DNA from: Rhizobium sp. P32RR-XVIII
GTDB lineage: Bacteria > Pseudomonadota > Alphaproteobacteria > Rhizobiales > Rhizobiaceae
Direction of reading: 5' to 3'
NCBI RefSeq assembly: GCF_012641395.1
Contig: NZ_JABAIH010000001.1
Coordinates: 248,001 to 312,000 of the forward strand
Length of the DNA stretch: 64,000 nucleotides
The first letter of the stretch is position 1. Each line of letters opens with the position of its first letter. Positions 1 to 64,000 of this stretch are shown piece by piece. The notes below the pieces were generated by a model. It was not told the origin of the DNA. It made no database searches and saw nothing but the letters and a program-made list of their open reading frames with translations. The translations under genes were made by a program, and so were the position numbers.

Positions 1-622
1 TCATATCGAATACGCGTCGAACAATTTCTGCCCGCTCCGGGATCACGTCAAAGCCACTTCTGTCGTCCCGAAGACGGAGCCAACCCGGCGACAGAGCCGA
101 CAAGGGTCGGATAGCTGCGGCTTTGCGTTTGGCGCCCCAAGCCTCTCTAAGCCTCCTAGCCTTAACTTCACTCTCTTCGTTCGCTCGCATGAACATCATG
201 ACGGCGACCATCAAATCGATCGGGTTCCTCCGGAGGCTATCGTAGGTATATTCACGACCGTCGTTCAAGGTAACAACCGTAACGCCCTCCCGCGCGATGT
301 CCTTTAGGGTATCGAGCGCGTCCAATGCATTCTCTCTGGATACGCGGTCCAGGTTTTCGACAAGCAGGTAGGACCCCGGTGCAATATCACCCGACCGAAC
401 ATAGGAGAGGAACTCTCCCAGCATTCCGTCGGTCTTGTTCCTGCCTTCCCACGCAGACATCCCCAGATCATGAAAGGCAAACTTGGTGTCGATCTCCAAT
501 CCGTGCGTAGCAGCATAGACTTCGGCGGCTTGGGTCTGGCGTCGGAAACTGTCACCCTTGCTCTGTTCGGGTGTTGAGAAGCGGACGTATGAGTAAGCCT
601 TAGGGCGGTTCAGAATATCCAT
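1..622 (-). CDS. Serine recombinase (large-serine type), 5' part, runs off the window
   Basis: Reading the complement from the ATG at 622 gives 207 codons open to the window edge. The N-terminal catalytic domain (about residues 9-160) shows the serine-recombinase motif YVRFSTPEQSKGDS with Arg14 and nucleophile Ser16, then HDLGMSAWEGRN (51-62) and LLVENLDRVSREN (86-98), the family's LDR.SR motif. From about residue 175 the pattern PGWLRLRDDRSG...IVRRVF is typical of the start of the 'Recombinase' DNA-binding domain, so this should be a large serine recombinase rather than a small resolvase. Such enzymes integrate phages and mobile elements. The gene points away from the comM remnant, with its start codon 34 bp from comM-derived sequence, as expected for an integrase next to an element end. 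The C-terminus lies outside the window. Confidence 0.9.
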   Translation of the reverse strand, partial: MDILNRPKAYSYVRFSTPEQSKGDSFRRQTQAAEVYAATHGLEIDTKFAFHDLGMSAWEGRNKTDGMLGEFLSYVRSGDIAPGSYLLVENLDRVSRENALDALDTLKDIAREGVTVVTLNDGREYTYDSLRRNPIDLMVAVMMFMRANEESEVKARRLREAWGAKRKAAAIRPLSALSPGWLRLRDDRSGFDVIPERAEIVRRVFDM

Positions 623-656
623 GGACGGGTCCTTACAAATCGCGAGGTCTTTTGTC
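623..656. mobile_element. Right end/attachment junction of the recombinase-bearing element
   Basis: This segment separates the start of the serine recombinase from the first codons that look like ComM (the His-Asn-Leu-Leu stretch from 657). The 12 codons 621-656 that precede it in the comM frame do not resemble the Gly-rich lead-in normally found before the Walker A segment of ComM. The crossover site should therefore lie within or at the edge of this interval. The exact core dinucleotide cannot be placed without the other element end or an uninterrupted comM. Confidence 0.6.
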
Positions 657-1559
657 CATAATCTCCTGATGGTCGGCCCGCCCGGCTCCGGCAAGTCGAT
701 GCTGGCAGCGCGGCTGCCCTCTATCCTTCCACCGCTTTCGGCGGCCGAGCTTCTCGAAGTCTCGATGATCCATTCCATTGCCGGCCAGCTTTCCGGCGGC
801 AAGCTCTCGGATCGCCGGCCGTTCCGCACGCCGCATCATTCCGCGACGATGGCGGCGATGGTCGGCGGCGGCCTGCGTGCGAGGCCCGGCGAAGCGTCGC
901 TCGCCCATCACGGCGTCCTCTTCCTGGACGAGTTTCCCGAGTTTTCGCCACAGGCGCTGGATGCGCTGCGTCAGCCGCTGGAAACCGGTGAATGCATCAT
1001 CGCCCGTGCCAACCACCGGGTTTCCTATCCGGCGAGCATCCAGCTTGTCGCGGCTATGAACCCCTGCCGCTGCGGCATGGCCGGCGAACCGGGCCATAGC
1101 TGCGCTCGCGGCCCGCGCTGCCAGTCGGATTACCAGGCGCGAATTTCCGGACCCTTGATGGACCGCATCGATATCCGCATCGACGTTCCTGCGGTGTCTG
1201 CCGCCGACCTCATTCGCCCGATGGCCGCCGAGACAAGCGCCGCGGTGGCGGCCCGCGTCGCGCTCGCCCGGGAGATCCAGCAGGATCGCTTCATCGCGGC
1301 GGGTCTTACAGGGATCGCCACGAATGCCCGCTGTTCGACGGCGGCGATCGAAAAATATGCCGAACCGGATGCCGGCGGCCTGCAGCTACTGCGTGACGCC
1401 GCCGAGAAAATGCGGTTTTCAGCACGCGGCTATCACCGCGTGCTGAAGGTGGCGCGAACGCTCGCCGATCTCGACGGCAAGCCGACGGTCGGGCGTATTC
1501 ATCTCGCAGAAGCCATTTCCTACCGGATCGCCGGCGAGCGGTTGACGGTGGCTGCGTGA
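657..1559 (+). pseudogene. comM: comM/yifB (Mg-chelatase-like AAA+ ATPase), 3' part cut off by element insertion
   Basis: About 300 codons match the C-terminal two-thirds of ComM/YifB, a hexameric helicase-like AAA+ protein that aids integration of heterologous DNA in natural transformation. Visible are Walker A MVGPPGSGKSM, the segment RPFRTPHHSAT, Walker B GVLFLDEFPEFS, the Cys cluster NPCRCG...C..G..C, and the RISGPLMDRIDI sensor region. The N-terminal Lon-protease-like domain and the normal start are missing. The open frame continues upstream to an ATG at 621, but those 12 codons come from the inserted element. Full ComM is about 510 residues. An N-truncated product could be translated from 621 but is unlikely to work normally. 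The 5' fragment should lie at the far end of the element, outside the window. Confidence 0.85.
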
Positions 1560-1581
1560 GATGAGCGAGTAGGAAGTCGCA

Positions 1582-1624
1582 AATAGCGAATAGGCGGTAG
1601 CTCTCGCTATTCGCTATTCGCTAT

Positions 1625-1625
<1 letters not shown>
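1582..1625. terminator. Inverted repeat with tandem 7-mers between comM and cysK
   Basis: AATAGCGAATAG (1582-1593) pairs perfectly with CTATTCGCTATT (1607-1618) across a 13-nt loop. The right arm belongs to three tandem copies of the 7-mer GCTATTC (1606-1626) that reach the cysK stop codon. It sits between two convergent genes and could form a bidirectional hairpin, but there is no clean T-run, so the terminator role is only probable. Confidence 0.45.
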
Positions 1626-2587
<962 letters not shown>

Positions 2588-2721
2588 GAATACGCTCCCT
2601 TAATGATGGTTGGGGAAAAGAATAGGGTCAAAGTCTGAAGCAGGCCAGAGTGCCTTGCTTCACGGGAGCATGATTGGAGGGAAAATATCGTTTTGACCAG
2701 CTGCTTTGCAGAACGAATTTT

Positions 2722-3339
2722 TCAGGCCGCGGGGGTGGCGATGAAAGCTGCAGTGCCGGCCAGAATGCCGGCGGCCGTCTTGTTCAGCGCCCGCAGCGCA
2801 CGTGGTTGCTTGAGCATCATTCGCGCACGCGAGGCAAGGAGCATATAGGGCACCAGAACAACCAGCAACACGACGAAGGTGGTTGCCAGGAGGATGCCGT
2901 ATTCGCGAAGCCCGATGTGATTGATGTCGATCAGCGTCGGGACGAGGGCGACATAGAAGAGCATCGTCTTCGGGTTGCCGAGTGTTACCAGCAGACCGGA
3001 CAGGAAACTCATGCCGATGCTGCTTGATTTCCGCGCGGCAATATTCTGCGGCAGGAGCCCGGCCGTCCATAGCTTGTAGGCGATGTAGCAGAGATAAAGC
3101 ACGCCGGCGAATTTGATGACGAGGAAAATCCCCGTGAAGGTCTGCGCCACGAAGGCAAGGCCGAGGATCACCGCTGTCAAGTAAGTGATGTCGCCAAGAA
3201 CAAGACCTAGCCCCATAAAGAAGGTCTCGCGAAAATTCGAGCCGAGCGCACGGGCGACGATCGCCGTGATGCCCGGCCCGGGGATTGCCGCCGCGATGAA
3301 GAGCGCCGCTACATAGGCGAAAAGGGCGGTGAACGACAT
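2722..3339 (-). CDS. LysE/RhtB family amino-acid exporter
   Basis: A 205-residue hydrophobic protein with about six predicted membrane segments. The N-terminal signature AAAIPGPGITAIVARAL matches the conserved PGP motif of the LysE/RhtB superfamily, and LVTLGNPKTMLFYVA matches the conserved NPK segment in the middle. Members export amino acids such as lysine, homoserine, threonine or leucine; the substrate cannot be told from sequence. The gene is followed by about 95 bp of non-coding DNA before cysK on the same strand and is divergent from dps. Confidence 0.88.
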   Translation of the reverse strand: MSFTALFAYVAALFIAAAIPGPGITAIVARALGSNFRETFFMGLGLVLGDITYLTAVILGLAFVAQTFTGIFLVIKFAGVLYLCYIAYKLWTAGLLPQNIAARKSSSIGMSFLSGLLVTLGNPKTMLFYVALVPTLIDINHIGLREYGILLATTFVVLLVVLVPYMLLASRARMMLKQPRALRALNKTAAGILAGTAAFIATPAA

Positions 3340-3570
3340 GGTGTGGCTCCTGCTTCCATCGCCTTCTACGCCTGCAACCCGTTGGTTTCAACACCCGGCA
3401 CTTTGTCATCATGCTGCGGTCGCTTGCCGCTATTGACGCTGGCTGGTGCGGTTCTAGTTCCAAGGCGGTGGTTGATCGCCGATCGAAGCCGGAGCCGCCA
3501 AATCCGGGACCACAAGCCGTTCCGGCACTTGCCATTGCCTGACACTGACGCTCGCCAAAGGAGACACCTT

Positions 3571-4089
3571 ATGAGCCCCACAGACGCCGAAAAGCGCAAA
3601 CTCGCCCCGCTTGCTACCCCGACGGACCTGAAAAGCAATGCCATTCAGGATATTTCGGGCGCTCTGGCTGCGTTGCTGGCAGATGTTTTTGCGCTTTACA
3701 TGAAGACCAAGAATTTCCATTGGCATATGTCAGGGCCGCATTTTCGCGACTATCACCTGATGCTGGACGAGCAGGCTGAGCAGATCTTTGCTACGACCGA
3801 TGCGATTGCCGAACGCGCCCGCAAGATCGGCGGCACGACACTGCGCTCCATCGGCCATATCGGCCGCCTGCAGCGCATCAATGACAATGACGCGGAGTAC
3901 GTCACGCCGGAGGACATGCTGGCGGAACTGCGTGACGACAACAGGCAGCTGGTGTCGCTGTTGCGCGAGACCCACGATGTCTGCTCCGAGCACAATGATT
4001 TCGCCACCACGAGCCTGCTGGAAGTGTGGATCGACGAGGCCGAGCGTCGGACATGGTTCCTGTTCGAAACGACCCGCCAGCCGAAATAG
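3571..4089 (+). CDS. dps: Dps family DNA-protecting ferritin-like protein
   Basis: Dps forms 12-subunit shells that oxidise iron with hydrogen peroxide and protect DNA under starvation or oxidative stress. The 172-residue product contains the ferroxidase region KNFHWHMSGPHFRDYHLMLDE; its His and Asp/Glu residues form the dinuclear site between subunits. The start at 3571 is chosen because AAAGGAG at 3557-3563 has ideal spacing, and the frame upstream to 3343 has no family similarity. The non-coding stretch 3340-3570 holds its promoter; TTGACG at about 3434 is a possible -35 element but the -10 is weak. Confidence 0.9.
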   Translation: MSPTDAEKRKLAPLATPTDLKSNAIQDISGALAALLADVFALYMKTKNFHWHMSGPHFRDYHLMLDEQAEQIFATTDAIAERARKIGGTTLRSIGHIGRLQRINDNDAEYVTPEDMLAELRDDNRQLVSLLRETHDVCSEHNDFATTSLLEVWIDEAERRTWFLFETTRQPK

Positions 4090-4110
4090 CCTCGCTCGGT
4101 TCTCAGATCA

Positions 4111-5007
4111 TCAGCCAGCCCGCGCGCGCAACAGCTGCGCGGGCGTCCAACCAAGGTTCATGCCTGCCGCGGCGACGAGGATGATGGCTGCGCCGACCAG
4201 TTGCAGAGGCTGCAATGCGTGTCCGAATGCCAGTCGATCCACCAGAATTGCGGCGATCGGATAGATGAATGACAGCGCCCCGGTCAGATGGATCGGCAGC
4301 TTCTGGATCGCGCCGTAGAGCAGCACATACATCAGCCCTGTATGCACGATGCCCATTGTGATCAGGATCGACCACGACTGGCCATCCGCGGGCAGGTCAG
4401 AGAAATTCATGGTCGGCAGCAGCATCAGCACTCCGGTCGATACCTGAATGAGTGCGATCAGATGCGGCGGCGTGCCCTTCAGCCACTTTGCGGCGAGTGC
4501 GGCGAGCGCATAGAAGAAGGCCGCTCCGAGCGCCAGCGCAATACCCACGCCATAGCTGCCTGAAACGGCCCCGGCCCCAGGCTTGGCTTCGACAATCGCC
4601 AACATGCCGGCAAAGGCAAGCGCCAGCCAGAACAGTTTGGCCGCCGTGATCCTCTCGCCGAGAAACGCGGCACCAAGCGCCAGCAGCATGAATGGCTGCG
4701 TGTTGTAGACGGTCGTCGCGATCGAAATGGATGCGTGGGAATAGGAGGCGAAAAGCAGCAACCAGTTCAGCACGATGGCGATCCCGCCGAGGACGGCTAT
4801 GCCAAAGGCTTTCGGCGAGAGAATACCCGGTTTCAGGAACCCCAAAGCGCCGCAGATGACAAGCAAGCTCGCCGTGCCGAAGAGGCAACGCCAGAAAACG
4901 ACACCGCTCACCGGCTGTCCAGACATGACGACAAACCAACCGATCGTCCCGGAAATCACCATGGCTGCCGTCATCTCCGCGGCGCCTCTGCCTATGTCGT
5001 TCTGCAT
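4111..5007 (-). CDS. EamA (DMT) family transporter
   Basis: About 298 residues with ten hydrophobic segments arranged as two EamA repeats. The first repeat carries GWFVVMSGQPVSGVVFWRC and the second carries GSYGVGIALALGAAFFYALAAL. DMT members export metabolites and amino acids across the inner membrane. The ATG at 5007 is preferred over the one at 5013 because the GAGGAG sequence abuts 5013 directly but stands six bases from 5007. It is divergent from an Lrp-type regulator at 5118, a common arrangement for amino-acid exporters, so amino-acid efflux under Lrp control is a reasonable inference. Confidence 0.85.
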   Translation of the reverse strand: MQNDIGRGAAEMTAAMVISGTIGWFVVMSGQPVSGVVFWRCLFGTASLLVICGALGFLKPGILSPKAFGIAVLGGIAIVLNWLLLFASYSHASISIATTVYNTQPFMLLALGAAFLGERITAAKLFWLALAFAGMLAIVEAKPGAGAVSGSYGVGIALALGAAFFYALAALAAKWLKGTPPHLIALIQVSTGVLMLLPTMNFSDLPADGQSWSILITMGIVHTGLMYVLLYGAIQKLPIHLTGALSFIYPIAAILVDRLAFGHALQPLQLVGAAIILVAAAGMNLGWTPAQLLRARAG

Positions 5008-5117
5008 CACCATCTCCTCTGATCTGCTGGAGATTATTGCCTATGCGCGCCTGTTTCTATAATATGGAAGGTGCATGAATGCTGTTTTCCCTAAAAATAA
5101 AAGGCGAATTGGTATAA

Positions 5118-5594
5118 ATGGCTAATGACGTGTTTCGCTTGGACGGCATCGACCAGCGCCTCCTCGATGCGCTGGCGGAGAACGCGCGAATTTCTTTGAA
5201 GGAACTGGCGCAGGCGGCCAATCTCTCGTCGCCAAGTGCGGCGGAGCGGCTGCGCCGTTTGGAGGAGCGCGGCGTCATCAAGGGCTTCACGATCGATATA
5301 GACCCGGCGGCTCTCGGCTATCCGCTGCAGGCCATCGTCCGGGTCCGGCCGCTGCCGGGGCAACTCCACGTCGTCGAACGGATTATCCAGGAGACACCGG
5401 AATTCATCGAATGCGACAAGGTAACGGGCGACGACTGCTTCATCGCACGCCTGGTCGTTCGCTCGATGGGAGAGCTTGACGGCATTCTGGACAAGGTGGC
5501 CGAAAAGGCGGAGACGAATACCTCGATGATCAAGGCCTCGCCGGTCAAACGCCGCCTGCCACCGCTTACCAATCCGAAGACCGATAGCCCGTAA
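5118..5594 (+). CDS. Lrp/AsnC family transcriptional regulator
   Basis: The 158-residue protein has the classic layout. The N-terminal helix-turn-helix begins with LDGIDQRLLDALAENARIS and includes LAQAANLSSPSAAERLRRLE. It is followed by IKGFTIDIDPAALGYPLQAIV and an RAM/AsnC effector domain (GDDCFIARLVV). Members sense amino acids and control nearby transport or metabolic genes. The divergent EamA transporter across a 104-bp gap is the likely target, and autoregulation is usual in the family. No strong Shine-Dalgarno is visible upstream of 5118. Confidence 0.9.
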   Translation: MANDVFRLDGIDQRLLDALAENARISLKELAQAANLSSPSAAERLRRLEERGVIKGFTIDIDPAALGYPLQAIVRVRPLPGQLHVVERIIQETPEFIECDKVTGDDCFIARLVVRSMGELDGILDKVAEKAETNTSMIKASPVKRRLPPLTNPKTDSP

Positions 5595-5615
5595 GCCGCG
5601 GCGATTCTGCGTTGT

Positions 5616-6515
5616 CTAGAAGTCCGCCATCGGCGACAGCATGGCGGCAGCCGCGGGTGCCAGGTCCTCCGCGCCGCGCAGCATGAAGACCGTGCCGCTT
5701 TCGAGGAAGAGGGCCTCGCCGTGCCAATCAAGCTTGTCCGGCGCAAAGAAGACGTCGACCTGCGCAGGGGCCACGCCGAGCCCGCCGAGGATGACACCAA
5801 GAGGCGGAATTTTCTTGGCGACGACATCAAGGAGGCTGAAGCGGCCCGGCTCCTCCTGTTTCCAAGCGATCACGGCTTTCTCTTCATCGAGCCAGCTCAG
5901 GGAGACCTCGGGATCGAGTTGCGTATTGATGAGAAACATTGCCGCATTGTGTGAGACGGCGAGCACGTCCGAAACCGGAGCGCGCGTTCTCAGCACTTCC
6001 TGCAGGAGGGCGAGATCGCCGCTGTTTCGCGGATCGAGCGGTTGGGCAGGCTTTGCCGTGAAATTGGGCCTCGGCGCTTCTCCGGAGTGGCGGTGCATCG
6101 GCAGGCTGCGAAATCCATAAGGTTCGTAGAGTGACGGTTTGTCGGTGTAGAGGACGATCGCCTCGAACTCCTGGCTTTCGCACCACTCAAGCGCCTTCCG
6201 TGTCAGATCACGGTAAAGCCCGCGTCCCCGCCATGGCGGACGAACCGCGCCGGATTGAAAGGCGGCTGCGTTGATCTGCCGGCCGTTGATGACGAGCGGC
6301 ATGGCAAATGCGGATAGATTGGCGGCAAGCGCCCCATCGGCGGCAAACCAGCCGAAGGGCATGCTTGTCGGATCAGGGCCGCCGAGGTCTTGCAGCGGAC
6401 CGATGTCGATCCCGAACGTGTCGTCGAGGAGAGAAACGAGTGCCCGCCACGCGACGGGATCATGAAAATAGTCCTGACGGAAGGTCAGCCCTGAGCCGTC
6501 AATTGGCTTGCTCAT
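5616..6515 (-). CDS. GNAT family N-acetyltransferase
   Basis: The 299-residue product has a GNAT domain in its N-terminal half: the acetyl-CoA loop appears as [20 protein letters not shown], followed by [20 protein letters not shown], the usual beta4-beta5 region. The C-terminal half has no motif I recognise, which recalls two-domain acetyltransferases of the Eis/SCP2-fused type without proving it. Its start overlaps the dut stop codon by four bases (ATGA), so the two are co-transcribed and possibly translationally coupled. The acceptor substrate is unknown. Confidence 0.8.
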
Positions 6516-6982
6516 ACGCCGGTTGAGCCGAAGCCGCCGGCGCCACGCGTCGTCGTGCTGCTTTCGGTTATCTCGGCAACGCGCACCTGAGTGACCGGTG
6601 CGATCACCATCTGGGCGATCCGCATGCCGCGCGTGATCTCGAAGGGATCTTCCCCGAGATTGATGAGGAGGACCTTCACTTCGCCGCGATAATCGCTGTC
6701 GATCGTTCCGGGCGTGTTGAGGCAGGTGATGCCGTGCTTGAAGGCGAGCCCGGAGCGCGGGCGGATCTGCGCCTCGTAGCCATCGGGAATCTCGAAGATG
6801 AAGCCGGTCGGCACCAGCGCGCGCTTGCCCGGCGCGAGGGTCAGCGGCGTGTCTGCAGCCACTGCCGCGCGCAGGTCCATGCCGGCGGCGCCGCTCGTTT
6901 CATAGGCGGGCAGGTCGAGGCCTTCGCCGTTCGGCAAACGGACAAGGTTGAGCTTGGGGCGGATGTCGTCATGAATGGTCAT
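6512..6982 (-). CDS. dut: Deoxyuridine 5'-triphosphate nucleotidohydrolase (dUTPase)
   Basis: The enzyme hydrolyses dUTP to dUMP and pyrophosphate, keeping uracil out of DNA and supplying the thymidylate precursor. All trimeric dUTPase motifs are present in 156 residues: [40 protein letters not shown], and the C-terminal arm [10 protein letters not shown]. The ATG at 6982 is chosen because homologous proteins begin near this point (MTIH..); an in-frame ATG at 7024 would add 14 unlikely residues. It is the first gene of a two-gene unit with the GNAT gene. Confidence 0.95.
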
Positions 6983-7073
6983 GCGGGCATTACTTTGCAC
7001 CGGAAAGGCCAAGGTCAATTGCAATGGCGGGCTTTAATCGCTAGATACGCCGCAATTCCACAGGATTCACATC

Positions 7074-8657
7074 ATGGCCGAAAGTCTCGCCGAGGCGGTT
7101 TCCCGCCGCCGCACATTCGCTATTATCGCGCACCCGGATGCGGGTAAGACTACGCTCACCGAAAAGCTGCTGCTCTTCGGCGGGGCGATCCAGCTCGCCG
7201 GCGAAGTCAAGGCGAAGAAGGACCGCATCCAGACTCGGTCGGACTGGATGAAGATCGAGCGCGAGCGCGGCATTTCGGTGGTCACGTCCGTCATGACCTT
7301 CGAGTATGACGACAACGTCTTTAACATTCTCGACACGCCCGGCCACGAAGACTTCGCCGACGATACCTATCGCACGCTGACCGCGGTGGACGCGGCGGTC
7401 ATGGTCATCGATGCGGCCAAGGGCATCGAGCCGCGCACGCTGAAGCTCTTCGAAGTCTGCCGCATGCGCGACATTCCGATCATCACCTTCATCAACAAGA
7501 TGGACCGCGAGAGCCGCGATCCCTTCGAAATCCTCGACGAGGTGGAAGAGAAGCTCGCGCTGGACACTGCGCCGATTACCTGGCCGATCGGGCGCTCCAA
7601 GACCTTTTGCGGTTTGTACAATCTTGCGGCAAACACCGTCCGCGGTTCGGACACCGAAGTCGAAGGCACGCCGGTCAATGGGCCGCAGAGCGTGGCGAAC
7701 CGGCTCCCGGAAAACGAGCGTCAGGCTTTCGTCGACGAAACGGAACTTGCGATCGAGGCCTGCCGGCCTTTCGACCGCCAGGCCTTCCTCGAAGGTCACA
7801 TGACGCCGGTGTTCTTCGGCTCGGCGCTGCGCAACTTCGGGGTTCGTGATCTGATCAACGCGCTCGGCGAATTCGCGCCGCCGCCGCGCGACCAGATCGC
7901 CGATACCCGCAAGGTGCATGCAAGCGAAGACAAGATGACGGCCTTCGTGTTCAAGATCCAGGCCAACATGGACCCGAACCACCGCGACCGCATCGCCTTT
8001 GCCCGCATCTGCTCGGGCAAGCTTGAGCGTGGCATGAAGGCGCGTCTTGCGCGCACTGGCAAGCAGCTCGGCCTCACCGCGCCGCAATTCTTCTTCGCGT
8101 CACAGCGACAGCTCGCCGACACCGCCTATGCCGGCGATGTCGTCGGCATTCCGAACCACGGCACGCTGCGCATCGGCGATACGCTGACCGAGGGTGAACC
8201 TCTGGTGTTCCAGGGTGTGCCGAACTTTTCGCCCGAAATCCTTCGCCGCGTCCGTCTCGAAGATGCGATGAAGGCGAAGAAGCTGAAGGAAGCTCTGCAG
8301 CAGATGGCCGAAGAGGGCGTTGTCCAGCTGTTTTCTCCGGAAGACGGCTCCCCGGCTATCGTCGGCGTCGTTGGTGCCCTGCAGCTCGACGTTCTGAAGG
8401 AGCGTCTGCAGGCGGAATACGGCTTGCCGGTCTCGTTCGAAATGTCGCGCTTCTCCGTCTGCCGCTGGGTCTCGTCCGACCAGCCGAGCGAACTCGAGAA
8501 GTTTCTCACGACCAAGCGCGGCGATATCGCCCGCGATCTCGATGGCGATCCGGTGTTTCTGGCACAGGACAGCTTCTCGTTGCGCTATGAGTCGGAGCGC
8601 TACCCGGCGATCAAGATGGCTGCCATCAAGGAATATCACGTCGCCAAGGCAGCGTGA
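7074..8657 (+). CDS. prfC: Peptide chain release factor 3
   Basis: RF3 is a translational GTPase that recycles RF1/RF2 from the ribosome after termination. The 527-residue protein has G1 AHPDAGKTTLTEKLL, the RF3-specific KIERERGISVVTS region, G3 DTPGHEDF and G4 NKMDRESRDP. Its length matches the family (about 530). The C-terminal domains include GALQLDVLKERLQAEYG. It is divergent from dut across about 90 bp and is a conserved single-copy housekeeping gene. Confidence 0.95.
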   Translation: MAESLAEAVSRRRTFAIIAHPDAGKTTLTEKLLLFGGAIQLAGEVKAKKDRIQTRSDWMKIERERGISVVTSVMTFEYDDNVFNILDTPGHEDFADDTYRTLTAVDAAVMVIDAAKGIEPRTLKLFEVCRMRDIPIITFINKMDRESRDPFEILDEVEEKLALDTAPITWPIGRSKTFCGLYNLAANTVRGSDTEVEGTPVNGPQSVANRLPENERQAFVDETELAIEACRPFDRQAFLEGHMTPVFFGSALRNFGVRDLINALGEFAPPPRDQIADTRKVHASEDKMTAFVFKIQANMDPNHRDRIAFARICSGKLERGMKARLARTGKQLGLTAPQFFFASQRQLADTAYAGDVVGIPNHGTLRIGDTLTEGEPLVFQGVPNFSPEILRRVRLEDAMKAKKLKEALQQMAEEGVVQLFSPEDGSPAIVGVVGALQLDVLKERLQAEYGLPVSFEMSRFSVCRWVSSDQPSELEKFLTTKRGDIARDLDGDPVFLAQDSFSLRYESERYPAIKMAAIKEYHVAKAA

Positions 8658-8719
8658 TATTCCATCCGCTATAACGCTGTGCAATAGTGCCGCCTGCGAC
8701 GAATAACAGGCGGCACCCG

Positions 8720-9748
8720 ATGAAGCTTCTTCCGGCATTTCTCCTCTTTCTTCTTGCATTCCTCCCGCTTGCCGAAGCGCGCACGATCACCGATGCCGCG
8801 GGCCGCAAAGTGGACATTCCCGACAGAATCGAAAAGGTCATGGCGGCCGGTCCGCCTGCCTCGGTCCTCGTCTATGTGCTGGCGCCGGAAAAGCTTGCGG
8901 GCTGGGTGCGCGCGCCGGGCGATGCCGAAAAAACCTATCTCATGACGGCTGTCCGCGACCTTCCGGTCTATGGCCAGCTTACCGGCAAGGGCGGAACGGC
9001 CAATATCGAGGCCGTGCTTGCCGCCAAGCCGGATCTCATTCTTGATGTCGGCACCGTGAATGCCACCTATGCTTCGTTGGCCGACAAGGCGCAGGCCCAG
9101 ACCGGCATTCCCTATGTGCTGATCGACGGTGGTTTCGCCGGCAGCGCCGAAACGCTGCGCAAGGTCGGCGATATCCTTGGTGTCAGCGAGCGGGGCGAGA
9201 AACTCGCCATTTATGCCGAAGGCAAGCTAGCCGATCTCAAAGGAAAGCTTGCCGCCATACCCGCCGACAAGCGGCCGCGTGTCTATTACGGCCGCGGCCC
9301 CGAAGGACTGGAGACCGGCCTTTCCGGCTCCATCAATCTCGAAATTCTCGAAGCTGCGGGAGCGGTCAATGTGGCGGCTTCGGCCGGGAAAGGCGGGCTG
9401 ACGCAAGTCTCGCTCGAACAGATCCTCGGGTGGAATCCAGATACGATCCTTGCCGCGAGCGGCAAGTTCGCCGCCTCCGTGAAGAGCGACCCGCTCTGGG
9501 CAAATGTCGAAGCCGTCAAGCAGAGCCGGGTTTTCGTCACGCCGAGTCTGCCCTTTGGGTGGTTCGATTCACCGCCGGGCATCAATAGGCTGATCGGCAT
9601 CGCCTGGCTGGAAAAGCTGCTCTATCCAGATATCTTCACGGCCGATCTTTCCGCCGACGTGCGCGATTTCTACAAGCTCTTCTATCAGGTCGATCTGAGT
9701 GACGAGCAGCTTGCGGCACTGATGAAGGGTTCGGCACAGGTGAAGTGA
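8720..9748 (+). CDS. Periplasmic binding protein of a BtuF/FecB/MolA-type ABC importer
   Basis: About 342 residues with a clear Sec signal peptide (MKLLPAFLLFLLAFLPLAEA) and a TroA/BtuF-type fold: RTITDAAGRKVDIPDRIEKVM at the mature start and NIEAVLAAKPDLILDVG in the first lobe. The ATG at 8720 is selected because it begins the signal peptide and follows AGGCGG. Substrates of this family include ferric siderophores, haem, cobalamin and, for MolA of Haemophilus, molybdate. A FecCD permease and an ATPase follow directly. There is no IRO box upstream, and a molbindin gene lies at the end of the cluster, so molybdate/tungstate is a serious alternative to iron. Confidence 0.85.
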   Translation: MKLLPAFLLFLLAFLPLAEARTITDAAGRKVDIPDRIEKVMAAGPPASVLVYVLAPEKLAGWVRAPGDAEKTYLMTAVRDLPVYGQLTGKGGTANIEAVLAAKPDLILDVGTVNATYASLADKAQAQTGIPYVLIDGGFAGSAETLRKVGDILGVSERGEKLAIYAEGKLADLKGKLAAIPADKRPRVYYGRGPEGLETGLSGSINLEILEAAGAVNVAASAGKGGLTQVSLEQILGWNPDTILAASGKFAASVKSDPLWANVEAVKQSRVFVTPSLPFGWFDSPPGINRLIGIAWLEKLLYPDIFTADLSADVRDFYKLFYQVDLSDEQLAALMKGSAQVK

Positions 9749-9749
9749 A

Positions 9750-10781
9750 ATGACCGGGCAGGGCGAGACGATGGCGGCAGCGCCGCGAAACGGCTGGATC
9801 GCCGGCGGCCTTACCGGCCTTCTGCTGCTGTCCGTGGTATCGATGACAGTCGGCAAATATGGGGCGGGGCCGCTTGCATTCTTCGATGCCGTGAAAGTGG
9901 CGCTTGCAGGCGGCAAAGCCGATCCGATTCTCGAAACCGTGCTGTGGAACGTCCGCCTTCCGCGTGTAGCCGCCGGGCTCTGCGTCGGCGCCTCGCTTGC
10001 AGCAGCAGGTGCCACCTATCAAGGGATTTTCCGCAATCCGCTGGTTTCGCCTGATATTCTTGGCGTTTCGGCGGGCGCCAGCCTCGGAGCCGTCACCGCC
10101 ATCTTCCTGTCGCTGCCGGTGGCCATGATCCAGCTTGCCGCTTTCGCCGGCGGGCTACTTGCGGTTGCCTCCGTCTATCTCGTCGGCCTTTCGGTGCGCG
10201 ATCGCGATCCCGCGCTGACGCTCGTGCTCGCCGGGATTGCGATCGGAGCGCTGGTCGCCGCAGGCATTTCGCTGGTCAAGATTCTGGCCGATCCTTACGA
10301 CCAGCTTCCGGCGATCACCTATTGGCTGCTCGGCAGCCTGACGGCGATTACCCGTTTCGACGTCCTCTCGATCCTGCCGGCACTGGTGATAGGCATCATG
10401 CCGCTAGCACTCTTCCGCTGGCGGATGAACCTGATGACGCTCGGCGAGGATGAGGCTCAGAGCATGGGCATCGATACCGGCCGCACGCGCCTTGTGCTGA
10501 TCGCGGGCGCCACGCTGGTGACAGCGGCGTCGGTCTCCTTCACCGGCATCATCGGCTGGATCGGCCTCGTCATTCCGCATATCGCCCGCATGCTCGTCGG
10601 GCCGGATTTCCGCCGGCTGCTGCCGGCCTCAATGATGCTCGGCGGCGCTTATCTGCTCGTCGTCGACATGCTAGCCCGCAGCTTGGCGATGATCGAGGTT
10701 CCGCTCGGAATCCTTACAGCCGTCGTCGGCGCGCCCTTCTTCCTCTGGCTTCTGGCATCGGGCAGAAGGGGCTGGCAATGA
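9750..10781 (+). CDS. FecCD/BtuC-type ABC transporter permease
   Basis: The 343-residue integral membrane protein belongs to the type II importer permeases, which usually have about ten transmembrane helices. Diagnostic segments are NVRLPRVAAGLCVGASLAAAG near residue 70, FRNPLVSPDILGVSAGASLGA, and the coupling-helix region GEDEAQSMGIDTGRTR followed by FTGIIGWIGLVIPHIARML. It starts one base after the stop of the binding-protein gene, and its own stop overlaps the ATPase start. The three genes 8720-11548 therefore form one importer operon. Confidence 0.92.
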   Translation: MTGQGETMAAAPRNGWIAGGLTGLLLLSVVSMTVGKYGAGPLAFFDAVKVALAGGKADPILETVLWNVRLPRVAAGLCVGASLAAAGATYQGIFRNPLVSPDILGVSAGASLGAVTAIFLSLPVAMIQLAAFAGGLLAVASVYLVGLSVRDRDPALTLVLAGIAIGALVAAGISLVKILADPYDQLPAITYWLLGSLTAITRFDVLSILPALVIGIMPLALFRWRMNLMTLGEDEAQSMGIDTGRTRLVLIAGATLVTAASVSFTGIIGWIGLVIPHIARMLVGPDFRRLLPASMMLGGAYLLVVDMLARSLAMIEVPLGILTAVVGAPFFLWLLASGRRGWQ

Positions 10782-11548
10782 GGCTTGCGCTCGAGGCTCT
10801 CTCGTTCGGCTACGCGGGGCGCACCGTGGCGGAAGGGGTCACGCTGGAACTCGCGCACGGCGAGGTGCTGGCGCTGCTCGGGCCGAACGGCGCCGGCAAG
10901 ACGACACTGATGAAGACGATGCTCGGCCTCCTGCCACCGCGGGCCGGCGACATCCGGCTCGACGGGTGCCCGCTCGCCGAGTGGTCGCGACGCGAACGGG
11001 CACGCCGCATCGCCTACGTGCCGCAGGCGCATGCCTCGGTGTTTCCGTTCTCTGTGCGCGACGTGGTGCTGATGGGCAGGGCCCCGTATCTCGGTCCTTT
11101 CGAGACGCCGGGACCGGCCGATGTCGCGGCCGCGGAGGACGCGCTTGATTCCCTCGGGATCGCCGCCCTCGCCGACCGCGCCTATACTATGATCAGTGGC
11201 GGCGAGCGGCAACTGGCATTGATCGCCCGCGCGCTGGCGCAGGCGCCGTCGATCATGGTGATGGACGAGCCGGCCGCAAACCTCGATTTCGGCAATCGCA
11301 TGCGGCTCCTGTCGCGCATCCGCCAATTTGCCGACAGTGGCCTTTCGGTGGTCTTCTCGACCCATGATCCGGATCACGCCTTCCTCGTCGCAGATCGCGT
11401 CGCGCTGCTGCATGATGGGCGGCTGCAGGCGCTCGGGCGCCCCGAGGCGGTGCTGACGCCGGAGACGATGAAGGACATATACGATATCGATGTAGTGGTC
11501 GGCTCGCTGCCGGGCAGCAGCGCCCGCCTCTGCGCCCCACGCCTGTAG
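10778..11548 (+). CDS. ABC transporter ATP-binding protein (FecE/BtuD type)
   Basis: The 256-residue ATPase has Walker A GPNGAGKTTLMKT, Q-loop AYVPQAH, signature MISGGERQLALIARAL (normally LSGGE; here ISGGE), Walker B IMVMDEPAANLD, and the switch His in FSTHDPDHAF. It pairs with the preceding permease through an ATGA overlap (10778-10781). The substrate is that of the upstream binding protein. A TrmO-like gene follows after nine bases and may be co-transcribed. Confidence 0.93.
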   Translation: MRLALEALSFGYAGRTVAEGVTLELAHGEVLALLGPNGAGKTTLMKTMLGLLPPRAGDIRLDGCPLAEWSRRERARRIAYVPQAHASVFPFSVRDVVLMGRAPYLGPFETPGPADVAAAEDALDSLGIAALADRAYTMISGGERQLALIARALAQAPSIMVMDEPAANLDFGNRMRLLSRIRQFADSGLSVVFSTHDPDHAFLVADRVALLHDGRLQALGRPEAVLTPETMKDIYDIDVVVGSLPGSSARLCAPRL

Positions 11549-11557
11549 GAGAGGCCG

Positions 11558-12079
11558 ATGGTACGCGAGAACGAAATCAGGGAAAACGAAGTCGCCGTCG
11601 AATTACCGCCGGCGACCGACGCGGGGCTGGTGTTTATCGGGCGTATCCTGACGCCCTGGACCTCGCGCATGGAGACACCGCGCCAGGGACGGCACGACGG
11701 TCCGCTCTGCAGGATCGAGATATTCGAGCCCTGGAAACAGGCGCTCCAGGGCGTGGAGGCGTTCGAACGGCTGGAAGTGCTCTATTGGCTGGACAGAGCA
11801 CGGCGCGATCTCGTGCTGCAGAGCCCCGCCAATAGCGGGAAGGTGCATGGAACATTTTCGCTTCGCTCGCCCGTCCGCCCGAATCCGATCGGGACGTCCA
11901 TCGTCACGCTGGAGGGCATCGATGACGACACTTTGCTGGTTCGCGGGATGGACTGCCTCGACGGCACGCCGCTTCTCGATCTGAAGCCGGATCGTACGTT
12001 GTTCAAGCCCATCGCGCCGCCGCAGCCCGGCGATTTCCAGACCGGCGACGACGTGGCGCATTATTGCAAGAAGGCCTGA
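11558..12079 (+). CDS. TrmO/TsaA-like (UPF0066) tRNA-methyltransferase family protein
   Basis: The 173-residue product shows the UPF0066 fold signatures: IGRILTPW near the start, FEPWKQALQGVEAFERLEVLYWLD, and the conserved RSPVRPNPIGTSIVTL. Characterised members (TrmO) add the N6-methyl group to t6A37 in tRNA using S-adenosylmethionine. Many members are encoded next to metal transporters or metal-cofactor genes and have unproven roles. AGGAGAGG precedes the ATG at good distance. The nine-base gap from the ABC ATPase suggests membership in the importer operon, which is curious for a tRNA enzyme. Confidence 0.75.
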   Translation: MVRENEIRENEVAVELPPATDAGLVFIGRILTPWTSRMETPRQGRHDGPLCRIEIFEPWKQALQGVEAFERLEVLYWLDRARRDLVLQSPANSGKVHGTFSLRSPVRPNPIGTSIVTLEGIDDDTLLVRGMDCLDGTPLLDLKPDRTLFKPIAPPQPGDFQTGDDVAHYCKKA

Positions 12080-12082
12080 CGA

Positions 12083-12292
12083 TCAGTCGACGGCGATCAT
12101 GACATCGGAGGCCTTGACGACTGCATAGGCCTCACGACCGACCGCAAGCCCGAGTTCGTCGACGGACTCGTTGGTGATGGAAGCCGTAACGATCGATCCG
12201 CCGCCGATATCGATCCGGACATGCGCCGTGGTCGCACCCTTCTTCACCTCGACGATCCTGCCCTTCAGGCGATTGCGTGCACTGATTTTCAT
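12083..12292 (-). CDS. Molbindin (TOBE/Mop-domain molybdate-binding protein)
   Basis: The 69-residue protein is a single Mop/TOBE domain beginning MKISARNRLKGRIVEVKKG, with ARNRLKG and SITNESVDELGLAVG as hallmarks. Such proteins assemble into hexamers that bind molybdate or tungstate oxyanions in the cytoplasm and serve in storage or homeostasis. It is convergent with the TrmO-like gene across three bases. Its position at the end of the BtuCD-type importer cluster is the main reason to suspect the importer moves an oxyanion. Confidence 0.88.
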   Translation of the reverse strand: MKISARNRLKGRIVEVKKGATTAHVRIDIGGGSIVTASITNESVDELGLAVGREAYAVVKASDVMIAVD

Positions 12293-12350
12293 GAGAGGCC
12301 TCCCAGTTGGTGACGACTAAGTGTAGCGGCGGAGATTTGCCGCAGCAATC

Positions 12351-13865
12351 CTACTCGTCGCGCGGATAGCGCTGGCTCTCTTCCAGTACGTTCAGGTCCA
12401 TGTGGTTACGCATATAGCGCTCCGAGGCCTTCTGAAGCGGCTGATAGTCCCAGGGATAATAGGAGCCATTGCGCAGCGCCGCATAGACGACCCAACGGCG
12501 CGCCTGACTTTCGCGCACGGCTGCGTCGTAGCTTGCGAGGTTCCAGCGCTTGCTGGCCTGTTTGGTCAACTCTTCCAGAGTTCCGGCGTAGGCAGGGTCC
12601 TGGGCCAGGTTCTTCAACTCGTGCGGATCGGCATCGAGGTCGAAGAGCATCGGCGCGTCTTTTTCGCAGAGCGACAGCTTGTAGCGGCCGTCGCGCAGGC
12701 AGACGAGAGGCGCGATGGACCCTTCCGCCGCATATTCCATCGGTACCGGGCCACGGCCGCCTGTGCCGGTTGCCAGCGGGCCCAGATCTTCACCATCGGT
12801 CCATTTCTTCAGCGAAGTTATGTCGAGACCGGCAAGGCCCGCCAGCGTCGGCGTCACGTCGAGCGTCGACACCGGCCGGTCGATCCGCGCGGCGCTCCAG
12901 CCCGGTGCGGCGATCATCAGCGGCACGCGCGCCGAGCCGTCGAAGAAACACATTTTGAACCAGAGCCCGCGTTCGCCGAGCATGTCGCCGTGATCTGAGG
13001 CAAAGAGGATGACCGTGTTCTCGGTCATCCGTCCGCGCTCGAGCACATCGAGGATCTCGCCGATCTTCTCATCGACGTAGGAGATATTGGCGAAGTAGCC
13101 TCTGCGCGCGCGCCGGACCTGTTCGGGTGAAATGTCAAAAGCCTGGTAATCGCAGGCTTCAAGCAGGCGCTGGGAATGCGGATCGAGTTGGTCGAACGGG
13201 ATCGGCCCCACCTCCGGGTCGAGCGCCGGGCAATCCTCGTAGAGATCCCAGAATTTCCGCCGCGCGACGTATGGGTCGTGCGGATGTGTGAAGCTCACGG
13301 TGAGGCACCAGGGCCGCTCGTCCTGCCGGCGGGAAAGGTCATAGAGCTTGCGGGTCGCGTGGTAGGCAACCTCGTCGTCATATTCCATCTGGTTGGTGAT
13401 CTCGGCCACACCGGCGCCGGTGACCGAGCCTAGATTGTGATACCACCAGTCGATGCGTTCGCCGGGCTTCGTGTAGTCGGGTGTCCAGCCGAAATCGGCG
13501 GGATAGATATCGGTCGTCAGCCGCTCTTCGAAGCCGTGCATCTGGTCGGGGCCGACGAAATGCATCTTGCCCGAAAGCGCCGTCTGATAGCCGGCGGCCC
13601 GCAAGTGGTGCGCGTAGGTCGGGATGTCGGAGGCGAACTCCGCGGCATTGTCATAGACGCGCGTGCGGCTCGGGAGCTGTCCCGACATGAAGGAAGCCCG
13701 TGCCGGCGCGCAGAGCGGGCTTGCCGTATAGGTATTGGCAAAGCGCACGGAGCGCTTCGCCAATGCCTTCAGATGCGGCGCATGAAGAAAGTCGGCCGGC
13801 CCGTCCGGAAACAGTGTTCCGTTGAACTGGTCGACCATGAGGATGAGGATATTGGGTCGCGCCAT
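12351..13865 (-). CDS. betC: Choline-sulfatase
   Basis: This sulfatase splits choline-O-sulfate into choline and sulfate, feeding glycine-betaine synthesis or carbon, nitrogen and sulfur supply. The 504-residue protein has the type I sulfatase signature PLCAPARASFMSG, with Cys52 as the residue converted to formylglycine. Metal ligands are visible in LILMVDQFNG and FASDHGDMLGERG. The C-terminal domain with YPWDYQPLQKASERYMRNHMD is typical of BetC rather than aryl sulfatases. It follows choX by 20 bp on the same strand, and a divergent LysR gene lies beyond choX, a known choline-sulfate utilisation arrangement. Confidence 0.92.
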   Translation of the reverse strand: MARPNILILMVDQFNGTLFPDGPADFLHAPHLKALAKRSVRFANTYTASPLCAPARASFMSGQLPSRTRVYDNAAEFASDIPTYAHHLRAAGYQTALSGKMHFVGPDQMHGFEERLTTDIYPADFGWTPDYTKPGERIDWWYHNLGSVTGAGVAEITNQMEYDDEVAYHATRKLYDLSRRQDERPWCLTVSFTHPHDPYVARRKFWDLYEDCPALDPEVGPIPFDQLDPHSQRLLEACDYQAFDISPEQVRRARRGYFANISYVDEKIGEILDVLERGRMTENTVILFASDHGDMLGERGLWFKMCFFDGSARVPLMIAAPGWSAARIDRPVSTLDVTPTLAGLAGLDITSLKKWTDGEDLGPLATGTGGRGPVPMEYAAEGSIAPLVCLRDGRYKLSLCEKDAPMLFDLDADPHELKNLAQDPAYAGTLEELTKQASKRWNLASYDAAVRESQARRWVVYAALRNGSYYPWDYQPLQKASERYMRNHMDLNVLEESQRYPRDE

Positions 13866-13885
13866 GCGTATTCTGTCCTTGGATC

Positions 13886-14836
13886 TTAGAGGCCGAGAGA
13901 GCTTTTCACTGCGTCTGCAGCCGGCTTCCCGTCAATTGTCGTCACGCCTGCAAGCCAGGGATCGGCCGCCTTTGGATTGGCCTTCAGCCATGCCGTAGCC
14001 GCGGCCTTCGGATCGTCGCCGCCCAGGATCGAGCCCATCAGCGAGTTCTCCATGCCGATTTCGAACTTGAGGTTCTTGAACAGGGCGGCAGCGTTCGGGC
14101 ACTTTTCCGGCCAGCCGGTGCGCGCCAGCGTATAGACCTCGGCGCCGCCGAAATTCGGGCCAAAGTAGGCGTCACCACCGGACAGGTATTCGAGCGAGAA
14201 CTGCTCGTTCATGGGATGCGGCGCCCAGGCGAGGAAAACAACCGCGCTCTTGTCCTTCCCGGCTCTCTCGACCTGCGCCAGCATTGCCTGTTCGCCGGAT
14301 TCGACGAGCTTCCAGTCCTTGAGGCCGAAGTCGTTGGCGTCAATCATTTTCTGGATATTGGAGTTCGCCGGAGCGCCCGGCTCGATGCCGTAGATCTTGT
14401 GATCGAATTCGTCGGCGTGCTTCTGCAGGTCGGCGAAATCCTTCACGCCCTTTTCGGCGACGTAGGTCGGGACGGCAAGCGTGAACTTTGCGCCTTCGAG
14501 GTTCTTGTTCAGCACCACGGTTGCCTTCGCAGATGTCAGGTCGTCGATGAAAGCCTTCTGCGCCGGCATCCAGTTGCCAAGGAAAACATCGATCTCGCCA
14601 TTCTTCATCGATTGGTAGCCGATCGGGACCGAGAGCGTCTTGACGTCGGCTTCGTAGCCGAGCGCAGCCAGGATTACCGAGGTCACGCCGTTGGTGGCAG
14701 TGATGTCGGTCCAGCCCGGATCGGACATGCGGATGGTTTTGCAGGATGCGTCGTCGGCAGCGGAAGCAGCGCCGAGGGAGACGACGGAAAGGAGGAGGCC
14801 GGCAGCAAACCGGTTCATGCGCGAAATTCTTTTCAT
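13886..14836 (-). CDS. choX: Choline ABC transporter periplasmic binding protein
   Basis: The 316-residue protein has a Sec signal peptide (RFAAGLLLSVVSLGAASAA) and the OpuAC-type fold of betaine/choline binders. Aromatic residues likely to form the ammonium-binding box are visible in DPGWTDITATN, FLGNWMPAQ and FLAWAPHPMN. It is the promoter-proximal gene of choX-betC. Rhizobial choX is normally followed by permease and ATPase genes (choW, choV); neither is here, so this protein must use a transporter encoded elsewhere or sit in a reduced cluster. Confidence 0.92.
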   Translation of the reverse strand: MKRISRMNRFAAGLLLSVVSLGAASAADDASCKTIRMSDPGWTDITATNGVTSVILAALGYEADVKTLSVPIGYQSMKNGEIDVFLGNWMPAQKAFIDDLTSAKATVVLNKNLEGAKFTLAVPTYVAEKGVKDFADLQKHADEFDHKIYGIEPGAPANSNIQKMIDANDFGLKDWKLVESGEQAMLAQVERAGKDKSAVVFLAWAPHPMNEQFSLEYLSGGDAYFGPNFGGAEVYTLARTGWPEKCPNAAALFKNLKFEIGMENSLMGSILGGDDPKAAATAWLKANPKAADPWLAGVTTIDGKPAADAVKSSLGL

Positions 14837-14930
14837 TGCAGTTCCCCTGTTATTCGAGCAATTTATTGAACATCAACTTGGTTTCCCTTGTGAAGCTGGG
14901 TTTTTTCGATGGATAACCAAAGGAAATTTT

Positions 14931-15830
14931 ATGGCAGAGCGGCCGGTTGACCTGGGGTGGGTTCGCGTATTTGCCGCGGTCGGCAAGCTCGGCAGTCTGT
15001 CGTCCGCCGCAGAAATTCTAGGTCTCACCCAGCCCGCCGTCAGCTATCAGATCCGTCGCCTGGAAGAGCAGATGAGCGTCAACCTCCTGCAGCGGCAACA
15101 TCGCGGGGTGGAGTTGACACCCGAAGGACGGAGGCTTTTCGACATCGCCTCACGCACCGTTGGCGATATCGACATGCTGGTGCGCAGCTTCCGTAGCCAA
15201 TCCGAACGCCCAGCAATCAGGTTGAGAACGGACTATGCCTTCTCGTCTTTGTGGCTGATACCGCGCATGCATGCTTTCCGCCTGCTCTACCCGGAAATGG
15301 ATATCCAGATCGTTGCGACACAGCGGATGGAGGGCCTGCTGGATGGCGCCGACTTTGCCGTTGTCTTCGGGACGCGGGGGGAGTTCGGCGGCGACGCGCA
15401 ACTGCTCCTGCCAGAAAAAGTGGTCCCGGTCTGTACGCAGGGCTTTCTCGATCGAAACGGCCCTTTCACCGGCCCGGCCGATCTTGCCAAGGCACGCCTT
15501 CTGCATCTCGATACGCGCGGGCCGTCGCCCTGGTTCGATTGGAAGAGCTATCTCGCCGAACTCGGGATCGGGCGCGATCCGGCCGCAGGGCACGGGGAGC
15601 TTAGTTTCAACACCTACTCGCTTGTCGTGCAGGCGGCGATCGGCGAGCAGGGGCTCGCAATCGGCTGGCTCGGCCTGGTGGATTCGCTGCTGTCGTCCCG
15701 CATGCTTGTCGCGGCCGGACCGATACTTGAAGCGCAGGACCGCGGCTACTGGCTTCTGCCGCCGAAATCGCGGAGCGCTGAAACCGATCGGCTCGTAGCC
15801 TGGCTGATCTCAGAGGCTCAGCTCGACTGA
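14931..15830 (+). CDS. LysR-family regulator of choline-sulfate utilisation
   Basis: The 299-residue protein has an N-terminal winged HTH (VRVFAAVGKLGSLSSAAEILGLTQPAVSYQIRRLE region) and a LysR effector domain. The ATG at 14931 is used because AAAGGAA lies at 14919-14925; the open frame upstream runs through the choX 5' end and is not coding. It is divergent from choX-betC across 94 bp, matching the family annotated as choline-sulfate utilisation regulators. It probably activates choX-betC in response to choline sulfate or choline. Confidence 0.88.
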   Translation: MAERPVDLGWVRVFAAVGKLGSLSSAAEILGLTQPAVSYQIRRLEEQMSVNLLQRQHRGVELTPEGRRLFDIASRTVGDIDMLVRSFRSQSERPAIRLRTDYAFSSLWLIPRMHAFRLLYPEMDIQIVATQRMEGLLDGADFAVVFGTRGEFGGDAQLLLPEKVVPVCTQGFLDRNGPFTGPADLAKARLLHLDTRGPSPWFDWKSYLAELGIGRDPAAGHGELSFNTYSLVVQAAIGEQGLAIGWLGLVDSLLSSRMLVAAGPILEAQDRGYWLLPPKSRSAETDRLVAWLISEAQLD

Positions 15831-17209
15831 ACTGATCGTGGTGCAAGATCATTCAGAAAATCCCGGCACCAGCGAGAAACGTCATGCTCCAGCAAATGAT
15901 CCATCATCACCTTCCAGCGCTCTTGCCGCTCTTCCAGCGGCATGCTGAGTGCCCGCGCCAATGCATTTGCGGCCCCTTCAATGTCGTAGGGATTGACCAG
16001 CAGCGCCCCCTTTAGCTCGCGCGCCGCACCGGCGAAACGCGAAAGCACCAGCACGCCCGGATCGATTGGATCCTGCGCCGCCACATATTCTTTCGCGACG
16101 AGGTTCATCCCGTCCCGAAGCGGCGTCACCAGCCCGACTTTGGCAAGTCGGTACAGCCCTGCAAGAATATGGCGGCCCACGGAGCGGTTGATGTAGCGGA
16201 TTGGCACCCAGTCGACGGCGCTCAAGGCTCCGTTCACCCTGCCAGCCTGTTCGGCAACGGTACGCTGCATGGCTTCATATTCCGGGACTTCGGAGCGCGA
16301 TTTCGGAGTGATCTGCAGATAGGTGACACGCCCCTGCTGTGCCGGATTGGTCAGGATGAAACGCTCGAAGGCATCGATGCGCTGCGTAATTCCCTTGGAA
16401 TAGTCGAGGCGATCGACGCCGATGATCAGGCTGCGGCCTTCGACGCTTTCCCGCGCCTTCTTGACCATGCTGTTGGTCGATGCCTTTCTCGCAAATTCGG
16501 CAAAGGCCTCAGTCTCGATGCTGATCGCATAGGCTCCGCCCTTAAAGGTCCGGCCATGGGAGCTGAAGCGGCCGTCGCCGAGATCATCGCCGATGCCTTC
16601 GCGCCTGAGACAGCCGGCGAAGTTCTCGAGGTCGTGATCGGTCTGGAAGCCGACGAGATCGTAATGGGACAGGCCGCGCATGATCTCCTCGTGAACCGGC
16701 ATCGTGAAGAGCACGTCGGCAGGCGGCCAGGGAATATGAAGGAAGAAGCCGATGCGGTTCTTCAAGCCCATCTGACGCAACTCCGCGGCAAGCGGAATCA
16801 GGTGGTAGTCGTGCACCCAGATGACGTCATCAGGCTCGATAAGCGGCGCCAGCCGATGCGCGAAGAAGCGGTTGACGCGGAAATAGCCGGCCATTTCCTT
16901 CCGGCCGTACTCGGCAAGATCCAGCCGGTAATGGCAGATCGGCCAGAGAACGCGGTTTGCGAAGCCGTGGTAATACTCCTGCACATCGGTATCGGTCAGG
17001 TCCGTAAGTGCGTAGGTGATATTGCCTTGCTGCAGCTGCGCAAGCGGCTGCGGCTCATGTTCGCCGCTCGATTTTCCCGACCAGCCCATCCATATGCCGC
17101 CACGCTCTTCAAGGGCCGCTTTCAGCGCGACCGCCAGCCCTCCGGCGGGCGCAATGCCGCCCTTGTCCGGAACGGGCACGCGGTTGGAAACAATGACGAG
17201 GCGGCTCAT
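15818..17209 (-). CDS. otsA: Trehalose-6-phosphate synthase (GT20)
   Basis: OtsA joins UDP-glucose and glucose-6-phosphate to trehalose-6-phosphate, an osmo- and desiccation protectant. The 463-residue protein has GT20 motifs in order: NRVPVPDKGGIAPAGGLAVA, IWVHDYHLIPLAAELR, IIGVDRLDYSKGI and LRDGMNLVAKEYVAAQ. The start is preceded by AAAGGAATTTGGC. It is downstream of otsB by 46 bp on the same strand, so the two enzymes of the pathway form an operon. Its 3' end overlaps the convergent LysR gene by 13 bp. Confidence 0.95.
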   Translation of the reverse strand: MSRLVIVSNRVPVPDKGGIAPAGGLAVALKAALEERGGIWMGWSGKSSGEHEPQPLAQLQQGNITYALTDLTDTDVQEYYHGFANRVLWPICHYRLDLAEYGRKEMAGYFRVNRFFAHRLAPLIEPDDVIWVHDYHLIPLAAELRQMGLKNRIGFFLHIPWPPADVLFTMPVHEEIMRGLSHYDLVGFQTDHDLENFAGCLRREGIGDDLGDGRFSSHGRTFKGGAYAISIETEAFAEFARKASTNSMVKKARESVEGRSLIIGVDRLDYSKGITQRIDAFERFILTNPAQQGRVTYLQITPKSRSEVPEYEAMQRTVAEQAGRVNGALSAVDWVPIRYINRSVGRHILAGLYRLAKVGLVTPLRDGMNLVAKEYVAAQDPIDPGVLVLSRFAGAARELKGALLVNPYDIEGAANALARALSMPLEERQERWKVMMDHLLEHDVSRWCRDFLNDLAPRSVQSS

Positions 17210-17255
17210 GCCAAATTCCTTTCAAACGCGAATAAAATGTCAGGTACTCAAATCT

Positions 17256-18053
17256 TCAGGAGGCTAACTCAGCGATAATGGCCCGCAGTTCCTGGGAGGA
17301 GGGGATGGACCAGCGCGCTTCGCTGGCAGGCGAAAGCGGCCCGATGCGGATCGAGTGACCGCCGATCCGGTTGGCTGTGCGAAACATCGCTTCGTCGGTC
17401 ACATCATCGCCGATCGCGATCGGACGTCTGCCGGCGAAGGCCGGTTGCGCCAGAAATGCCTCCATGGCGTGGCCTTTGTCGGCGGCCGCCGGGCGGATCT
17501 CGATCACCATCTTGCCGTGCTGAATGGTCCAGTTCGGTCCTGCTCGACTAAGCGCCCGCTCCATCAACGGTTCGAGTTCAACGTGCCTCTCCGGCGCAAG
17601 CCGGTAATGCGCGGCGACTGCCGCTCCCTTGTCCTCGATCAAGACGCCCGTCCAGCCGGCCGTCTCGGCGACAAGGTCTGCCTTCAGTCGCTCGAAGTCC
17701 GCCGTCGTTTCGATTTTGTGAACATGCCCGTTCGGATCGCGGCGCTCGGCACCATGGAGCCCCGCGATCGGAAAACGAAACGGCGAAAAAGCGCCGTCCA
17801 CAAAATCAAGCCCGCGGCCAGTCACGAGCGCCAGGGCACCCCCGAGCTTGTTCGACAAGGCATCGAGATTTGCCGGAAGAGACGGCGGAACGGCTATCGC
17901 GTCCGGCGTTTGTGCGATGTCAAGCAAAGTGCCGTCGATATCGAGGAAGAGAGCCCAGCTCAGTGGATCGTCAGAGAGAGCGGCGAGAATAGAGTCCTTC
18001 CCTGAAACCGCATCCGATTTCGAGGTGTTGGGAGACTGCTTCTGGTATGACAT
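17256..18053 (-). CDS. otsB: Trehalose-6-phosphate phosphatase
   Basis: OtsB removes the phosphate from trehalose-6-phosphate. The 265-residue protein is a HAD phosphatase: catalytic motif I LFLDIDGTLLD, the ALVTGRGLDFVD segment, and motif IV IAIGDDVTDEAMF. The N-terminal 25 residues are low-similarity leader sequence, and a later start is possible. It lies between a GFA-family gene and otsA on the same strand; the whole run 19990-15818 could be one transcript. Confidence 0.93.
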   Translation of the reverse strand: MSYQKQSPNTSKSDAVSGKDSILAALSDDPLSWALFLDIDGTLLDIAQTPDAIAVPPSLPANLDALSNKLGGALALVTGRGLDFVDGAFSPFRFPIAGLHGAERRDPNGHVHKIETTADFERLKADLVAETAGWTGVLIEDKGAAVAAHYRLAPERHVELEPLMERALSRAGPNWTIQHGKMVIEIRPAAADKGHAMEAFLAQPAFAGRRPIAIGDDVTDEAMFRTANRIGGHSIRIGPLSPASEARWSIPSSQELRAIIAELAS

Positions 18054-18090
18054 GAGGCTCTATCTATGTCAGCGCCCCCTTCCGGCAACC

Positions 18091-18492
18091 CTAGCTTTCT
18101 GTCTCGACGCGCGGCAGGGCTTCGATATTGGCTGTCCAGGGCAGTGCTGAGCAACACCAGATCTGCTTGCGCGGCTGCAGTTCGGCCCGCTGGTCAATCG
18201 TGCCGACGCGGATGCCGACGAAGGTGGTGTCTTCTCCCTTGCGATAGAGATGCGAGCCGCAGTCCGGGCAGAAGAACTGCTGGCTCGGCGCCCCGCTATC
18301 GCCGTGCTTGACGTAGGTTTTCGGCGTCCCGCGGAGAAGCCGGAAATCCTCTTGCCGCGCGACCGTGCTGACGCGATAGGCCGTTCCCGTCAGCCGCTGG
18401 CAGTCGGTGCAGTGGCAGATGCTGACGCGCTCGGGATCGATTTCGGCCTCATAGGCAATTGCACCGCAATGGCATCCTCCGGTAACGCGCAT
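18091..18492 (-). CDS. GFA (CENP-V/Gfa-type zinc) family protein
   Basis: The 133-residue protein begins MRVTGGCHCGAIAYEAE and carries the zinc-binding cysteines CHC, CHCTDCQ and FCPDCGSHLY of the Gfa family. The founding member speeds up formation of S-hydroxymethylglutathione, but most homologues have no proven activity. The ATG at 18492 is chosen because the CHC motif normally follows within eight residues of the start; upstream codons are low-complexity basic and unrelated. It starts seven bases after the S10 peptidase stop, implying co-transcription. A second GFA protein is encoded at 31919. Confidence 0.85.
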   Translation of the reverse strand: MRVTGGCHCGAIAYEAEIDPERVSICHCTDCQRLTGTAYRVSTVARQEDFRLLRGTPKTYVKHGDSGAPSQQFFCPDCGSHLYRKGEDTTFVGIRVGTIDQRAELQPRKQIWCCSALPWTANIEALPRVETES

Positions 18493-18499
18493 GCCTTCC

Positions 18500-19990
18500 T
18501 CATTCCGCCATCTGCGCCGCCTGATGCTGGCCATAGAAAGCTTTAGCATCGGTGGTGAAAGCGGCACGTTCCTCGGCATTAGTGTAGAACATATGGCCGC
18601 CGCGATAGACGTCCAGGCTCACGCGGCCCCTCGTCAGGGTTTCCGGCAGGTGATCCACAACGTAGCGGCTGACACCATAGGGCGTGACGATATCGCTATA
18701 GCCATGCGCGATCATCAGGTGAAAGGCCGGATTGGACGCGAGGAGTTCGCGGATGTCGTCCGTTGCACTCGCCTGCAGGCGGCCGCTGCCGTGTCCACCG
18801 CCCCATTGCCACTGCCGGCTGATATCGCCGTCGAGCAGCGCATAGGTCATCTCGGTCTTGAAGCCGAGCTCGTTGCGCGCGTAGCTGGAAAACGCCCCGC
18901 CATAAGCCCGGGTAAAACCGTCGAGGATTGCATCGTCGCCCCGATCGGAGTCCGATTCCGGGTAGGCATCCGGCGTGGCGAACGACGCATCGTAGGGGCT
19001 CATCACCTCGCCCTGCTGCCTGGCGGAGTTTTTCGCAAAGGCATTGCCGAGGAAACCGCGAGTTCGGGTAACGATATCAGACGGAATGCCGGTCATAGTT
19101 GAGACCTTGTCATAGAAGGCTTTGCCGGCATCTCCCTTCGGGGCAGGCCCGGCCAATGTCGTCAGATATTCGCCGAGGGCAAATTTTTCGGCGTCCTGCT
19201 GGGTCTCTTCGCTGAAGGTTTTGCGCCGTTCGGCTTCTGCCGCAACGAGCGAGGGGAGTTCGAGAGCAGCTCCCAACGCAAACTGATCGGCATCGAACAT
19301 CAGCCGCCCTTCGAGCAACGGCGAGAGCATGACAGCACCGGTGACGATGATGCCCTGGCTCTCCTTTAGGGCGGCGGCGACCTTTGCCGCACGGAAGCCG
19401 CCGTAGCTTTCGCCGAGAAGATACTTTGGAGAGTCCGAACGGTTGTTATGCGCCACGTAAAGCGCAATCGCCTTGGCAATGCTCTGCACATCGGCGTTGA
19501 CATTGTAGTAATTCGAAGCGTCGTCGGCCTTTGCCGTGCGGCTCCATCCCGTGCCGATCGGATCGATCAGCACGAGATCGGTGAAATCCAGCCAGCTTTG
19601 CGGGTTGTCGACCAGTTTGGCATCTGCGCCGTCCCGGGCCTGCGGACCAAAGTCCAGTACGCGCGGGCCGACGACTCCAAGATGCAGGAATGCCGAGGCA
19701 GCACCTGGGCCACCGTTGAAGGCGAAGGTGATCGGCCTGTTGGCGGCACCGTTTTTGGCGACATAGGCGGTGTAGAATATCGCGCCGGTCTGGGTGCCAT
19801 CCTGACCAAAGATATCGAGCGTTCCGGCCGTCGCGGTATAGGCCAGGCTGCGGCCGCCGATATTGGCCTCATGCTGCGTGACGGAATCGGGCGGCAGCAG
19901 TTTCAGCACGCCCGGCCGCTCCTGGGCATTCGAGGCAGCCGGTATGGCAACGGTCAGCAGGGCGAACAGGATTGCAGATCGTAGATACAC
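18500..19990 (-). CDS. Serine carboxypeptidase-like (peptidase S10) secreted protein
   Basis: An alpha/beta-hydrolase of the S10 family: oxyanion loop FAFNGGPGAASAFLHLG, nucleophile Ser in LLGESYGGFRAAK, Asp in AHGYSDIVTPYGV and His in RGGHMFY. A signal peptide (YLRSAILFALLTVAIPAASNAQ) directs it to the periplasm. I choose the GTG at 19990 because GGGAG stands seven bases upstream and the signal peptide begins there; an ATG at 20056 would add 22 residues before it. S10 peptidases remove C-terminal residues at acidic pH in eukaryotes; bacterial substrates are unclear. It heads the GFA-otsB-otsA run. Confidence 0.85.
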   Translation of the reverse strand: MYLRSAILFALLTVAIPAASNAQERPGVLKLLPPDSVTQHEANIGGRSLAYTATAGTLDIFGQDGTQTGAIFYTAYVAKNGAANRPITFAFNGGPGAASAFLHLGVVGPRVLDFGPQARDGADAKLVDNPQSWLDFTDLVLIDPIGTGWSRTAKADDASNYYNVNADVQSIAKAIALYVAHNNRSDSPKYLLGESYGGFRAAKVAAALKESQGIIVTGAVMLSPLLEGRLMFDADQFALGAALELPSLVAAEAERRKTFSEETQQDAEKFALGEYLTTLAGPAPKGDAGKAFYDKVSTMTGIPSDIVTRTRGFLGNAFAKNSARQQGEVMSPYDASFATPDAYPESDSDRGDDAILDGFTRAYGGAFSSYARNELGFKTEMTYALLDGDISRQWQWGGGHGSGRLQASATDDIRELLASNPAFHLMIAHGYSDIVTPYGVSRYVVDHLPETLTRGRVSLDVYRGGHMFYTNAEERAAFTTDAKAFYGQHQAAQMAE

Positions 19991-20091
19991 TCTTTTACTC
20001 CCGGGCAATTGCGCGCGACCGGAGACAGCGTAGCATCCGTTGCCTTGCAGAGGCATCAAGAGATGGTGATGCAGACGTGAGGACCGCGCGC

Positions 20092-21381
20092 TTACGGCTT
20101 CTCGATCGTCCGGGCCTCGACATGAAGTGCACGTCCGGCGTTCCAGCCGTTGATTGCGGCTCCCAGTCCGAGCAGCACGAAGAGCACGGCGCTCCAGGCG
20201 AAGCTGCCTGTGGCGCCGCGAATGAGGCCGACGATCAGCGGGCCGACGGCGGCCAGCAGATAGCCGACGCACTGTGCCATGCCAGAGAGATGCGCCGCGA
20301 CATGGGGATCGCGCGAGCGCAACACGATCACCGTCATCGCCACCGCAATAAGGCCGCCTTGCCCTATCCCCTGCAGCACGGCCCAAAGCCAGACGGTCGA
20401 AAGCGGCGCGAAGAGCAGGCCGAGCAGGGCAACCACGGCAACGACGCACAGCGAAGCATTGATCAGCCGCTGATCCTTGCCGCGCACGGCGATCTGCGGC
20501 GCGACGAGGCAGGCCGTCGCCTGCACCATGACGGATACGGAAACGATGGCGCCGGCCGTTACGCCATCAAGACCGCGCTCGCGCAGGATCGGCACGAGCC
20601 AGCCGAAGACGCAATAAGCCAGCGCCGATTGGAGGCCCATGAAAAGAGTGACCTGCCAGGCAAGCCGGTCCCGCCAAAGGCCCTCGACCCGAAAGCCGCT
20701 TCGCCGCGCTTGAGCCGGAATTCCAAGAACCTGCGGGAGCCAGAGGAAGGCGACGATGAACGCAGGCAACGCCCAGGCAGCAAGAGCCCCTTCCAGCGAG
20801 CCGCCCAGCGCGTGCTCGATCGGCAGGCTGAAGCCGGCGGCACTTGCCGCGCCGGCACAAAGCGCCATGGTGTAACAACCGGTCATCAGCGCCGCGCGAT
20901 CGGCGAAATCGCGCTTGACCAAGCCCGGAAGCAGGACGTTGCCGATTGCGATACACGCCCCCGCAAGAGCGGTTCCGAAAAAGAGAAGCGGGATCGAGGA
21001 CAGCCCGCGCAAGGCTGTTCCGAGCGCCAGCAGCAAGAGCACGCCGAGCAGCGTTCGTTCCGTGCCGACGCGCTGCGCCAGTTTTGGCGCAAGCGGGGAG
21101 AAGGCGCCCAGGCAAACGACGGGAAGTGTGGTCAGCAGGCTTGCGCCAAGAGCCGAAAGACCGAGCCCGGCGCGAATTTCCGGCAACAGCGCCGAGGCGC
21201 TGGAAAAGATGGGGCGGAGGTTGAAGGCGATGAGTACCAGGCTAACGCCGAGAATAACGCGGCTCGCCGCTGTCGGCTGTGCCGGCGCTTGGGGTGCGGG
21301 AACGCTATCCGCCTCGGCATCGATCAACTGCTCGTCGATGGCGTCGAGAGCCGGGGCACTTTCGGAAATGGAGGTGTTCAT
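20092..21381 (-). CDS. MFS transporter of the CynX/NimT family
   Basis: The 429-residue protein has a 40-residue Pro/Ala-rich cytoplasmic leader followed by twelve membrane segments. The segments VSLVLIAFNLRPIFSSASAL and FGWLVPILRERG resemble the CynX (cyanate) and 2-nitroimidazole exporter group. The substrate is not predictable. Its start overlaps the stop of the GntR-type regulator gene by four bases, so regulator and transporter form an operon under one promoter. Confidence 0.88.
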   Translation of the reverse strand: MNTSISESAPALDAIDEQLIDAEADSVPAPQAPAQPTAASRVILGVSLVLIAFNLRPIFSSASALLPEIRAGLGLSALGASLLTTLPVVCLGAFSPLAPKLAQRVGTERTLLGVLLLLALGTALRGLSSIPLLFFGTALAGACIAIGNVLLPGLVKRDFADRAALMTGCYTMALCAGAASAAGFSLPIEHALGGSLEGALAAWALPAFIVAFLWLPQVLGIPAQARRSGFRVEGLWRDRLAWQVTLFMGLQSALAYCVFGWLVPILRERGLDGVTAGAIVSVSVMVQATACLVAPQIAVRGKDQRLINASLCVVAVVALLGLLFAPLSTVWLWAVLQGIGQGGLIAVAMTVIVLRSRDPHVAAHLSGMAQCVGYLLAAVGPLIVGLIRGATGSFAWSAVLFVLLGLGAAINGWNAGRALHVEARTIEKP

Positions 21382-22055
21382 GACAGGATCATTCTTTCAA
21401 GGGCGGCAATCACAGGAGCCATGAAGCGCCGCACGGCGGCATCCGCTTTCGCGGGCTGCCCGGTCTCGATCGCATTGATGATATCGGCATGCGCTTTCAT
21501 GTCGGGCTCAGGAATATCCTGGCCGAGTGTCGCTTCGATCGTTTCGGCGATGGAAGCCGAGAAGAATTCGTAGATCTCGATCATCGCCCGATTACCAGAC
21601 GCTGCGATGATAGCCCGGTGAAAGGCAAGATCGCGCTCGACGAAAGCCGCCTTATCGCCACCTTCGTAATTGCCGCGCTTTGCAAGGAGGTCGCGCAGGG
21701 CAGCAATAATTTCCGGCGTCTGTCGCAGCGAGGCGAGGCGGGCAGCCTCGACGTCCAAAGCGCAGCGCGCCTGGAATTGATCGCGCAGACTCGCCCGCCG
21801 GGCCATCGTCAATGCCCGGCTCGCATCCGTTGTCGAGACCACATAGGTTCCGGATCCTTGCCGTGTTTCGAGCAGGCCCTGCGAGACAAGCACGCGCACA
21901 GCCTCACGGATCGTGCCCCGGCTGACCGACAGCGCGGCGGAAAGAGCAGCTTCATTCGGCAGCTTGTCGCCGACGTTCCACCGCTTTGCGAGAATCTCGC
22001 CACGGATCGCTTCGATTGCCGTATCCGCGAGATTTGTCTTGTTGAGAGGTTGCAT
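21378..22055 (-). CDS. GntR-family (FadR subfamily) transcriptional regulator
   Basis: The 225-residue protein has an N-terminal winged helix (NEAALSAALSVSRGTIREAV near residues 34-53, then GLLETRQGSGTYV) and an all-helical FCD ligand-binding domain with probable metal ligands (RDLAFHRAIIAASGN). It is the first gene of the gntR-MFS operon. A perfect 29-bp palindrome ends six bases before the start codon, a strong sign of autorepression. No clear Shine-Dalgarno can be seen between palindrome and ATG. Confidence 0.92.
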   Translation of the reverse strand: MQPLNKTNLADTAIEAIRGEILAKRWNVGDKLPNEAALSAALSVSRGTIREAVRVLVSQGLLETRQGSGTYVVSTTDASRALTMARRASLRDQFQARCALDVEAARLASLRQTPEIIAALRDLLAKRGNYEGGDKAAFVERDLAFHRAIIAASGNRAMIEIYEFFSASIAETIEATLGQDIPEPDMKAHADIINAIETGQPAKADAAVRRFMAPVIAALERMILS

Positions 22056-22060
22056 GGCTA

Positions 22061-22089
22061 TTCATCAAGTCATCGGATGACTTGATGAA
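22061..22089. promoter_or_regulatory. Perfect 29-bp palindrome, probable GntR operator
   Basis: The arms at 22061-22074 and 22076-22089 are exact inverted repeats of 14 bases around a single central G at 22075. The site lies 6-34 bp before the GntR start codon, where repressor binding would block the gntR-MFS promoter or the initiation region. FadR-subfamily regulators bind short palindromes; here the repeat extends well beyond the usual core. Confidence 0.85.
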
Positions 22090-22130
22090 TATGGCAGAAC
22101 TCGGCGTCAGTCAAAGAAAATTTGAACAAT

Positions 22131-22157
22131 AAAAAAGGGCCGCGTCAGCGACCCTTT
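22131..22157 (-). terminator. Intrinsic terminator downstream of the small ORF
   Basis: On the minus strand GGGTCGC pairs with GCGGCCC (one U-G pair) around the loop TGAC, followed directly by six T residues. It closes the transcript that comes from the pirin/small-ORF side before the gntR promoter. Confidence 0.8.
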
Positions 22158-22214
22158 CCATGAGTTTGGCCTCTAACTGGCCTGGACCGCAAAGGCGGCC
22201 CCAGGAAGGCGGGA

Positions 22215-22286
22215 TTAAAGCGAGGGCTGCCTCGCCTTCTTCACCTCTCCCATGCCCGTTGCGAGGTCCGAAATCTCATTAGACAT
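22215..22286 (-). CDS. Candidate 23-residue small protein
   Basis: The frame starts MSNEISDLATGMGEVKK and ends after PSL. A strong AGGAAGGTG ribosome-binding site stands four bases before the ATG at 22286, and an intrinsic terminator follows 58 bp after the stop. It lies 77 bp downstream of the pirin gene on the same strand. I recognise no family. It could be a small protein, a peptide precursor or a leader peptide; the ribosome site and terminator argue that the unit is expressed. Whether it has its own promoter or reads through from pirin is open. Confidence 0.5.
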   Translation of the reverse strand: MSNEISDLATGMGEVKKARQPSL

Positions 22287-22362
22287 TGGATCACCTTCCT
22301 TTCGTTCTGTTGTCGATAGTTGGAAGGTAGGTAAAAATTTCGGCGATGCAAGACAAATCCTC

Positions 22363-23274
22363 TCAATGTCCTGCCTTGATGAAGGTTCCGTTCTGCAGTT
22401 CGCGCATGGCCTGCATGATTTCCTCGCGCGAATTCATCACGATAGGACCGTGCCAGGCGACCGGCTCTTCGATCGGTTTTCCGGAGACGAGCAGGAAACG
22501 GATTCCCTCGTCGCCCGCCTGAACGGTTACTTCATCGCCGCTGTCGAAGACGACCAGCGTGCGGTTGCCGGACATGTCGCGAATGTTGATCTCTTCGCCA
22601 TTCACCTCCTTCTCGACCCGGACGCCGAACGGTTTCGAGGCGTCGCGGAACGTCCCCGAGCCGGCAAAGATATAGGCGAAGGCATTGCGGTAGGTATCGA
22701 CCGGCAAGCGCTTCTTCTTGCCTGGAGGCACCGAAACGTCGAGATAGATCGGCTCGGCGGCGACCCCGTCCACGGGACCGCCCTTGCCCCAGAAATTGCC
22801 GCAGATAACACGGACCGCGGTGCCGTCGTCATCGACGACGACCGGGATATCCGATGATTTGACGTCCTGGTAGCGCGGGGCGGTCATCTTGAGCGAGGAG
22901 GGCAGATTGGCCCAAAGTTGGAAGCCGTGCATGCGGCCTGCGAAATCGCCCTTCGGCATTTCCTGATGCATGATGCCGCTGCCGGCCGTCATCCACTGGA
23001 TGTCGCCCGCTCCCAGAAGGCCGCGATTGCCGAGACTATCGCCGTGCTCGACGGTTCCGGCGAGCACGTAGGTAATCGTCTCGATCCCGCGATGCGGGTG
23101 CCATGGAAAGCCGCGGATGTATTCGGCCGGATTGTCGTTGCGGAAATCATCCATCATCAGGAAGGGATCGGTCATCGACGGATCGCCGAAACCAAAGACG
23201 CGGTGCAGCTTCACGCCTGCGCCTTCCATCGTGGGGACGGCTGTGCTTTCGTGTTTGACGGGACGGATCGACAT
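22363..23274 (-). CDS. Pirin family protein
   Basis: The 303-residue bicupin has the metal site of pirins in the N-terminal cupin: FPWHPHRGIETITYVLAGTVEH and SGIMHQEMP provide the His-His-His-Glu ligands. Some bacterial pirins are quercetin dioxygenases, others bind metabolic enzymes or act as redox sensors, so a precise role is not assigned. The start has AGAGGA upstream. The gene stands alone apart from the small ORF downstream on the same strand. Confidence 0.9.
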   Translation of the reverse strand: MSIRPVKHESTAVPTMEGAGVKLHRVFGFGDPSMTDPFLMMDDFRNDNPAEYIRGFPWHPHRGIETITYVLAGTVEHGDSLGNRGLLGAGDIQWMTAGSGIMHQEMPKGDFAGRMHGFQLWANLPSSLKMTAPRYQDVKSSDIPVVVDDDGTAVRVICGNFWGKGGPVDGVAAEPIYLDVSVPPGKKKRLPVDTYRNAFAYIFAGSGTFRDASKPFGVRVEKEVNGEEINIRDMSGNRTLVVFDSGDEVTVQAGDEGIRFLLVSGKPIEEPVAWHGPIVMNSREEIMQAMRELQNGTFIKAGH

Positions 23275-23535
23275 GGAATCCTCTTATGTGGGTTCAACTT
23301 GCTGGCGACTATATCGGTAGTGCTGAACGGCGCGAAACCCGTAGCGGACAGAACTCAGTGTTCACAAAAGAAGATGCCTGATCGCCGAAAGTGATCGTCG
23401 GAGGCCTCGCCAATTCCCACGAATCCATTGCAAAACCTGCAATCATTAAGTTTTTATTCACCATCGCGCTCGACAATCGAGCAGGCAATTCCAAGCAGTC
23501 CTGCCGTGCAAGGGCGGGTTCCGGAGCAAGAGAGC

Positions 23536-24345
23536 ATGTGTCGCTGGGCAGCCTATCGTGGAGACCCCCTCTATCTGGAGGAGTTGGTATCCTCGCCCGC
23601 GCATTCCCTCATCGAACAATCCCACTGCGCCACTCGCGCCAAGACCGCAACGAACGGCGATGGCTTCGGCATCGCCTGGTATGGCGACCGGCCGGAACCG
23701 GGCCGCTACCGCGACATCCTTCCGGCCTGGTCGGATTGCAATCTGAAGAGCCTCGCGCGGCAGATCCGCTCGCCGCTCTTTCTTGCCCACGTGCGGGCGG
23801 CCACCGGCGGCGGCACGCGGCGGGACAATTGCCATCCCTTCACGCATGAAAACTGGTCTTTCATGCACAATGGCCAGATCGGCGGCTTCGAGCGCCTGCG
23901 CCGCCCGATGGAGGCGATGCTGGATGACGCGCTCTTCAACGCCCGGAGCGGCACGACCGATTCGGAGCTGATGTTCCTGCTCGCGCTGCAGTTCGGTCTG
24001 CACCGCGCGCCCCTTGCCGCGATGGCCGAAATGGTGAGCTTCGTCGAGGGACTTGCGGATAGCATTCTGGGCGGTGTTCATCTGCGTTTCACCGCAGCCT
24101 TCTCGGACGGGGAGTCGCTCTTCGGGATTCGCTATGCGACCGATCGCAAGGCCCCGACCCTTTATGCCTCGCCGATGGGCAAAGGGTATTGTCTTGTCTC
24201 GGAACCGCTGAACGACGACGTCGATGCCTGGACCGAAATACCTGACGGCAGCGCCGTCACGGTAAGTGAAATGGGAATCGAGATTACGGCCTTTCGGCCG
24301 GAAAGGCGCCTCAGCGCGACGCCGGACCTGGCTATCCCTGCTTGA
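23536..24345 (+). CDS. Class II glutamine amidotransferase (YafJ/EgtC-like)
   Basis: The 269-residue Ntn-hydrolase-type domain begins Met-Cys, so Cys2 becomes the N-terminal nucleophile after methionine removal; this fixes the start at 23536. Other motifs are TNGDGFGIAWYG, AHVRAATGGG, NCHPFTHENWSFMHNGQIGGF and GTTDSELMFLL. The fold is shared by GlmS/PurF glutaminase domains and by EgtC, which hydrolyses gamma-glutamyl bonds in ergothioneine synthesis. No egtB or egtD lies nearby, so a link to ergothioneine synthesis is not supported. Its 3' end overlaps convergent coaBC by 14 bp. Confidence 0.87.
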   Translation: MCRWAAYRGDPLYLEELVSSPAHSLIEQSHCATRAKTATNGDGFGIAWYGDRPEPGRYRDILPAWSDCNLKSLARQIRSPLFLAHVRAATGGGTRRDNCHPFTHENWSFMHNGQIGGFERLRRPMEAMLDDALFNARSGTTDSELMFLLALQFGLHRAPLAAMAEMVSFVEGLADSILGGVHLRFTAAFSDGESLFGIRYATDRKAPTLYASPMGKGYCLVSEPLNDDVDAWTEIPDGSAVTVSEMGIEITAFRPERRLSATPDLAIPA

Positions 24346-25543
24346 TGCGCTCGGCGATCAGCTTCGCCAGCTTTTCCGCAACCTCTTCCTTGGCGAGATC
24401 GGGCCATTGCTCGACGCCGCTCTGGCTGATCAGCTTCACGCTATTGCGCGTGCCGCCCATGATGCCTGTGGCCGGCGACACATCGTTGGCAACGATGAGA
24501 TCGGCGCCCTTGCGCTCGAGCTTGGTCCTGGCGTTGCTTTCGACGTCCTGCGTCTCGGCGGCAAAGCCGATCACCAGCTTCGGCCGCATCGTGTGGTGAC
24601 CGACGGTCTTCAGGATGTCCGGGTTTTCGGTCAGCGCCAGCGTGGGAATGGATTCGCCGGGATGCTTCTTGATCTTCTGATCGGATGCAGAGGCGACCCG
24701 CCAGTCGGCGACGGCGGCCACCATGACAGCGATATCGGCGGGCAGGGCGGCAAGCACGGCGTCGCGCATTTCCTCGGCCCGCTCGACATGGATCATCCTG
24801 ACGCCAACCGGGTCGGCGATCGTCACAGGGCCGGAAACGAGCGTTACATCCGCGCCGAGTTTGGCGAGTGCTGCGGCGATTGCGTGACCCTGTCTGCCGG
24901 ACGAGCGGTTGGCGATGTAACGCACAGGGTCGATCGGCTCATGCGTCGGCCCCGAGGTGACGACGGCCTTCCGCCCTGCAAGCGGCTTCGGGCCGCCGTC
25001 GAAAAGCGCCTCGGCTGCCGCGACGATCTCCAGCGGTTCGGCCATGCGCCCAAGGCCAGCTTCTCTGCTTTCCGCCATCTCGCCCGCCATCGGGCCGATG
25101 AAATGGACGCCGTCGCCTCTCAAAATCTCGAAATTGCGTTTCGTCGCCGCATGCGACCACATTTTCGGGTTCATCGCCGGAGCGGCGAGAACGGGCTTGT
25201 CGGTCGCAAGCAAGATCGTGGAGGCCAGATCGTCGGCGAGGCCGTTTGCCATTTTCGCCAGCAGATCGGCCGTTGCCGGCGCGATCAGAACGAGGTCGCA
25301 GTCGCGCGCAAGGCGGATATGGCCGACATCCTGTTCGTCCTGCCGTGAAAAGAGGTCGGTGAAGACGTGGTCGGCCGCAAGAGCGCCGACGGCGAGCGAC
25401 GTCACGAACTCCTGTGCGCCTTTCGTCATGACCGGACGCACGGAAGCGCCCCGCTCGCGCAGGCGCCGGATCAGATCGAGGCTCTTGTAGGCCGCGATGC
25501 CGCCCGAAATGATAAGCAGGATGCGTTTGCCGCTGAGAATCAT
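24332..25543 (-). CDS. coaBC: Bifunctional phosphopantothenoylcysteine decarboxylase / phosphopantothenate-cysteine ligase
   Basis: This two-domain enzyme performs two consecutive steps of coenzyme A synthesis. The CoaC (flavin decarboxylase) part has ISGGIAAYKSLDLIRRLRE and the substrate motif APAMNPKMW. The CoaB (ligase) part begins near residue 190 with VTSGPTHEPIDPVRYIANRS and contains AAVADWRV and NDVS. The 403-residue length is normal. It is a core gene; in related genomes it usually lies close to ubiB, from which it is separated here by about 15 kb of accessory DNA. Confidence 0.95.
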   Translation of the reverse strand: MILSGKRILLIISGGIAAYKSLDLIRRLRERGASVRPVMTKGAQEFVTSLAVGALAADHVFTDLFSRQDEQDVGHIRLARDCDLVLIAPATADLLAKMANGLADDLASTILLATDKPVLAAPAMNPKMWSHAATKRNFEILRGDGVHFIGPMAGEMAESREAGLGRMAEPLEIVAAAEALFDGGPKPLAGRKAVVTSGPTHEPIDPVRYIANRSSGRQGHAIAAALAKLGADVTLVSGPVTIADPVGVRMIHVERAEEMRDAVLAALPADIAVMVAAVADWRVASASDQKIKKHPGESIPTLALTENPDILKTVGHHTMRPKLVIGFAAETQDVESNARTKLERKGADLIVANDVSPATGIMGGTRNSVKLISQSGVEQWPDLAKEEVAEKLAKLIAERIKQG

Positions 25544-25655
25544 GGCCTTCTACCCGTTGCCCTGTGTTGACCGCCGTCGACCCTAAGCCTTTGGCGGATA
25601 ACATGCAATCGCCCGGCGCATGCCGGCTATTCGCGGAAGCGGCCGCGCTTGACGC

Positions 25656-26573
25656 CTAAGCCTTGCGGCCGCTGGGCGTGAAGATCGCGATCGCAAGCCC
25701 GACGCCCGCAAGCTGAAGGATGGACCCGCCCGCTTCGGCGATCGTCGGCAGGCGCTGCTCGAAGAGGAAGCCGAAGATCAGCCCAAAGACGGTTTCGGCG
25801 ACGATCAGCTGCGCTGCAAGCGCAAGCGGCAGGCGCTTCGAGGCGATCATCCAAAGAAGCGTAGCGAGCCAGGCGCCAGCCAGGCCCATGATCAGCGACC
25901 AGAGGATGAAACGAAGCAATTCTGTATCGGTGAAGGCGATATCCGTGCCGACCGATGTGAAAGGGATCAGAACGAGGCTGCCGATCCCCGCGCCGATGCC
26001 CTGAAGGCCGGTCCATTGCAGAATATCCGGCGGATTCGGCGACTGCATCGCCGCTGTGCTCGCAAGCCCATAAGCGACCCATAGTGCAAGGCCTATCAGC
26101 GCCGAGCCAATACCGAGGACGATCGCCGCCTGATCGCCGGAAGGCGCGGAGGAAAAGATCGAGACATTCACCCAGCCGATGCCGGCCGCGATCAACATCA
26201 GCGGCAAGGCGAGCAGCCGCCAGGCAACGGAGTGGTCACGGAAATTTGCGATAACAGCGAGAAGCACCGGCATCGTACCGATGACGAGCGGCGGAATGGC
26301 GGCGCCGGCAAGCCGCACGGCATAGGCAATGCTGACGAAATAGCCGACATAACCGATGCCGCCGAGGAGTAGCGCAGTGATTGCCATGCGTGGCTCGATG
26401 TTCTTCGGCCGGAACCGCGGACTGACCATCAGCACGATGCTCGCGAGCGCAAAGAGGCCGTAGCGCGCGATTGTCAGATCCATCGTGTTGAACGGCGCGA
26501 TGGCGCGCGGCACGACGAATGTCAGCCCCCACAAGGCGCATGTGGCAAGGCCGCAAAGAATACCGAGAAGCAT
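25656..26573 (-). CDS. EamA (DMT) family transporter
   Basis: A 305-residue protein with about ten hydrophobic segments in two EamA repeats; the N-terminal CGLATCALWGLTFVVPRAIAP and the C-terminal QLIVAETVFGLIFGFLFEQR are typical. The substrate is unknown. It is the first gene of the accessory block beyond coaBC. The LysR remnant at 26668-26733 lies directly upstream on the same strand, so its former regulator may have been lost. Confidence 0.85.
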   Translation of the reverse strand: MLLGILCGLATCALWGLTFVVPRAIAPFNTMDLTIARYGLFALASIVLMVSPRFRPKNIEPRMAITALLLGGIGYVGYFVSIAYAVRLAGAAIPPLVIGTMPVLLAVIANFRDHSVAWRLLALPLMLIAAGIGWVNVSIFSSAPSGDQAAIVLGIGSALIGLALWVAYGLASTAAMQSPNPPDILQWTGLQGIGAGIGSLVLIPFTSVGTDIAFTDTELLRFILWSLIMGLAGAWLATLLWMIASKRLPLALAAQLIVAETVFGLIFGFLFEQRLPTIAEAGGSILQLAGVGLAIAIFTPSGRKA

Positions 26574-26667
26574 AGTTCACCCGCGCGAGATTGCCGGAAG
26601 AAGAGGAAGGCAGTGTCTCCGGGTGGTAGGCGGGATGGAGGCGAGAAACAAGTCTCAGCCGCGACAT

Positions 26668-26733
26668 CTATCCGATGATTTCGAGACAGAAGTCGATGAA
26701 GGCGCGGACCTTGGCCGGCACGTGATAGCTGCG
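26668..26733 (-). pseudogene. Remnant of a LysR-family regulator (last ~21 codons)
   Basis: Reading the complement to the TAG at 26668-26670 gives a tail that includes SYHVPAKVRAFIDFCLEIIG, which closely matches the C-terminal end of many LysR regulators (VPAKVRAFIDF). Nothing LysR-like continues beyond about 26733; the sequence there instead encodes an NmrA-like tail on the opposite strand. It is a 3' scar left by a deletion. Confidence 0.7.
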
Positions 26734-26897
26734 AAGATCTCTTCCGCGCCCAGGGCATGCAGAATCCCGGTCCACGCATCCCGATGCTTGACGGCTTCAA
26801 TGAGGGCTGGATCGAGTTCGAAGGCGGTGAGGCCGGATCGCGCAAGGGGAAGACGACCTTCGAGGCTGCCGTCCGCACGTTGATCGAGGGCGCGTAG
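26730..26897 (+). pseudogene. Remnant of an NmrA-like NAD(P)-binding protein (last ~55 codons)
   Basis: The plus frame from 26730 to the TAG at 26895-26897 reads CEDLFRAQGMQNPGPRIPML, then DGFNEGWIEFEGGEAGSRKG and a final TLIEGA. MLDGFNEGWIEFE followed by KG.T..E...R.LI is the C-terminal pattern of NmrA-type atypical SDR proteins, which are often encoded opposite a LysR regulator. The N-terminal nucleotide-binding part is absent. Together with the LysR scar it marks the joined ends of a formerly divergent gene pair. Confidence 0.7.
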
Positions 26898-26903
26898 CGG
26901 TGA

Positions 26904-26935
26904 AAAGGCCGCGGCAGAAGAATACCGCGGCCTTT
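26904..26935. terminator. Hairpin between the NmrA remnant and the SDR gene
   Basis: An 11-bp perfect stem (26904-26914 with 26925-26935) around a 10-nt loop. On the minus strand it ends in TTTTC after the stem, so it probably terminates the SDR transcript; it may also have served the old NmrA gene on the plus strand. Confidence 0.7.
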
Positions 26936-26960
26936 GCTTCAATCCACGAAGACGTCTGCC

Positions 26961-27725
26961 TCAGGTGCGGGTGATCGAAAGACCGCCATCGACGAGCGAA
27001 GCCGTGCCGGTGACGAAGCTCGCATCGTCCGAAGCGAGATAAAGGACGGAGCGGGCAAGCTCCTCAGGTGCCGCGACGCGCTTCAGCGCATGCAGGCTGG
27101 TGACGAAAGCCTGCTTGTCGGGCGTATCGTTTGTCTCACGATACATGTCCGTATCCACCGCGCCGGGCAGCACGGCATTGACCCGGATGTTCTGCGGTCC
27201 GAATTCCGCGGCGAGGGCCTGCGTCAGGCCGATCAGGCCGGATTTGCTCGCGGCATAGGCAGCCATGCCCGGGAAGGCGACAGTGTAGCCGACGAAGGTG
27301 GAGGTAAAGATCACCGAACCGCCGCCGTGTTTCGCCATTTCGGCAATCTGGTGTTTGGCGGCTAGGAAGGAGGCCGTCAGATTGATCGTCAGCGCCTCGC
27401 TGAAGCCTGCTTCGGAAACTTCGGTGCTCGGGCCGGCTTCGCCGATGACACCGGCATTGTTGAAGGCGATGTCGAGTTTGCCGTAGTTTTGGACGGCGGC
27501 AGCAACGAGCGCCTTGTGATAGTCTTCCGCGCGAACGTCGCCTGCGACTGCAACGGCTTCGCCGCCGGCAGCCTTGATTTCTGCAACAAGGCTGTCGAGT
27601 TCTGCCTGACGGCGAGCGCCGACGACGACCTTGGCGCCTTCGGCGGCGAAAAGCTTGGCTGTCGAGCGCCCGATACCGGAACTTGCGCCGGTGACGATTG
27701 CGACTTTGTTGTTCAAGCGGTTCAT
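26961..27725 (-). CDS. SDR-family oxidoreductase
   Basis: A classical short-chain dehydrogenase of 254 residues: cofactor loop TGASSGIGRSTAKLFA, NNAG in IAFNNAGVIG, catalytic Ser in FTSTFVGYT, the YxxxK pair in MAAYAASKSG, and PGAVDTDMY after it. The Arg in VVGARR after beta-2 suggests NADP(H) preference. The substrate is unknown. AGGAGATGGAACA gives a good ribosome site. It is divergent from the LysR gene at 27852, its likely regulator. Confidence 0.92.
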   Translation of the reverse strand: MNRLNNKVAIVTGASSGIGRSTAKLFAAEGAKVVVGARRQAELDSLVAEIKAAGGEAVAVAGDVRAEDYHKALVAAAVQNYGKLDIAFNNAGVIGEAGPSTEVSEAGFSEALTINLTASFLAAKHQIAEMAKHGGGSVIFTSTFVGYTVAFPGMAAYAASKSGLIGLTQALAAEFGPQNIRVNAVLPGAVDTDMYRETNDTPDKQAFVTSLHALKRVAAPEELARSVLYLASDDASFVTGTASLVDGGLSITRT

Positions 27726-27834
27726 TGTTCCATCTCCTGATTTGAGGATGGGCTGGCGTCTGCCGCCCCATTCGATGACTGGAAGATGGCATTTTCCCGT
27801 CGTTCGGATTAGTCTCCATATAGTGGAACTCGAA

Positions 27835-27849
27835 TTCGGAAATACCGAA
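27835..27849. promoter_or_regulatory. Probable LysR-type binding site (T-N11-A)
   Basis: TTCGG (27835-27839), AAATA, CCGAA (27845-27849) is a perfect inverted repeat that contains a T-N11-A LysR core at 27836-27848. A related half site CGTTCGG occurs at 27801-27807. It ends two bases before the LysR start at 27852 and lies in the SDR/LysR divergent promoter region. Confidence 0.6.
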
Positions 27850-27851
27850 CG

Positions 27852-28757
27852 ATGATCAGGATCGAAGGGGTAGCGGCTTTCGTCGCCGTGGTGGAATCAG
27901 GGTCCGTCAGCGAGGCGGCAAGGCGTCTGCGGTTATCGAAGTCCGTCGTTAGCGAAAGGTTGGCGGAATTGGAAAGAACTCTTGGCGGTACGCTGCTCCA
28001 CCGTACGACGCGTAAGCTGACGCTGACGGAAGACGGTACGGCCTTCCTCGAACGCGCACTGCGCATCGTCCGCGAGATCGATGAAGCGACAGCCGATATG
28101 GCCGAACGGCGCGGCACGCTCGCCGGCCCCTTGCGCATCGCGGCGCCCGTCACGTTCGGCCGCATGCACCTTGGGCCGGCGCTTTATCCATTTCTGGCGA
28201 CGCATCCCGAAATCGCGCTGACGCTCGATATCGACGACCGGCGGGTGGACGCATCTTCGGAAGGCTATGACGCCGTCATCCGCAATGGTCCAATCGCCGA
28301 TTCACGTCTCGTTGCCTGGAAGCTTACGCGCAGCCGCCGTCTTCTGACGGCCTCGCCCGACTATCTCGACCGCTACGGGACGCCGGCGACACTGACCGAT
28401 CTCGATGCCCACCGGGGCCTGTTCTACACCAACCGTGGTATCGCCGATTGGCGCTTCCAGACCGCGGAGGGGGCGACCATCGTGCGTGCCAGGCTGGCCA
28501 TGGGCATGAACAACGGCGATATGCTCCGCGATGCGGCAATCGCCGGACTCGGGATTGCGCTGCTGCCTGCCTTCATCGCCGGTCCGGCGATCCGCGAAGG
28601 CAAGCTCGTCGAAATCGATGTCGGCTACAAGCCGGAAGTCGAATTCATCTACATGGCGCATCCCGAAGGCCGCAATCCCTCCACCAAGCTCCGCGCGATC
28701 GCTGATCACCTGAAAAAGGCCTTCGGCGATCCGCCTTACTGGGATCCGGCAGGCTAA
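27852..28757 (+). CDS. LysR-family transcriptional regulator
   Basis: 301 residues with an N-terminal HTH (FVAVVESGSVSEAARRLRLS, then SVVSERLAELE) and a substrate-binding domain (GPLRIAAPVTFGRMHLGPAL). The pattern of the effector domain resembles the CrgA/DmlR subgroup, which commonly controls an adjacent oxidoreductase. It is divergent from the SDR gene. Its stop lies three bases from the stop of another LysR gene on the opposite strand. Confidence 0.9.
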   Translation: MIRIEGVAAFVAVVESGSVSEAARRLRLSKSVVSERLAELERTLGGTLLHRTTRKLTLTEDGTAFLERALRIVREIDEATADMAERRGTLAGPLRIAAPVTFGRMHLGPALYPFLATHPEIALTLDIDDRRVDASSEGYDAVIRNGPIADSRLVAWKLTRSRRLLTASPDYLDRYGTPATLTDLDAHRGLFYTNRGIADWRFQTAEGATIVRARLAMGMNNGDMLRDAAIAGLGIALLPAFIAGPAIREGKLVEIDVGYKPEVEFIYMAHPEGRNPSTKLRAIADHLKKAFGDPPYWDPAG

Positions 28758-28760
28758 GGG

Positions 28761-29633
28761 TCAGAGCAGGCTCATGAGGTTTTCCGTCACAGGCGAACGC
28801 TGCGCCTTCAGCACCGCGAGCCCTAGTCTCGCGACGAGCGACGACCCCTCGATCGGCCGGTAGGCGACGCCGTCTAGCTTGATCTGGGCGATCGAGGCAG
28901 GCACGATCGAAACGCCCAGATCGGCTGCCACGAGGTTGACGACAGAAGGGATCTGCGGCGCCTCCTGTGTCACGACGAGCTCGAAGCCAGCATCCCGGCA
29001 GGCGCGCACGATATCGTCATAAAGGCTGAGACCGACGGTGCGCGGAAAGAGGATGAAGGGCTCTCCCGCAAGTGCCGAGAGCGGAACCTCTGCGTGGCGC
29101 GCGAGCGCATGATGTGCGGGTAGCGCAATGAGCATCGGTTCGTCCGCCAGCCGCTTCAGCCGCACGTCCTTGGGGTCCTCCAGTCCGGGGCGGATGAAAG
29201 CGGCGTCTATCTCCTCGCGCATCAGCTTTTCCATCAGCCCATTGCTGTTCATTTCGGTGAGCGAGAGCCCGATATCCGGCCATCGGCCGCGAAATCGGCG
29301 GATCACGCCGCTGACGGCGGGATTGAAGGCGGAGGAGGCCGTAAAGCCGAGAAGCAGCCGGCCGGTCTCGCCGCGCATCGCCCGCTGCGCTGCAAGTTTC
29401 GCCTTTTCGGCAGCCGCGACCGCGTCTCGCGCTTCCGGGAGGAAGGCGCTGCCCGCCGCCGTCAGCTCCGCCCCGTGCGGCACGCGGTGGAAGAGCTGCG
29501 CGCCGATTTCCTCCTCGAGGTCGCGGATTTGCTGGCTGAGCGGCGGCTGACCGATGCCGAGCCTGGCTGCCGCCCGGGTGAAATTGCCCTCCTCGGCGAC
29601 GGCGAGGAAATAGCGGATATGTCGCAGTTCCAT
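28761..29633 (-). CDS. LysR-family regulator, likely controls the adjacent MFS gene
   Basis: The ATG at 29633 begins MELRHIRYFLAVAEEGNFTR, the standard LysR start, giving 290 residues. The open frame continues far upstream to 31049 opposite the MFS gene, but that extension is Gln/Arg/Glu-rich shadow sequence and not protein. The effector domain has FTASSAFNPAVSGVIRRFR. Regulators of this CatR/BenM-like type with a divergent MFS neighbour often control its expression. Confidence 0.9.
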   Translation of the reverse strand: MELRHIRYFLAVAEEGNFTRAAARLGIGQPPLSQQIRDLEEEIGAQLFHRVPHGAELTAAGSAFLPEARDAVAAAEKAKLAAQRAMRGETGRLLLGFTASSAFNPAVSGVIRRFRGRWPDIGLSLTEMNSNGLMEKLMREEIDAAFIRPGLEDPKDVRLKRLADEPMLIALPAHHALARHAEVPLSALAGEPFILFPRTVGLSLYDDIVRACRDAGFELVVTQEAPQIPSVVNLVAADLGVSIVPASIAQIKLDGVAYRPIEGSSLVARLGLAVLKAQRSPVTENLMSLL

Positions 29634-29726
29634 GGTATCTCCAAAAGCTATTGTGATTGCCAGTGCCATATATTGGACAAATGATGCATCGCTGGCTAGA
29701 TAGCAGGGCGAAAGGTTGGTTCTCCT

Positions 29727-31025
29727 ATGCCCCGCGTTACCTCCACGAAGATGTCCGACATATCCCCAGAAGCCGCAAAGCCTGCCCGCCCGCCGCTCCA
29801 TGTCGCGACCGAGAGGGACGAGGCGCAGGCCAGCCAGTTCCTCGTTCGAGGCGCGCCGGCCTATCGCCGCGCCAGCCTGGCGCTTTTCCTCTCCGGCTTC
29901 GCCACCTTCTCGCTGCTCTATTGCGTTCAGCCGCTGATGCCGATCTTCGCCGAGGATTTCGGAGTCAGCCCGGCGGCAAGCTCGCTGTCGCTGTCGCTTG
30001 CGACCGGCTTCCTCGCCGTCGCGATCTTCTGTGCGGCGGCCATCTCCGAAGGCGTCGGACGCCGCAGCATGATGTTCGTCTCGCTGCTTGGCTCGGCGCT
30101 CTGCACCATCGCCTGCGCCATCGTTCCGGACTGGCATATGCTGCTCGCCATCCGCGCATTGCAGGGCTTCCTGCTCGGCGGCGTGCCGGCCGTCGCCATG
30201 GCCTACCTCTCGGAAGAGGTCGAACCGCGCGGCCTCGGCGCTTCGATGGGCCTCTATATCGCCGGCAATGCCTTCGGCGGCATGGCGGGGCGCGTCGTTA
30301 CCGGCACGCTCGCCGAATATTTCTCCTGGCGCCCGGCGCTTGCCGTCATCGGCTTGCTTGGCCTTGCCGCCGCTATCGGCTTCCGGCTGCTGCTGCCCGC
30401 CTCCCGCAATTTCAAACCGCGCAAGGGCTTCAACGCGCATTTCCACCTGATGGCCTGGATTGGTCATATCCGCAGCCCGGCGCTGCCCTTCCTCTTCGCC
30501 ATCGGCTTCCTGGTCATGGGCGCCTTCGTCACGATCTATAACTATGCCGGTTTCCGCCTCGTGCAGCCGCCCTACAGCCTGAACCAGACCGAGCTGGGCC
30601 TGATCTTCACCGTCTACCTCTTCGGTATCGCGGCCTCCTGGGCCGCAGGCCTGCTGGGCGACAGGTTCGGCCATTTCGTCGTGTTGCTCGCCGGCATCCT
30701 CTGCGCCGCGATCGGCGTCGCGGTTACGCTTCTTGCACCGCTGCCGCTGATTGTTCTCGGCATCGTGTTTCTGACGGTCGGCTTCTTCATGGCGCATTCG
30801 GCCGCCAGCGCGCTGGTCGGCCGGCTTGCCCGCGGCACCAAGGGGCATGCCTCCTCGCTCTATCTGCTGGCCTATTACATCGGCTCCAGCGTTGCTGGTT
30901 CGGCGGGCGGCTGGTTCTTTGCGATCGAAGGCTGGTCTGCCGTCGTCTTCTTCACGCTCGCCATGCTGGCCTTTGCCTTTGCGGCAGCCTGCACCGCACG
31001 CAGCCTTTCGAAGCGTATCGGTTAA
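29727..31025 (+). CDS. MFS transporter
   Basis: The 432-residue protein has twelve membrane segments after a 50-residue cytoplasmic leader. The motif FLVRGAPAYRRASLALFLSG followed by YCVQPLMPIFAEDFGVSP matches the YnfM/arabinose-efflux-like group of MFS exporters (YCVQPLLP). The substrate is unknown. It is divergent from the LysR gene across 93 bp. Confidence 0.88.
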   Translation: MPRVTSTKMSDISPEAAKPARPPLHVATERDEAQASQFLVRGAPAYRRASLALFLSGFATFSLLYCVQPLMPIFAEDFGVSPAASSLSLSLATGFLAVAIFCAAAISEGVGRRSMMFVSLLGSALCTIACAIVPDWHMLLAIRALQGFLLGGVPAVAMAYLSEEVEPRGLGASMGLYIAGNAFGGMAGRVVTGTLAEYFSWRPALAVIGLLGLAAAIGFRLLLPASRNFKPRKGFNAHFHLMAWIGHIRSPALPFLFAIGFLVMGAFVTIYNYAGFRLVQPPYSLNQTELGLIFTVYLFGIAASWAAGLLGDRFGHFVVLLAGILCAAIGVAVTLLAPLPLIVLGIVFLTVGFFMAHSAASALVGRLARGTKGHASSLYLLAYYIGSSVAGSAGGWFFAIEGWSAVVFFTLAMLAFAFAAACTARSLSKRIG

Positions 31026-31042
31026 GCGCAATTGGCATAGGC

Positions 31043-31071
31043 TTGACACGCGTGTTCATCCGCAGTATTTA
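31043..31071 (+). promoter_or_regulatory. Sigma-70-type promoter of the ArsR operon
   Basis: A perfect -35 TTGACA at 31043-31048 and a -10-like TATTTA at 31066-31071 are separated by 17 bp. The ArsR start is 32 bp downstream of the -10. The downstream edge abuts the operator palindrome. Confidence 0.75.
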
Positions 31072-31098
31072 ACTCACAAGTTAATTAACTAATGAGTT
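31071..31098. promoter_or_regulatory. 28-bp palindrome, probable ArsR-type operator
   Basis: The two 14-base halves 31071-31084 and 31085-31098 are inverted repeats except for two positions per arm; the central 12 bases AGTTAATTAACT are a perfect palindrome and the outer arms AACTCA/TGAGTT pair. It starts at the last base of the -10 and ends four bases before the ArsR ATG, ideal for autorepression. Confidence 0.8.
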
Positions 31099-31102
31099 TA
31101 AT

Positions 31103-31453
31103 ATGCATGCCGATCGACTGAGCATGACGTTTTCAGCCCTCGCTGATCCCACGCGCCGAGCGATCCTTTCGCGGCTGGCGCTCGGCGAGGCTTCGGTGTC
31201 GGAACTCGCCGAACCATTCGACATGTCGCTCGTTGCCGTATCGAAGCATCTGAAGGTGCTCGAAAAAGCCGGCCTTGTTGCGAAGGGAAGGGAAGCCCAG
31301 TGGCGACCCTGCAGACTGGAAACCGAGCCACTTCGCGGTGTCGACGACTGGCTGGAAACCTACCGCCGGTTCTGGAGCGAAAGCCTCGACAAACTCGAAG
31401 CCTACGCCGCTACCGTCAAGCAGAGGAGGAATGACGATGAACACCGCAAATGA
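31103..31453 (+). CDS. ArsR-family winged-helix repressor
   Basis: 116 residues with the ArsR core: FSALADPTRRAILSRLALGE, SVSELAEPFDMSLVAVSKHL and KVLEKAGLVAKGREAQWRPC. No thiolate metal site (CVC in helix 5) is visible, so this is the non-metal subgroup commonly paired with SRPBCC proteins. It overlaps the SRPBCC gene by 17 bp. A strong promoter and palindrome upstream indicate autorepression. Confidence 0.92.
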   Translation: MHADRLSMTFSALADPTRRAILSRLALGEASVSELAEPFDMSLVAVSKHLKVLEKAGLVAKGREAQWRPCRLETEPLRGVDDWLETYRRFWSESLDKLEAYAATVKQRRNDDEHRK

Positions 31454-31922
31454 AATCCGTCTCTCCGGCCGCAGCCGGGAGATCCTGCTTACCCGTGAGA
31501 TCGACGCCCCGCGCGAATTGGTCTTCAGCCTTTGGACCGAGCCGGAGCATCTGTTGCAATGGTGGGGTCCGCACAATTGTTCGGCACCCTCGGTTTCGGT
31601 CGATCTGCGCGAAAGCGGCGCCTGGCGTCACTGCATTCTGGGGCAGGATGGCAAGGAATATTGGAGCCGGGGCCGTTACATCGAGATCAGCCCACCGGAA
31701 CGCCTCGTCTTCACCTTCGCCTGGGAAAATGATGCCGGCCAGCCAGAGCACGAGATGCAGGTAACGGTCGAGCTGGAGGAAAAAGGCGAGGGTACGCGCC
31801 TCATCTTCCGCAAGCGCGAGCTGCCGAACGACACCGAATTCAAACTGCAGTCGGAAGGCTGGAGCGAGGCGCTCGATAAGGCCACCGCCTATGCGGAAGC
31901 CGCCGCCAAAGGGAGGAAATGA
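31437..31922 (+). CDS. SRPBCC (AHSA1/Aha1-like START) domain protein
   Basis: About 161 residues of AHSA1-like fold: LTREIDAPRELVFSLWTEPE, LLQWWGPHNCSAPSVSVDLR and LVFTFAWEND are standard segments. These proteins form a hydrophobic cavity; the ArsR-SRPBCC pair is common in soil bacteria and its ligand is unknown. The ATG at 31437 is favoured over 31431 because AGGAGG at 31423-31428 is correctly spaced only from 31437. It overlaps both neighbours. Confidence 0.88.
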   Translation: MNTANEIRLSGRSREILLTREIDAPRELVFSLWTEPEHLLQWWGPHNCSAPSVSVDLRESGAWRHCILGQDGKEYWSRGRYIEISPPERLVFTFAWENDAGQPEHEMQVTVELEEKGEGTRLIFRKRELPNDTEFKLQSEGWSEALDKATAYAEAAAKGRK

Positions 31923-32317
31923 TGAAGAGGACATATCATGGAAGCTGCCATTGCGGCGCCGTCAGCTACGAGGCCGATCTTGATCTGCAGGGTGGCACGT
32001 TCAAATGCAACTGCTCGATCTGCAAGAAGAAACGCAATTGGCTGGCAGTTGCTACGCCGGCCGATTTCCGCCTGATCTCGGGCGAAGACAACATCAGCGA
32101 ATATCAGTTCGGCTCACACAGATTGCATCATCTGTTCTGCAAGAATTGCGGAATCAGCTCCTTCAATTGGGGCGAAAATCCTGGCAAGTTCTATGCGATC
32201 AGCGTCAGCTGCCTCGACGATGCCACCGACGAGGAGCTCGCCTCCTCTCCGGTCGGCTATTTCGACGGCCGCGACGATCGCTTTGATCGTGCGCCGGCTG
32301 AAACGCGGCATCTATGA
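31919..32317 (+). CDS. GFA (CENP-V/Gfa-type zinc) family protein
   Basis: 132 residues with MMKRTYHGSCHCGAVSYEA, KCNCSICKKK and LFCKNCGISSF, the zinc-binding cysteine pattern of the Gfa family. It overlaps the SRPBCC stop (start at 31919 or 31922) with GGAGG upstream, so it is the third gene of the ArsR operon. The GFA protein at 18091 is not closely similar, so this is a family recurrence rather than a recent duplication. Activity unproven. Confidence 0.87.
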   Translation: MMKRTYHGSCHCGAVSYEADLDLQGGTFKCNCSICKKKRNWLAVATPADFRLISGEDNISEYQFGSHRLHHLFCKNCGISSFNWGENPGKFYAISVSCLDDATDEELASSPVGYFDGRDDRFDRAPAETRHL

Positions 32318-32322
32318 TGCCG

Positions 32323-32715
32323 CTATTTTTCCCAATCCTCGATCCGTAGCCCGGCAATACGCCCGAACTCCTTGAAATTATGCGTGATAAGCGTCAGGTC
32401 TCGTGATACGGCCTGGCCTGCAATCAACACATCATAATGACCGATCGGCGTTCCGGCGGCGTTGAGCATAGCGCGGATCTCGCCGGCCTTCCGGGCGTCG
32501 TCTTGATCGAATTCGAGAATTTGGAATTGCAATGCGTCGATGCGCGCAAGGTTTTCGCTTGTCCGCAGGCTCTTGTAGGCACCGTAGAACAGATTGTGCG
32601 CTACGATTGCCGATATAGCGAAGTCCTGTGGGCTATGCTTGCGTAGCGTTGCCAGGAAGGCGTCATTGCCCTTCATCAGGGCAATGACCGCATTGGCGTC
32701 GAGCAGGTATTTCAT
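32323..32715 (-). CDS. vapC: VapC-type PIN-domain ribonuclease toxin
   Basis: 130 residues with the four acidic PIN positions: Asp6 in [16 protein letters not shown], Glu54 region [12 protein letters not shown], the conserved [15 protein letters not shown] (Asp), and LITHNFKEF near the end. VapC toxins cut tRNA or rRNA when freed from VapB. It overlaps vapB by four bases (ATGA), giving translational coupling. The pair sits between the GFA gene and the ergothioneine operon. Confidence 0.9.
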
Positions 32716-32960
32716 TTGAAGAAGTCGAGCTCGGGCTTATCTTCGCCGGCTGGCTGCTCATTGGCACCATCTGCGAAATCGCTATCGACCTCCGCCGTCA
32801 CATCGGCCAGCCAATCCCAATCGTCTGAAACGGGTTCGAGGATGATGGCCTTGCCCTGGCGGCGGATGGCAACGGTGTCGCCTTCGAAGCGGAATTCCTT
32901 CGGCAGACGTACGGCCTGCGAGCGGCCCGACCAGAATATCCTTGCCGTGTTCATTGCCAT
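32712..32960 (-). CDS. vapB: VapB-type antitoxin (AbrB/SpoVT fold)
   Basis: 82 residues beginning [20 protein letters not shown], the swapped-hairpin AbrB DNA-binding signature, with [19 protein letters not shown]. The acidic C-terminal tail ([10 protein letters not shown]) should bind and block VapC. AGGAG precedes the start. It autoregulates the pair in known systems; an imperfect palindrome lies just upstream. Confidence 0.88.
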
Positions 32961-32981
32961 GTCTCCTGATGAGATATGGCA

Positions 32982-32997
32982 ATGATATATACCATTC
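32982..32997. promoter_or_regulatory. Imperfect 16-bp palindrome upstream of vapB
   Basis: AATGATATATACCATT is self-complementary at all but one pair of positions (AATG/CATT arms around TATATA). It lies about 20 bp before the vapB start and its TATATA core can also act as a -10. It is a plausible VapBC operator. Confidence 0.55.
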
Positions 32998-33008
32998 CCG
33001 CTTTAGCT

Positions 33009-34670
33009 TCAACCAAGCCTGATATACGGCACATTCTTCTTCTGCACCTCATCCAGCGCTTCCTCGTATCCGGCGTCGGCGTAGCGCATGACGCCGAGCG
33101 CCGTGTCGTTGGTGAGCGCATGGTCGAGCCGTTCGTCGGCAGCGTCCGTGCCGTCGGCGACCACGGTCACGCCGCAGCTGGTCATGTAACCGGCATAGCC
33201 GCCGCCGCCGGAATGAACGACGACGAGATCGGCCATCGAGGAGCAGAGCATCATGGCGTCGATCAGCGGCCAGTCGGCGATCGCGTCAGAGCCATCCTTC
33301 ATGCGCTCGGTCATGATGTTCGGATGCGCCATGGCACCGGCATCGAGATGATCGCGCGAGAAGGCGACGGGGCCCTTGAGTTCGCCGCTGGCAACCAGCC
33401 CATTCACGCGTCGCGCAAGCGCCGTCCGTTCGCCGTGGCCGAGCCAGGCGATGCGCGCCGGCAGACCCTCGAAGGGGATATGTTCACGGGCAAGTCGGAT
33501 CCAGTTGGTGATGATCTTGTTGTCGGGGAACATCTCGAGCAGCAGCTCGTCGATCCGGGCGATGTCGCTCTCTTCGCCGGAAAGCGCCATCCAGCGAAAC
33601 GGGCCGATCGCGCGGGCAAAGAGCGGCCGCAAATAGGCTTCGGTGAAGATCGGAATGTCGAAGGCGTTCGCAACGCCGCCTTCCTTTGCCTGCGTGCGGA
33701 TCAGGTTGCCGTTGTCGAAGACCTCCGAGCCCTTCTTCTGGAACTCCAGCATCGCCGTTACATGCTGGACGATCGACGCGCGGCTTGCCGCCATCAACTG
33801 GCCCTGGCCCTCATCCCGCAGTTCCTTGACCTGAGCAAGGCTCATGCCTTTCGGCACATAACCATAGACGAGATCATGCGCCGAGGTCTGATCGGTGACG
33901 ATATCCGGCACGATGCCGCGCCGGGCGACTTCCGGATAGATTTCGGCCGCATTGCCGACAAGGCCGACGGAACGCGCCCGCTTCTCCTTCACGGCCGTGT
34001 CGATCATCGCGAGCGCCGTATCGAGGTCGGGCGCGATCTCCTGCAGATAGCCGATCTCCTGGCGCTTCTTTGCCCGCTCCGGATCGATATCGACGCAGAG
34101 GATCGCCGCACCCGCCATGCCGCCGGCGAGCGGCTGCGAACCGCCCATGCCGCCGAGCCCCGCGGTCAGCACGAAGCGGCCAAGGAGATCGCCGCCGAAG
34201 CGCTTTTCGGCGATGCGCATGAAGATCTCGTAGGTGCCCTGAATGACGCCCTGGCTGCCGATATACTGCCAGGCGCCGGCCGTCAGTCCGCCCCAGCAAA
34301 TCAGTCCCTTGCGCTGCAGCTCGTAGAACACCTCGGCTTTCGCCCATTGGCCGACAATGTTGCAATTCGCCATGATGACGAGTGGTGCGTTGGCGTGGGT
34401 TTTCACGAGACCGATCGGCTTTCCGGACTGGATCAGCAGCGTCTGATCCTCATCCATCTCGGTCAGCGCCTTGACGATGCCTCTATGCGCCGGCCAGTTG
34501 CGGGCAGCCTTGCCGAGCGCCGCATAGACGACGAGATTATCGGGGTCCTCGCCAACGGAAAGCACATTTTCGAGAAGACGCAGTAGCGCTTCCTGTCGCC
34601 AGCCTTTGGCCCGCAGCTCCGGCCCGCCGGGAATCGGAAATTTCGGATGGCGTGGATTGGCCTTCGGCAT
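33009..34670 (-). CDS. Thiourocanate hydratase (urocanase/HutU-like), ergothioneine catabolism
   Basis: A 553-residue urocanase-superfamily protein that should add water to thiourocanate, the product of ergothionase, giving a thiohydantoin propionate. The NAD+ core is conserved: LTAGLGGMGGSQPLAGGMAG (168-187), GNAAEIYPE (239-247), VTDQTSAHD. The C-terminal active-site region differs from canonical HutU: VHSGGGGYAGYMTSCG (485-500) replaces the usual LHHGGGVGMGFSQHSG, and VVADGT (503-508) lacks the catalytic Cys normally at VCDGT. No hutI, hutG or hutH is adjacent; instead desulfurase, carbamoylase and hydantoinase genes lie upstream. It is the last gene of the operon. Canonical urocanase is the alternative reading. 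Confidence 0.82.
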   Translation of the reverse strand: MPKANPRHPKFPIPGGPELRAKGWRQEALLRLLENVLSVGEDPDNLVVYAALGKAARNWPAHRGIVKALTEMDEDQTLLIQSGKPIGLVKTHANAPLVIMANCNIVGQWAKAEVFYELQRKGLICWGGLTAGAWQYIGSQGVIQGTYEIFMRIAEKRFGGDLLGRFVLTAGLGGMGGSQPLAGGMAGAAILCVDIDPERAKKRQEIGYLQEIAPDLDTALAMIDTAVKEKRARSVGLVGNAAEIYPEVARRGIVPDIVTDQTSAHDLVYGYVPKGMSLAQVKELRDEGQGQLMAASRASIVQHVTAMLEFQKKGSEVFDNGNLIRTQAKEGGVANAFDIPIFTEAYLRPLFARAIGPFRWMALSGEESDIARIDELLLEMFPDNKIITNWIRLAREHIPFEGLPARIAWLGHGERTALARRVNGLVASGELKGPVAFSRDHLDAGAMAHPNIMTERMKDGSDAIADWPLIDAMMLCSSMADLVVVHSGGGGYAGYMTSCGVTVVADGTDAADERLDHALTNDTALGVMRYADAGYEEALDEVQKKNVPYIRLG

Positions 34671-34698
34671 GAAATGTCCTTCCTCAAGTCCCGGTTTG

Positions 34699-35028
34699 TT
34701 ACTTTGCCGGCAGCGAGGTCACATAGGCGACCGCTGCATCGAGCAGTCGCCGGCGCAGCGCATCGTCGCCATAGGCTCGCGCATCGGCGCGTACCCAGCC
34801 CTGCATCGCCCGTTCGCCCGACAGCATCTGGACTACGCCTGGTAAATTCAGCGCCCAACCGTCATTGCCTTTGCCGAGCCGAACCAGCATCCCGTCCTCT
34901 CGCGCACCACAAAGGAGGTTGCCATTCAGCATCAGGGCCCAGCCGCCGAACATGGTCTTTTCGCTGAGGCCCGGCATATCGCCGAGCTCCTCTTTCAGCA
35001 GTCCCTCAAGCCCGGTATCGCGCGCCAT
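34699..35028 (-). CDS. TfoX N-terminal-domain protein
   Basis: The ATG at 35028 gives 109 residues starting MARDTGLEGLLKEELGDMPG; the segment KTMFGGWALMLNGNLLCGAR is the TfoX/Sxy N-terminal domain signature. Full-length TfoX regulates competence in gammaproteobacteria; stand-alone N-domain proteins are widespread and uncharacterised. It starts four bases after the DUF917 stop and ends 28 bp before the thiourocanate hydratase start, so it is embedded in the catabolic operon. No role in ergothioneine breakdown is known to me. Confidence 0.8.
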   Translation of the reverse strand: MARDTGLEGLLKEELGDMPGLSEKTMFGGWALMLNGNLLCGAREDGMLVRLGKGNDGWALNLPGVVQMLSGERAMQGWVRADARAYGDDALRRRLLDAAVAYVTSLPAK

Positions 35029-35032
35029 GGCA

Positions 35033-36130
35033 TCAGACCTTCGTCTCCAGGGCGTAGCGCATGATCTCGATGCCCATCGCCCTTTCGACGGGCGGATAGA
35101 CGGTCGGATCGAGCACGCTTGCGGAAAGCGGGATGATTTCCTTCGGCACATGCAGGATGAAGACCGGCATGCCCTCCTTGAGCTGGCCGACGCTGAGCGG
35201 TTCGCCCTCCGGCGAAAGCGTCGTGATGACCGCGGGAAATGTAGCCACGCGCTTACCATCGGCGTCGTCGACGGCCATGTACTCATTCATCACATGCATG
35301 GTCACGGTCTTCGCGCCGGAGCCGACGACGATCGTACCGATATCGAAGGCCTCGGTGGTGTAGACCACGTCCTTCTTAGTGATCGTGCCTTCAGCGAGGA
35401 TATGGCCGCCGGTCGTCTTGCAGATAGCGTCGATCACCGCCGTCCCGCCCTTCTTCTCCGCTGCGATGATTGCCTCGCCGAGCGAAAGCGCCATCGAGAT
35501 GCCGCCAAGCGCCGCGTTCTTGCGCACATAGGAGGCTCGCAGCGGATTGCGGCAGCTGGCGATGAAGCCGCCCGATTGGTCGGCGGCGGCACGCAGAATC
35601 GGCGAGATCTTCGCGGTCGCGCCTTTCACGACCAGCTCGATGTAGCGGTTTTCGGCGCGGTTGCCGCCTACTGCCGTCTGGATCATCTGCTCCGGCGAAC
35701 CGGCCATGCCGATCGAGCCCATGTCGCCGGTCGGATGCGCACGGATATCGCCGATCGCGTCCACGACCTTGGTGCCGAGGATTGCCGAGGGCAGCCAGCC
35801 GTTCAGCGTCGAGGATCTGCCGTTCTGTCCAATGATCAGCCCGGAAAGCTTTTCGCCAAGCTCGTCCTGCAGAAGCTGCACCGCCTTCACATAGTCGATG
35901 CCCTGCATTTCCCAGGGCGTGGTGGAGGCCGGCGCGCCGATCGCCGCCGCTGTCGCAATCCAGTCGTTGTCCTCCAACTCGTCGATCGTAACGAGCTCCG
36001 GCTTGCCGACATTGACCGCCGCATAGCCGAGCATACGCCCATGATCGGCCCAGCCGCCGCCGCCCGCCGCATAGACGGAGCCGCCCTTGACGGCTGCTTC
36101 GACATCTTTCTCAACGAGTATGCGCCCCAT
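35033..36130 (-). CDS. DUF917 thiohydantoin desulfurase (ergothioneine catabolism)
   Basis: 365 residues of the DUF917 family starting MGRILVEKDVEAAVKGGSVY, with GGGGWADHGRMLGYAAV and TGDMGSIGMAGSPEQM. The family is now linked to desulfurisation of a thiohydantoin: the 2-thioxo-imidazolidinone propionate from thiourocanate hydratase becomes hydantoin-5-propionate with release of sulfide. Two Cys residues (FIASCRN and DAICKTTGG) are candidates for catalysis, but I cannot assign them. The start overlaps the carbamoylase stop (TGATG), and the longer frame upstream is shadow sequence. Context is the strongest evidence for the exact reaction. Confidence 0.82.
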   Translation of the reverse strand: MGRILVEKDVEAAVKGGSVYAAGGGGWADHGRMLGYAAVNVGKPELVTIDELEDNDWIATAAAIGAPASTTPWEMQGIDYVKAVQLLQDELGEKLSGLIIGQNGRSSTLNGWLPSAILGTKVVDAIGDIRAHPTGDMGSIGMAGSPEQMIQTAVGGNRAENRYIELVVKGATAKISPILRAAADQSGGFIASCRNPLRASYVRKNAALGGISMALSLGEAIIAAEKKGGTAVIDAICKTTGGHILAEGTITKKDVVYTTEAFDIGTIVVGSGAKTVTMHVMNEYMAVDDADGKRVATFPAVITTLSPEGEPLSVGQLKEGMPVFILHVPKEIIPLSASVLDPTVYPPVERAMGIEIMRYALETKV

Positions 36131-37392
36131 CACGCCTTCTCCTTGTTCAGCGTCCTGTCCATCTCCCGCACGGCCTCGAAAAGCACGGCGGCACCGAGGG
36201 CGATGTCGTCGTTTTCGGCCCATTCGTCCGCCGAATGGCTGCGGCCTTCCTTGCAGGGAACGAAGATCATGGCGGCCGGGGCCACCTTGGCGATCCAGGC
36301 CGTATCGTGTCCCGCGCCGGAGGCCATGCGCCGGTGCTTGGCGCCGACGGTATCGCAGGCCCGCTCCAGCGTCTCCAGGAGGCCGGCATCGCCGGGCGTC
36401 GGATAATTGTCGGACACGCGTTTTGGGGAGTTGATCGTCACCCCATGGGCAGCTGCAAGCTGGAGAACATGCACATCCAGCCATTCGCAGAAAGCTTCCA
36501 TGTCGCTGCGGATTTCCGCACGGCCGTCGATCAGCATCACGGCCTTGGACGGGACGACATTGGCGGCATTCGGCTCGATCCGGAATTCGCCGACGGTTGC
36601 CGCAAAATGGCCCGGTGTCTTTGCCTGCTCGGCTGCCGCGTCGCGGATATCGAGCACGAGTCGCGAGGCGGCCACCAGCGCATCCGCGCGGCCATCCATT
36701 GGGGTCGTACCGGCGTGGTCGGCCCGGCCTTCGACCGTGATCTCGATCCGGGTGATACCTGCAATCGCCGTCACGATGCCGATATCCTTCCTCTCGTTTT
36801 CAAGCACCGGCCCTTGCTCGATATGCAGCTCAAGGAAACCCGCAAGATCGGGCCGATTCTGCTGCAAGAGCACCCCTGGACGACCGCCGACTTGCGCAAT
36901 CCCCTCGGCAAGGTCGCGGTCGCCGCTGGTGCGCGAAAGCCACGCCTCGGGAAGCTGCCCGGTCATGCCGCGGCTGCCGACGCACGAAACGCCAAAAATG
37001 CTGACCTCTTCCGCAAGGAAATCGACGATCTCCAGATCGTGCTCCAGCGCGATCCCCCGATCCTCCAACGCACGCGCGACCTCCAGAGCCGAGATGACGC
37101 CCGCGATGCCATCGAAGCGCCCGCCATCCGGCACGGTATCGGAATGCGAGCCGACCATGATCGTGCCGAGCCCCGGCTTGCTGCCCGCTCGACGCCCGAT
37201 GAGATTGCCGCCGGCATCGATCCGCGTTTCGAGCCCGGCCGCCTGCATGCGCGCTTCGATATAGGCGCGTCCTTCGAGAAACAGCGGCGAAAAGGCGCGG
37301 CGTGTCCAGGGATGTCCAGGCTCGGTGATCTTCGCCAGCGCATCGATATCTTCTGCGATGCGGTCTGCGTTGACGGGCAGGTTACGGCTCAT
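36130..37392 (-). CDS. N-carbamoyl-L-amino acid hydrolase (M20 family), ergothioneine catabolism
   Basis: 420 residues of the M20 amidase/carbamoylase group. Metal ligands are visible in GSHSDTVPDGGRFDG (His83, Asp94), AEEVSIFG (Glu128-Glu129) and LELHIEQGP (His190), with GAGHDTAWIA and HSADEW toward the C-terminus. In this operon its substrate should be N-carbamoyl-L-glutamate, giving glutamate, CO2 and ammonia. The ATG at 37392 overlaps the hydantoinase stop by four bases (ATGA), and its own stop overlaps the DUF917 start. Allantoate amidohydrolase and beta-ureidopropionase are related alternatives. Confidence 0.87.
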   Translation of the reverse strand: MSRNLPVNADRIAEDIDALAKITEPGHPWTRRAFSPLFLEGRAYIEARMQAAGLETRIDAGGNLIGRRAGSKPGLGTIMVGSHSDTVPDGGRFDGIAGVISALEVARALEDRGIALEHDLEIVDFLAEEVSIFGVSCVGSRGMTGQLPEAWLSRTSGDRDLAEGIAQVGGRPGVLLQQNRPDLAGFLELHIEQGPVLENERKDIGIVTAIAGITRIEITVEGRADHAGTTPMDGRADALVAASRLVLDIRDAAAEQAKTPGHFAATVGEFRIEPNAANVVPSKAVMLIDGRAEIRSDMEAFCEWLDVHVLQLAAAHGVTINSPKRVSDNYPTPGDAGLLETLERACDTVGAKHRRMASGAGHDTAWIAKVAPAAMIFVPCKEGRSHSADEWAENDDIALGAAVLFEAVREMDRTLNKEKA

Positions 37393-38771
37393 GCGATTTC
37401 TCCGGCAATGATTTGGCGCGGCAGCGGACGGACGAATTTCCCGGTGCCGGGCTCGGCAAGCACCTTCGTGCCATCGGTTATCTGTTGGCCGCGCAGATAC
37501 GCGGCTGAAACGGTCCATGGCAAGGCTATGCCATTGTACGGGCTCCAGCCGACGACATTGTTGCCGCTCGCGGCGGCATCATAGACCTTTTCGCGCGGCT
37601 CAAGCACAGTGATATCGGCATCCTTGCCCGGCGTCAGCGCGCCCTTGATATGGTCGAGGCGGAAATGTTTCGCCGGATTTTCCGCCATGAGCTTTGCAGC
37701 CCAGGTAAGCGGAATGCCGCGTTCGAGCGCGCCCTTGACGAAGAGTGGCACCATCACCTCGAGCCCAGGCACACCGGATGCATTCGCCAGCATGTGCGGA
37801 TCGGTCTTGCGGTTTTCGGACCAGCTGACATGGTCGGTCGACACCAGCCAGACATTGCCTTCAGCGACCTTCCGCCACAGCGTTTCCACCTCGGCGCGCG
37901 GCCGGATCGGTGGATTGATCTTGGCCTTGCCCCCGAGGCGCTTCACGTCGTTTTCCTCGTCCAGCGTCAGGTAGTGGATGCAGCACTCGACGGTCGCCTC
38001 GAAACCGTCGCGACGATAGGCGCGAGCGATATCGTAGCCGCGGCCGAGCGAACAATGCACGACATGAGCCGGGCAGCCGGTATTGGCGCCAGTCTCGAAG
38101 ATAGTGTGCATGGCAAGCAGCTCTGTAATCGGCGGGCGCGAGAGACCATGGGCACGCCAATCGGTGATGCCGCAGGCCTTTACCTGCTCGATGTAGGCGC
38201 GCACGGCTTCGTCGTCCTCATTGTGGACGCCAGCCGTCAGCCCGGTCGGTGCGATCGCCGCAAAGCACTCGTCGAGCAAGGCGGGAGGAATGCGGGGGAA
38301 ACGCTTAGGATCCGTGCCGAAGGTCGAAAACTTGAAGGCCGCGACGCCGGCGTGCACCATTTCGGGGATGCGCGCAGCACGCTCTTCCGGATTGACCGTG
38401 CCATAGAGCGCGAAATCGACACGCGCCTGCGGGCTCGCGTGATCGATCTTCTTCTTTACCGCTTCCGCCGAGCAGACGAGATTGCCTTCGTCATAGGGCA
38501 TGTCCACGATTGTCGTGACGCCGCCGGCCGCCGCCGAGCGTGTCGACCAGATGAAGTCCTCCTGATCCTTCTGGCTCAGCGAATGCACCTGCGCATCGAT
38601 CGCGCCGGGAAGGATCAGCGCCTTGCCGAGAAGATGCCGCTCCTCCCCCGAAGGCGGCACTCCGACGCCAACCTGGACGATTTTACCATCGCTGACCGCG
38701 ACATAGCCCTCTTCGAGGATGCGCTCCGGCAGAACGACCGTACCCTGCAGAACGAGATCGAAATCACTCAT
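37389..38771 (-). CDS. Hydantoinase/dihydropyrimidinase-like amidohydrolase (hydantoin-5-propionate opening)
   Basis: 460 residues of the cyclic amidohydrolase superfamily. Metal-site residues: Gln61-x-His63 in GAIDAQVHSLSQ (normally His-x-His), Lys147 in AAFKFSTFG (carboxylated lysine), His183 in GVHNEDDE, His239 in HVVHCSLGRG and Asp313 in VSTDHVSW. The expected reaction is hydrolysis of hydantoin-5-propionate to N-carbamoylglutamate. The ATG at 38771 starts MSDFDLVLQGTVVLP, the standard beginning of the family. It follows the ergothionase gene by 19 bp and overlaps the carbamoylase gene. The Gln in place of the first metal His is unusual. Confidence 0.85.
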   Translation of the reverse strand: MSDFDLVLQGTVVLPERILEEGYVAVSDGKIVQVGVGVPPSGEERHLLGKALILPGAIDAQVHSLSQKDQEDFIWSTRSAAAGGVTTIVDMPYDEGNLVCSAEAVKKKIDHASPQARVDFALYGTVNPEERAARIPEMVHAGVAAFKFSTFGTDPKRFPRIPPALLDECFAAIAPTGLTAGVHNEDDEAVRAYIEQVKACGITDWRAHGLSRPPITELLAMHTIFETGANTGCPAHVVHCSLGRGYDIARAYRRDGFEATVECCIHYLTLDEENDVKRLGGKAKINPPIRPRAEVETLWRKVAEGNVWLVSTDHVSWSENRKTDPHMLANASGVPGLEVMVPLFVKGALERGIPLTWAAKLMAENPAKHFRLDHIKGALTPGKDADITVLEPREKVYDAAASGNNVVGWSPYNGIALPWTVSAAYLRGQQITDGTKVLAEPGTGKFVRPLPRQIIAGEIA

Positions 38772-38790
38772 GCGGATGCCTCCGTGCCGT

Positions 38791-40380
38791 TCAAGTGTCA
38801 GATAGTACAGGGTTGCCCGCAAGCCGCTCCTCGATACGCTCCCGCGAACCCAGCGCGAAGAAGTCGTCGAAAGAGGCGATCGGCACTTCGGCGATCAATT
38901 TGGAAACAAAGGCGTCGGCTCCAAGACCTTCCTCGATCGCCTCGACCTCGGCCGAAAGCGGCCGGTCGACCGTATAAAAATCTGCATGGCTGCGGACGAC
39001 GTCGTAGATCATGCCCGAAACGCCCTTCGGCTGGTCGCCCAGAATGTCGGCCGCCTGCGCGGCAAGCAGGGCTTCGAGCGCCGCAAGCCGCCTCAGCGCC
39101 CGCATCTGCCGTTCGAAGCGCTCGATCACCAGCGGCAGAAAAGCGGCCTCGTCCTCGAGCCCCGCCGCAACCACCAGCGACTGGGCCGATACCGGGTTGG
39201 ACATGGAAAGGACGCGCGAGAAGATTTCGCCGGCGAGCTTGATGATCGGCCCGAAGCCTGTCGCGATCCGGCCTTTCGGCACCAGATTGACCGGCAGATC
39301 GCGCCTCTGTCCGTTACCGAGGAGGACGCAGCGGTTGAAGGCATTGCGGGCAGCATGCGCCATGCAGATTGCTGCCGATTCCAGCAGGATCGTCACGTCA
39401 AGAGGCAGTGAACCGCCGGAGGTCATCACCTGGCCCTCGACGACCACGGGGTTGTCATCTGAGCGACCTGTAGCCGCGAGAATCTTGTGGCCAGTCGTAA
39501 GCAGATTCTCGATCACCGCACCGAAGACCTGCGCAATCATGCGAAGGCTGAGCGGGTCCTGCACGTGGGTCGCAACCGGCCATTCCCAGGCGTCTGACGC
39601 ATTGCAGAGCCATGCACCGATCAACGCTTCCCGGGGGGTGCCGACATGGCGCACCGACCGCCATGGATCGCGGGACGCGCCAAGCGCGCCGGCGGCCATC
39701 ATCCCGGTTGCGAGCAGCACGCGGATCGACGCTGCGGCATTGCGCGTCGCCTCCGCTGCCGCCGCAAAACTCACGGCATTGATGCTGAGCGAAGCAAGGC
39801 TGTCACGCGGTGCCATCCTGACCGGCTCGAGGCCGGCTGCCTCGAAGGCCTCGACCGCCTGCATGCGCCTGCCGCGATAGACCGCCTCGCCAACGCCGGT
39901 CAGAACCGCACCGATTTGCCCCATGAGGCCGATATCCGCACAGCCGATCGAGCCCGTCCGCCGGACGACGGGGATAAGATCTGCCCTGAGAAGCCGCAGA
40001 TAGGTTTCCACGAGTTCGGGTGTGCACCCGACCTGGCCCGTCAGAGCGGTATTGATGCGGATCGCCATGGCATTTCGCACGACAGCGGTCGAAAACGGCG
40101 TACCGGTGCCGAAGTGATGGGCGCGGACGAGGCCGAGGTTGAAAGCGTCAAGGTCTTCCGGCGACCACTCGACATCCTTCATCGCTCCGACGCCAGTCGT
40201 AGAACCGTAGACCGGAATGCCGGCCCCGATCGCATCCTCCACGACCGAACGCGCAAGTTCCACGCGCGCCATGCCCGTCTCCGTCACCGACAGGGCAACC
40301 TTGCCGGAACCAATCCTCACCATCTCGGCGAAACCGAGTGGTTGGCCGGAAAGTTCGATGCCGGGGCGTTCGTGCTTCAT
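38791..40380 (-). CDS. Ergothionase (HAL/PAL-fold lyase lacking the MIO triad)
   Basis: A 529-residue aromatic amino-acid lyase-fold protein that should eliminate trimethylamine from ergothioneine to give thiourocanate. The substrate-loop tyrosine is present (VYGSTTGVGAMKD, Tyr58). The segment that in histidine ammonia-lyase reads GSVGASGDLAP here reads GSIGCADIG (143-151), so the Ala-Ser-Gly that forms the MIO cofactor is absent, as reported for ergothionases, which use acid/base catalysis. Other family segments are NPVVVEGQVMTSGG and GFGPIIKLAGEIFSR. It is first in the operon with hydantoinase, carbamoylase, DUF917, TfoX and HutU-like genes. A MIO-type HAL is the rejected alternative. Confidence 0.85.
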   Translation of the reverse strand: MKHERPGIELSGQPLGFAEMVRIGSGKVALSVTETGMARVELARSVVEDAIGAGIPVYGSTTGVGAMKDVEWSPEDLDAFNLGLVRAHHFGTGTPFSTAVVRNAMAIRINTALTGQVGCTPELVETYLRLLRADLIPVVRRTGSIGCADIGLMGQIGAVLTGVGEAVYRGRRMQAVEAFEAAGLEPVRMAPRDSLASLSINAVSFAAAAEATRNAAASIRVLLATGMMAAGALGASRDPWRSVRHVGTPREALIGAWLCNASDAWEWPVATHVQDPLSLRMIAQVFGAVIENLLTTGHKILAATGRSDDNPVVVEGQVMTSGGSLPLDVTILLESAAICMAHAARNAFNRCVLLGNGQRRDLPVNLVPKGRIATGFGPIIKLAGEIFSRVLSMSNPVSAQSLVVAAGLEDEAAFLPLVIERFERQMRALRRLAALEALLAAQAADILGDQPKGVSGMIYDVVRSHADFYTVDRPLSAEVEAIEEGLGADAFVSKLIAEVPIASFDDFFALGSRERIEERLAGNPVLSDT

Positions 40381-40408
40381 CTGCAGGTCTCCTTGATGGC
40401 GAGATTAA

Positions 40409-40437
40409 GCGAGCATCTCGCATCATGGGATATCCCA
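40409..40437. promoter_or_regulatory. Two short palindromes upstream of the ergothioneine operon
   Basis: GCGAG-CAT-CTCGC (40409-40421) and the perfect 12-bp palindrome TGGGATATCCCA (40426-40437) lie 29-57 bp before the ergothionase start in the 94-bp gap to ubiB. They are candidate operator sites; no regulator gene is encoded beside the operon. Confidence 0.45.
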
Positions 40438-40474
40438 AATGCCGAACACAGCATGCGATTGTTTGTGTTTCAGC

Positions 40475-42049
40475 TCAACTCAGCATCACGGCTATGTAGA
40501 TAAGCGTCAATGCGATAATCCAAAGCGCGAGACGGCCGTACCGGCTGTGCCTCGCCTCGGATTTGCCGATCGCCTCCGCAGTCTGCGGATCGAAGCGCAG
40601 ACCATGCTCGCTCATATGCAGCAGCTGGTGATGGAATTTCTCTGTCTTCGCGGCGATTTCCGGTACGGCTTCGGCGAGCTTCACCGCCGCCTTCAGCCCA
40701 TCCTTGAGATCGGTCACGACCCGCTTCGGGCCGAGATTGTTGCGAATCCAGTCTCCGACAACAGGCTCCGATGCCTTCCACATGTTGAAGCGCGGGTTCA
40801 GCATGCGCGAAACACCTTCGACGACCACCATGGTTTTCTGCAACATGACCAGCTCGGGCCGGGTCTGCATGTCGAAAAGTTCCGTCACCTCGAACAGGAG
40901 CGTCAACAGCTTGCCCATCGAGATCGTCTCGGCCGGCTGGCCGTGGATCGGTTCGCCGATCGCCCGGATCGCCTGTGCGAAGCTTTCAACATTGTGATGG
41001 GCCGGCACATAGCCTGCTTCGAAATGGACTTCGGCAACGCGCACGTAGTCGCGGGTGATGAAGCCATAGAGGATTTCGGCGAGGAAGCGCCGCTCCTTCT
41101 TCCCAAGCCGTCCGACGATACCCATGTCGACGGCAACGATATCGCCGTGCACATCGACAAAGAGGTTTCCGGGGTGCATGTCGGCATGGAAGAAGCCGTC
41201 GCGCAGCGTATGGCGCAAAAAGGACTGGATCAGCGTGTCGGCAAGCGTATTGAGGTTGTGGCCGGCCGCCTGCAAACCCTCGACGTCGGACATCTTCACG
41301 CCGTCGATCCATTCCATGGTCATGACGTCGCGGCCGGTCCTTTCCCAGTCCACCTTGGGAACGCGGAATCCGGGATCCTGGTCCGTATTCTCGGCAATCT
41401 CGGAGAGGGCGGCGGCTTCCAGCCGAAGGTCCATCTCCACTTTCGTGGTCAGCTCGAGCGTTTTTGTGACCTCTACCGGTCTCAGGCGCCGGCTGGAAAC
41501 CATGAAGCGTTCCTGCATGTGGGCAACGAGATACATCGCCTCGATGTCATGCGCGAAGCGCTGGCGCACGCCGGGGCGCACGACCTTCACGGCGACCTTC
41601 TTGCGGCCTGTGGCCGTATCGACCTCGGCGGGGTGCACCTGTGCAATCGAAGCAGCGGCGATCGGATCATCGAAGCTGGTGAAAAGCTCCTGGATCGGCC
41701 GCCCGAGCGACCCCTCGACGCTCGCCTTCGACGCCGCGGTGGGGAAAAAAGCCATGCGATCCTGGAGCTGGGACAGGTCGTTGGCGAATTCGACGCCGAC
41801 AACGTCCGGGCGCGTCGCCAGAAACTGACCGATCTTCACATAGGAAGGTCCGAGCCGTTCAACGGCGCGCGCCAGCCGGTCACTGCGCTTTTTGTATTTC
41901 GCCCGGCTGCGGGCAAAGATGCTGACGAAAGATTTGGCAAGGCTGACGGAAGGCGGCAGTCCCTCGGAGGGCAACGCCTCGACGACGCCCTCGCGCACCA
42001 GGATCCAGCCGACCCGAACGAGCCTGAGATATGCTCCGAAAGCACTCAT
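40475..42049 (-). CDS. ubiB: UbiB-family protein (ubiquinone biosynthesis kinase-like)
   Basis: 524 residues of the ABC1/ADCK/UbiB atypical kinase family needed for ubiquinone synthesis at the inner membrane. Visible are the KxGQ motif LGPSYVKIGQFLATRPDVVG, the Ala-rich nucleotide loop ASIAQVHPAEV, the catalytic segment FFHADMHPGNLFVD and DMGIVGRL. A C-terminal hydrophobic segment (RLALWIIALTLIYIAVML) anchors it in the membrane. It starts five bases after the ubiE stop, forming a ubiE-ubiB operon. Confidence 0.94.
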   Translation of the reverse strand: MSAFGAYLRLVRVGWILVREGVVEALPSEGLPPSVSLAKSFVSIFARSRAKYKKRSDRLARAVERLGPSYVKIGQFLATRPDVVGVEFANDLSQLQDRMAFFPTAASKASVEGSLGRPIQELFTSFDDPIAAASIAQVHPAEVDTATGRKKVAVKVVRPGVRQRFAHDIEAMYLVAHMQERFMVSSRRLRPVEVTKTLELTTKVEMDLRLEAAALSEIAENTDQDPGFRVPKVDWERTGRDVMTMEWIDGVKMSDVEGLQAAGHNLNTLADTLIQSFLRHTLRDGFFHADMHPGNLFVDVHGDIVAVDMGIVGRLGKKERRFLAEILYGFITRDYVRVAEVHFEAGYVPAHHNVESFAQAIRAIGEPIHGQPAETISMGKLLTLLFEVTELFDMQTRPELVMLQKTMVVVEGVSRMLNPRFNMWKASEPVVGDWIRNNLGPKRVVTDLKDGLKAAVKLAEAVPEIAAKTEKFHHQLLHMSEHGLRFDPQTAEAIGKSEARHSRYGRLALWIIALTLIYIAVMLS

Positions 42050-42054
42050 CTAGA

Positions 42055-42831
42055 TTAAAGTTTCCAACCCGAGTGCAGGGCCGCGATGCCGCCAGTGTAG
42101 CTGGTATAGGTCACACGCGAAAAACCCGCCCTGCGTATCATCTCGGCGAAATTTTCCTGGTTCGGGAACTTACGGATCGATTCCACCAGATATTCGTAGG
42201 GCTCGGCTTCGCCGGTTATCGCCCTGCCGAATTTCGGAATGGCGTTGAAAGACCAGGCATCATACAGCTTGTCCAGAAGCGGCATCTCGACCTCGGAAAA
42301 TTCCAGCACGAGCAGTCGGCCCCCGCGCCTCAGCACGCGATAGGCCTCCGAAAGCGCCACGTCGATGCGGGGTACGTTGCGGATGCCGAAGGCGATCGTA
42401 TAGGCATCGAAGCTGCCGGTTTCGAAGGGCAGATCCTCCGCATTGGCCTCGACAAAGGCAAGGTTGTCCGAAAGCTTCTTCTTTTCTGCCCGTTCGGCGC
42501 CGACGCCGAGCATTGAACCATTGATGTCGAGCACGGTTGCGTGCGCCATTCGGTTCGAGGCCTCGATGATGCGAAAAGCGATGTCGCCGGTGCCGCCTGC
42601 AACATCCAGCACCTTGTAGCTAGGCTCCTTGCGCGGGTTGAGGGCGGCCACTAGGGCGTCCTTCCAGGCGCGGTGCATCCCCATCGACATGACATCGTTC
42701 ATAATGTCGTAACGCCGGGCAACCTTGTGGAACACCTCGTTGACGAGGCCCTGCTTTTCGCCCCTCGGCACTTGCCGGAAGCCGTAGGATGTTTCCATGC
42801 CGCCATCGGCGGAGGTGCGGCTTTCTGACAT
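42055..42831 (-). CDS. ubiE: Demethylmenaquinone/ubiquinone C-methyltransferase
   Basis: 258 residues of a class I methyltransferase. SAM-binding motif I is [34 protein letters not shown] and [20 protein letters not shown] are the UbiE/Coq5 signatures. It methylates the C-2 position of the quinone ring precursor. First gene of ubiE-ubiB and divergent from mutM across about 150 bp. Confidence 0.95.
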
Positions 42832-42983
42832 CGGACTACTCCGTTACTGGAAATCGGTACGGCCACCATAGCGAAAGGCCGTGCGAGAGGCTATCTGTGG
42901 ACGAGGGCGATACCCCGCGGTCTACTGGCGCTATAACCCACAACGTCCGCAGTTGAAATACGTTTAGATACAGATGGGTTAAG

Positions 42984-43874
42984 ATGCCGGAATTGCCAGA
43001 AGTCGAAACGGTAAAGCGGGGTCTTTCGGCCGCGATGGAAGGCGCGCACATCAAGAAGCTGGAACTACGCCGCGGCGACCTGCGCTTTCCTTTTCCGGAG
43101 GATTTCGAAGGTCAGGTTTCGGGCCGTACCATTATCGGGCTCGGCCGGCGCGCCAAGTATCTGCTGATCGATCTCGATAGCGGCAAGACCATCATCTCCC
43201 ATCTCGGCATGTCCGGCTCCTTCCGCATCGAGGCCGGTTCCGCCAGCGGGACGCCCGGCGATTTTCATTACGAGCGATCGAAGGATGAAAGGCATGACCA
43301 CGCCATCTTTCATCTGGAAGGCAAGGATGGTCCGCGCCGCGTCATTTACAACGACCCGCGGCGGTTCGGCTTCATGGACATCGCCGATCGCTCCGAGCTG
43401 CAGAATAATCCCTTCCTTTTCGCCCTGGGGCCCGAACCGACCGGCAACGAGCTGAGCGCTGCCTATCTGGCCGAGCGTTTTGCAGGCAAGGCGCAGCCGC
43501 TGAAGGGGGCATTGCTTGACCAGAAGACCATTGCCGGTCTCGGCAATATCTATGTCAGCGAAGCGCTTTGGCGCGCGCACCTGATGCCAACGCGCGCTGC
43601 TGGAACGCTGGTCACCAAGACCGGACGGCCGAAGGAGCCACTGAACCTTCTCGTCGCGTCGATCCGCGATGTCATCGCCGATGCGATCAAGGCCGGCGGC
43701 TCGTCGCTCCGGGATCATATCCAGACGGACGGCTCGCTTGGTTATTTCCAGCATGCCTTCTCCGTCTATGACCGCGAAGGCCACCCTTGCCGCACACCCG
43801 GTTGCGGCGGTACGGTTTCGCGCATCGTGCAGGCGGGTCGTTCAACCTTCTATTGCCCGGTCTGCCAGAAATAG
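42984..43874 (+). CDS. mutM: Formamidopyrimidine-DNA glycosylase
   Basis: This base-excision repair enzyme removes 8-oxoguanine and FaPy lesions and nicks at the abasic site. Pro2 and Glu3 in [14 protein letters not shown] are the catalytic N-terminus; [20 protein letters not shown] gives the helix-2-turn-helix, and the C-terminal zinc finger is C..PGCGG..R.....[10 protein letters not shown]. The 296-residue length is normal. It is followed after ten bases by the enoyl-CoA hydratase gene. Confidence 0.96.
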
Positions 43875-43884
43875 GGAGAGAAGC

Positions 43885-44658
43885 ATGGCCTACGAGACGC
43901 TAATCGTCGAAACCAGAGGCAATGTCGGCCTGATTACGCTGAACCGCCCGCAGGCGCTGAACGCACTGAACTCGACGGTGCTCAAGGAACTGAAGCAGGC
44001 CTATGCGGACTTCCACGCCGATGAGGCGATCGGCGCGATCGTTCTGACCGGTTCTGAGCGCGCATTTGCCGCCGGCGCCGATATCAAGGAAATGCAGCCG
44101 CTGCAGTTCGCCGATATGTACAAGGCGGAATTCATCAGCGGCTGGGACGAGATTGCCAAGGCCCGCAAACCGGTGATCGCTGCCGTCAGCGGCTTTGCCC
44201 TCGGTGGCGGCTGCGAACTCGCAATGATGTGCGACTTCATCATAGCGGCCGAGACCGCAAAGTTCGGTCAGCCCGAGATCACGCTGGGCGTCATCCCAGG
44301 CATGGGCGGCTCGCAGCGCCTGACGCGGGCCGTCGGCAAGTCGAAGGCCATGGATATGGTGCTGACCGGACGGATGATGGACGCTGCGGAAGCGGAGCGC
44401 GCCGGCCTCGTTTCGCGTGTGGTTGCGCCCGAGCGGCTGCTGGACGAGGCCATGGAAGCCGCCGCGAAGATTGCTTCGCTGTCGCAGCCGTCGGTGCTGA
44501 TGGCCAAGGAAGCAGTCAATCGCGCCTTTGAAACCACGCAGGAAGAAGGCCTTCGTTTCGAGCGCCGTCTGTTCCACAGCCTTTTCGCGACGGAAGATCA
44601 GAAGGAAGGCATGGCCGCCTTCATCGAGAAGCGCAAACCGGCGTTCAGGCACCGGTGA
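43885..44658 (+). CDS. Enoyl-CoA hydratase
   Basis: 257 residues of the crotonase family. Oxyanion-hole segments are [13 protein letters not shown] and [18 protein letters not shown]; the catalytic glutamates lie in [19 protein letters not shown]. It should hydrate trans-2-enoyl-CoA in beta-oxidation or branched amino-acid breakdown. The ATG at 43885 follows GGGAGAGAAG; an earlier in-frame start inside mutM is not credible. It sits between mutM and rpsT, a conserved order in this family. Confidence 0.92.
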
Positions 44659-44701
44659 GCGCCGCGGACGGAGAAAGCCTGCGTATCCTGCAAAATGCGC
44701 G

Positions 44702-44730
44702 TTGACGAGCCGCGGCTTTAGAGTTATATG
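44702..44730 (+). promoter_or_regulatory. Sigma-70-type promoter of rpsT
   Basis: TTGACG (44702-44707) and TATATG (44725-44730) with 17-bp spacing lie about 120 bp before the rpsT start, after the enoyl-CoA hydratase stop. The long leader that follows may host ribosomal autoregulation, but I see no defined structure. Confidence 0.7.
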
Positions 44731-44849
44731 CCCGCCCACGGTTCGGGAAGCCTATCAGGTTTTCCGTTTTGCTCCCGCATTGCTGGATGTTGTGGCCGCA
44801 GGGCCCGCGGTGATGATGGAGTTTGTTCGAATTCTTGAGAGAGGCATCC

Positions 44850-45128
44850 ATGGCCAATACAACTTCGGCGAAAAAAGCGACTCGTAAGATCGCCCGCCGT
44901 ACCGACGTCAACAAGGCTCGTCGCTCGCGCGTTCGTACGTTCGTTCGCCAGGTCGAAGAGGCACTCGCAGCTGGTGACGCTGCAAAGGCAAAGGAAGCCT
45001 TCCTCGCAGCTCAGCCGGAACTGGCGCGCGCTGCAGGCAAGGGCGTCCTTCACGCCAACACAGCATCCCGCAAGGTTTCGCGCCTTGCCGCTCGTGTGAA
45101 GGCCCTGTCGGCAGCCCCGACCGCGTAA
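44850..45128 (+). CDS. rpsT: 30S ribosomal protein S20
   Basis: A small basic protein (92 residues) beginning [20 protein letters not shown], with the helical S20 repeat of Lys/Arg/Ala. It binds 16S rRNA early in 30S assembly. GAGAGAGG precedes the start. It has its own promoter and is followed by a strong terminator, so it is monocistronic. Confidence 0.95.
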
Positions 45129-45158
45129 TCTTTCATTAACAAAGCTTTTGTTATAGTT

Positions 45159-45185
45159 AGCCCGGTAACCAAGCCGGGCTTTTTC
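45159..45185 (+). terminator. Intrinsic terminator of rpsT
   Basis: AGCCCGG (45159-45165) pairs with CCGGGCT (45174-45180) around an 8-nt loop, followed by TTTTC. Confidence 0.85.
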
Positions 45186-45994
45186 GATTCTGTTTATGTT
45201 CTGCGGATTGGGGAATTTGACAGCTGTTTCATGTCGTTTAGGTGACACGAAAAATCGTTGAAAATCAAATGCTTGCGAGAGGATGTTTGCAGATTGGACG
45301 ACTCTCGCGCCTTCTGGCCGACTCAGTTGTGAGTCAAGCGGATTTTATTTTTTTTTCTTTCAATGCGTGTCCAAAATGTCGATTTCGGGAATCTCCTTGA
45401 TTCTCCTGCGATTCTTTTTTGCCTTTGCGGCGGCGCCCTAAAACAGCCGCCGGAGTCAATGGCCGCTTCTTAATTTTGCGTAAAATTCGCCATTGATCTC
45501 TGCAACCGATCCTGCCTAAATGCGTTCCAGCAGAGGGCGCGGACATCACCTGCAAAGGCTCGGTCTAAACTGCCATGTCGGCAGGCCGATGTGTTGCACC
45601 ATCTGTTACGGAGCAGTGTATCTCTCCGTTTTTTCAAGCACTTGAGTTATTTGCGCCGCGGCCGTGGCTGGTCGCGGAACGGAGAAGCTTTGTGCGTTCT
45701 ACGGCCACACGTTTAAGGTGAGCCGGAAGGGCTGGGGGAAGTAAATTTGCGTTGGGGGTTGGCTGACCGGAAACGAGGTCTGGCAGTCAACCTGGCACCG
45801 AGAACATGACGGAGGCCGCATAAAGGCGGTTTCCGCCACGGTTTTCTGCGCCGGTCTCGCTAGGCGGGACAGCGTTTGTGTGAACCGGCAGCCGGTGGCT
45901 CATGAAGGAGTCGCTCGCATGCTAGAACGGGGAAAATTGATCGGGCGGCCGTTCTAGGTGATGACCGCCCGGTAGAAGAAATTTGGAAGGCGGC
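45186..45994 (+). promoter_or_regulatory. Long non-coding region upstream of dnaA with a GANTC cluster
   Basis: No credible gene lies in these 0.8 kb. Eight GANTC sites (starting at 45186, 45300, 45319, 45330, 45389, 45399, 45410, 45453) fall within 272 bp, and a ninth is at 45908. GANTC is the target of the cell-cycle methyltransferase CcrM. A GACTCA/TGAGTC inverted repeat (45319-45334) followed by a T-rich tract and a GGCGGC/GCCGCC hairpin (45429-45451) are also present. I find no good TTATCCACA-type DnaA box, so an origin is not supported; a long regulated dnaA leader is more likely. Confidence 0.6.
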
Positions 45995-47554
45995 ATGATG
46001 CAAATGAATTCTCTGACGACGACCGGTGCTCTTGAAAATGGGGACAAGACACCGCAAGCGTTCGGCTCAATTCGCCCGGAAACGGCAGGGGAAAAGGGGG
46101 ATATGAAGCATGGCGTACTTTTCGATCGTGTCGGTGCACGTCTGAAGGCTCAGGTCGGTCCAGACGTTTATGCAAGCTGGTTCGCACGTCTGAAGCTGCA
46201 CTCGGTTTCAAAGAGCGTCGTGCGACTCTCGGTTCCCACCACATTTCTCAAGTCGTGGATCAACAATCGTTATCTTGATCTCATCACCAGCCTCTTCCAG
46301 CAGGAAGACGCAGAGATTCTGAAGGTTGAGATCCTCGTCCGCACGGCAACACGTGCCGGCTTGAAGCCGATAGATGAGGTGGCTCCGCAGGAGCCGGCCA
46401 CGCAGGCCGCGCCAATGCGTCGTCCTGCCGCTGCTCAGCCGGCGGGTCACGCCGTTCAGCAGGCGGTTTCGGCCGCTGCTGCGGCTCGTCCCGCGACGGC
46501 AGGCCAGCCGTTGTTCGGCTCGCCGCTTGACTCGCGCTTTACCTTCGACACCTTTGTTGAAGGCAGCTCGAACCGTGTTGCGCTTGCTGCCGCAAAGACG
46601 ATTGCGGAAGCAGGGCAGGGTGCCGTTCGCTTCAATCCGCTCTTCGTTCATTCGAACGTTGGCCTCGGCAAGTCTCACCTGCTGCAGGCGATCGCCAATG
46701 CGGCGGTTCAAAATCCGCGGGCTCTGCGAGTCGTCTATCTGACGGCCGAGTATTTCATGTGGCGTTTTGCAACGGCGATCCGCGACAACGATGCGCTGAC
46801 GCTGAAGGACTCACTTCGCAACATCGATCTTCTGATCATCGACGACATGCAGTTCCTGCAGGGCAAGATGATCCAGCATGAGTTCTGCCACCTGCTGAAC
46901 ATGTTGCTGGACAGCGCCAAGCAAGTGGTCGTCGCTGCCGACCGCGCGCCCTGGGAGCTGGAATCGCTTGATCCTCGGGTGCGTTCGCGCCTGCAGGGCG
47001 GTGTTGCGATCGAGCTCGATGCCCCCGACTACGAGATGCGTCTCGAAATCCTGAAGCGCCGCCTGGCGAATGCCCGGCAGGAAGATCCGTCGCTCGAAAT
47101 TCCGGCGGAGTTGTTGTCGCACGTTGCTCGCAGCGTAACCGCAAGCGGCCGCGAACTGGAAGGGGCCTTCAATCAGCTAGTCTTCCGCCGTTCTTTCGAG
47201 CCGAATCTGTCGATCGAACGGGTGGACGAGTTGCTGGCTCATCTCGTCGGTTCCGGCGAGCCCCGCCGCGTGCGCATCGAAGACATCCAGCGCATCGTCG
47301 CCCGCCACTACAATGTCTCGCGACAGGAACTGGTTTCGAACCGCCGCACGCGCGTCATCGTCAAGCCGCGCCAGATTGCGATGTATCTCTCCAAGACGTT
47401 AACGCCGCGCTCCTTCCCGGAGATCGGCCGCCGCTTCGGCGGACGCGACCATACGACGGTTCTGCACGCCGTTCGCAAGATCGAGGAGCTGATTTCGGAA
47501 GACACCAAGCTCTCGCATGAGATCGAGCTGCTGAAGCGCCTGATCAACGAATAG
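45995..47554 (+). CDS. dnaA: Chromosomal replication initiator protein DnaA
   Basis: About 519 residues. Domain I is [20 protein letters not shown] onward; domain II is a variable Ala/Pro-rich linker; domain III (AAA+) has Walker [15 protein letters not shown] near residue 223 and Walker [13 protein letters not shown]; domain IV has the DnaA-box signature [13 protein letters not shown] near residue 485. I choose the ATG at 45995 because GGAAGG is just upstream; 45998 and 46004 are close alternatives and a TTG at 45983 is less likely. It initiates replication and binds ATP. A terminator follows at 47583. Confidence 0.95.
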
Positions 47555-47582
47555 CGCCATCCAGCGCAAGAAAAAATCCACG

Positions 47583-47607
47583 GCCGGGAGCGATCCCGGC
47601 TGTTTTC
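47583..47607 (+). terminator. Intrinsic terminator of dnaA
   Basis: GCCGGGA (47583-47589) pairs with TCCCGGC (47594-47600) around GCGA, followed by TGTTTTC. Confidence 0.85.
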
Positions 47608-47689
47608 ATTTATAAGGTTTTTATTCTATACAACCCTCGCATCAAAGACGGCGCACACTGGATGAACGGTGGCGCACGGGAGGGAAAGA

Positions 47690-48772
47690 ATGAGTTTCAA
47701 GAAAATCGCCGTCGTCGGCCTGGGTAAGGTCGGACGGCTTGCGGCAACGCTTTTGCATGAGGGTGGTTTCGAGGTCACGGGCGTCGATGCCCGGCTGCCG
47801 GCGTCGGAGGTACCTTTCGCGTGCCGGACGGGCGACATATCGAGCCCGGCTGTCGTGGCCGAGCTGCTGTCGAGCGTCGAGGCGGTGCTGTCCTGCCTGC
47901 CCTATCACCTGAACATTGAGCTTGCTCGCGCCGCACATGCCGCCGGTATCCACTATTTCGATCTCACGGAAGACGTACCGACCACCAATTTCATCATCGA
48001 GCTCTCGAAGACTTCGCGCGGCCTGATGGCGCCGCAATGCGGTCTGGCGCCCGGCTTCGTCGGTATCGTCGGGGCAAGCCTGGCGGACGGGTTCGATCGC
48101 TGCCGCTCGATCCGCATGCGCGTCGGCGCTCTGCCGCAGAATCCGACCGGTTTGCTGGGCTATGCCTTCAACTGGTCGCCGGAGGGCGTCGTCAACGAAT
48201 ATCTCAATGACTGCGAGGTGATCGAGGGTGGCGTACGCAAGCTCGTCTCACCGATGGAGTGGCACGAGACAATCTATGTCGAAGGCGTCAAGCTCGAAGC
48301 GTTCACCACGTCGGGCGGTCTCGGCACCATGTGCGATACGCTGCTCGGCAAGGTCGACAATCTCGACTACAAGACGATGCGGTACCCGGGCCATATGGAC
48401 CTGATGAATTTCTTCTTCCATGAGCTGTTGATGCGCGAGCAGCGAAAGCTCGCCGGCGAAATCCTGACCAATGCCAAGCCGCCCGTGGAGGACGATGTGG
48501 TCTATGTCCATGTCGCTGCCGAGGGCACAGAGGCAGGAAGCCTTCGGCGCAAGGAATTCGTGCGGGCCTATTATCCGATCGAGATTGCCGGTGCACGCCG
48601 CACTGCGATCGCCTGGACAACCTCGGCCTCCGTCGTTGCCGTTATCGAAATGGTCCGCGATGGTCTGCTGCCGGCTGCCGGCTTCCTGCATCAGGAGCAC
48701 ATTCCGCTCGACATGTTCCTGCAGACGCCGACCGGCAGCCTGTTCGCGGCCGGCGCCTCAAGCCGCCATTAG
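47690..48772 (+). CDS. Saccharopine dehydrogenase-like NAD(P)-binding protein
   Basis: 360 residues starting MSFKKIAVVGLGKVGRLAAT, a Rossmann GxGxxG nucleotide site, followed by VLSCLPYHLNIELARAAHAA and YFDLTEDVPTT, which are typical of the saccharopine dehydrogenase/lysine dehydrogenase family. The enzyme may oxidise lysine or saccharopine-type substrates; the exact reaction is not decided by sequence. GGGAGGGAAAGA gives the ribosome site and excludes the in-frame start 21 bases upstream. It stands alone after dnaA. Confidence 0.82.
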   Translation: MSFKKIAVVGLGKVGRLAATLLHEGGFEVTGVDARLPASEVPFACRTGDISSPAVVAELLSSVEAVLSCLPYHLNIELARAAHAAGIHYFDLTEDVPTTNFIIELSKTSRGLMAPQCGLAPGFVGIVGASLADGFDRCRSIRMRVGALPQNPTGLLGYAFNWSPEGVVNEYLNDCEVIEGGVRKLVSPMEWHETIYVEGVKLEAFTTSGGLGTMCDTLLGKVDNLDYKTMRYPGHMDLMNFFFHELLMREQRKLAGEILTNAKPPVEDDVVYVHVAAEGTEAGSLRRKEFVRAYYPIEIAGARRTAIAWTTSASVVAVIEMVRDGLLPAAGFLHQEHIPLDMFLQTPTGSLFAAGASSRH

Positions 48773-48786
48773 CGCCTTGAAAGGCG

Positions 48787-49917
48787 CTAGGATTTGAGGC
48801 TCGCCCAATAGGCGCCTTCGAAAGGCACGGCAGCAAAGCGCTCGTTGAGCTCGGAAAGGCTGCCTGCCGGATCGACGTCACCGAAGAGGTCGGGCCTGAC
48901 CCAGGTCGCGACCGCTTCGGCGGCCAGAATGTTCAGTGGCACGGCATTGAAGAAGTTCCACATGCCGTGCACCTTGCCCTCCCGGACCGCCTTCAGCGGT
49001 GCAAGATTTGGCATCTTCACGGTTTCTTCCAGCGTGCGCCGGGCTTCCGACGGATCGACGCCCGGGCCGATGGAAAAGGTCGTATAGGTCCCGCCTGGCG
49101 ATCCGGTCGCAATGTAGACGTCAGGATCGGCGGCAATGACATACTCGGCCGTCACCGGCCCGCCCTGCGGAGGAAGGTTGTCGCTCGCGACGTTGCGCCC
49201 GCCGGCCAGAGTGATCAATTCGCCAAGCCCCGTCCGGCCGATTGCCCAGCTTCCCCGGATGTCGCTCGGAAAGGCATCCATCAGCACAAGAGGGCGGGCA
49301 TCCGTCGCGCCCGCCGCTTTGGTTCTGATGCGCTCCCGCCGCATCTCGAAGAATTGGGCAAACTCCTCGGCCTGCTGGTCTTGCTCGAAGATCCGGCCGA
49401 GGAGGCGCATGTCGCGCGGTGTTGTGTTCAGCGGATCGCGATTGATATCGACGACGACGACGACCGGGATGCCGACCGAATCGAGATATTGGATGGCGAG
49501 CTGCCCCACTTCGCTATCGGCCTGCCATATGCTCATGATCGCGAGATCGGCGTTCAGCGACAGCGCCGTCTCCACGGATAGGCCATCCGCGTGGCCGTTG
49601 CCGACGATTGGGACGTTCTCGATAGCCGGAAACTTTTTCCGGAACGCCTCGTAGATAAACGGATTGTCGCCTTTCATGTCGGTCGACCAGCCGGCGAGCA
49701 GGCTGACGGGGTCGGGATGGATCAGCGACAATGGGACAAGGTTGAAGCCAGTCGCGAGGATCACGGCTTCCGGCTTCTTCTTGATCGTCACCTTGCGGCC
49801 GGTAGCATCGGTGAAGCTCAACGGCCAGCGCGTCTGCGCCTTTGCGATATTTGGAGCGCAAAGAGCAACGGACGCTGCGGCGAGCAGATCCCGCCGGCTG
49901 ATAAGAAACTGGGTCAT
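48787..49917 (-). CDS. Iron-siderophore ABC transporter binding protein (Tat-type signal)
   Basis: 376 residues with an N-terminal twin-arginine-like signal (MTQFLISRRDLLAAASVALC) followed by a TroA/FhuD-type fold: FTDATGRKVTIKKKPEAVIL and VSIGIPVVVVV-like strands. It should carry a ferric siderophore to an inner-membrane permease, but no permease or ATPase gene is beside it. Its start overlaps the fhuF stop (ATGA). It is the third gene of the receptor-FhuF-binding-protein operon controlled by two IRO boxes. Confidence 0.87.
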   Translation of the reverse strand: MTQFLISRRDLLAAASVALCAPNIAKAQTRWPLSFTDATGRKVTIKKKPEAVILATGFNLVPLSLIHPDPVSLLAGWSTDMKGDNPFIYEAFRKKFPAIENVPIVGNGHADGLSVETALSLNADLAIMSIWQADSEVGQLAIQYLDSVGIPVVVVVDINRDPLNTTPRDMRLLGRIFEQDQQAEEFAQFFEMRRERIRTKAAGATDARPLVLMDAFPSDIRGSWAIGRTGLGELITLAGGRNVASDNLPPQGGPVTAEYVIAADPDVYIATGSPGGTYTTFSIGPGVDPSEARRTLEETVKMPNLAPLKAVREGKVHGMWNFFNAVPLNILAAEAVATWVRPDLFGDVDPAGSLSELNERFAAVPFEGAYWASLKS

Positions 49918-50666
49918 CGCTGGTTCCTCTGATTTGGCAGTGCGCAGAGCTTGCCGCAGCTCGGAATTCCGGGAAGCATGTATCGAAGGCAGCAAATCTT
50001 GCGCCGTGCGACCTGCTCGCCGTCCTCATCCAGGTAGCTGAGGCAGCCGCAAAACGGATTCACGCTTCCATCCGGAAGGCGGCTGCTAACAAAAAGCGGC
50101 AGATCGGGACCGGCCGGTGGTGCATCCCGCTCGGTTAGCCGCAGCGCGTAGTCGATATAGACGGCGGCATTGTTCCAGCAGAGTTTCGCCGAGATGCCGC
50201 AAATCTTCAGAATGGCCACAACCTCGCCAAGATGGGTTTCAAGCAACGAACCGACGGCCTCGAAACTGTCGGTCTCGATCTTGTCTTCGATGATGCCGGC
50301 GTGCGGAACGCCGAAAGAGCGCGGCAAACCGCTCTCCTCCAGTGCAATCGTCATGCCCGCGAATTCGACGGGAAGCGCCTGCGACGCGAGGCGCCGCGCA
50401 AGCAGGTAGGGGATGGAAAGTCCCGAGAAATAATAGAGCGACCACATGGAAACGACGGCGCGCCGGTCGGTGCCTCCCGAGACCTCGGCGTAGCGATCAA
50501 CCGCGCGCTGGAAGCCGCCGCCGCGAAAAAAGGCAGGCAGCGGCACGCCGTCGGCAAGCTCCTCGCTGAGCATCATCTTGTCTCGGCACCAGGCATGCTC
50601 GCCGGAAAAGGCAGGAGACAGGCCAAACGGCCTGTCACCCATCTTCATGTCCCCATCGCTTGCCAT
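49914..50666 (-). CDS. fhuF: FhuF-like siderophore-iron reductase
   Basis: 250 residues with the FhuF C-terminal [2Fe-2S] cysteines: CCLRYMLPGIPSCGKLC. The spacing is CC-x10-C-x3-C, whereas the E. coli protein has C-x2-C at the end. FhuF reduces ferric siderophores in the cytoplasm to release iron. It starts four bases after the TonB receptor stop and overlaps the binding-protein gene, so the operon couples uptake and reduction. Confidence 0.87.
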   Translation of the reverse strand: MASDGDMKMGDRPFGLSPAFSGEHAWCRDKMMLSEELADGVPLPAFFRGGGFQRAVDRYAEVSGGTDRRAVVSMWSLYYFSGLSIPYLLARRLASQALPVEFAGMTIALEESGLPRSFGVPHAGIIEDKIETDSFEAVGSLLETHLGEVVAILKICGISAKLCWNNAAVYIDYALRLTERDAPPAGPDLPLFVSSRLPDGSVNPFCGCLSYLDEDGEQVARRKICCLRYMLPGIPSCGKLCALPNQRNQR

Positions 50667-50670
50667 CGGG

Positions 50671-52860
50671 TTACCAAGCGTAACGCAGTGTGCCGATCAC
50701 CGCGCGGCCCTGGTCGCGGTAGCAGAAGCCTGCAGAGCAGACGGGCTCACGACGGTCGAACAGATTGGTGGCGTTCACTTGCAGGCTGAGGCCATCGTAC
50801 TTCTTGTCGAGAGCCGCGAAATCGTAGCTGACGGCTGCGTCGAAGAGGACACGGGCGCTGTTCTGCGTCGTGTTGTAGTCACTGCCGTAGCTCTTGCCGA
50901 TGTAGCGGGCTCCGAGGCCGACCCCGAGACCGTAGACCGGGCTAGTCTCCTGGAACGTGTAGTTCGCCCAGAGCGAGGCCATATGCCTCGGCACCGAGGA
51001 GACGTAATTGCCGACCGTCCCCGTCGTGCCTTCGAGGATCTTCGCATCCGTATAAGTATAGGCGGCGATGAGGGAGAGGCCGTTGTCAAGGCTGGCATTG
51101 GCCTCGAGCTCGAGGCCTCTCGAGCGGATCTTGCCGCGCTGGACCTGGATGTTGGCGGGACCTGAAGGCAGGTTGACGACCTCGTAATACAGGCTGTTCT
51201 TCTGATCGATGTTGAACAGCGCGGCCGTAAGCATCATGTTGGTGTCCGGCAGAAGATATTTGACGCCGATCTCTTCCTGTTCGCTTTCGGTCGGCTTGAA
51301 GGGTTGACCGGTTGCCTGATTGATGCCGGCATTCGGCGAGAAGGCGGTGGAGTAGCTGATATAGGGTGCGAGGCCAAAATCGGTCTCGTACGTCAGGCCC
51401 ACTCGACCGGTGAACTCGTTGTCGTTCTGCGAGTAGGTATCGACGGCGTCGGTCACGAGATCAGTGTTCTTGGTGTCGCTCCAAACCCAGTCGTAGCGCC
51501 CGCCGACCGTCAGAATCCAAGCATCGTAGCGGATCTGATCCTGGACATACGTGCCGGTTTCCCATTGGTCCTGAACGGTGCGCGTCTGGAAATCGATGTG
51601 CGGGACGGGAGCGCCGGCATCAGGATTGTTTGTATCGAGTGGCGGCGAAACGCCACGGCCGTCGAGCGAGCGCCAACGCAGCCGCGTGAATTCCAGTCCG
51701 GTCAGAAGTGTGTGATCGAGGGCGCCGGTGTCGAACTGGGCTTCGAGCTGGTTGTCGATCGTGAAAGTCGTCAGCCGCTCGTCGAAAGTACCGGCACTGC
51801 GGTCGAGAAGCGTCGGATCAATGGCGTTCGGGGCGTATGCGAAGGCCCAGTCGGCATCGATATTGAGTGTCGAAAAGCGTGCGTTCTGGCGGAATACGAA
51901 GGTATCGTTCAGCCGGTGCTCGAACTCATAGCCGATGCGGCCCTGGTTCTGGACCGAGTCGTTGAAGGCCGGATTACCGGCAAAATAGTCGGTCACCTCG
52001 CCGGTAACCGGATCGTTGTAGTAGGCCGCTGTCCCGCCGGTCTTGGTCCTGGAATATTCTCCGAGGATCGTCAGCTTGGTGTCCTCGTCCGGCTTCCACA
52101 TGAAGGCGGGCGCGATGTAGGCGCGATCGTCGGGAACGCTGATCTGCTCCGTCTCGGCGTCGCGGTAGAGACCGGTCACGCGATAGTAGAAAGGATCCTC
52201 ATCGTTGACCGGTCCGGAGAAGTCGAACTGGCCCTGATAGCGCTGATCGGTGCCGAACTGTCCCATGACCTCGTGGTAAGGCTCTTCCGTCGGGCGCTTG
52301 GTGATCAGATTGAAGAGACCGCCGGCACCCGTGGCGCCATAGAGCGCAGAGGAGGGGCCGCGCAGGATCGAAACGCCCTCAAGACCGTAAGGCTCCGTCT
52401 TGAAAAGCGAGGAGCCGGCGCCCGGCTGACGCAGGTTGTCGCGGAACACGCCCGTGTAGGTCACGTCGAAGCCGCGTACGGTGAAACTGTCGAAGCGCGG
52501 ATCGAAGCCATAGGCGCCGACGCGGGTGCCGGGCGTGTAGGCGATCGTGTCGAGAAGTGTCTGAGGGTTGCGATCCTTAAGTTGCTGTTCGGTCACCGAC
52601 GAGATCGATTGCGGCGTCTCGATGAAGGGTGTGTCGGTCTTTGCGCCGGTGGCGCTGCTCTTGCCGACATAACCGTCCGCCTGGATCACGCCGCCGCTGC
52701 CGCCATTGACGATGATGTCCTGCAGCACTGTCGCTCCATCATCCTCTTGCGCATTGGCAGCCGCGTCCTGCGCGGCGGCAGGCAGAAGAAGATGGGCCAT
52801 TGCAGCCCCCGTTAATGCCGATGTGCGCAGCAATCTCATAGTAAAAAGGTGAATTTTCAT
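50671..52860 (-). CDS. TonB-dependent siderophore receptor
   Basis: 729 residues: signal peptide (RLLRTSALTGAAMAHLLLPAAAQ), plug domain with VLRGP-like ILRGPSSALYGATGAGGLFN, and a 22-strand barrel ending in aromatic GTLRYAW. The region TPQSISSVTEQQLKDRNPQT is typical of the FhuA/FoxA/FpvA (siderophore) group. It imports a ferric siderophore across the outer membrane using TonB. The two upstream TGA-N9-TCA boxes indicate iron repression by RirA. It is first in the operon with fhuF and the binding protein. Confidence 0.93.
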   Translation of the reverse strand: MKIHLFTMRLLRTSALTGAAMAHLLLPAAAQDAAANAQEDDGATVLQDIIVNGGSGGVIQADGYVGKSSATGAKTDTPFIETPQSISSVTEQQLKDRNPQTLLDTIAYTPGTRVGAYGFDPRFDSFTVRGFDVTYTGVFRDNLRQPGAGSSLFKTEPYGLEGVSILRGPSSALYGATGAGGLFNLITKRPTEEPYHEVMGQFGTDQRYQGQFDFSGPVNDEDPFYYRVTGLYRDAETEQISVPDDRAYIAPAFMWKPDEDTKLTILGEYSRTKTGGTAAYYNDPVTGEVTDYFAGNPAFNDSVQNQGRIGYEFEHRLNDTFVFRQNARFSTLNIDADWAFAYAPNAIDPTLLDRSAGTFDERLTTFTIDNQLEAQFDTGALDHTLLTGLEFTRLRWRSLDGRGVSPPLDTNNPDAGAPVPHIDFQTRTVQDQWETGTYVQDQIRYDAWILTVGGRYDWVWSDTKNTDLVTDAVDTYSQNDNEFTGRVGLTYETDFGLAPYISYSTAFSPNAGINQATGQPFKPTESEQEEIGVKYLLPDTNMMLTAALFNIDQKNSLYYEVVNLPSGPANIQVQRGKIRSRGLELEANASLDNGLSLIAAYTYTDAKILEGTTGTVGNYVSSVPRHMASLWANYTFQETSPVYGLGVGLGARYIGKSYGSDYNTTQNSARVLFDAAVSYDFAALDKKYDGLSLQVNATNLFDRREPVCSAGFCYRDQGRAVIGTLRYAW

Positions 52861-52897
52861 TGCCTCATGACCCTTGGGAGCTCATTTCAAAAAAACA

Positions 52898-52912
52898 TGA
52901 GTCTAATAGTCA
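52898..52912. promoter_or_regulatory. IRO box 1 (TGA-N9-TCA), RirA-type iron-response site
   Basis: TGA-GTCTAATAG-TCA lies 38 bp before the receptor start; flanking C and G extend the arms to CATGA...TCATG. This is the rhizobial iron-responsive operator motif. Confidence 0.75.
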
Positions 52913-52939
52913 TGAAAGAACCAAAAGAAAACCTTTTTA

Positions 52940-52954
52940 TGAGTAATTTTGTCA
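52940..52954. promoter_or_regulatory. IRO box 2 (TGA-N9-TCA), RirA-type iron-response site
   Basis: TGA-GTAATTTTG-TCA is a second exact match, 42 bp start-to-start upstream of the first. The tandem arrangement supports tight iron repression. Confidence 0.65.
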
Positions 52955-52989
52955 AGTTTTTGGAGGATGCTGTGCCGGTGCAAGAGCCC

Positions 52990-53874
52990 TCAGCTCTTCG
53001 CTTCCGAAAGCAGCCAACGCCGGAAGGCCGCGACAGCCGGACGCTCAAGGGCGGCGCCCGGATAAACGAGATGAAAGGCGAGGCGGCTCGCGACGCCGAG
53101 AGGGAAGGGTGCGACCACTGAGCCCGCGGCGAGTTCTTTCTCCAGGAACGACCGCCGCATCAAGGCAAAACCCAGCCCCGCCTTCATTGCGTCATAGGCG
53201 CCGTTCCCATGCATGAAGATTGGCCCGCGCGAAGGATCCACCTTCGTCGCACCCACCGCCTCCAGCCAAAGCTTCCAGTCGTGGCGATAGACGTCGTGGA
53301 TGAGTTGGAAGCCGGCAAGCGTGTCCGGGGAAGGCTGTTTCCCAAGTTGTTCTGCCAGCCGTGGGATGCAGACGGGCACCAGTTCGTCATCCACAAGCCG
53401 CTCGCTGACGAGGCCGTCATAGCCACCGAGCCCATGTCGGATCGCCAGATCGATGCCGTCCCGCTGAAAGTCGAGCACGCGATGCGAGGCGCTGATGCGC
53501 ACGTCGATCTCCGGATGGATCTCCTCGAAGCGTCTTAGCCGAGGGACGAGCCAATAGGTCGCAAATCCCGCCGTGCAGGTGACGTTCAGCACGGAACCGC
53601 GCGCCCGCGCGGTGATCGCCGCTGTCGCCTCCCGCACCAGCCGGAAGGCGGCACGTAGCGTCGTAAAGTAATCGGCCCCCTCCACAGTGAGAGAAAGCGC
53701 CCGCGCCTTTCGCTCGAAAAGCCGCACGCCGAGCGCAGCCTCTAGATCGCGGACCTGCAGGCTGACGGCGCCGGGAGTGACGTTCAACTCCTTTGCCGCC
53801 ATCGTCATGCTGAGATGCCGCGCGGCGGCCTCGAAAGCCCTTAGGGCCGAAAGGGAAGGCAGATATTCGCTCAT
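52990..53874 (-). CDS. LysR-family (GcvA-type) transcriptional regulator
   Basis: 294 residues beginning SLSALRAFEAAARHLSMTMA, with ELNVTPGAVSLQVRDLEAAL, which is the GcvA/AmpR-like subgroup (LRAFEAAARH). Effector-domain segments include GFATYWLVPRLRRFEEIHPE. It is divergent from the EamA transporter at 54088 across 213 bp and probably controls it. The 3' end reaches the IRO region of the TonB operon but does not overlap it. Confidence 0.9.
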   Translation of the reverse strand: MSEYLPSLSALRAFEAAARHLSMTMAAKELNVTPGAVSLQVRDLEAALGVRLFERKARALSLTVEGADYFTTLRAAFRLVREATAAITARARGSVLNVTCTAGFATYWLVPRLRRFEEIHPEIDVRISASHRVLDFQRDGIDLAIRHGLGGYDGLVSERLVDDELVPVCIPRLAEQLGKQPSPDTLAGFQLIHDVYRHDWKLWLEAVGATKVDPSRGPIFMHGNGAYDAMKAGLGFALMRRSFLEKELAAGSVVAPFPLGVASRLAFHLVYPGAALERPAVAAFRRWLLSEAKS

Positions 53875-54087
53875 GATTTAGCTCAGCTAAAGAGTAGATC
53901 GAAAAAGACTCGTTTGTCGAAGCTGAATTCACGAAATAATATCAGCAGGAAAGCGATGTTCAAACGGAATTGCGAAGAACAGTTCAACGAGCATAATTCG
54001 CGGCTTTGCCGAAGCTGGAACGCAAGAAACGGGTGGCGCGACGGACCGTTAAAGCCTAACCCACCGTAGAACGGGAGGAAGAGTGGC

Positions 54088-55005
54088 ATGCAGCAGAAAC
54101 AGATGGGCCCAGCCGAATGGGGCATGTTGCTGATCCTGTCCCTGCTCTGGGGCGGGTCCTTCCTCTTCAACGGCATTCTCGTCAAAGCGCTGCCGCCGTT
54201 TACCATCGTCGCGGGTCGCGTGCTGCTCGCGGCAATCGCCCTCAATATTATCGTGCGGATCATGGGACATTCCATGCCGCGCGACGGCAAGAGCTGGGCC
54301 GCCTTCTTCGGCATGGGTGTACTGAACAACATGATCCCCTTCTGCCTCATCGTTTGGGGGCAGACTCACATCGCAAGCGGCCTCGCTTCGATCTTGAATG
54401 CCACAACGCCGCTGTTTACCGTCGTGGTTGCTCATATTCTGACTGCTGACGAGAAGATGACCGGCAATCGCCTGATTGGCGTGCTCGTCGGCTTTGCCGG
54501 CGTCGCCTACATGATCGGCTTCGATGCGCTTCACGATCTCGGCTCGAATGTCCTGGCGCAGTTCGCCGTCCTTGGCGCTGCGATCTCCTATTCTTTCGCC
54601 GGCATCTGGGGGCGCCGCTTTCGGGCCATGGGCATGCCGCCACTGCTGCCGGCCGCAGGACAGGTCACCGCTTCAACGATCCTGATGCTGCCGATAGCGC
54701 TGATTGCCGACCGGCCTTGGGCTCTGCCTGCACCCGGCATCGAGACCTGGCTGGCGCTTTTCGGTCTCGCCCTGCTTTCGACGGCAATCGCCTACGTGCT
54801 TTTCTTCCGCATTCTGGCAACGGCGGGTGCGACGAACCTGGCGCTGGTGACTTTTCTGATCCCGGTCAGTGCCATTCTGCTGGGCGCGATCGTCCTCGGA
54901 GAGCAGCTGCAGGCGAAACACCTGATCGGCATGGCAATGATCGCTGCCGGTCTGGCAGCCATCGACGGACGGCTGATCTCGCTTGGGAAAAGGCGCCCGG
55001 TCTGA
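54088..55005 (+). CDS. EamA (DMT) family transporter
   Basis: 305 residues with ten hydrophobic segments; LLILSLLWGGSFLFNGILVK begins the first EamA repeat and FAGIWGRRFRAMGMPPLL the second. The substrate is unknown; divergence from a LysR regulator suggests regulated export. Its stop lies three bases from the hemW stop on the opposite strand. Confidence 0.87.
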   Translation: MQQKQMGPAEWGMLLILSLLWGGSFLFNGILVKALPPFTIVAGRVLLAAIALNIIVRIMGHSMPRDGKSWAAFFGMGVLNNMIPFCLIVWGQTHIASGLASILNATTPLFTVVVAHILTADEKMTGNRLIGVLVGFAGVAYMIGFDALHDLGSNVLAQFAVLGAAISYSFAGIWGRRFRAMGMPPLLPAAGQVTASTILMLPIALIADRPWALPAPGIETWLALFGLALLSTAIAYVLFFRILATAGATNLALVTFLIPVSAILLGAIVLGEQLQAKHLIGMAMIAAGLAAIDGRLISLGKRRPV

Positions 55006-55008
55006 GCC

Positions 55009-56211
55009 TCAGCAGGCGAGATCGGCGACGAGGGAATCGAGGATCAGCATGCCGGCGGGCGTGCAGCGGAGCCGGGAATTGCCGATGCGCTCGATAAAGC
55101 CAAGTTCCAGTAAAATTTCCTCGCGCTTGCGGTCGAGGTCCCGGCCGGAAAGCTGCTGCCAGCGAGCAAGGTCGATGCCTTCCTTCAGCCGCAGGCCCAT
55201 CAAGAGCAGCTCGTCTGCCTGCTCGTCATAACCGAGCCGTTCCTGCTCCAGAATGCCATGGCCATCGCGTTCGACAAGCTCCAGCCAGGCCTCCGGTTTG
55301 CGCTCGGTGGCCGTTGCAATCTTTTCGGGCCCGCGCGTCAGGCGGCCATGTGCGCCGGGGCCGATCCCGGCATAATCGCCGTAGCGCCAGTAGGTCAGGT
55401 TGTGCCGGCTTTCGGCGCCGGGTCGCGCGTGATTGGAAACCTCGTAGGCTGGCATGCCTTCGCGCGCCGTGATCTGCTGCGTCGCTTCATAGAGCGCCGC
55501 CGATTGATCGCCATCAGGAACGATCAGCTTGCCGGCCTTGTGCAGGCCGTAGAAGGGCGTGCCCTCCTCGATCGTCAATTGATAGAGCGAGAGGTGATCG
55601 ACGGCATAGGAGATTGCTTCCTTCAGCTCCTTCTCCCACGCCTCCACCGTCTGGTCCGGGCGCGCATAGATCAGGTCGAAGGACATGCGCGGGAAGATAT
55701 CGCGCGCCAGCTTTATCGCCTTCAGCGCATCGGCGACGTCATGCAGGCGGCCGAGGAACTTCAAGTCACGGTCGTTCAACGCCTGAACGCCGAGCGACAC
55801 ACGGTTGACGCCCGCCGCGCGATAGCCCCGGAAGCGCTCGGCCTCGACGCTCGACGGATTGGCCTCCATGGTGATCTCGATGCCATCAGGCACATGCCAG
55901 TGCTTCGCAATGCCCTCGAGTATCGCCGAAACGGTCGCCGGGTTCATGAGCGACGGCGTGCCGCCGCCGAGGAAGATGCTCGTCACCGTCTTCGGCCCGC
56001 CCATTTGGCGAACGGAAGCCATCTCTCTGAGGAAGGCTGCGGTGAACCGCTCCTGATCGACCGGCTGATGGCGGACATGGCTGTTGAAGTCGCAGTACGG
56101 GCACTTCGCCGCGCAGAATGGCCAATGCACATAGACGCCGAAACCCGGCTCTCCCGTGTCGGGGAGAAGCGTCGCATCGCGTGTCAGGCTTGCCGTATCG
56201 AGAATTTCCAC
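55009..56211 (-). CDS. hemW: HemW radical SAM heme chaperone (formerly HemN-like)
   Basis: 400 residues with the HemW [4Fe-4S] motif CAAKCPYCDF in GVYVHWPFCAAKCPYCDFNS, GGGTPSLM, and NLTYWRYGDYAGIGPGAHG. HemW delivers heme to respiratory enzymes; it lacks the extra N-terminal features of true HemN. It starts 9 bp after the rdgB stop, in the conserved order rph-VOC-rdgB-hemW on the minus strand. Confidence 0.93.
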   Translation of the reverse strand: MEILDTASLTRDATLLPDTGEPGFGVYVHWPFCAAKCPYCDFNSHVRHQPVDQERFTAAFLREMASVRQMGGPKTVTSIFLGGGTPSLMNPATVSAILEGIAKHWHVPDGIEITMEANPSSVEAERFRGYRAAGVNRVSLGVQALNDRDLKFLGRLHDVADALKAIKLARDIFPRMSFDLIYARPDQTVEAWEKELKEAISYAVDHLSLYQLTIEEGTPFYGLHKAGKLIVPDGDQSAALYEATQQITAREGMPAYEVSNHARPGAESRHNLTYWRYGDYAGIGPGAHGRLTRGPEKIATATERKPEAWLELVERDGHGILEQERLGYDEQADELLLMGLRLKEGIDLARWQQLSGRDLDRKREEILLELGFIERIGNSRLRCTPAGMLILDSLVADLAC

Positions 56212-56220
56212 GAACCGACC

Positions 56221-56865
56221 CTACGCTTCCAGGCAGGTTTCGACAAAGAGTTTGAACGCGCGCGCCCGGTGCGACAGCGCCTGCGGCTTGCCGATGCTCC
56301 AGCCGTGCTTCTCCTCGGCGCTCATCTCCCCGAAGGTGATGCTGTAGCCTTCCGGTTGAAAGACGGGATCGTAGCCGAAGCCCTGGCTCCCGCGTGGCGG
56401 CCAGACGACCGTTCCTTCGACCTCGCCGCGGAAGAGCTCGGTATGTCCGTCCGGCCAGGCGAGGCATAGTACGCTGACGAAGCGTGACGTCCGCTGCTCG
56501 GGCTTCATGGCTCCGGCTTTTTCCAGTGCCTGTTCCACCTTTTCCATGGCCATCGCAAAGTCCCGCGTGCCATCGGGCCTTTCCGCCCAGTTGGCGGTGT
56601 AGACGCCCGGATCGCCTCCGAGTGCATCGATGACCAGGCCGGAATCGTCCGAAAGCGCCGGCATATTTGCTGCCTTCGCGGATGCGAGCGCTTTGATCGT
56701 CGCGTTCTCCTCGAAGGTCGTGCCTGTCTCATCCGGCTCGACGAAGTTGAGCTCTGCTGCCGATTTGGCGATGAAGCCGAGCGGACCGATTAGATCCTGG
56801 ATCTCGCGGATCTTGCCGGCATTGTGGCTGGCGACGACGATCGTTTTCGTGTCAAGCGTGCGCAT
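56221..56865 (-). CDS. rdgB: Non-canonical purine NTP pyrophosphatase (RdgB/HAM1)
   Basis: 214 residues starting [30 protein letters not shown] is the family substrate motif, followed by [17 protein letters not shown] with the catalytic Asp and GFGYDPVF. It removes ITP, XTP and dITP from the nucleotide pool. The ATG at 56865 is chosen because homologues start at this point; an upstream ATG at 56907 would add an unrelated 14-residue leader reaching into the VOC gene. Confidence 0.94.
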
Positions 56866-56873
56866 GGTCGGTC

Positions 56874-57290
56874 CTATTTGATGCCCCAGATTCTGGCTTC
56901 GGCGCATTCGAGGCTGTTTCCTGCCGGATCGCGGAAATAGATCGAGCGGCCACCATTCGGCCAGTGCACTTCGGATTCGATGTCGATGCCGGCGGCCTTG
57001 AGCTGTGCGGCCATGACATCGATGTTTTCACCTGACACGCGGAAGCATGCGTGGCCCTGACCTCTCGTGCCATGTGGTGGCACCTGCAAGGCATCGGCCG
57101 CCGGCGGCTTGACCGTTTCGTCGGGGTTGAAGATCAGGAGCACGCCTTGCCCGCAGCGGAAGAATACATGCCGGTCTCCGCCACGCGCGATCTTGGCAAG
57201 GCCGAGCACGCCTTCGTAGAAAGCCTCGGCCTTGTCGAGATCGTCCGCGTAGAGCGCGGTTTCCAGCATGCCTTCCAGCAAGGCAGTCAT
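56874..57290 (-). CDS. VOC (glyoxalase/bleomycin-resistance fold) family protein
   Basis: 138 residues with paired beta-alpha-beta-beta-beta modules: [20 protein letters not shown] and [20 protein letters not shown], and [17 protein letters not shown] with a metal-type Glu near the C-terminus. The specific activity is unknown. The start overlaps the rph stop by four bases, placing it inside the rph-rdgB-hemW operon. Confidence 0.87.
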
Positions 57291-58006
57291 CCGGCGATCG
57301 CCTGTTTCTGCATCTCGACGAGCTCTGCAATGCCGGCCTTCGCCAGCGTCATCAGCGTGGTAAATTCCTCGTCCGTAAAGGGTGTGCCTTCGGCGGTGCC
57401 CTGAATTTCAACGATGCCGCCGGCGCCCGTCATGACGAAATTCGCATCGGTTTCGGCCGAAGAATCTTCAAGATAGTCGAGGTCGATCACCGGCTGGCTG
57501 GCGAAGATACCGCATGAAATTGCGGCGACATGATCCTTGAGCACGCGCTCGACCTTGATCATGTTGCGGGCTTCCATCCACTTCAGGCAGTCATAGAGCG
57601 CAATCCAGGCGCCGGTAATCGAGGCGGTCCGCGTGCCGCCGTCAGCCTGGATGACGTCGCAATCGAGCGTGATCTGGCGTTCTCCGAGTTCCTTGAGATC
57701 GACGATGGCGCGAAGCGAACGGCCGATGAGTCGCTGGATTTCCTGCGTGCGCCCGCCTTGCTTGCCAGCTGCCGCCTCGCGCTTCATCCGCTCGCCGGTT
57801 GCCCGCGGCAGCATGCCGTATTCGGCCGTGACCCAGCCCTTTCCGGTGTTGCGCAGCCATGGCGGCGTCTTATCTTCAAGGCTCGCCGTGCAGAGCACAT
57901 GCGTATCGCCGAATTTCACCAGGCAGGAGCCTTCCGCATGCTTCGAAAAATTGCGCTCGAAGGTGACCTTGCGCATCTGGTCGGTTTTTCTGCCTGAAGG
58001 CCGCAT
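57287..58006 (-). CDS. rph: Ribonuclease PH
   Basis: 239 residues starting [20 protein letters not shown], the standard RNase PH beginning. Phosphorolytic core segments are [36 protein letters not shown] and [19 protein letters not shown]. It trims tRNA 3' ends using phosphate. AGGAGA precedes the ATG at 58006 and the longer upstream frame is not coding. It is divergent from hrcA across 183 bp. Confidence 0.95.
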
Positions 58007-58122
58007 TCTAATCTCCTGAAGCAAGATACCGAAAAGTGTCAGCGGTTTTCTGACAGCATCATGCAATGGTTTATGGTGTTGACCGCTTCTACGATTGGCG
58101 GCAGCCATTTGCAAATTCCCTT

Positions 58123-58150
58123 TTGCCTCGGGGGCGAGAATGACTATATT
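58123..58150 (+). promoter_or_regulatory. Putative promoter of hrcA
   Basis: TTGCCT (58123-58128) and TATATT (58145-58150) with 16-bp spacing lie 40 bp before the hrcA start. No CIRCE repeat (TTAGCACTC-N9-GAGTGCTAA) is visible here, so HrcA autocontrol at this site is not supported. Confidence 0.55.
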
Positions 58151-58189
58151 TTCGGGGTGATTGTTAGCAGCGCGGGTGCAAGGAAGTTC

Positions 58190-59278
58190 ATGGGGTTCAG
58201 GTCGACGTCGATTTCGGATGCCGTTGCTGCGCTGGATGAACGCTCCAAGGAGATCTTCCGTCGCATCGTCGAAGGCTATCTGGAAAACGGCGAGCCGCTT
58301 GGCTCACGCAATCTTTCCCGCATTTTGCCGATGTCGCTATCGCCGGCTTCCGTGCGCAACGTGATGAGCGATCTGGAAGAGCTGGGCCTGATCTACTCGC
58401 CGCATGTCAGCGCCGGACGCTTGCCGACGCAGGGCGGTCTCCGCTTCTTCGTTGATGCCTTTATGCAGGTCGGCGACCTTTCCGCGGAGGATCGTGCGAC
58501 TATCGAGCGCCAGGTTCGGCCCGAAAGCCGTGACAATGCGATGGAATCGATGATGAACGAGGCAAGCAGGATGCTTTCGGGCATTTCGCGCGGCGCCGGC
58601 CTTGTCATCACGTCGAAGAGCGATCCGATCCTCAAGCATGTCGAATTTATCCGCCTGGAACCCACCAAGGCGCTTGCCGTCCTCGTTGGCGATCACGACC
58701 AGATTGAAAACCGCATCATCGAATTGCCCGCAGGCGTCACCTCGGCGCAGCTGACGGAGGCTGCGAATTTCCTCAACGCGCATATGAGCGGCCAGACGCT
58801 GCCGGAATTGCGAAAGCAACTCAGCCATTTGAAAGAGAATGTCCGCAATGAGCTGGACGCCTTGTCCCAGCAGCTCGTCGAGCGCGGTATCGCCGTATGG
58901 TCGGGCACCGCCGATGAAGGCAAGCCGCCGCAGCTCATCATTCGCGGCCGCTCCAATCTGCTGGAGGGCCTTGCGGGCGTGGAAGACCTTGACCGCCTCC
59001 GGATGCTCTTCGACGATCTGGAAAAGAAAGACAGCCTGATCGAGCTCTTGAATCTTGCCGAAACCGGCCCGGGTGTGCGGATCTTCATCGGCTCGGAGAA
59101 CAAGCTTTTTTCGCTTTCCGGCTCTTCGCTCATCGTCGCGCCCTATCGGGACGAGGACGATCGCATCGTTGGCGCCGTCGGCGTCATCGGACCGACGCGA
59201 CTCAATTATTCCCGCATTGTGCCGATGGTTGATTACACGGCACAGCTGATTTCCAGGCTTTCGCGCGGCACCTTGTAA
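58190..59278 (+). CDS. hrcA: Heat-inducible transcription repressor HrcA
   Basis: 362 residues: N-terminal winged helix ([20 protein letters not shown], then [20 protein letters not shown]), [16 protein letters not shown] linker, and a GAF-like dimerisation domain with [20 protein letters not shown]. HrcA represses groESL-type operons through CIRCE elements. AAGGAAG precedes the ATG at 58190; upstream in-frame codons lie in the promoter. Followed by grpE 100 bp downstream. Confidence 0.94.
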
Positions 59279-59378
59279 AAGCCGGAATTTCCCCTTCTTT
59301 GTCACGCAGACTTGATTTTTTGCGGTCAAAGCTCGATATCGGGCCCATCCCAAGACAACCCCAGTACCGGAGACCGTC

Positions 59379-60011
59379 ATGATCGACGAAACGACGAAAA
59401 ACGGACCTGACGCTGCCGCGGCCGAAGCCGCAGCCGACGCTGCCGCAAACGTCGAGAACGAAACCACCGCGGAAACGCCGGCCGAGCTTGATCTCATTGA
59501 ACGCATCAAGTCGGAAAATGCCGAGCTGCGCGATCGCTATCTGCGCCTTGCTGCGGAGATGGATAACCTGCGCCGCCGCACCGAACGCGACGTCAAGGAC
59601 GCCAAGTCCTATTCCGTCGCCGGCTTTGCGCGAGATATGCTCGCTGTCTCGGACAATCTTCGCCGCGCGCTCGAGTCCATCCCGCCGGAAGCAAAAGAGA
59701 GCGGCGACGCTGGCCTTACGACATTGATCGAAGGCGTCGAGATGACCGAGCGTTCCATGCTGTCGGCGCTTGAGCGCCATGGTGTTCGCAAGCTGGAGCC
59801 GGTCGGTCAGAAGTTCGATCCGCACTTCCATCAGGCGATGTTCGAGGTTCCGAACACCGAAGTGCCGAACAACACCGTCGTCCAGGTCGTCCAGGCTGGC
59901 TTCACGATCGGCGAGCGCGTACTGCGCCCGGCCATGGTCGGCGTCGCCAAGGGCGGCCCGAAAGCAGCCGAAGCCGATATCAACACCGCCTTCACAGAAA
60001 AAGACGCCTGA
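59379..60011 (+). CDS. grpE: Nucleotide exchange factor GrpE
   Basis: 210 residues: acidic Ala/Glu-rich N-terminus, long coiled-coil ([20 protein letters not shown], then [20 protein letters not shown]), and beta-wing domain [15 protein letters not shown] with [20 protein letters not shown]. It releases ADP from DnaK. The last codons form one arm of the terminator that follows. Conserved hrcA-grpE order. Confidence 0.95.
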
Positions 60012-60027
60012 TCCCTCAGGCGTCTTT
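60000..60027. terminator. Terminator overlapping the grpE stop codon
   Basis: AAAGACGCCTGA (60000-60011) and TCAGGCGTCTTT (60016-60027) are a perfect 12-bp stem around TCCC. The grpE stop codon TGA is inside the left arm. The arrangement is symmetric and can serve the convergent nucleoside hydrolase as well. Confidence 0.85.
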
Positions 60028-60045
60028 CGGCAACCAGTTTGAAAA

Positions 60046-60990
60046 TCAGATGCGGGCGAAGCGCTCGATCAGCAGATCGTAGAAGCCGTCCGCATCCACA
60101 TGGCGCATCACCTTGGCGTTGCGCTTGCGGTCGGTCACGTGCCACCAGTCGATCACGGTCATGCCCGCGGTCAGTTCCGATTTTACCTCGATCTCGACGT
60201 TGCAGTGACGGCCCTTGAAGAGTTCGGGCTTGAGCAGATAGGCGATAACTGCCGGGTCGTGCAGCGGTCCGCCATCGGAGCCATATTTCTCGATATCGAA
60301 GCGCTCGAAGAATTCCAGCATCTCGACCATCGCTTTTACCGGCGCCGTGCCAAGCTCGGCCATGCGCTCGATCCGGCCCTTCTGCGTCAGGAGCTGATGC
60401 GTCACGTCAAGCGGCATCATCACGATCGGAATGCCGGAACCGAAGACGATCTCGGCTGCTTCGGGGTCGACATAGATGTTGAATTCCGCAGCCGGCGTTA
60501 TGTTGCCGCCTTCGAAGAAACCGCCTCCCATCATCACCAGCTCGCGAACGCGGGGAATAATGTCCGGCGCCTTCTGGAAAGCCAAACCGATATTGGTGAG
60601 TGGCCCAAGCGTGCAGAGCGTCACCGCGCCCTCCGGCTCGCGGCGGAGTGTTTCGATGATGAAATCGACCGAATGCTGCTCCTGCAGCGGCATCGCCGGC
60701 TCATTGAGTTCCGGACCGTCGAGGCCGGTTTTCCCGTGCACGTGCTCGGCTGTGACCAGCTTGCGCGCCATCGGCGCGTCTGCGCCTGCGAAGACCTTCA
60801 TGTCCGGCCGGCCGCATAGCTCGCACACGATGCGCGCATTGCGGCTCGTATAGGAGAGCGGCACATTGCCTGCGACGGTCGTGATGCCCAGTACCTCCAG
60901 CTCTTCAGGGCTGCCGAATGCCAGCATGATGGCTGCGGCATCGTCCTGGCCGGGATCGGTGTCGATGATAATCTTTCTAGGCTTCGCCAT
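60046..60990 (-). CDS. Inosine/uridine-preferring nucleoside hydrolase
   Basis: 314 residues with the Ca2+-binding signature IIDTDPGQDDAAAIMLAFGS at the N-terminus, LTNIGLAFQK, VMMGGGFFEGGNITPAAEFN and the C-terminal DPAVIAYLL. It hydrolyses ribonucleosides to base and ribose. The ATG at 60990 (MAKPRKIIID) gives the usual family length; an ATG at 61002 four codons earlier is possible. It is convergent with grpE and shares its terminator. Confidence 0.9.
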   Translation of the reverse strand: MAKPRKIIIDTDPGQDDAAAIMLAFGSPEELEVLGITTVAGNVPLSYTSRNARIVCELCGRPDMKVFAGADAPMARKLVTAEHVHGKTGLDGPELNEPAMPLQEQHSVDFIIETLRREPEGAVTLCTLGPLTNIGLAFQKAPDIIPRVRELVMMGGGFFEGGNITPAAEFNIYVDPEAAEIVFGSGIPIVMMPLDVTHQLLTQKGRIERMAELGTAPVKAMVEMLEFFERFDIEKYGSDGGPLHDPAVIAYLLKPELFKGRHCNVEIEVKSELTAGMTVIDWWHVTDRKRNAKVMRHVDADGFYDLLIERFARI

Positions 60991-61248
60991 TCCGTCTTCC
61001 ATTCCCCAAGGTGCACGTCGCGGCGGGCACCGTTCGTTTATCTTTCCGTCGCAAATCGGCCCGGCCGCTGCGGGCGACGATTTGATGCGAGCGGCCATGG
61101 CAATTGTCAAGCAATCAGCGAAGCCCGGCTCGTGTGTTTGCCGGCAGCGGCACGAGGCTTGCGCAAAAGACGCAGCCTTCCCATATTAACGGCATCCGGA
61201 TGCTGCGCTTGAGGTCCGGAAAGGTCGCTTGCATCAAGGACTTGAAAG

Positions 61249-61674
61249 ATGAGCCGCATGACACCCTTCGCCAGCCCGCTGCTTCTGGGCTTCGACGCCA
61301 TGGAAAAGACGCTGGAGCGTATCTCCAAGGCAAGCGACGGTTATCCGCCCTACAATATCGAACGGATTGCCGCCGGTCACGGAGCGCCTGAGCGCCTGCG
61401 CATCACGCTTGCCGTCGCTGGCTTCAGCGAAGAAGAACTCGACGTCACGACCGAAGAAAACCAGTTGCTGATCCGCGGCCGCCAGGTCGAGCAGGGCGAG
61501 CACGAATATCTCTATCGCGGCATTGCCGCCCGACAGTTCCAGCGCACCTTTGTGCTGGCCGATGGCATGCAGGTTCTGGGCGCCAGCCTTAAGAACGGAT
61601 TGCTCGCCGTCGACCTCATTCGTCCGGAACCGGCGCGCATGGTGAAGAAAATTAACATTTCGGTCTCACAGTAG
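61249..61674 (+). CDS. Hsp20/alpha-crystallin small heat-shock protein
   Basis: 141 residues: N-terminal PLLLGFDAMEKTLERISKAS, alpha-crystallin domain with ERLRITLAVAGFSEEELDVT and LIRGRQVEQGEHEYLYRGIA, and a VKKINISV C-terminal tail with the IxI motif. It holds unfolding proteins during stress. A 12-bp perfect palindrome GCATCCGGATGC (61192-61203) lies in its leader; a ROSE-type thermometer is possible in rhizobia but its consensus is not evident. Followed by DUF1150 after 48 bp, the usual pairing. Confidence 0.92.
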   Translation: MSRMTPFASPLLLGFDAMEKTLERISKASDGYPPYNIERIAAGHGAPERLRITLAVAGFSEEELDVTTEENQLLIRGRQVEQGEHEYLYRGIAARQFQRTFVLADGMQVLGASLKNGLLAVDLIRPEPARMVKKINISVSQ

Positions 61675-61722
61675 GACAACGGCCCCATTCGGCTGTTGGT
61701 CCCTTCTTCCGGAGGAACAGGA

Positions 61723-61980
61723 ATGTTGATGAAAGAAGCGAATTCTCACCTGACGAAATCCGAGCTTGCCGGCATCGGCAACGGCGAGGTCGCGTATATC
61801 CGCAAAATGCGCACCGAAGAAGTTTCGAAGTGCTTTCCCGAAGCACCGGATATCGATCCGGGCGTGGACCTCTGGGCACTTTTCGGCGCCGACGGCACGC
61901 CGATCCTGCTGACGGATAATCGCTCCAGCACGTTCTTCAAGGCTGCTGAAGACGAATTGAAAACGGTCAGCCTGCACTAG
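61723..61980 (+). CDS. DUF1150 family protein
   Basis: 85 residues from the ATG at 61723, with GGAGG at 61711-61715. KSELAGIGNGEVAYIRKMRT and PGVDLWALFGADGTPILLTD are the family segments. Its function is unknown but it follows Hsp20 in many alphaproteobacteria, which suggests a role connected with stress. An ATG two codons later is an alternative start. Confidence 0.87.
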   Translation: MLMKEANSHLTKSELAGIGNGEVAYIRKMRTEEVSKCFPEAPDIDPGVDLWALFGADGTPILLTDNRSSTFFKAAEDELKTVSLH

Positions 61981-61989
61981 AAAGCAGGC

Positions 61990-62691
61990 TTAGACTCTCT
62001 TGAATGTGAGATAGGCCGAGGAGCGGCCCTCTCGCCGGGCCTTGGCCTCGTAGCGTGTACTCGGCCAACCTTCGTAGGGCGCCAGCCAATCGGCGGCGTT
62101 TTCCGCAATCCAGTCGAAGCCGCCATGGTCCCGGCACTTCAGCAGCGTCCAATTCACGTAAGTATCGATGTCCGACGCGAAGCAGAAAAGCCCGCCGGGC
62201 TTTAGCACGCGATGGAAGCGGTCGAGATTGGTCTTGGAGACGAAACGCCGCTTCCAATGTTTTCGCTTCGGCCATGGATCAGGATAAAGAAGGTCGATCT
62301 GATCCAGGCAATGGTCCGGTAGCCAGTCGAGCAGCTGCGTTGCGTCGTCGTTATAGACGCGGATATTCTTGGCGCCTGTCGCCTCGACGCTTGCAAGCAG
62401 CTTCTGCATGGAATTGATGAACGGCTCGACACCGATGAAGCCGGTGGAGGGCATTTCCTGCGCGCGATGGATCAGATGTTCACCACCGCCGAAGCCGATC
62501 TCCAGGCGCAGCCTTTCCGTTGGAACCGGAAAGAGATTGTTCAGCGGCTCGGGCGGAGCCGCTGAAAGGTCGATGAGGAATGCCGGGAGCAGGGTGGTGA
62601 GCCGTTCCGCCTGATGTTCGCGGAGAGCCTTTCCCTTGCGGCGGCCGAAAAAAGCTTCGGTCGCGCGCCCCCGGCGTTCCATATCCGTCAT
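61990..62691 (-). CDS. trmB: tRNA (guanine-N7-)-methyltransferase
   Basis: 233 residues starting [23 protein letters not shown] motif [20 protein letters not shown], the family signature [20 protein letters not shown] and [12 protein letters not shown] are present. It makes m7G46 in tRNA variable loops. The ATG at 62691 overlaps the metK stop (ATGA), so metK-trmB is an operon; it is apt that the enzyme's cofactor is the metK product. Confidence 0.95.
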
Positions 62692-63941
62692 GCTGCTTCC
62701 CGGATCTTGACGGCTTCCTTCAGCGCCTTGACGAGGTCCGTGCGCTCCCACGAGAAGGAGCCGTCGCGGCCCGCCTTGCGGCCGAAGTGGCCATAGGCGG
62801 AAGTCTTGGCATAGATCGGCTTATTCAGGTCGAGGTGGCGGCGGATGCCGGTCGGCGAGAGATCCATGTTCTTGCGGATCGCAGCTTCCACCTGATCCTC
62901 GCTGACGCCCTTGCCGGTGCCGTGCAGATCGACATAGATCGACAGCGGCTGAGCCACGCCGATCGCGTAGGACAGCTGGATCGTGCAGCGGTCAGCGAGA
63001 CCGGCGGCAACGACGTTCTTGGCAAGGTAACGGGCGGCATAGGCGGCAGAACGGTCGACCTTGGTCGTGTCCTTGCCGGAGAATGCGCCGCCGCCATGCG
63101 GTGCGGCACCGCCGTAGGTGTCGACGATGATCTTGCGTCCCGTGAGACCAGCGTCGCCGTCCGGGCCGCCGATGACGAACTTGCCGGTCGGGTTGATGTA
63201 CCAGTTGCAATCGGCTGCGATCTTCAGATCACCGAGGGCTTCGCGGATATAGGGCTCCACGACCGAGCGAACCTTCTTCGAATCCCACGTGTCGTCGAGA
63301 TGCTGGGTCGAAAGAACGATCGAGGTCACTTCGGCCGGCTCGCCGTTGACGTAGCGCACCGTCACCTGGCTCTTGGCGTCCGGTCCGAGCTTGCCGACGT
63401 CGCCTTCGCCCTTCTTGCGGGCGGTGGCAAGCAACTGAAGGATCTTGTGGGAGTAGTAGATCGGCGCCGGCATGAGATCCGGCGTTTCCTTGCACGCGTA
63501 ACCGAACATGATGCCCTGGTCGCCGGCGCCTTCGTCACCCTGCTGGTCGGCGGCGTTGTCGACGCCCTGCGCGATATCGGCAGACTGCGAGTGCAGCAAC
63601 ACGTCGATCTTCGCCTTCTTCCAGTGGAAGCCGGCCTGTTCGTAGCCGATGTCCTTGATGGCCCGGCGGGCAGCAGCCTTGAACTTCGCGGGGTTGATGA
63701 CGTCGTTACCGTCCTTGTCCTTCTTCATCAGGCTCGGCGGCAGGCGGACCTCTCCGGCGATGACGACGCGGTTGGTTGTCGCCAGCGTTTCGCACGCAAT
63801 GCGCACGCTCCAGGGGTCTACGCCGTTCTTCGCCGCCTCACGATAAACGAGATCCACGATCTCATCGGAGATACGGTCGCACACCTTGTCCGGGTGACCT
63901 TCGGCAACAGACTCACTAGTGAAAAGATAATTAGCGCGCAT
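62688..63941 (-). CDS. metK: S-adenosylmethionine synthetase
   Basis: 417 residues from [20 protein letters not shown], with [36 protein letters not shown] and the P-loop-like [19 protein letters not shown]. It makes S-adenosylmethionine from methionine and ATP. GAGGGA precedes the ATG at 63941. The 59 bp left in the window upstream show no recognisable SAM riboswitch; such an element could still lie beyond the edge. Confidence 0.95.
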
Positions 63942-64000
63942 TTCGGGATTTCCCTCAAAGAACAAAAGCCGTGTAGTTGGTACTCATTTCACGTCGGAAA

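Follow-up and report, generated by a model that had tools for sequence, protein, structure and literature searches.

The question raised by this locus is what the GANTC sites crowded between rpsT and dnaA do in a Rhizobium genome of 7.19 Mb, whose closest DnaA matches, among them that of Rhizobium mongolense, are 95-96% identical. The window, that is the whole stretch of 64,000 nucleotides analyzed, carries eight such sites within 272 bp (45186-45457), and all eight counted in the initial annotation were found again. The number expected by chance, which had been put at about one, holds for the local composition and is too generous when set against the genome-wide depletion of GANTC. First-order Markov simulation of 272 bp (n = 5000) gave a mean of 1.7 sites, with at least eight in a fraction of 0.0002 of the simulations. 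The 64-kb window contains 93 GANTC against a shuffle mean of 356, and because of this almost fourfold depletion the whole-window shuffle was dropped as the main yardstick; the genomic rate, together with 1.25 Mb of actual sequence, took its place. At that rate (1.546 per kb; 1936 in 1.252 Mb), 0.41 sites are expected in 272 bp where eight are observed (Poisson P 1.5e-8, for a stretch chosen after the fact). In the 1.252 Mb sample, which makes up about 17% of the genome, mostly in 20-kb pieces with stretches spanning piece borders unseen, the rpsT-dnaA cluster ranks first for GANTC among 272-bp stretches. When 16 palindromic words of the form XYNY'X' were compared within the 272 bp, GANTC was the sole outlier.

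The cluster had been described as lying upstream of dnaA. The side is correct; the nearest site is about 540 bp before the likely start codon at 45995, and the array is positioned directly upstream of the predicted dnaA promoter, not adjoining dnaA itself (Table 1). The rpsT terminator hairpin was predicted by a pattern scan which found three hairpins against 2.7 expected in shuffles. The predicted promoter was assigned with what we take to be the alphaproteobacterial consensus, and an E. coli-type promoter scan reported no promoter at 45492-45521. The ATG at 45995 is preceded by a conserved GGAAGG (45985-45990) and lies 866 bp after rpsT, compared with 837 bp for the annotated dnaA start of S. 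meliloti. The DnaA core starts at ATG 46103, and the conserved ribosome-binding site and ATG at 45995 imply a 36-residue N-terminal extension (45995-46102). One Rfam match, to the Rhizobiales sRNA Atu_C3, falls at 45526-45700 within the inferred dnaA leader (22.8 bits, threshold 100). For S. meliloti, PMC4414408 reports a putative 5'-UTR of dnaA that is long, with probes extending to -372. The S. meliloti record CP090106.1 (3.7 Mb), which is titled plasmid pSymB, carries both rpsT and dnaA; it is chromosome-like and probably mislabelled. Its dnaA locus (L177) shows that S. meliloti shares the core GANTC sites described below.

Table 1. Features of the rpsT-dnaA region, in window coordinates, with the basis of each assignment or the number of distinct Rhizobiaceae spacers in which a site is intact
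Feature	Position	Strand	Basis or conservation
rpsT (30S ribosomal protein S20), upstream neighbour	44850..45128	+	ORF; S. meliloti annotation at corresponding place
Predicted rpsT terminator hairpin	45159..45180	+	Pattern scan; columns conserved
GANTC site 1 (GATTC), in T-rich tail of rpsT hairpin	45186..45190		Intact in 77/100 spacers
GANTC site 2 (GACTC)	45300..45304		Intact in 40/100 spacers
GANTC site 3 (GACTC)	45320..45324		1/100 spacers; private to this genome
Element A, GAGTCAAG	45331..45338	+	Includes GANTC site 4
GANTC site 4, within element A	45331-45335		Intact in 98/100 spacers
A/T tract after element A	45341..45359	+	Sequence; alignment; profile
GANTC site 5 (GAATC)	45389..45393		Intact in 81/100 spacers
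Element B, dyad AA-N5-TTGANTC-N8-TT centred on GANTC site 6	45390..45413	+	Alignment profile
GANTC site 6, centre of element B	45399-45403		Intact in 100/100 spacers
GANTC site 7 (CGATTCT context)	45410..45414		Intact in 99/100 spacers
GANTC site 8 (GAGTCAA)	45453..45459	+	Intact in 100/100 spacers
Predicted dnaA promoter: ATTGAT 45492-45497, 18-bp spacer, CTAAAT 45516-45521	45492..45521	+	Conserved columns
Inferred dnaA 5' leader, about 467 nt, first base inferred	45528..45994	+	From predicted promoter
dnaA, likely start ATG 45995	45995..47554	+	ORF; conserved start region; S. meliloti annotation

Conservation was examined in 110 loci (the genome itself, 80 from the named collection and 29 others), chosen as the best matches to the window's DnaA. 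An rpsT-dnaA spacer was obtained from 107, three (L058, L085 and L096) having no rpsT within reach, and removal of seven duplicates left 100 distinct spacers. These also cover Agrobacterium, Ensifer, Shinella, Neorhizobium, Ciceribacter, Mycoplana and others; they are not independent, and many are from Rhizobium. Four of the eight sites (45331, 45399, 45410 and 45453, the core sites) are kept in 98-100 of the 100 spacers. The expectation of a conserved cluster fails for 45320 (one spacer) and 45300 (40 spacers), and 45186 and 45389 are intact in 77 and 81. The spacing of the core sites is equally constrained: 45331 and 45399 are 68 bp apart in 96 spacers and 67-69 bp in all, 45399 and 45410 are 11 bp apart in all 100, and 45410 and 45453 are 42-44 bp apart in all 100. 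Mean pairwise identity reaches 99.4% in the 16 core GANTC columns, against 42% at 45359-45386 and an average of 67% in the remaining 289 columns of the region; 31 of these 289 are also at or above 98%, so that further short conserved blocks exist. Among 16 palindromic 5-mers, GANTC alone is kept at four positions in at least 95 of the 100 spacers, while CCNGG is kept at one (the terminator) and GCNGC at one (45990, the ribosome-binding site). Past the rpsT terminator and ahead of the predicted dnaA promoter there is thus a group of GANTC sites conserved in both presence and spacing. Within Rhizobiaceae each core site also has a fixed central base, which indicates that selection sees more than GANTC; the conserved unit includes this base, the flanks, the A/T tract and the spacing.

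Beyond the family, a DNA similarity search found the array in only five of 297 genomes of the order, and synteny was used in its place, by extracting the sequence ahead of dnaA (89 order-level, 41 family-level and 28 other-order loci). From the order search, 88 genomes not belonging to the window's genus contributed loci; three of the 89 order-level loci, L178-L180, are from the GTDB family of the window itself. Genomes whose dnaA is at the start of a contig and lower-ranked genomes were left out, so that the sample is biased towards DnaA proteins nearer to that of the window. GTCAAR followed by an A/T tract was present in 97/100 Rhizobiaceae spacers and in 32/41 family, 23/89 order and 1/28 other-order loci. 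Where it was present, a GANTC followed 55-95 bp later in 97/97, 25/32, 11/23 and 0/1, respectively, and the GANTC at A itself was intact in 95/97, 15/32, 11/23 and 0/1. The core site at 45331 has therefore lost its GANTC in 17 of the 32 family-level loci that retain the rest of element A. GTCAAG is the older core of A, its preceding GA being often lost outside the Rhizobium clade, and since A often occurs there without GANTC, part of the element works without it. The GANTC set is built on this older two-part element, A plus B.

A GTCAAR with a GANTC 66-84 bp downstream was found in 66 of 145 loci, which include 15 hand-picked representatives of the 100 Rhizobiaceae spacers; the other 79 have no A-B pair by this rule. 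The A-B distances are 66-71 bp in 33, 73-75 bp in four and 79-83 bp in 29 of the 66; some of the 66 are probably chance pairs. The two distance groups are one helical turn apart. Within the window's GTDB family the shorter distance prevails (67-71 bp in 32/46, 79-83 bp in 12/46), and in other families 16 of 20 loci have 80-81 bp. Alignment of B on its GANTC revealed AA at -9/-8, TT at -2/-1, A at +6 to +8 and TT at +13/+14, a rough dyad. With GANTC required, the central base of B across the order is T in 23, A in 21, G in 13 and C in nine of the 66 loci. When GANTC was not required, the best flank match proved to be a GANTC in 97/97 Rhizobiaceae spacers (controls 1/291), 14/32 family loci (controls 1/96) and 10/20 order loci (controls 0/60). 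Seven of the 11 higher-scoring family misses resemble a GANTC one base out of register, based on visual reading of the 5-mers. The pattern AAN5TTGANTCN8TT has a single match in the 1.252 Mb sample, namely element B itself, and five other GANTC in that sample score 7/9 of the B flank positions, one of them being element A. Two of these B-like matches were inspected: one precedes a GntR-type-looking ORF and one is beside an apparent tRNA gene, and no cell-cycle link was seen at either from gene names assigned by reading.

Outside the order, none of the 27 loci scored (of 28; L209 was too short) had an excess of GANTC upstream of dnaA over shuffles, the lowest P being 0.275, and no A-B pair was found in the other-order loci sampled. 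Of 61 further order-level loci, one had P <0.05 over shuffles, in a severe test whose null ignores the genomic depletion. As other orders have no excess and order-level loci are mostly without enrichment, the element characterizes some members of the order and is most pronounced in the Rhizobium clade. Two family members with genomes of 1.4 and 1.2 Mb (L329 and L334) retain CcrM and have two and one GANTC, respectively, in the dnaA spacer; the reduced genome L334 also retains GTCAAG and the A/T tract. Two promoter assignments were considered for the conserved motifs. A leftward promoter that would use the minus-strand TTGAC of A for its -35 and the A/T tract for its upstream element was rejected because the left flank of the 66 aligned loci has no conserved -10, and for the TTGANTC of B as a -35 nothing is conserved at -10 distance in a profile that ends 25 bp past B.

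Both CcrM and GcrA are encoded in this genome. CcrM was present in 121 of 121 family genomes searched, so no CcrM-less genome was found among them. Second in density in the 1.252 Mb sample is a GANTC cluster with six sites inside 241 bp (448838-449078 of the window's contig), located 144-384 bp before the gcrA start codon, with several sites 9-10 bp apart. It resembles the published gcrA promoter of A. tumefaciens (PMC11514494). In contrast to the dnaA array, no TTGANTC was seen in it. Like the dnaA array, the A. tumefaciens promoter has dense GANTC (six in 250 bp) before a gene for a cell-cycle regulator, and it is described as methylation-sensitive; it differs in serving another gene and in that methylation lowers its activity even in E. 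coli (PMC11514494).

The best explanation, to which we give a probability of about 0.55, is that the 272 bp form a control region ahead of the dnaA promoter which would sense methylation by CcrM. It is supported by the position of the two densest GANTC clusters of the sample before dnaA and gcrA, by four sites kept at constrained spacing amid diverged DNA, by the GANTC at B with its free central base across the order, by A-B distances one helical turn apart, and by the presence of CcrM and GcrA genes. A dimeric DNA-binding protein would occupy B and, on the same helical face, A, while the A/T tract would permit a bend or loop between them. Its grip would be set by whether the GANTC adenines are methylated on both strands or on one. 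With CcrM acting late in the cell cycle, the array would be fully methylated before the fork and hemimethylated from its passage to the end of S phase; acting in concert, several sites would provide a sharp switch, and dnaA transcription would be altered once per cycle. In A. tumefaciens CcrM is regulated over the cell cycle (PMC11514494), and in S. meliloti it is limited to late S phase (PMC5172544). As for the sign of the response, we lean somewhat towards more dnaA transcription in the fully methylated state, by analogy with dnaA of Caulobacter, which is listed among genes responsive to GANTC methylation (PMC3973325, PMC3708114); the opposite sign, methylation lowering activity, is that of A. 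tumefaciens gcrA (PMC11514494).

GcrA would be the first candidate reader, above all at 45410. The extended GcrA motif YGAKTCK from Caulobacter, quoted in PMC8725594, fits this site in 91/100 spacers, 45399 in 11, and 45331, 45389 and 45453 in none. The GcrA proteins of S. meliloti and Brucella are reported to bind methylated GANTC better than unmethylated (PMC3667746). In the GcrA footprint at ctrAP1, GANTC is in the -10/-35 region (PMC3667746); unlike this GcrA-activated promoter, the predicted dnaA promoter (45492-45521) contains no GANTC, and the array sites are about 75-340 bp (the core sites about 75-200 bp) upstream of the inferred start. Since the sites are thus further upstream than the known GcrA mode predicts, another reader is equally likely.

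Some observations go against a methylation-sensing region. The fixed central base within Rhizobiaceae is more than methylation alone requires, the GANTC at A is intact in fewer than half of the family and order loci that have A, and A is absent from most order loci. In a second reading, possible but less likely, a dimeric regulator of dnaA binds TTGA-N-TCAA-like sites together with GTCAAG and the A/T tract; GANTC would simply be part of its motif, and methylation would be irrelevant. The fixed central base and flanks within Rhizobiaceae, the outer AA and TT of the dyad and the persistence of GTCAAG at A in the 17 family loci that lost its GANTC all suit such a factor. Against it, 45410 (CGATTCT) and 45453 (GAGTCAA), whose flanks are unlike, both retain GANTC; the centre of B accepts all four bases; and the top ranking of this cluster together with that of gcrA is left unpredicted.

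A third reading, which we regard as very unlikely, places DnaA itself at the centre, the region being an origin-like, titration or autoregulation site with methylation in a side role. DnaA-box-like 9-mers were defined as having at least 7/9 matches to TTATCCACA. On the plus strand, in keeping with such a site, 15 of the 66 A-B loci, in sister genera, have one 116-118 bp before B, and the A/T tract is present; in two further loci the distance is 121-122 bp. Other plus-strand 9-mers of this kind occur 106-109 bp (five) and 126-129 bp (four) upstream or elsewhere (five), and on the minus strand five are scattered among the 66 loci. In the 17 box loci the A-B distance is 68-70 bp in ten and 79-82 bp in seven, so that A seems free to shift by a helical turn between two landmarks that stay in place, an after-the-fact observation. 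The stricter TTWTCCACA was found in 12/40 family and 5/89 order loci; in the sister-genera loci L306, L307, L310, L313 and L315-L320 it is 39-42 or 50 bp upstream of GTCAAG. What tells against a DnaA-centred site is that TTWTCCACA is absent from all 107 spacers of the window's clade, including the window's own, that GC skew along 972 kb of the window's contig has no sign change at dnaA, and that hemE, a gene adjacent to oriC in both S. meliloti and Caulobacter, sits on another contig (C77) than dnaA. Given the unchanged sign of the skew and the missing TTWTCCACA, a replication origin at dnaA was rejected for this genome. Compared with sister genera, the window's clade is without the DnaA box and has more GANTC sites, which was again noticed after the fact.

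It is highly improbable that the conserved unit is a transcribed, structured RNA with a stem pairing GAGTCAA with TTGATTC: in the window the two 7-mers can pair with one G-U, as read from the sequence, but across the 66 loci a central G at one element accompanies T (23), A (21), G (13) or C (9) at the other, without covariation, and the single Rfam match is far below threshold and downstream of the array, on which two grounds this candidate was rejected. Chance is barely credible for the cluster as a whole: it would be aided by an A/T-rich spacer (46% G+C inside a more G+C-rich region), by the roughly twofold GANTC content of intergenic over coding DNA in Ensifer (PMC8725594) and by the private site 45320 as evidence that sites do arise in this way, but it is opposed by the simulations at the stretch's own composition and excluded for the four core sites by their position-exact conservation, and it stands for 45320 and perhaps 45300.

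A methylation-sensing region at dnaA would have several known counterparts. The Caulobacter crescentus dnaA promoter has CcrM sites (Collier et al. 2007, via PMC3973325 and PMC3708114). In both organisms GANTC is upstream of dnaA; in Caulobacter the change from full to hemimethylation alters transcription, whereas here such a response is our inference. Relative to Caulobacter, known to us by description, there are here up to eight sites, four of them fixed in place, and a two-part element of which no A-B pair turned up in the other-order loci sampled. The repABC/ori2 modules of Alphaproteobacteria are likewise GANTC-rich and are tied to replication initiation and CcrM (PMC11514494); they serve RepC-dependent replicons, whereas the present array is upstream of the chromosomal dnaA.

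In E. coli, Dam and SeqA control the dnaA promoter and oriC. The array shares with that system a cluster of adenine-methylation sites at dnaA which would be hemimethylated on replication, some of them 10-11 bp apart; the methyltransferase and the motif are different, and to our knowledge there is no SeqA homologue in this group. SeqA control of origins is also mentioned in PMC11514494. A wider proposal, which we consider rather unlikely, is that Hyphomicrobiales possess an ancient, helically phased dnaA module as a convergent counterpart of the Dam/SeqA timer, which would consist of a DnaA box (in some genera), GTCAAG with an A/T tract, and a dyad that has a methylation site at its centre, read by a methylation-sensitive dimer.

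No description of a GANTC array upstream of dnaA in this group was found in the open-access literature, which was mostly judged by titles and abstract openings. In the portions of the A. tumefaciens CcrM paper considered here (PMC11514494), dnaA is not named as a target. Direct targets were defined there by the 200 bp before each ORF; a 2010 survey (PMC2877005) scored GANTC between -400 bp and 100 bp into each gene without concluding on methylation control, and PMC8725594 used 125 bp upstream of transcripts. The 200-bp and 400-bp definitions would miss the core sites because these are located behind a long leader.

CcrM is reported to be essential in Rhizobiales; Gonzalez and Collier argue that this is probably not due to ftsZ and mipZ there and might instead be due to DNA replication (PMC3708114). 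This idea becomes directly testable through the conserved GANTC array found at the gene for the replication initiator. The array probably lets the cell sense that the stretch has recently been copied and adjust dnaA, and a module resembling the Dam/SeqA timer, if it is real, would give a direct reason for the essentiality of CcrM in Rhizobiales.
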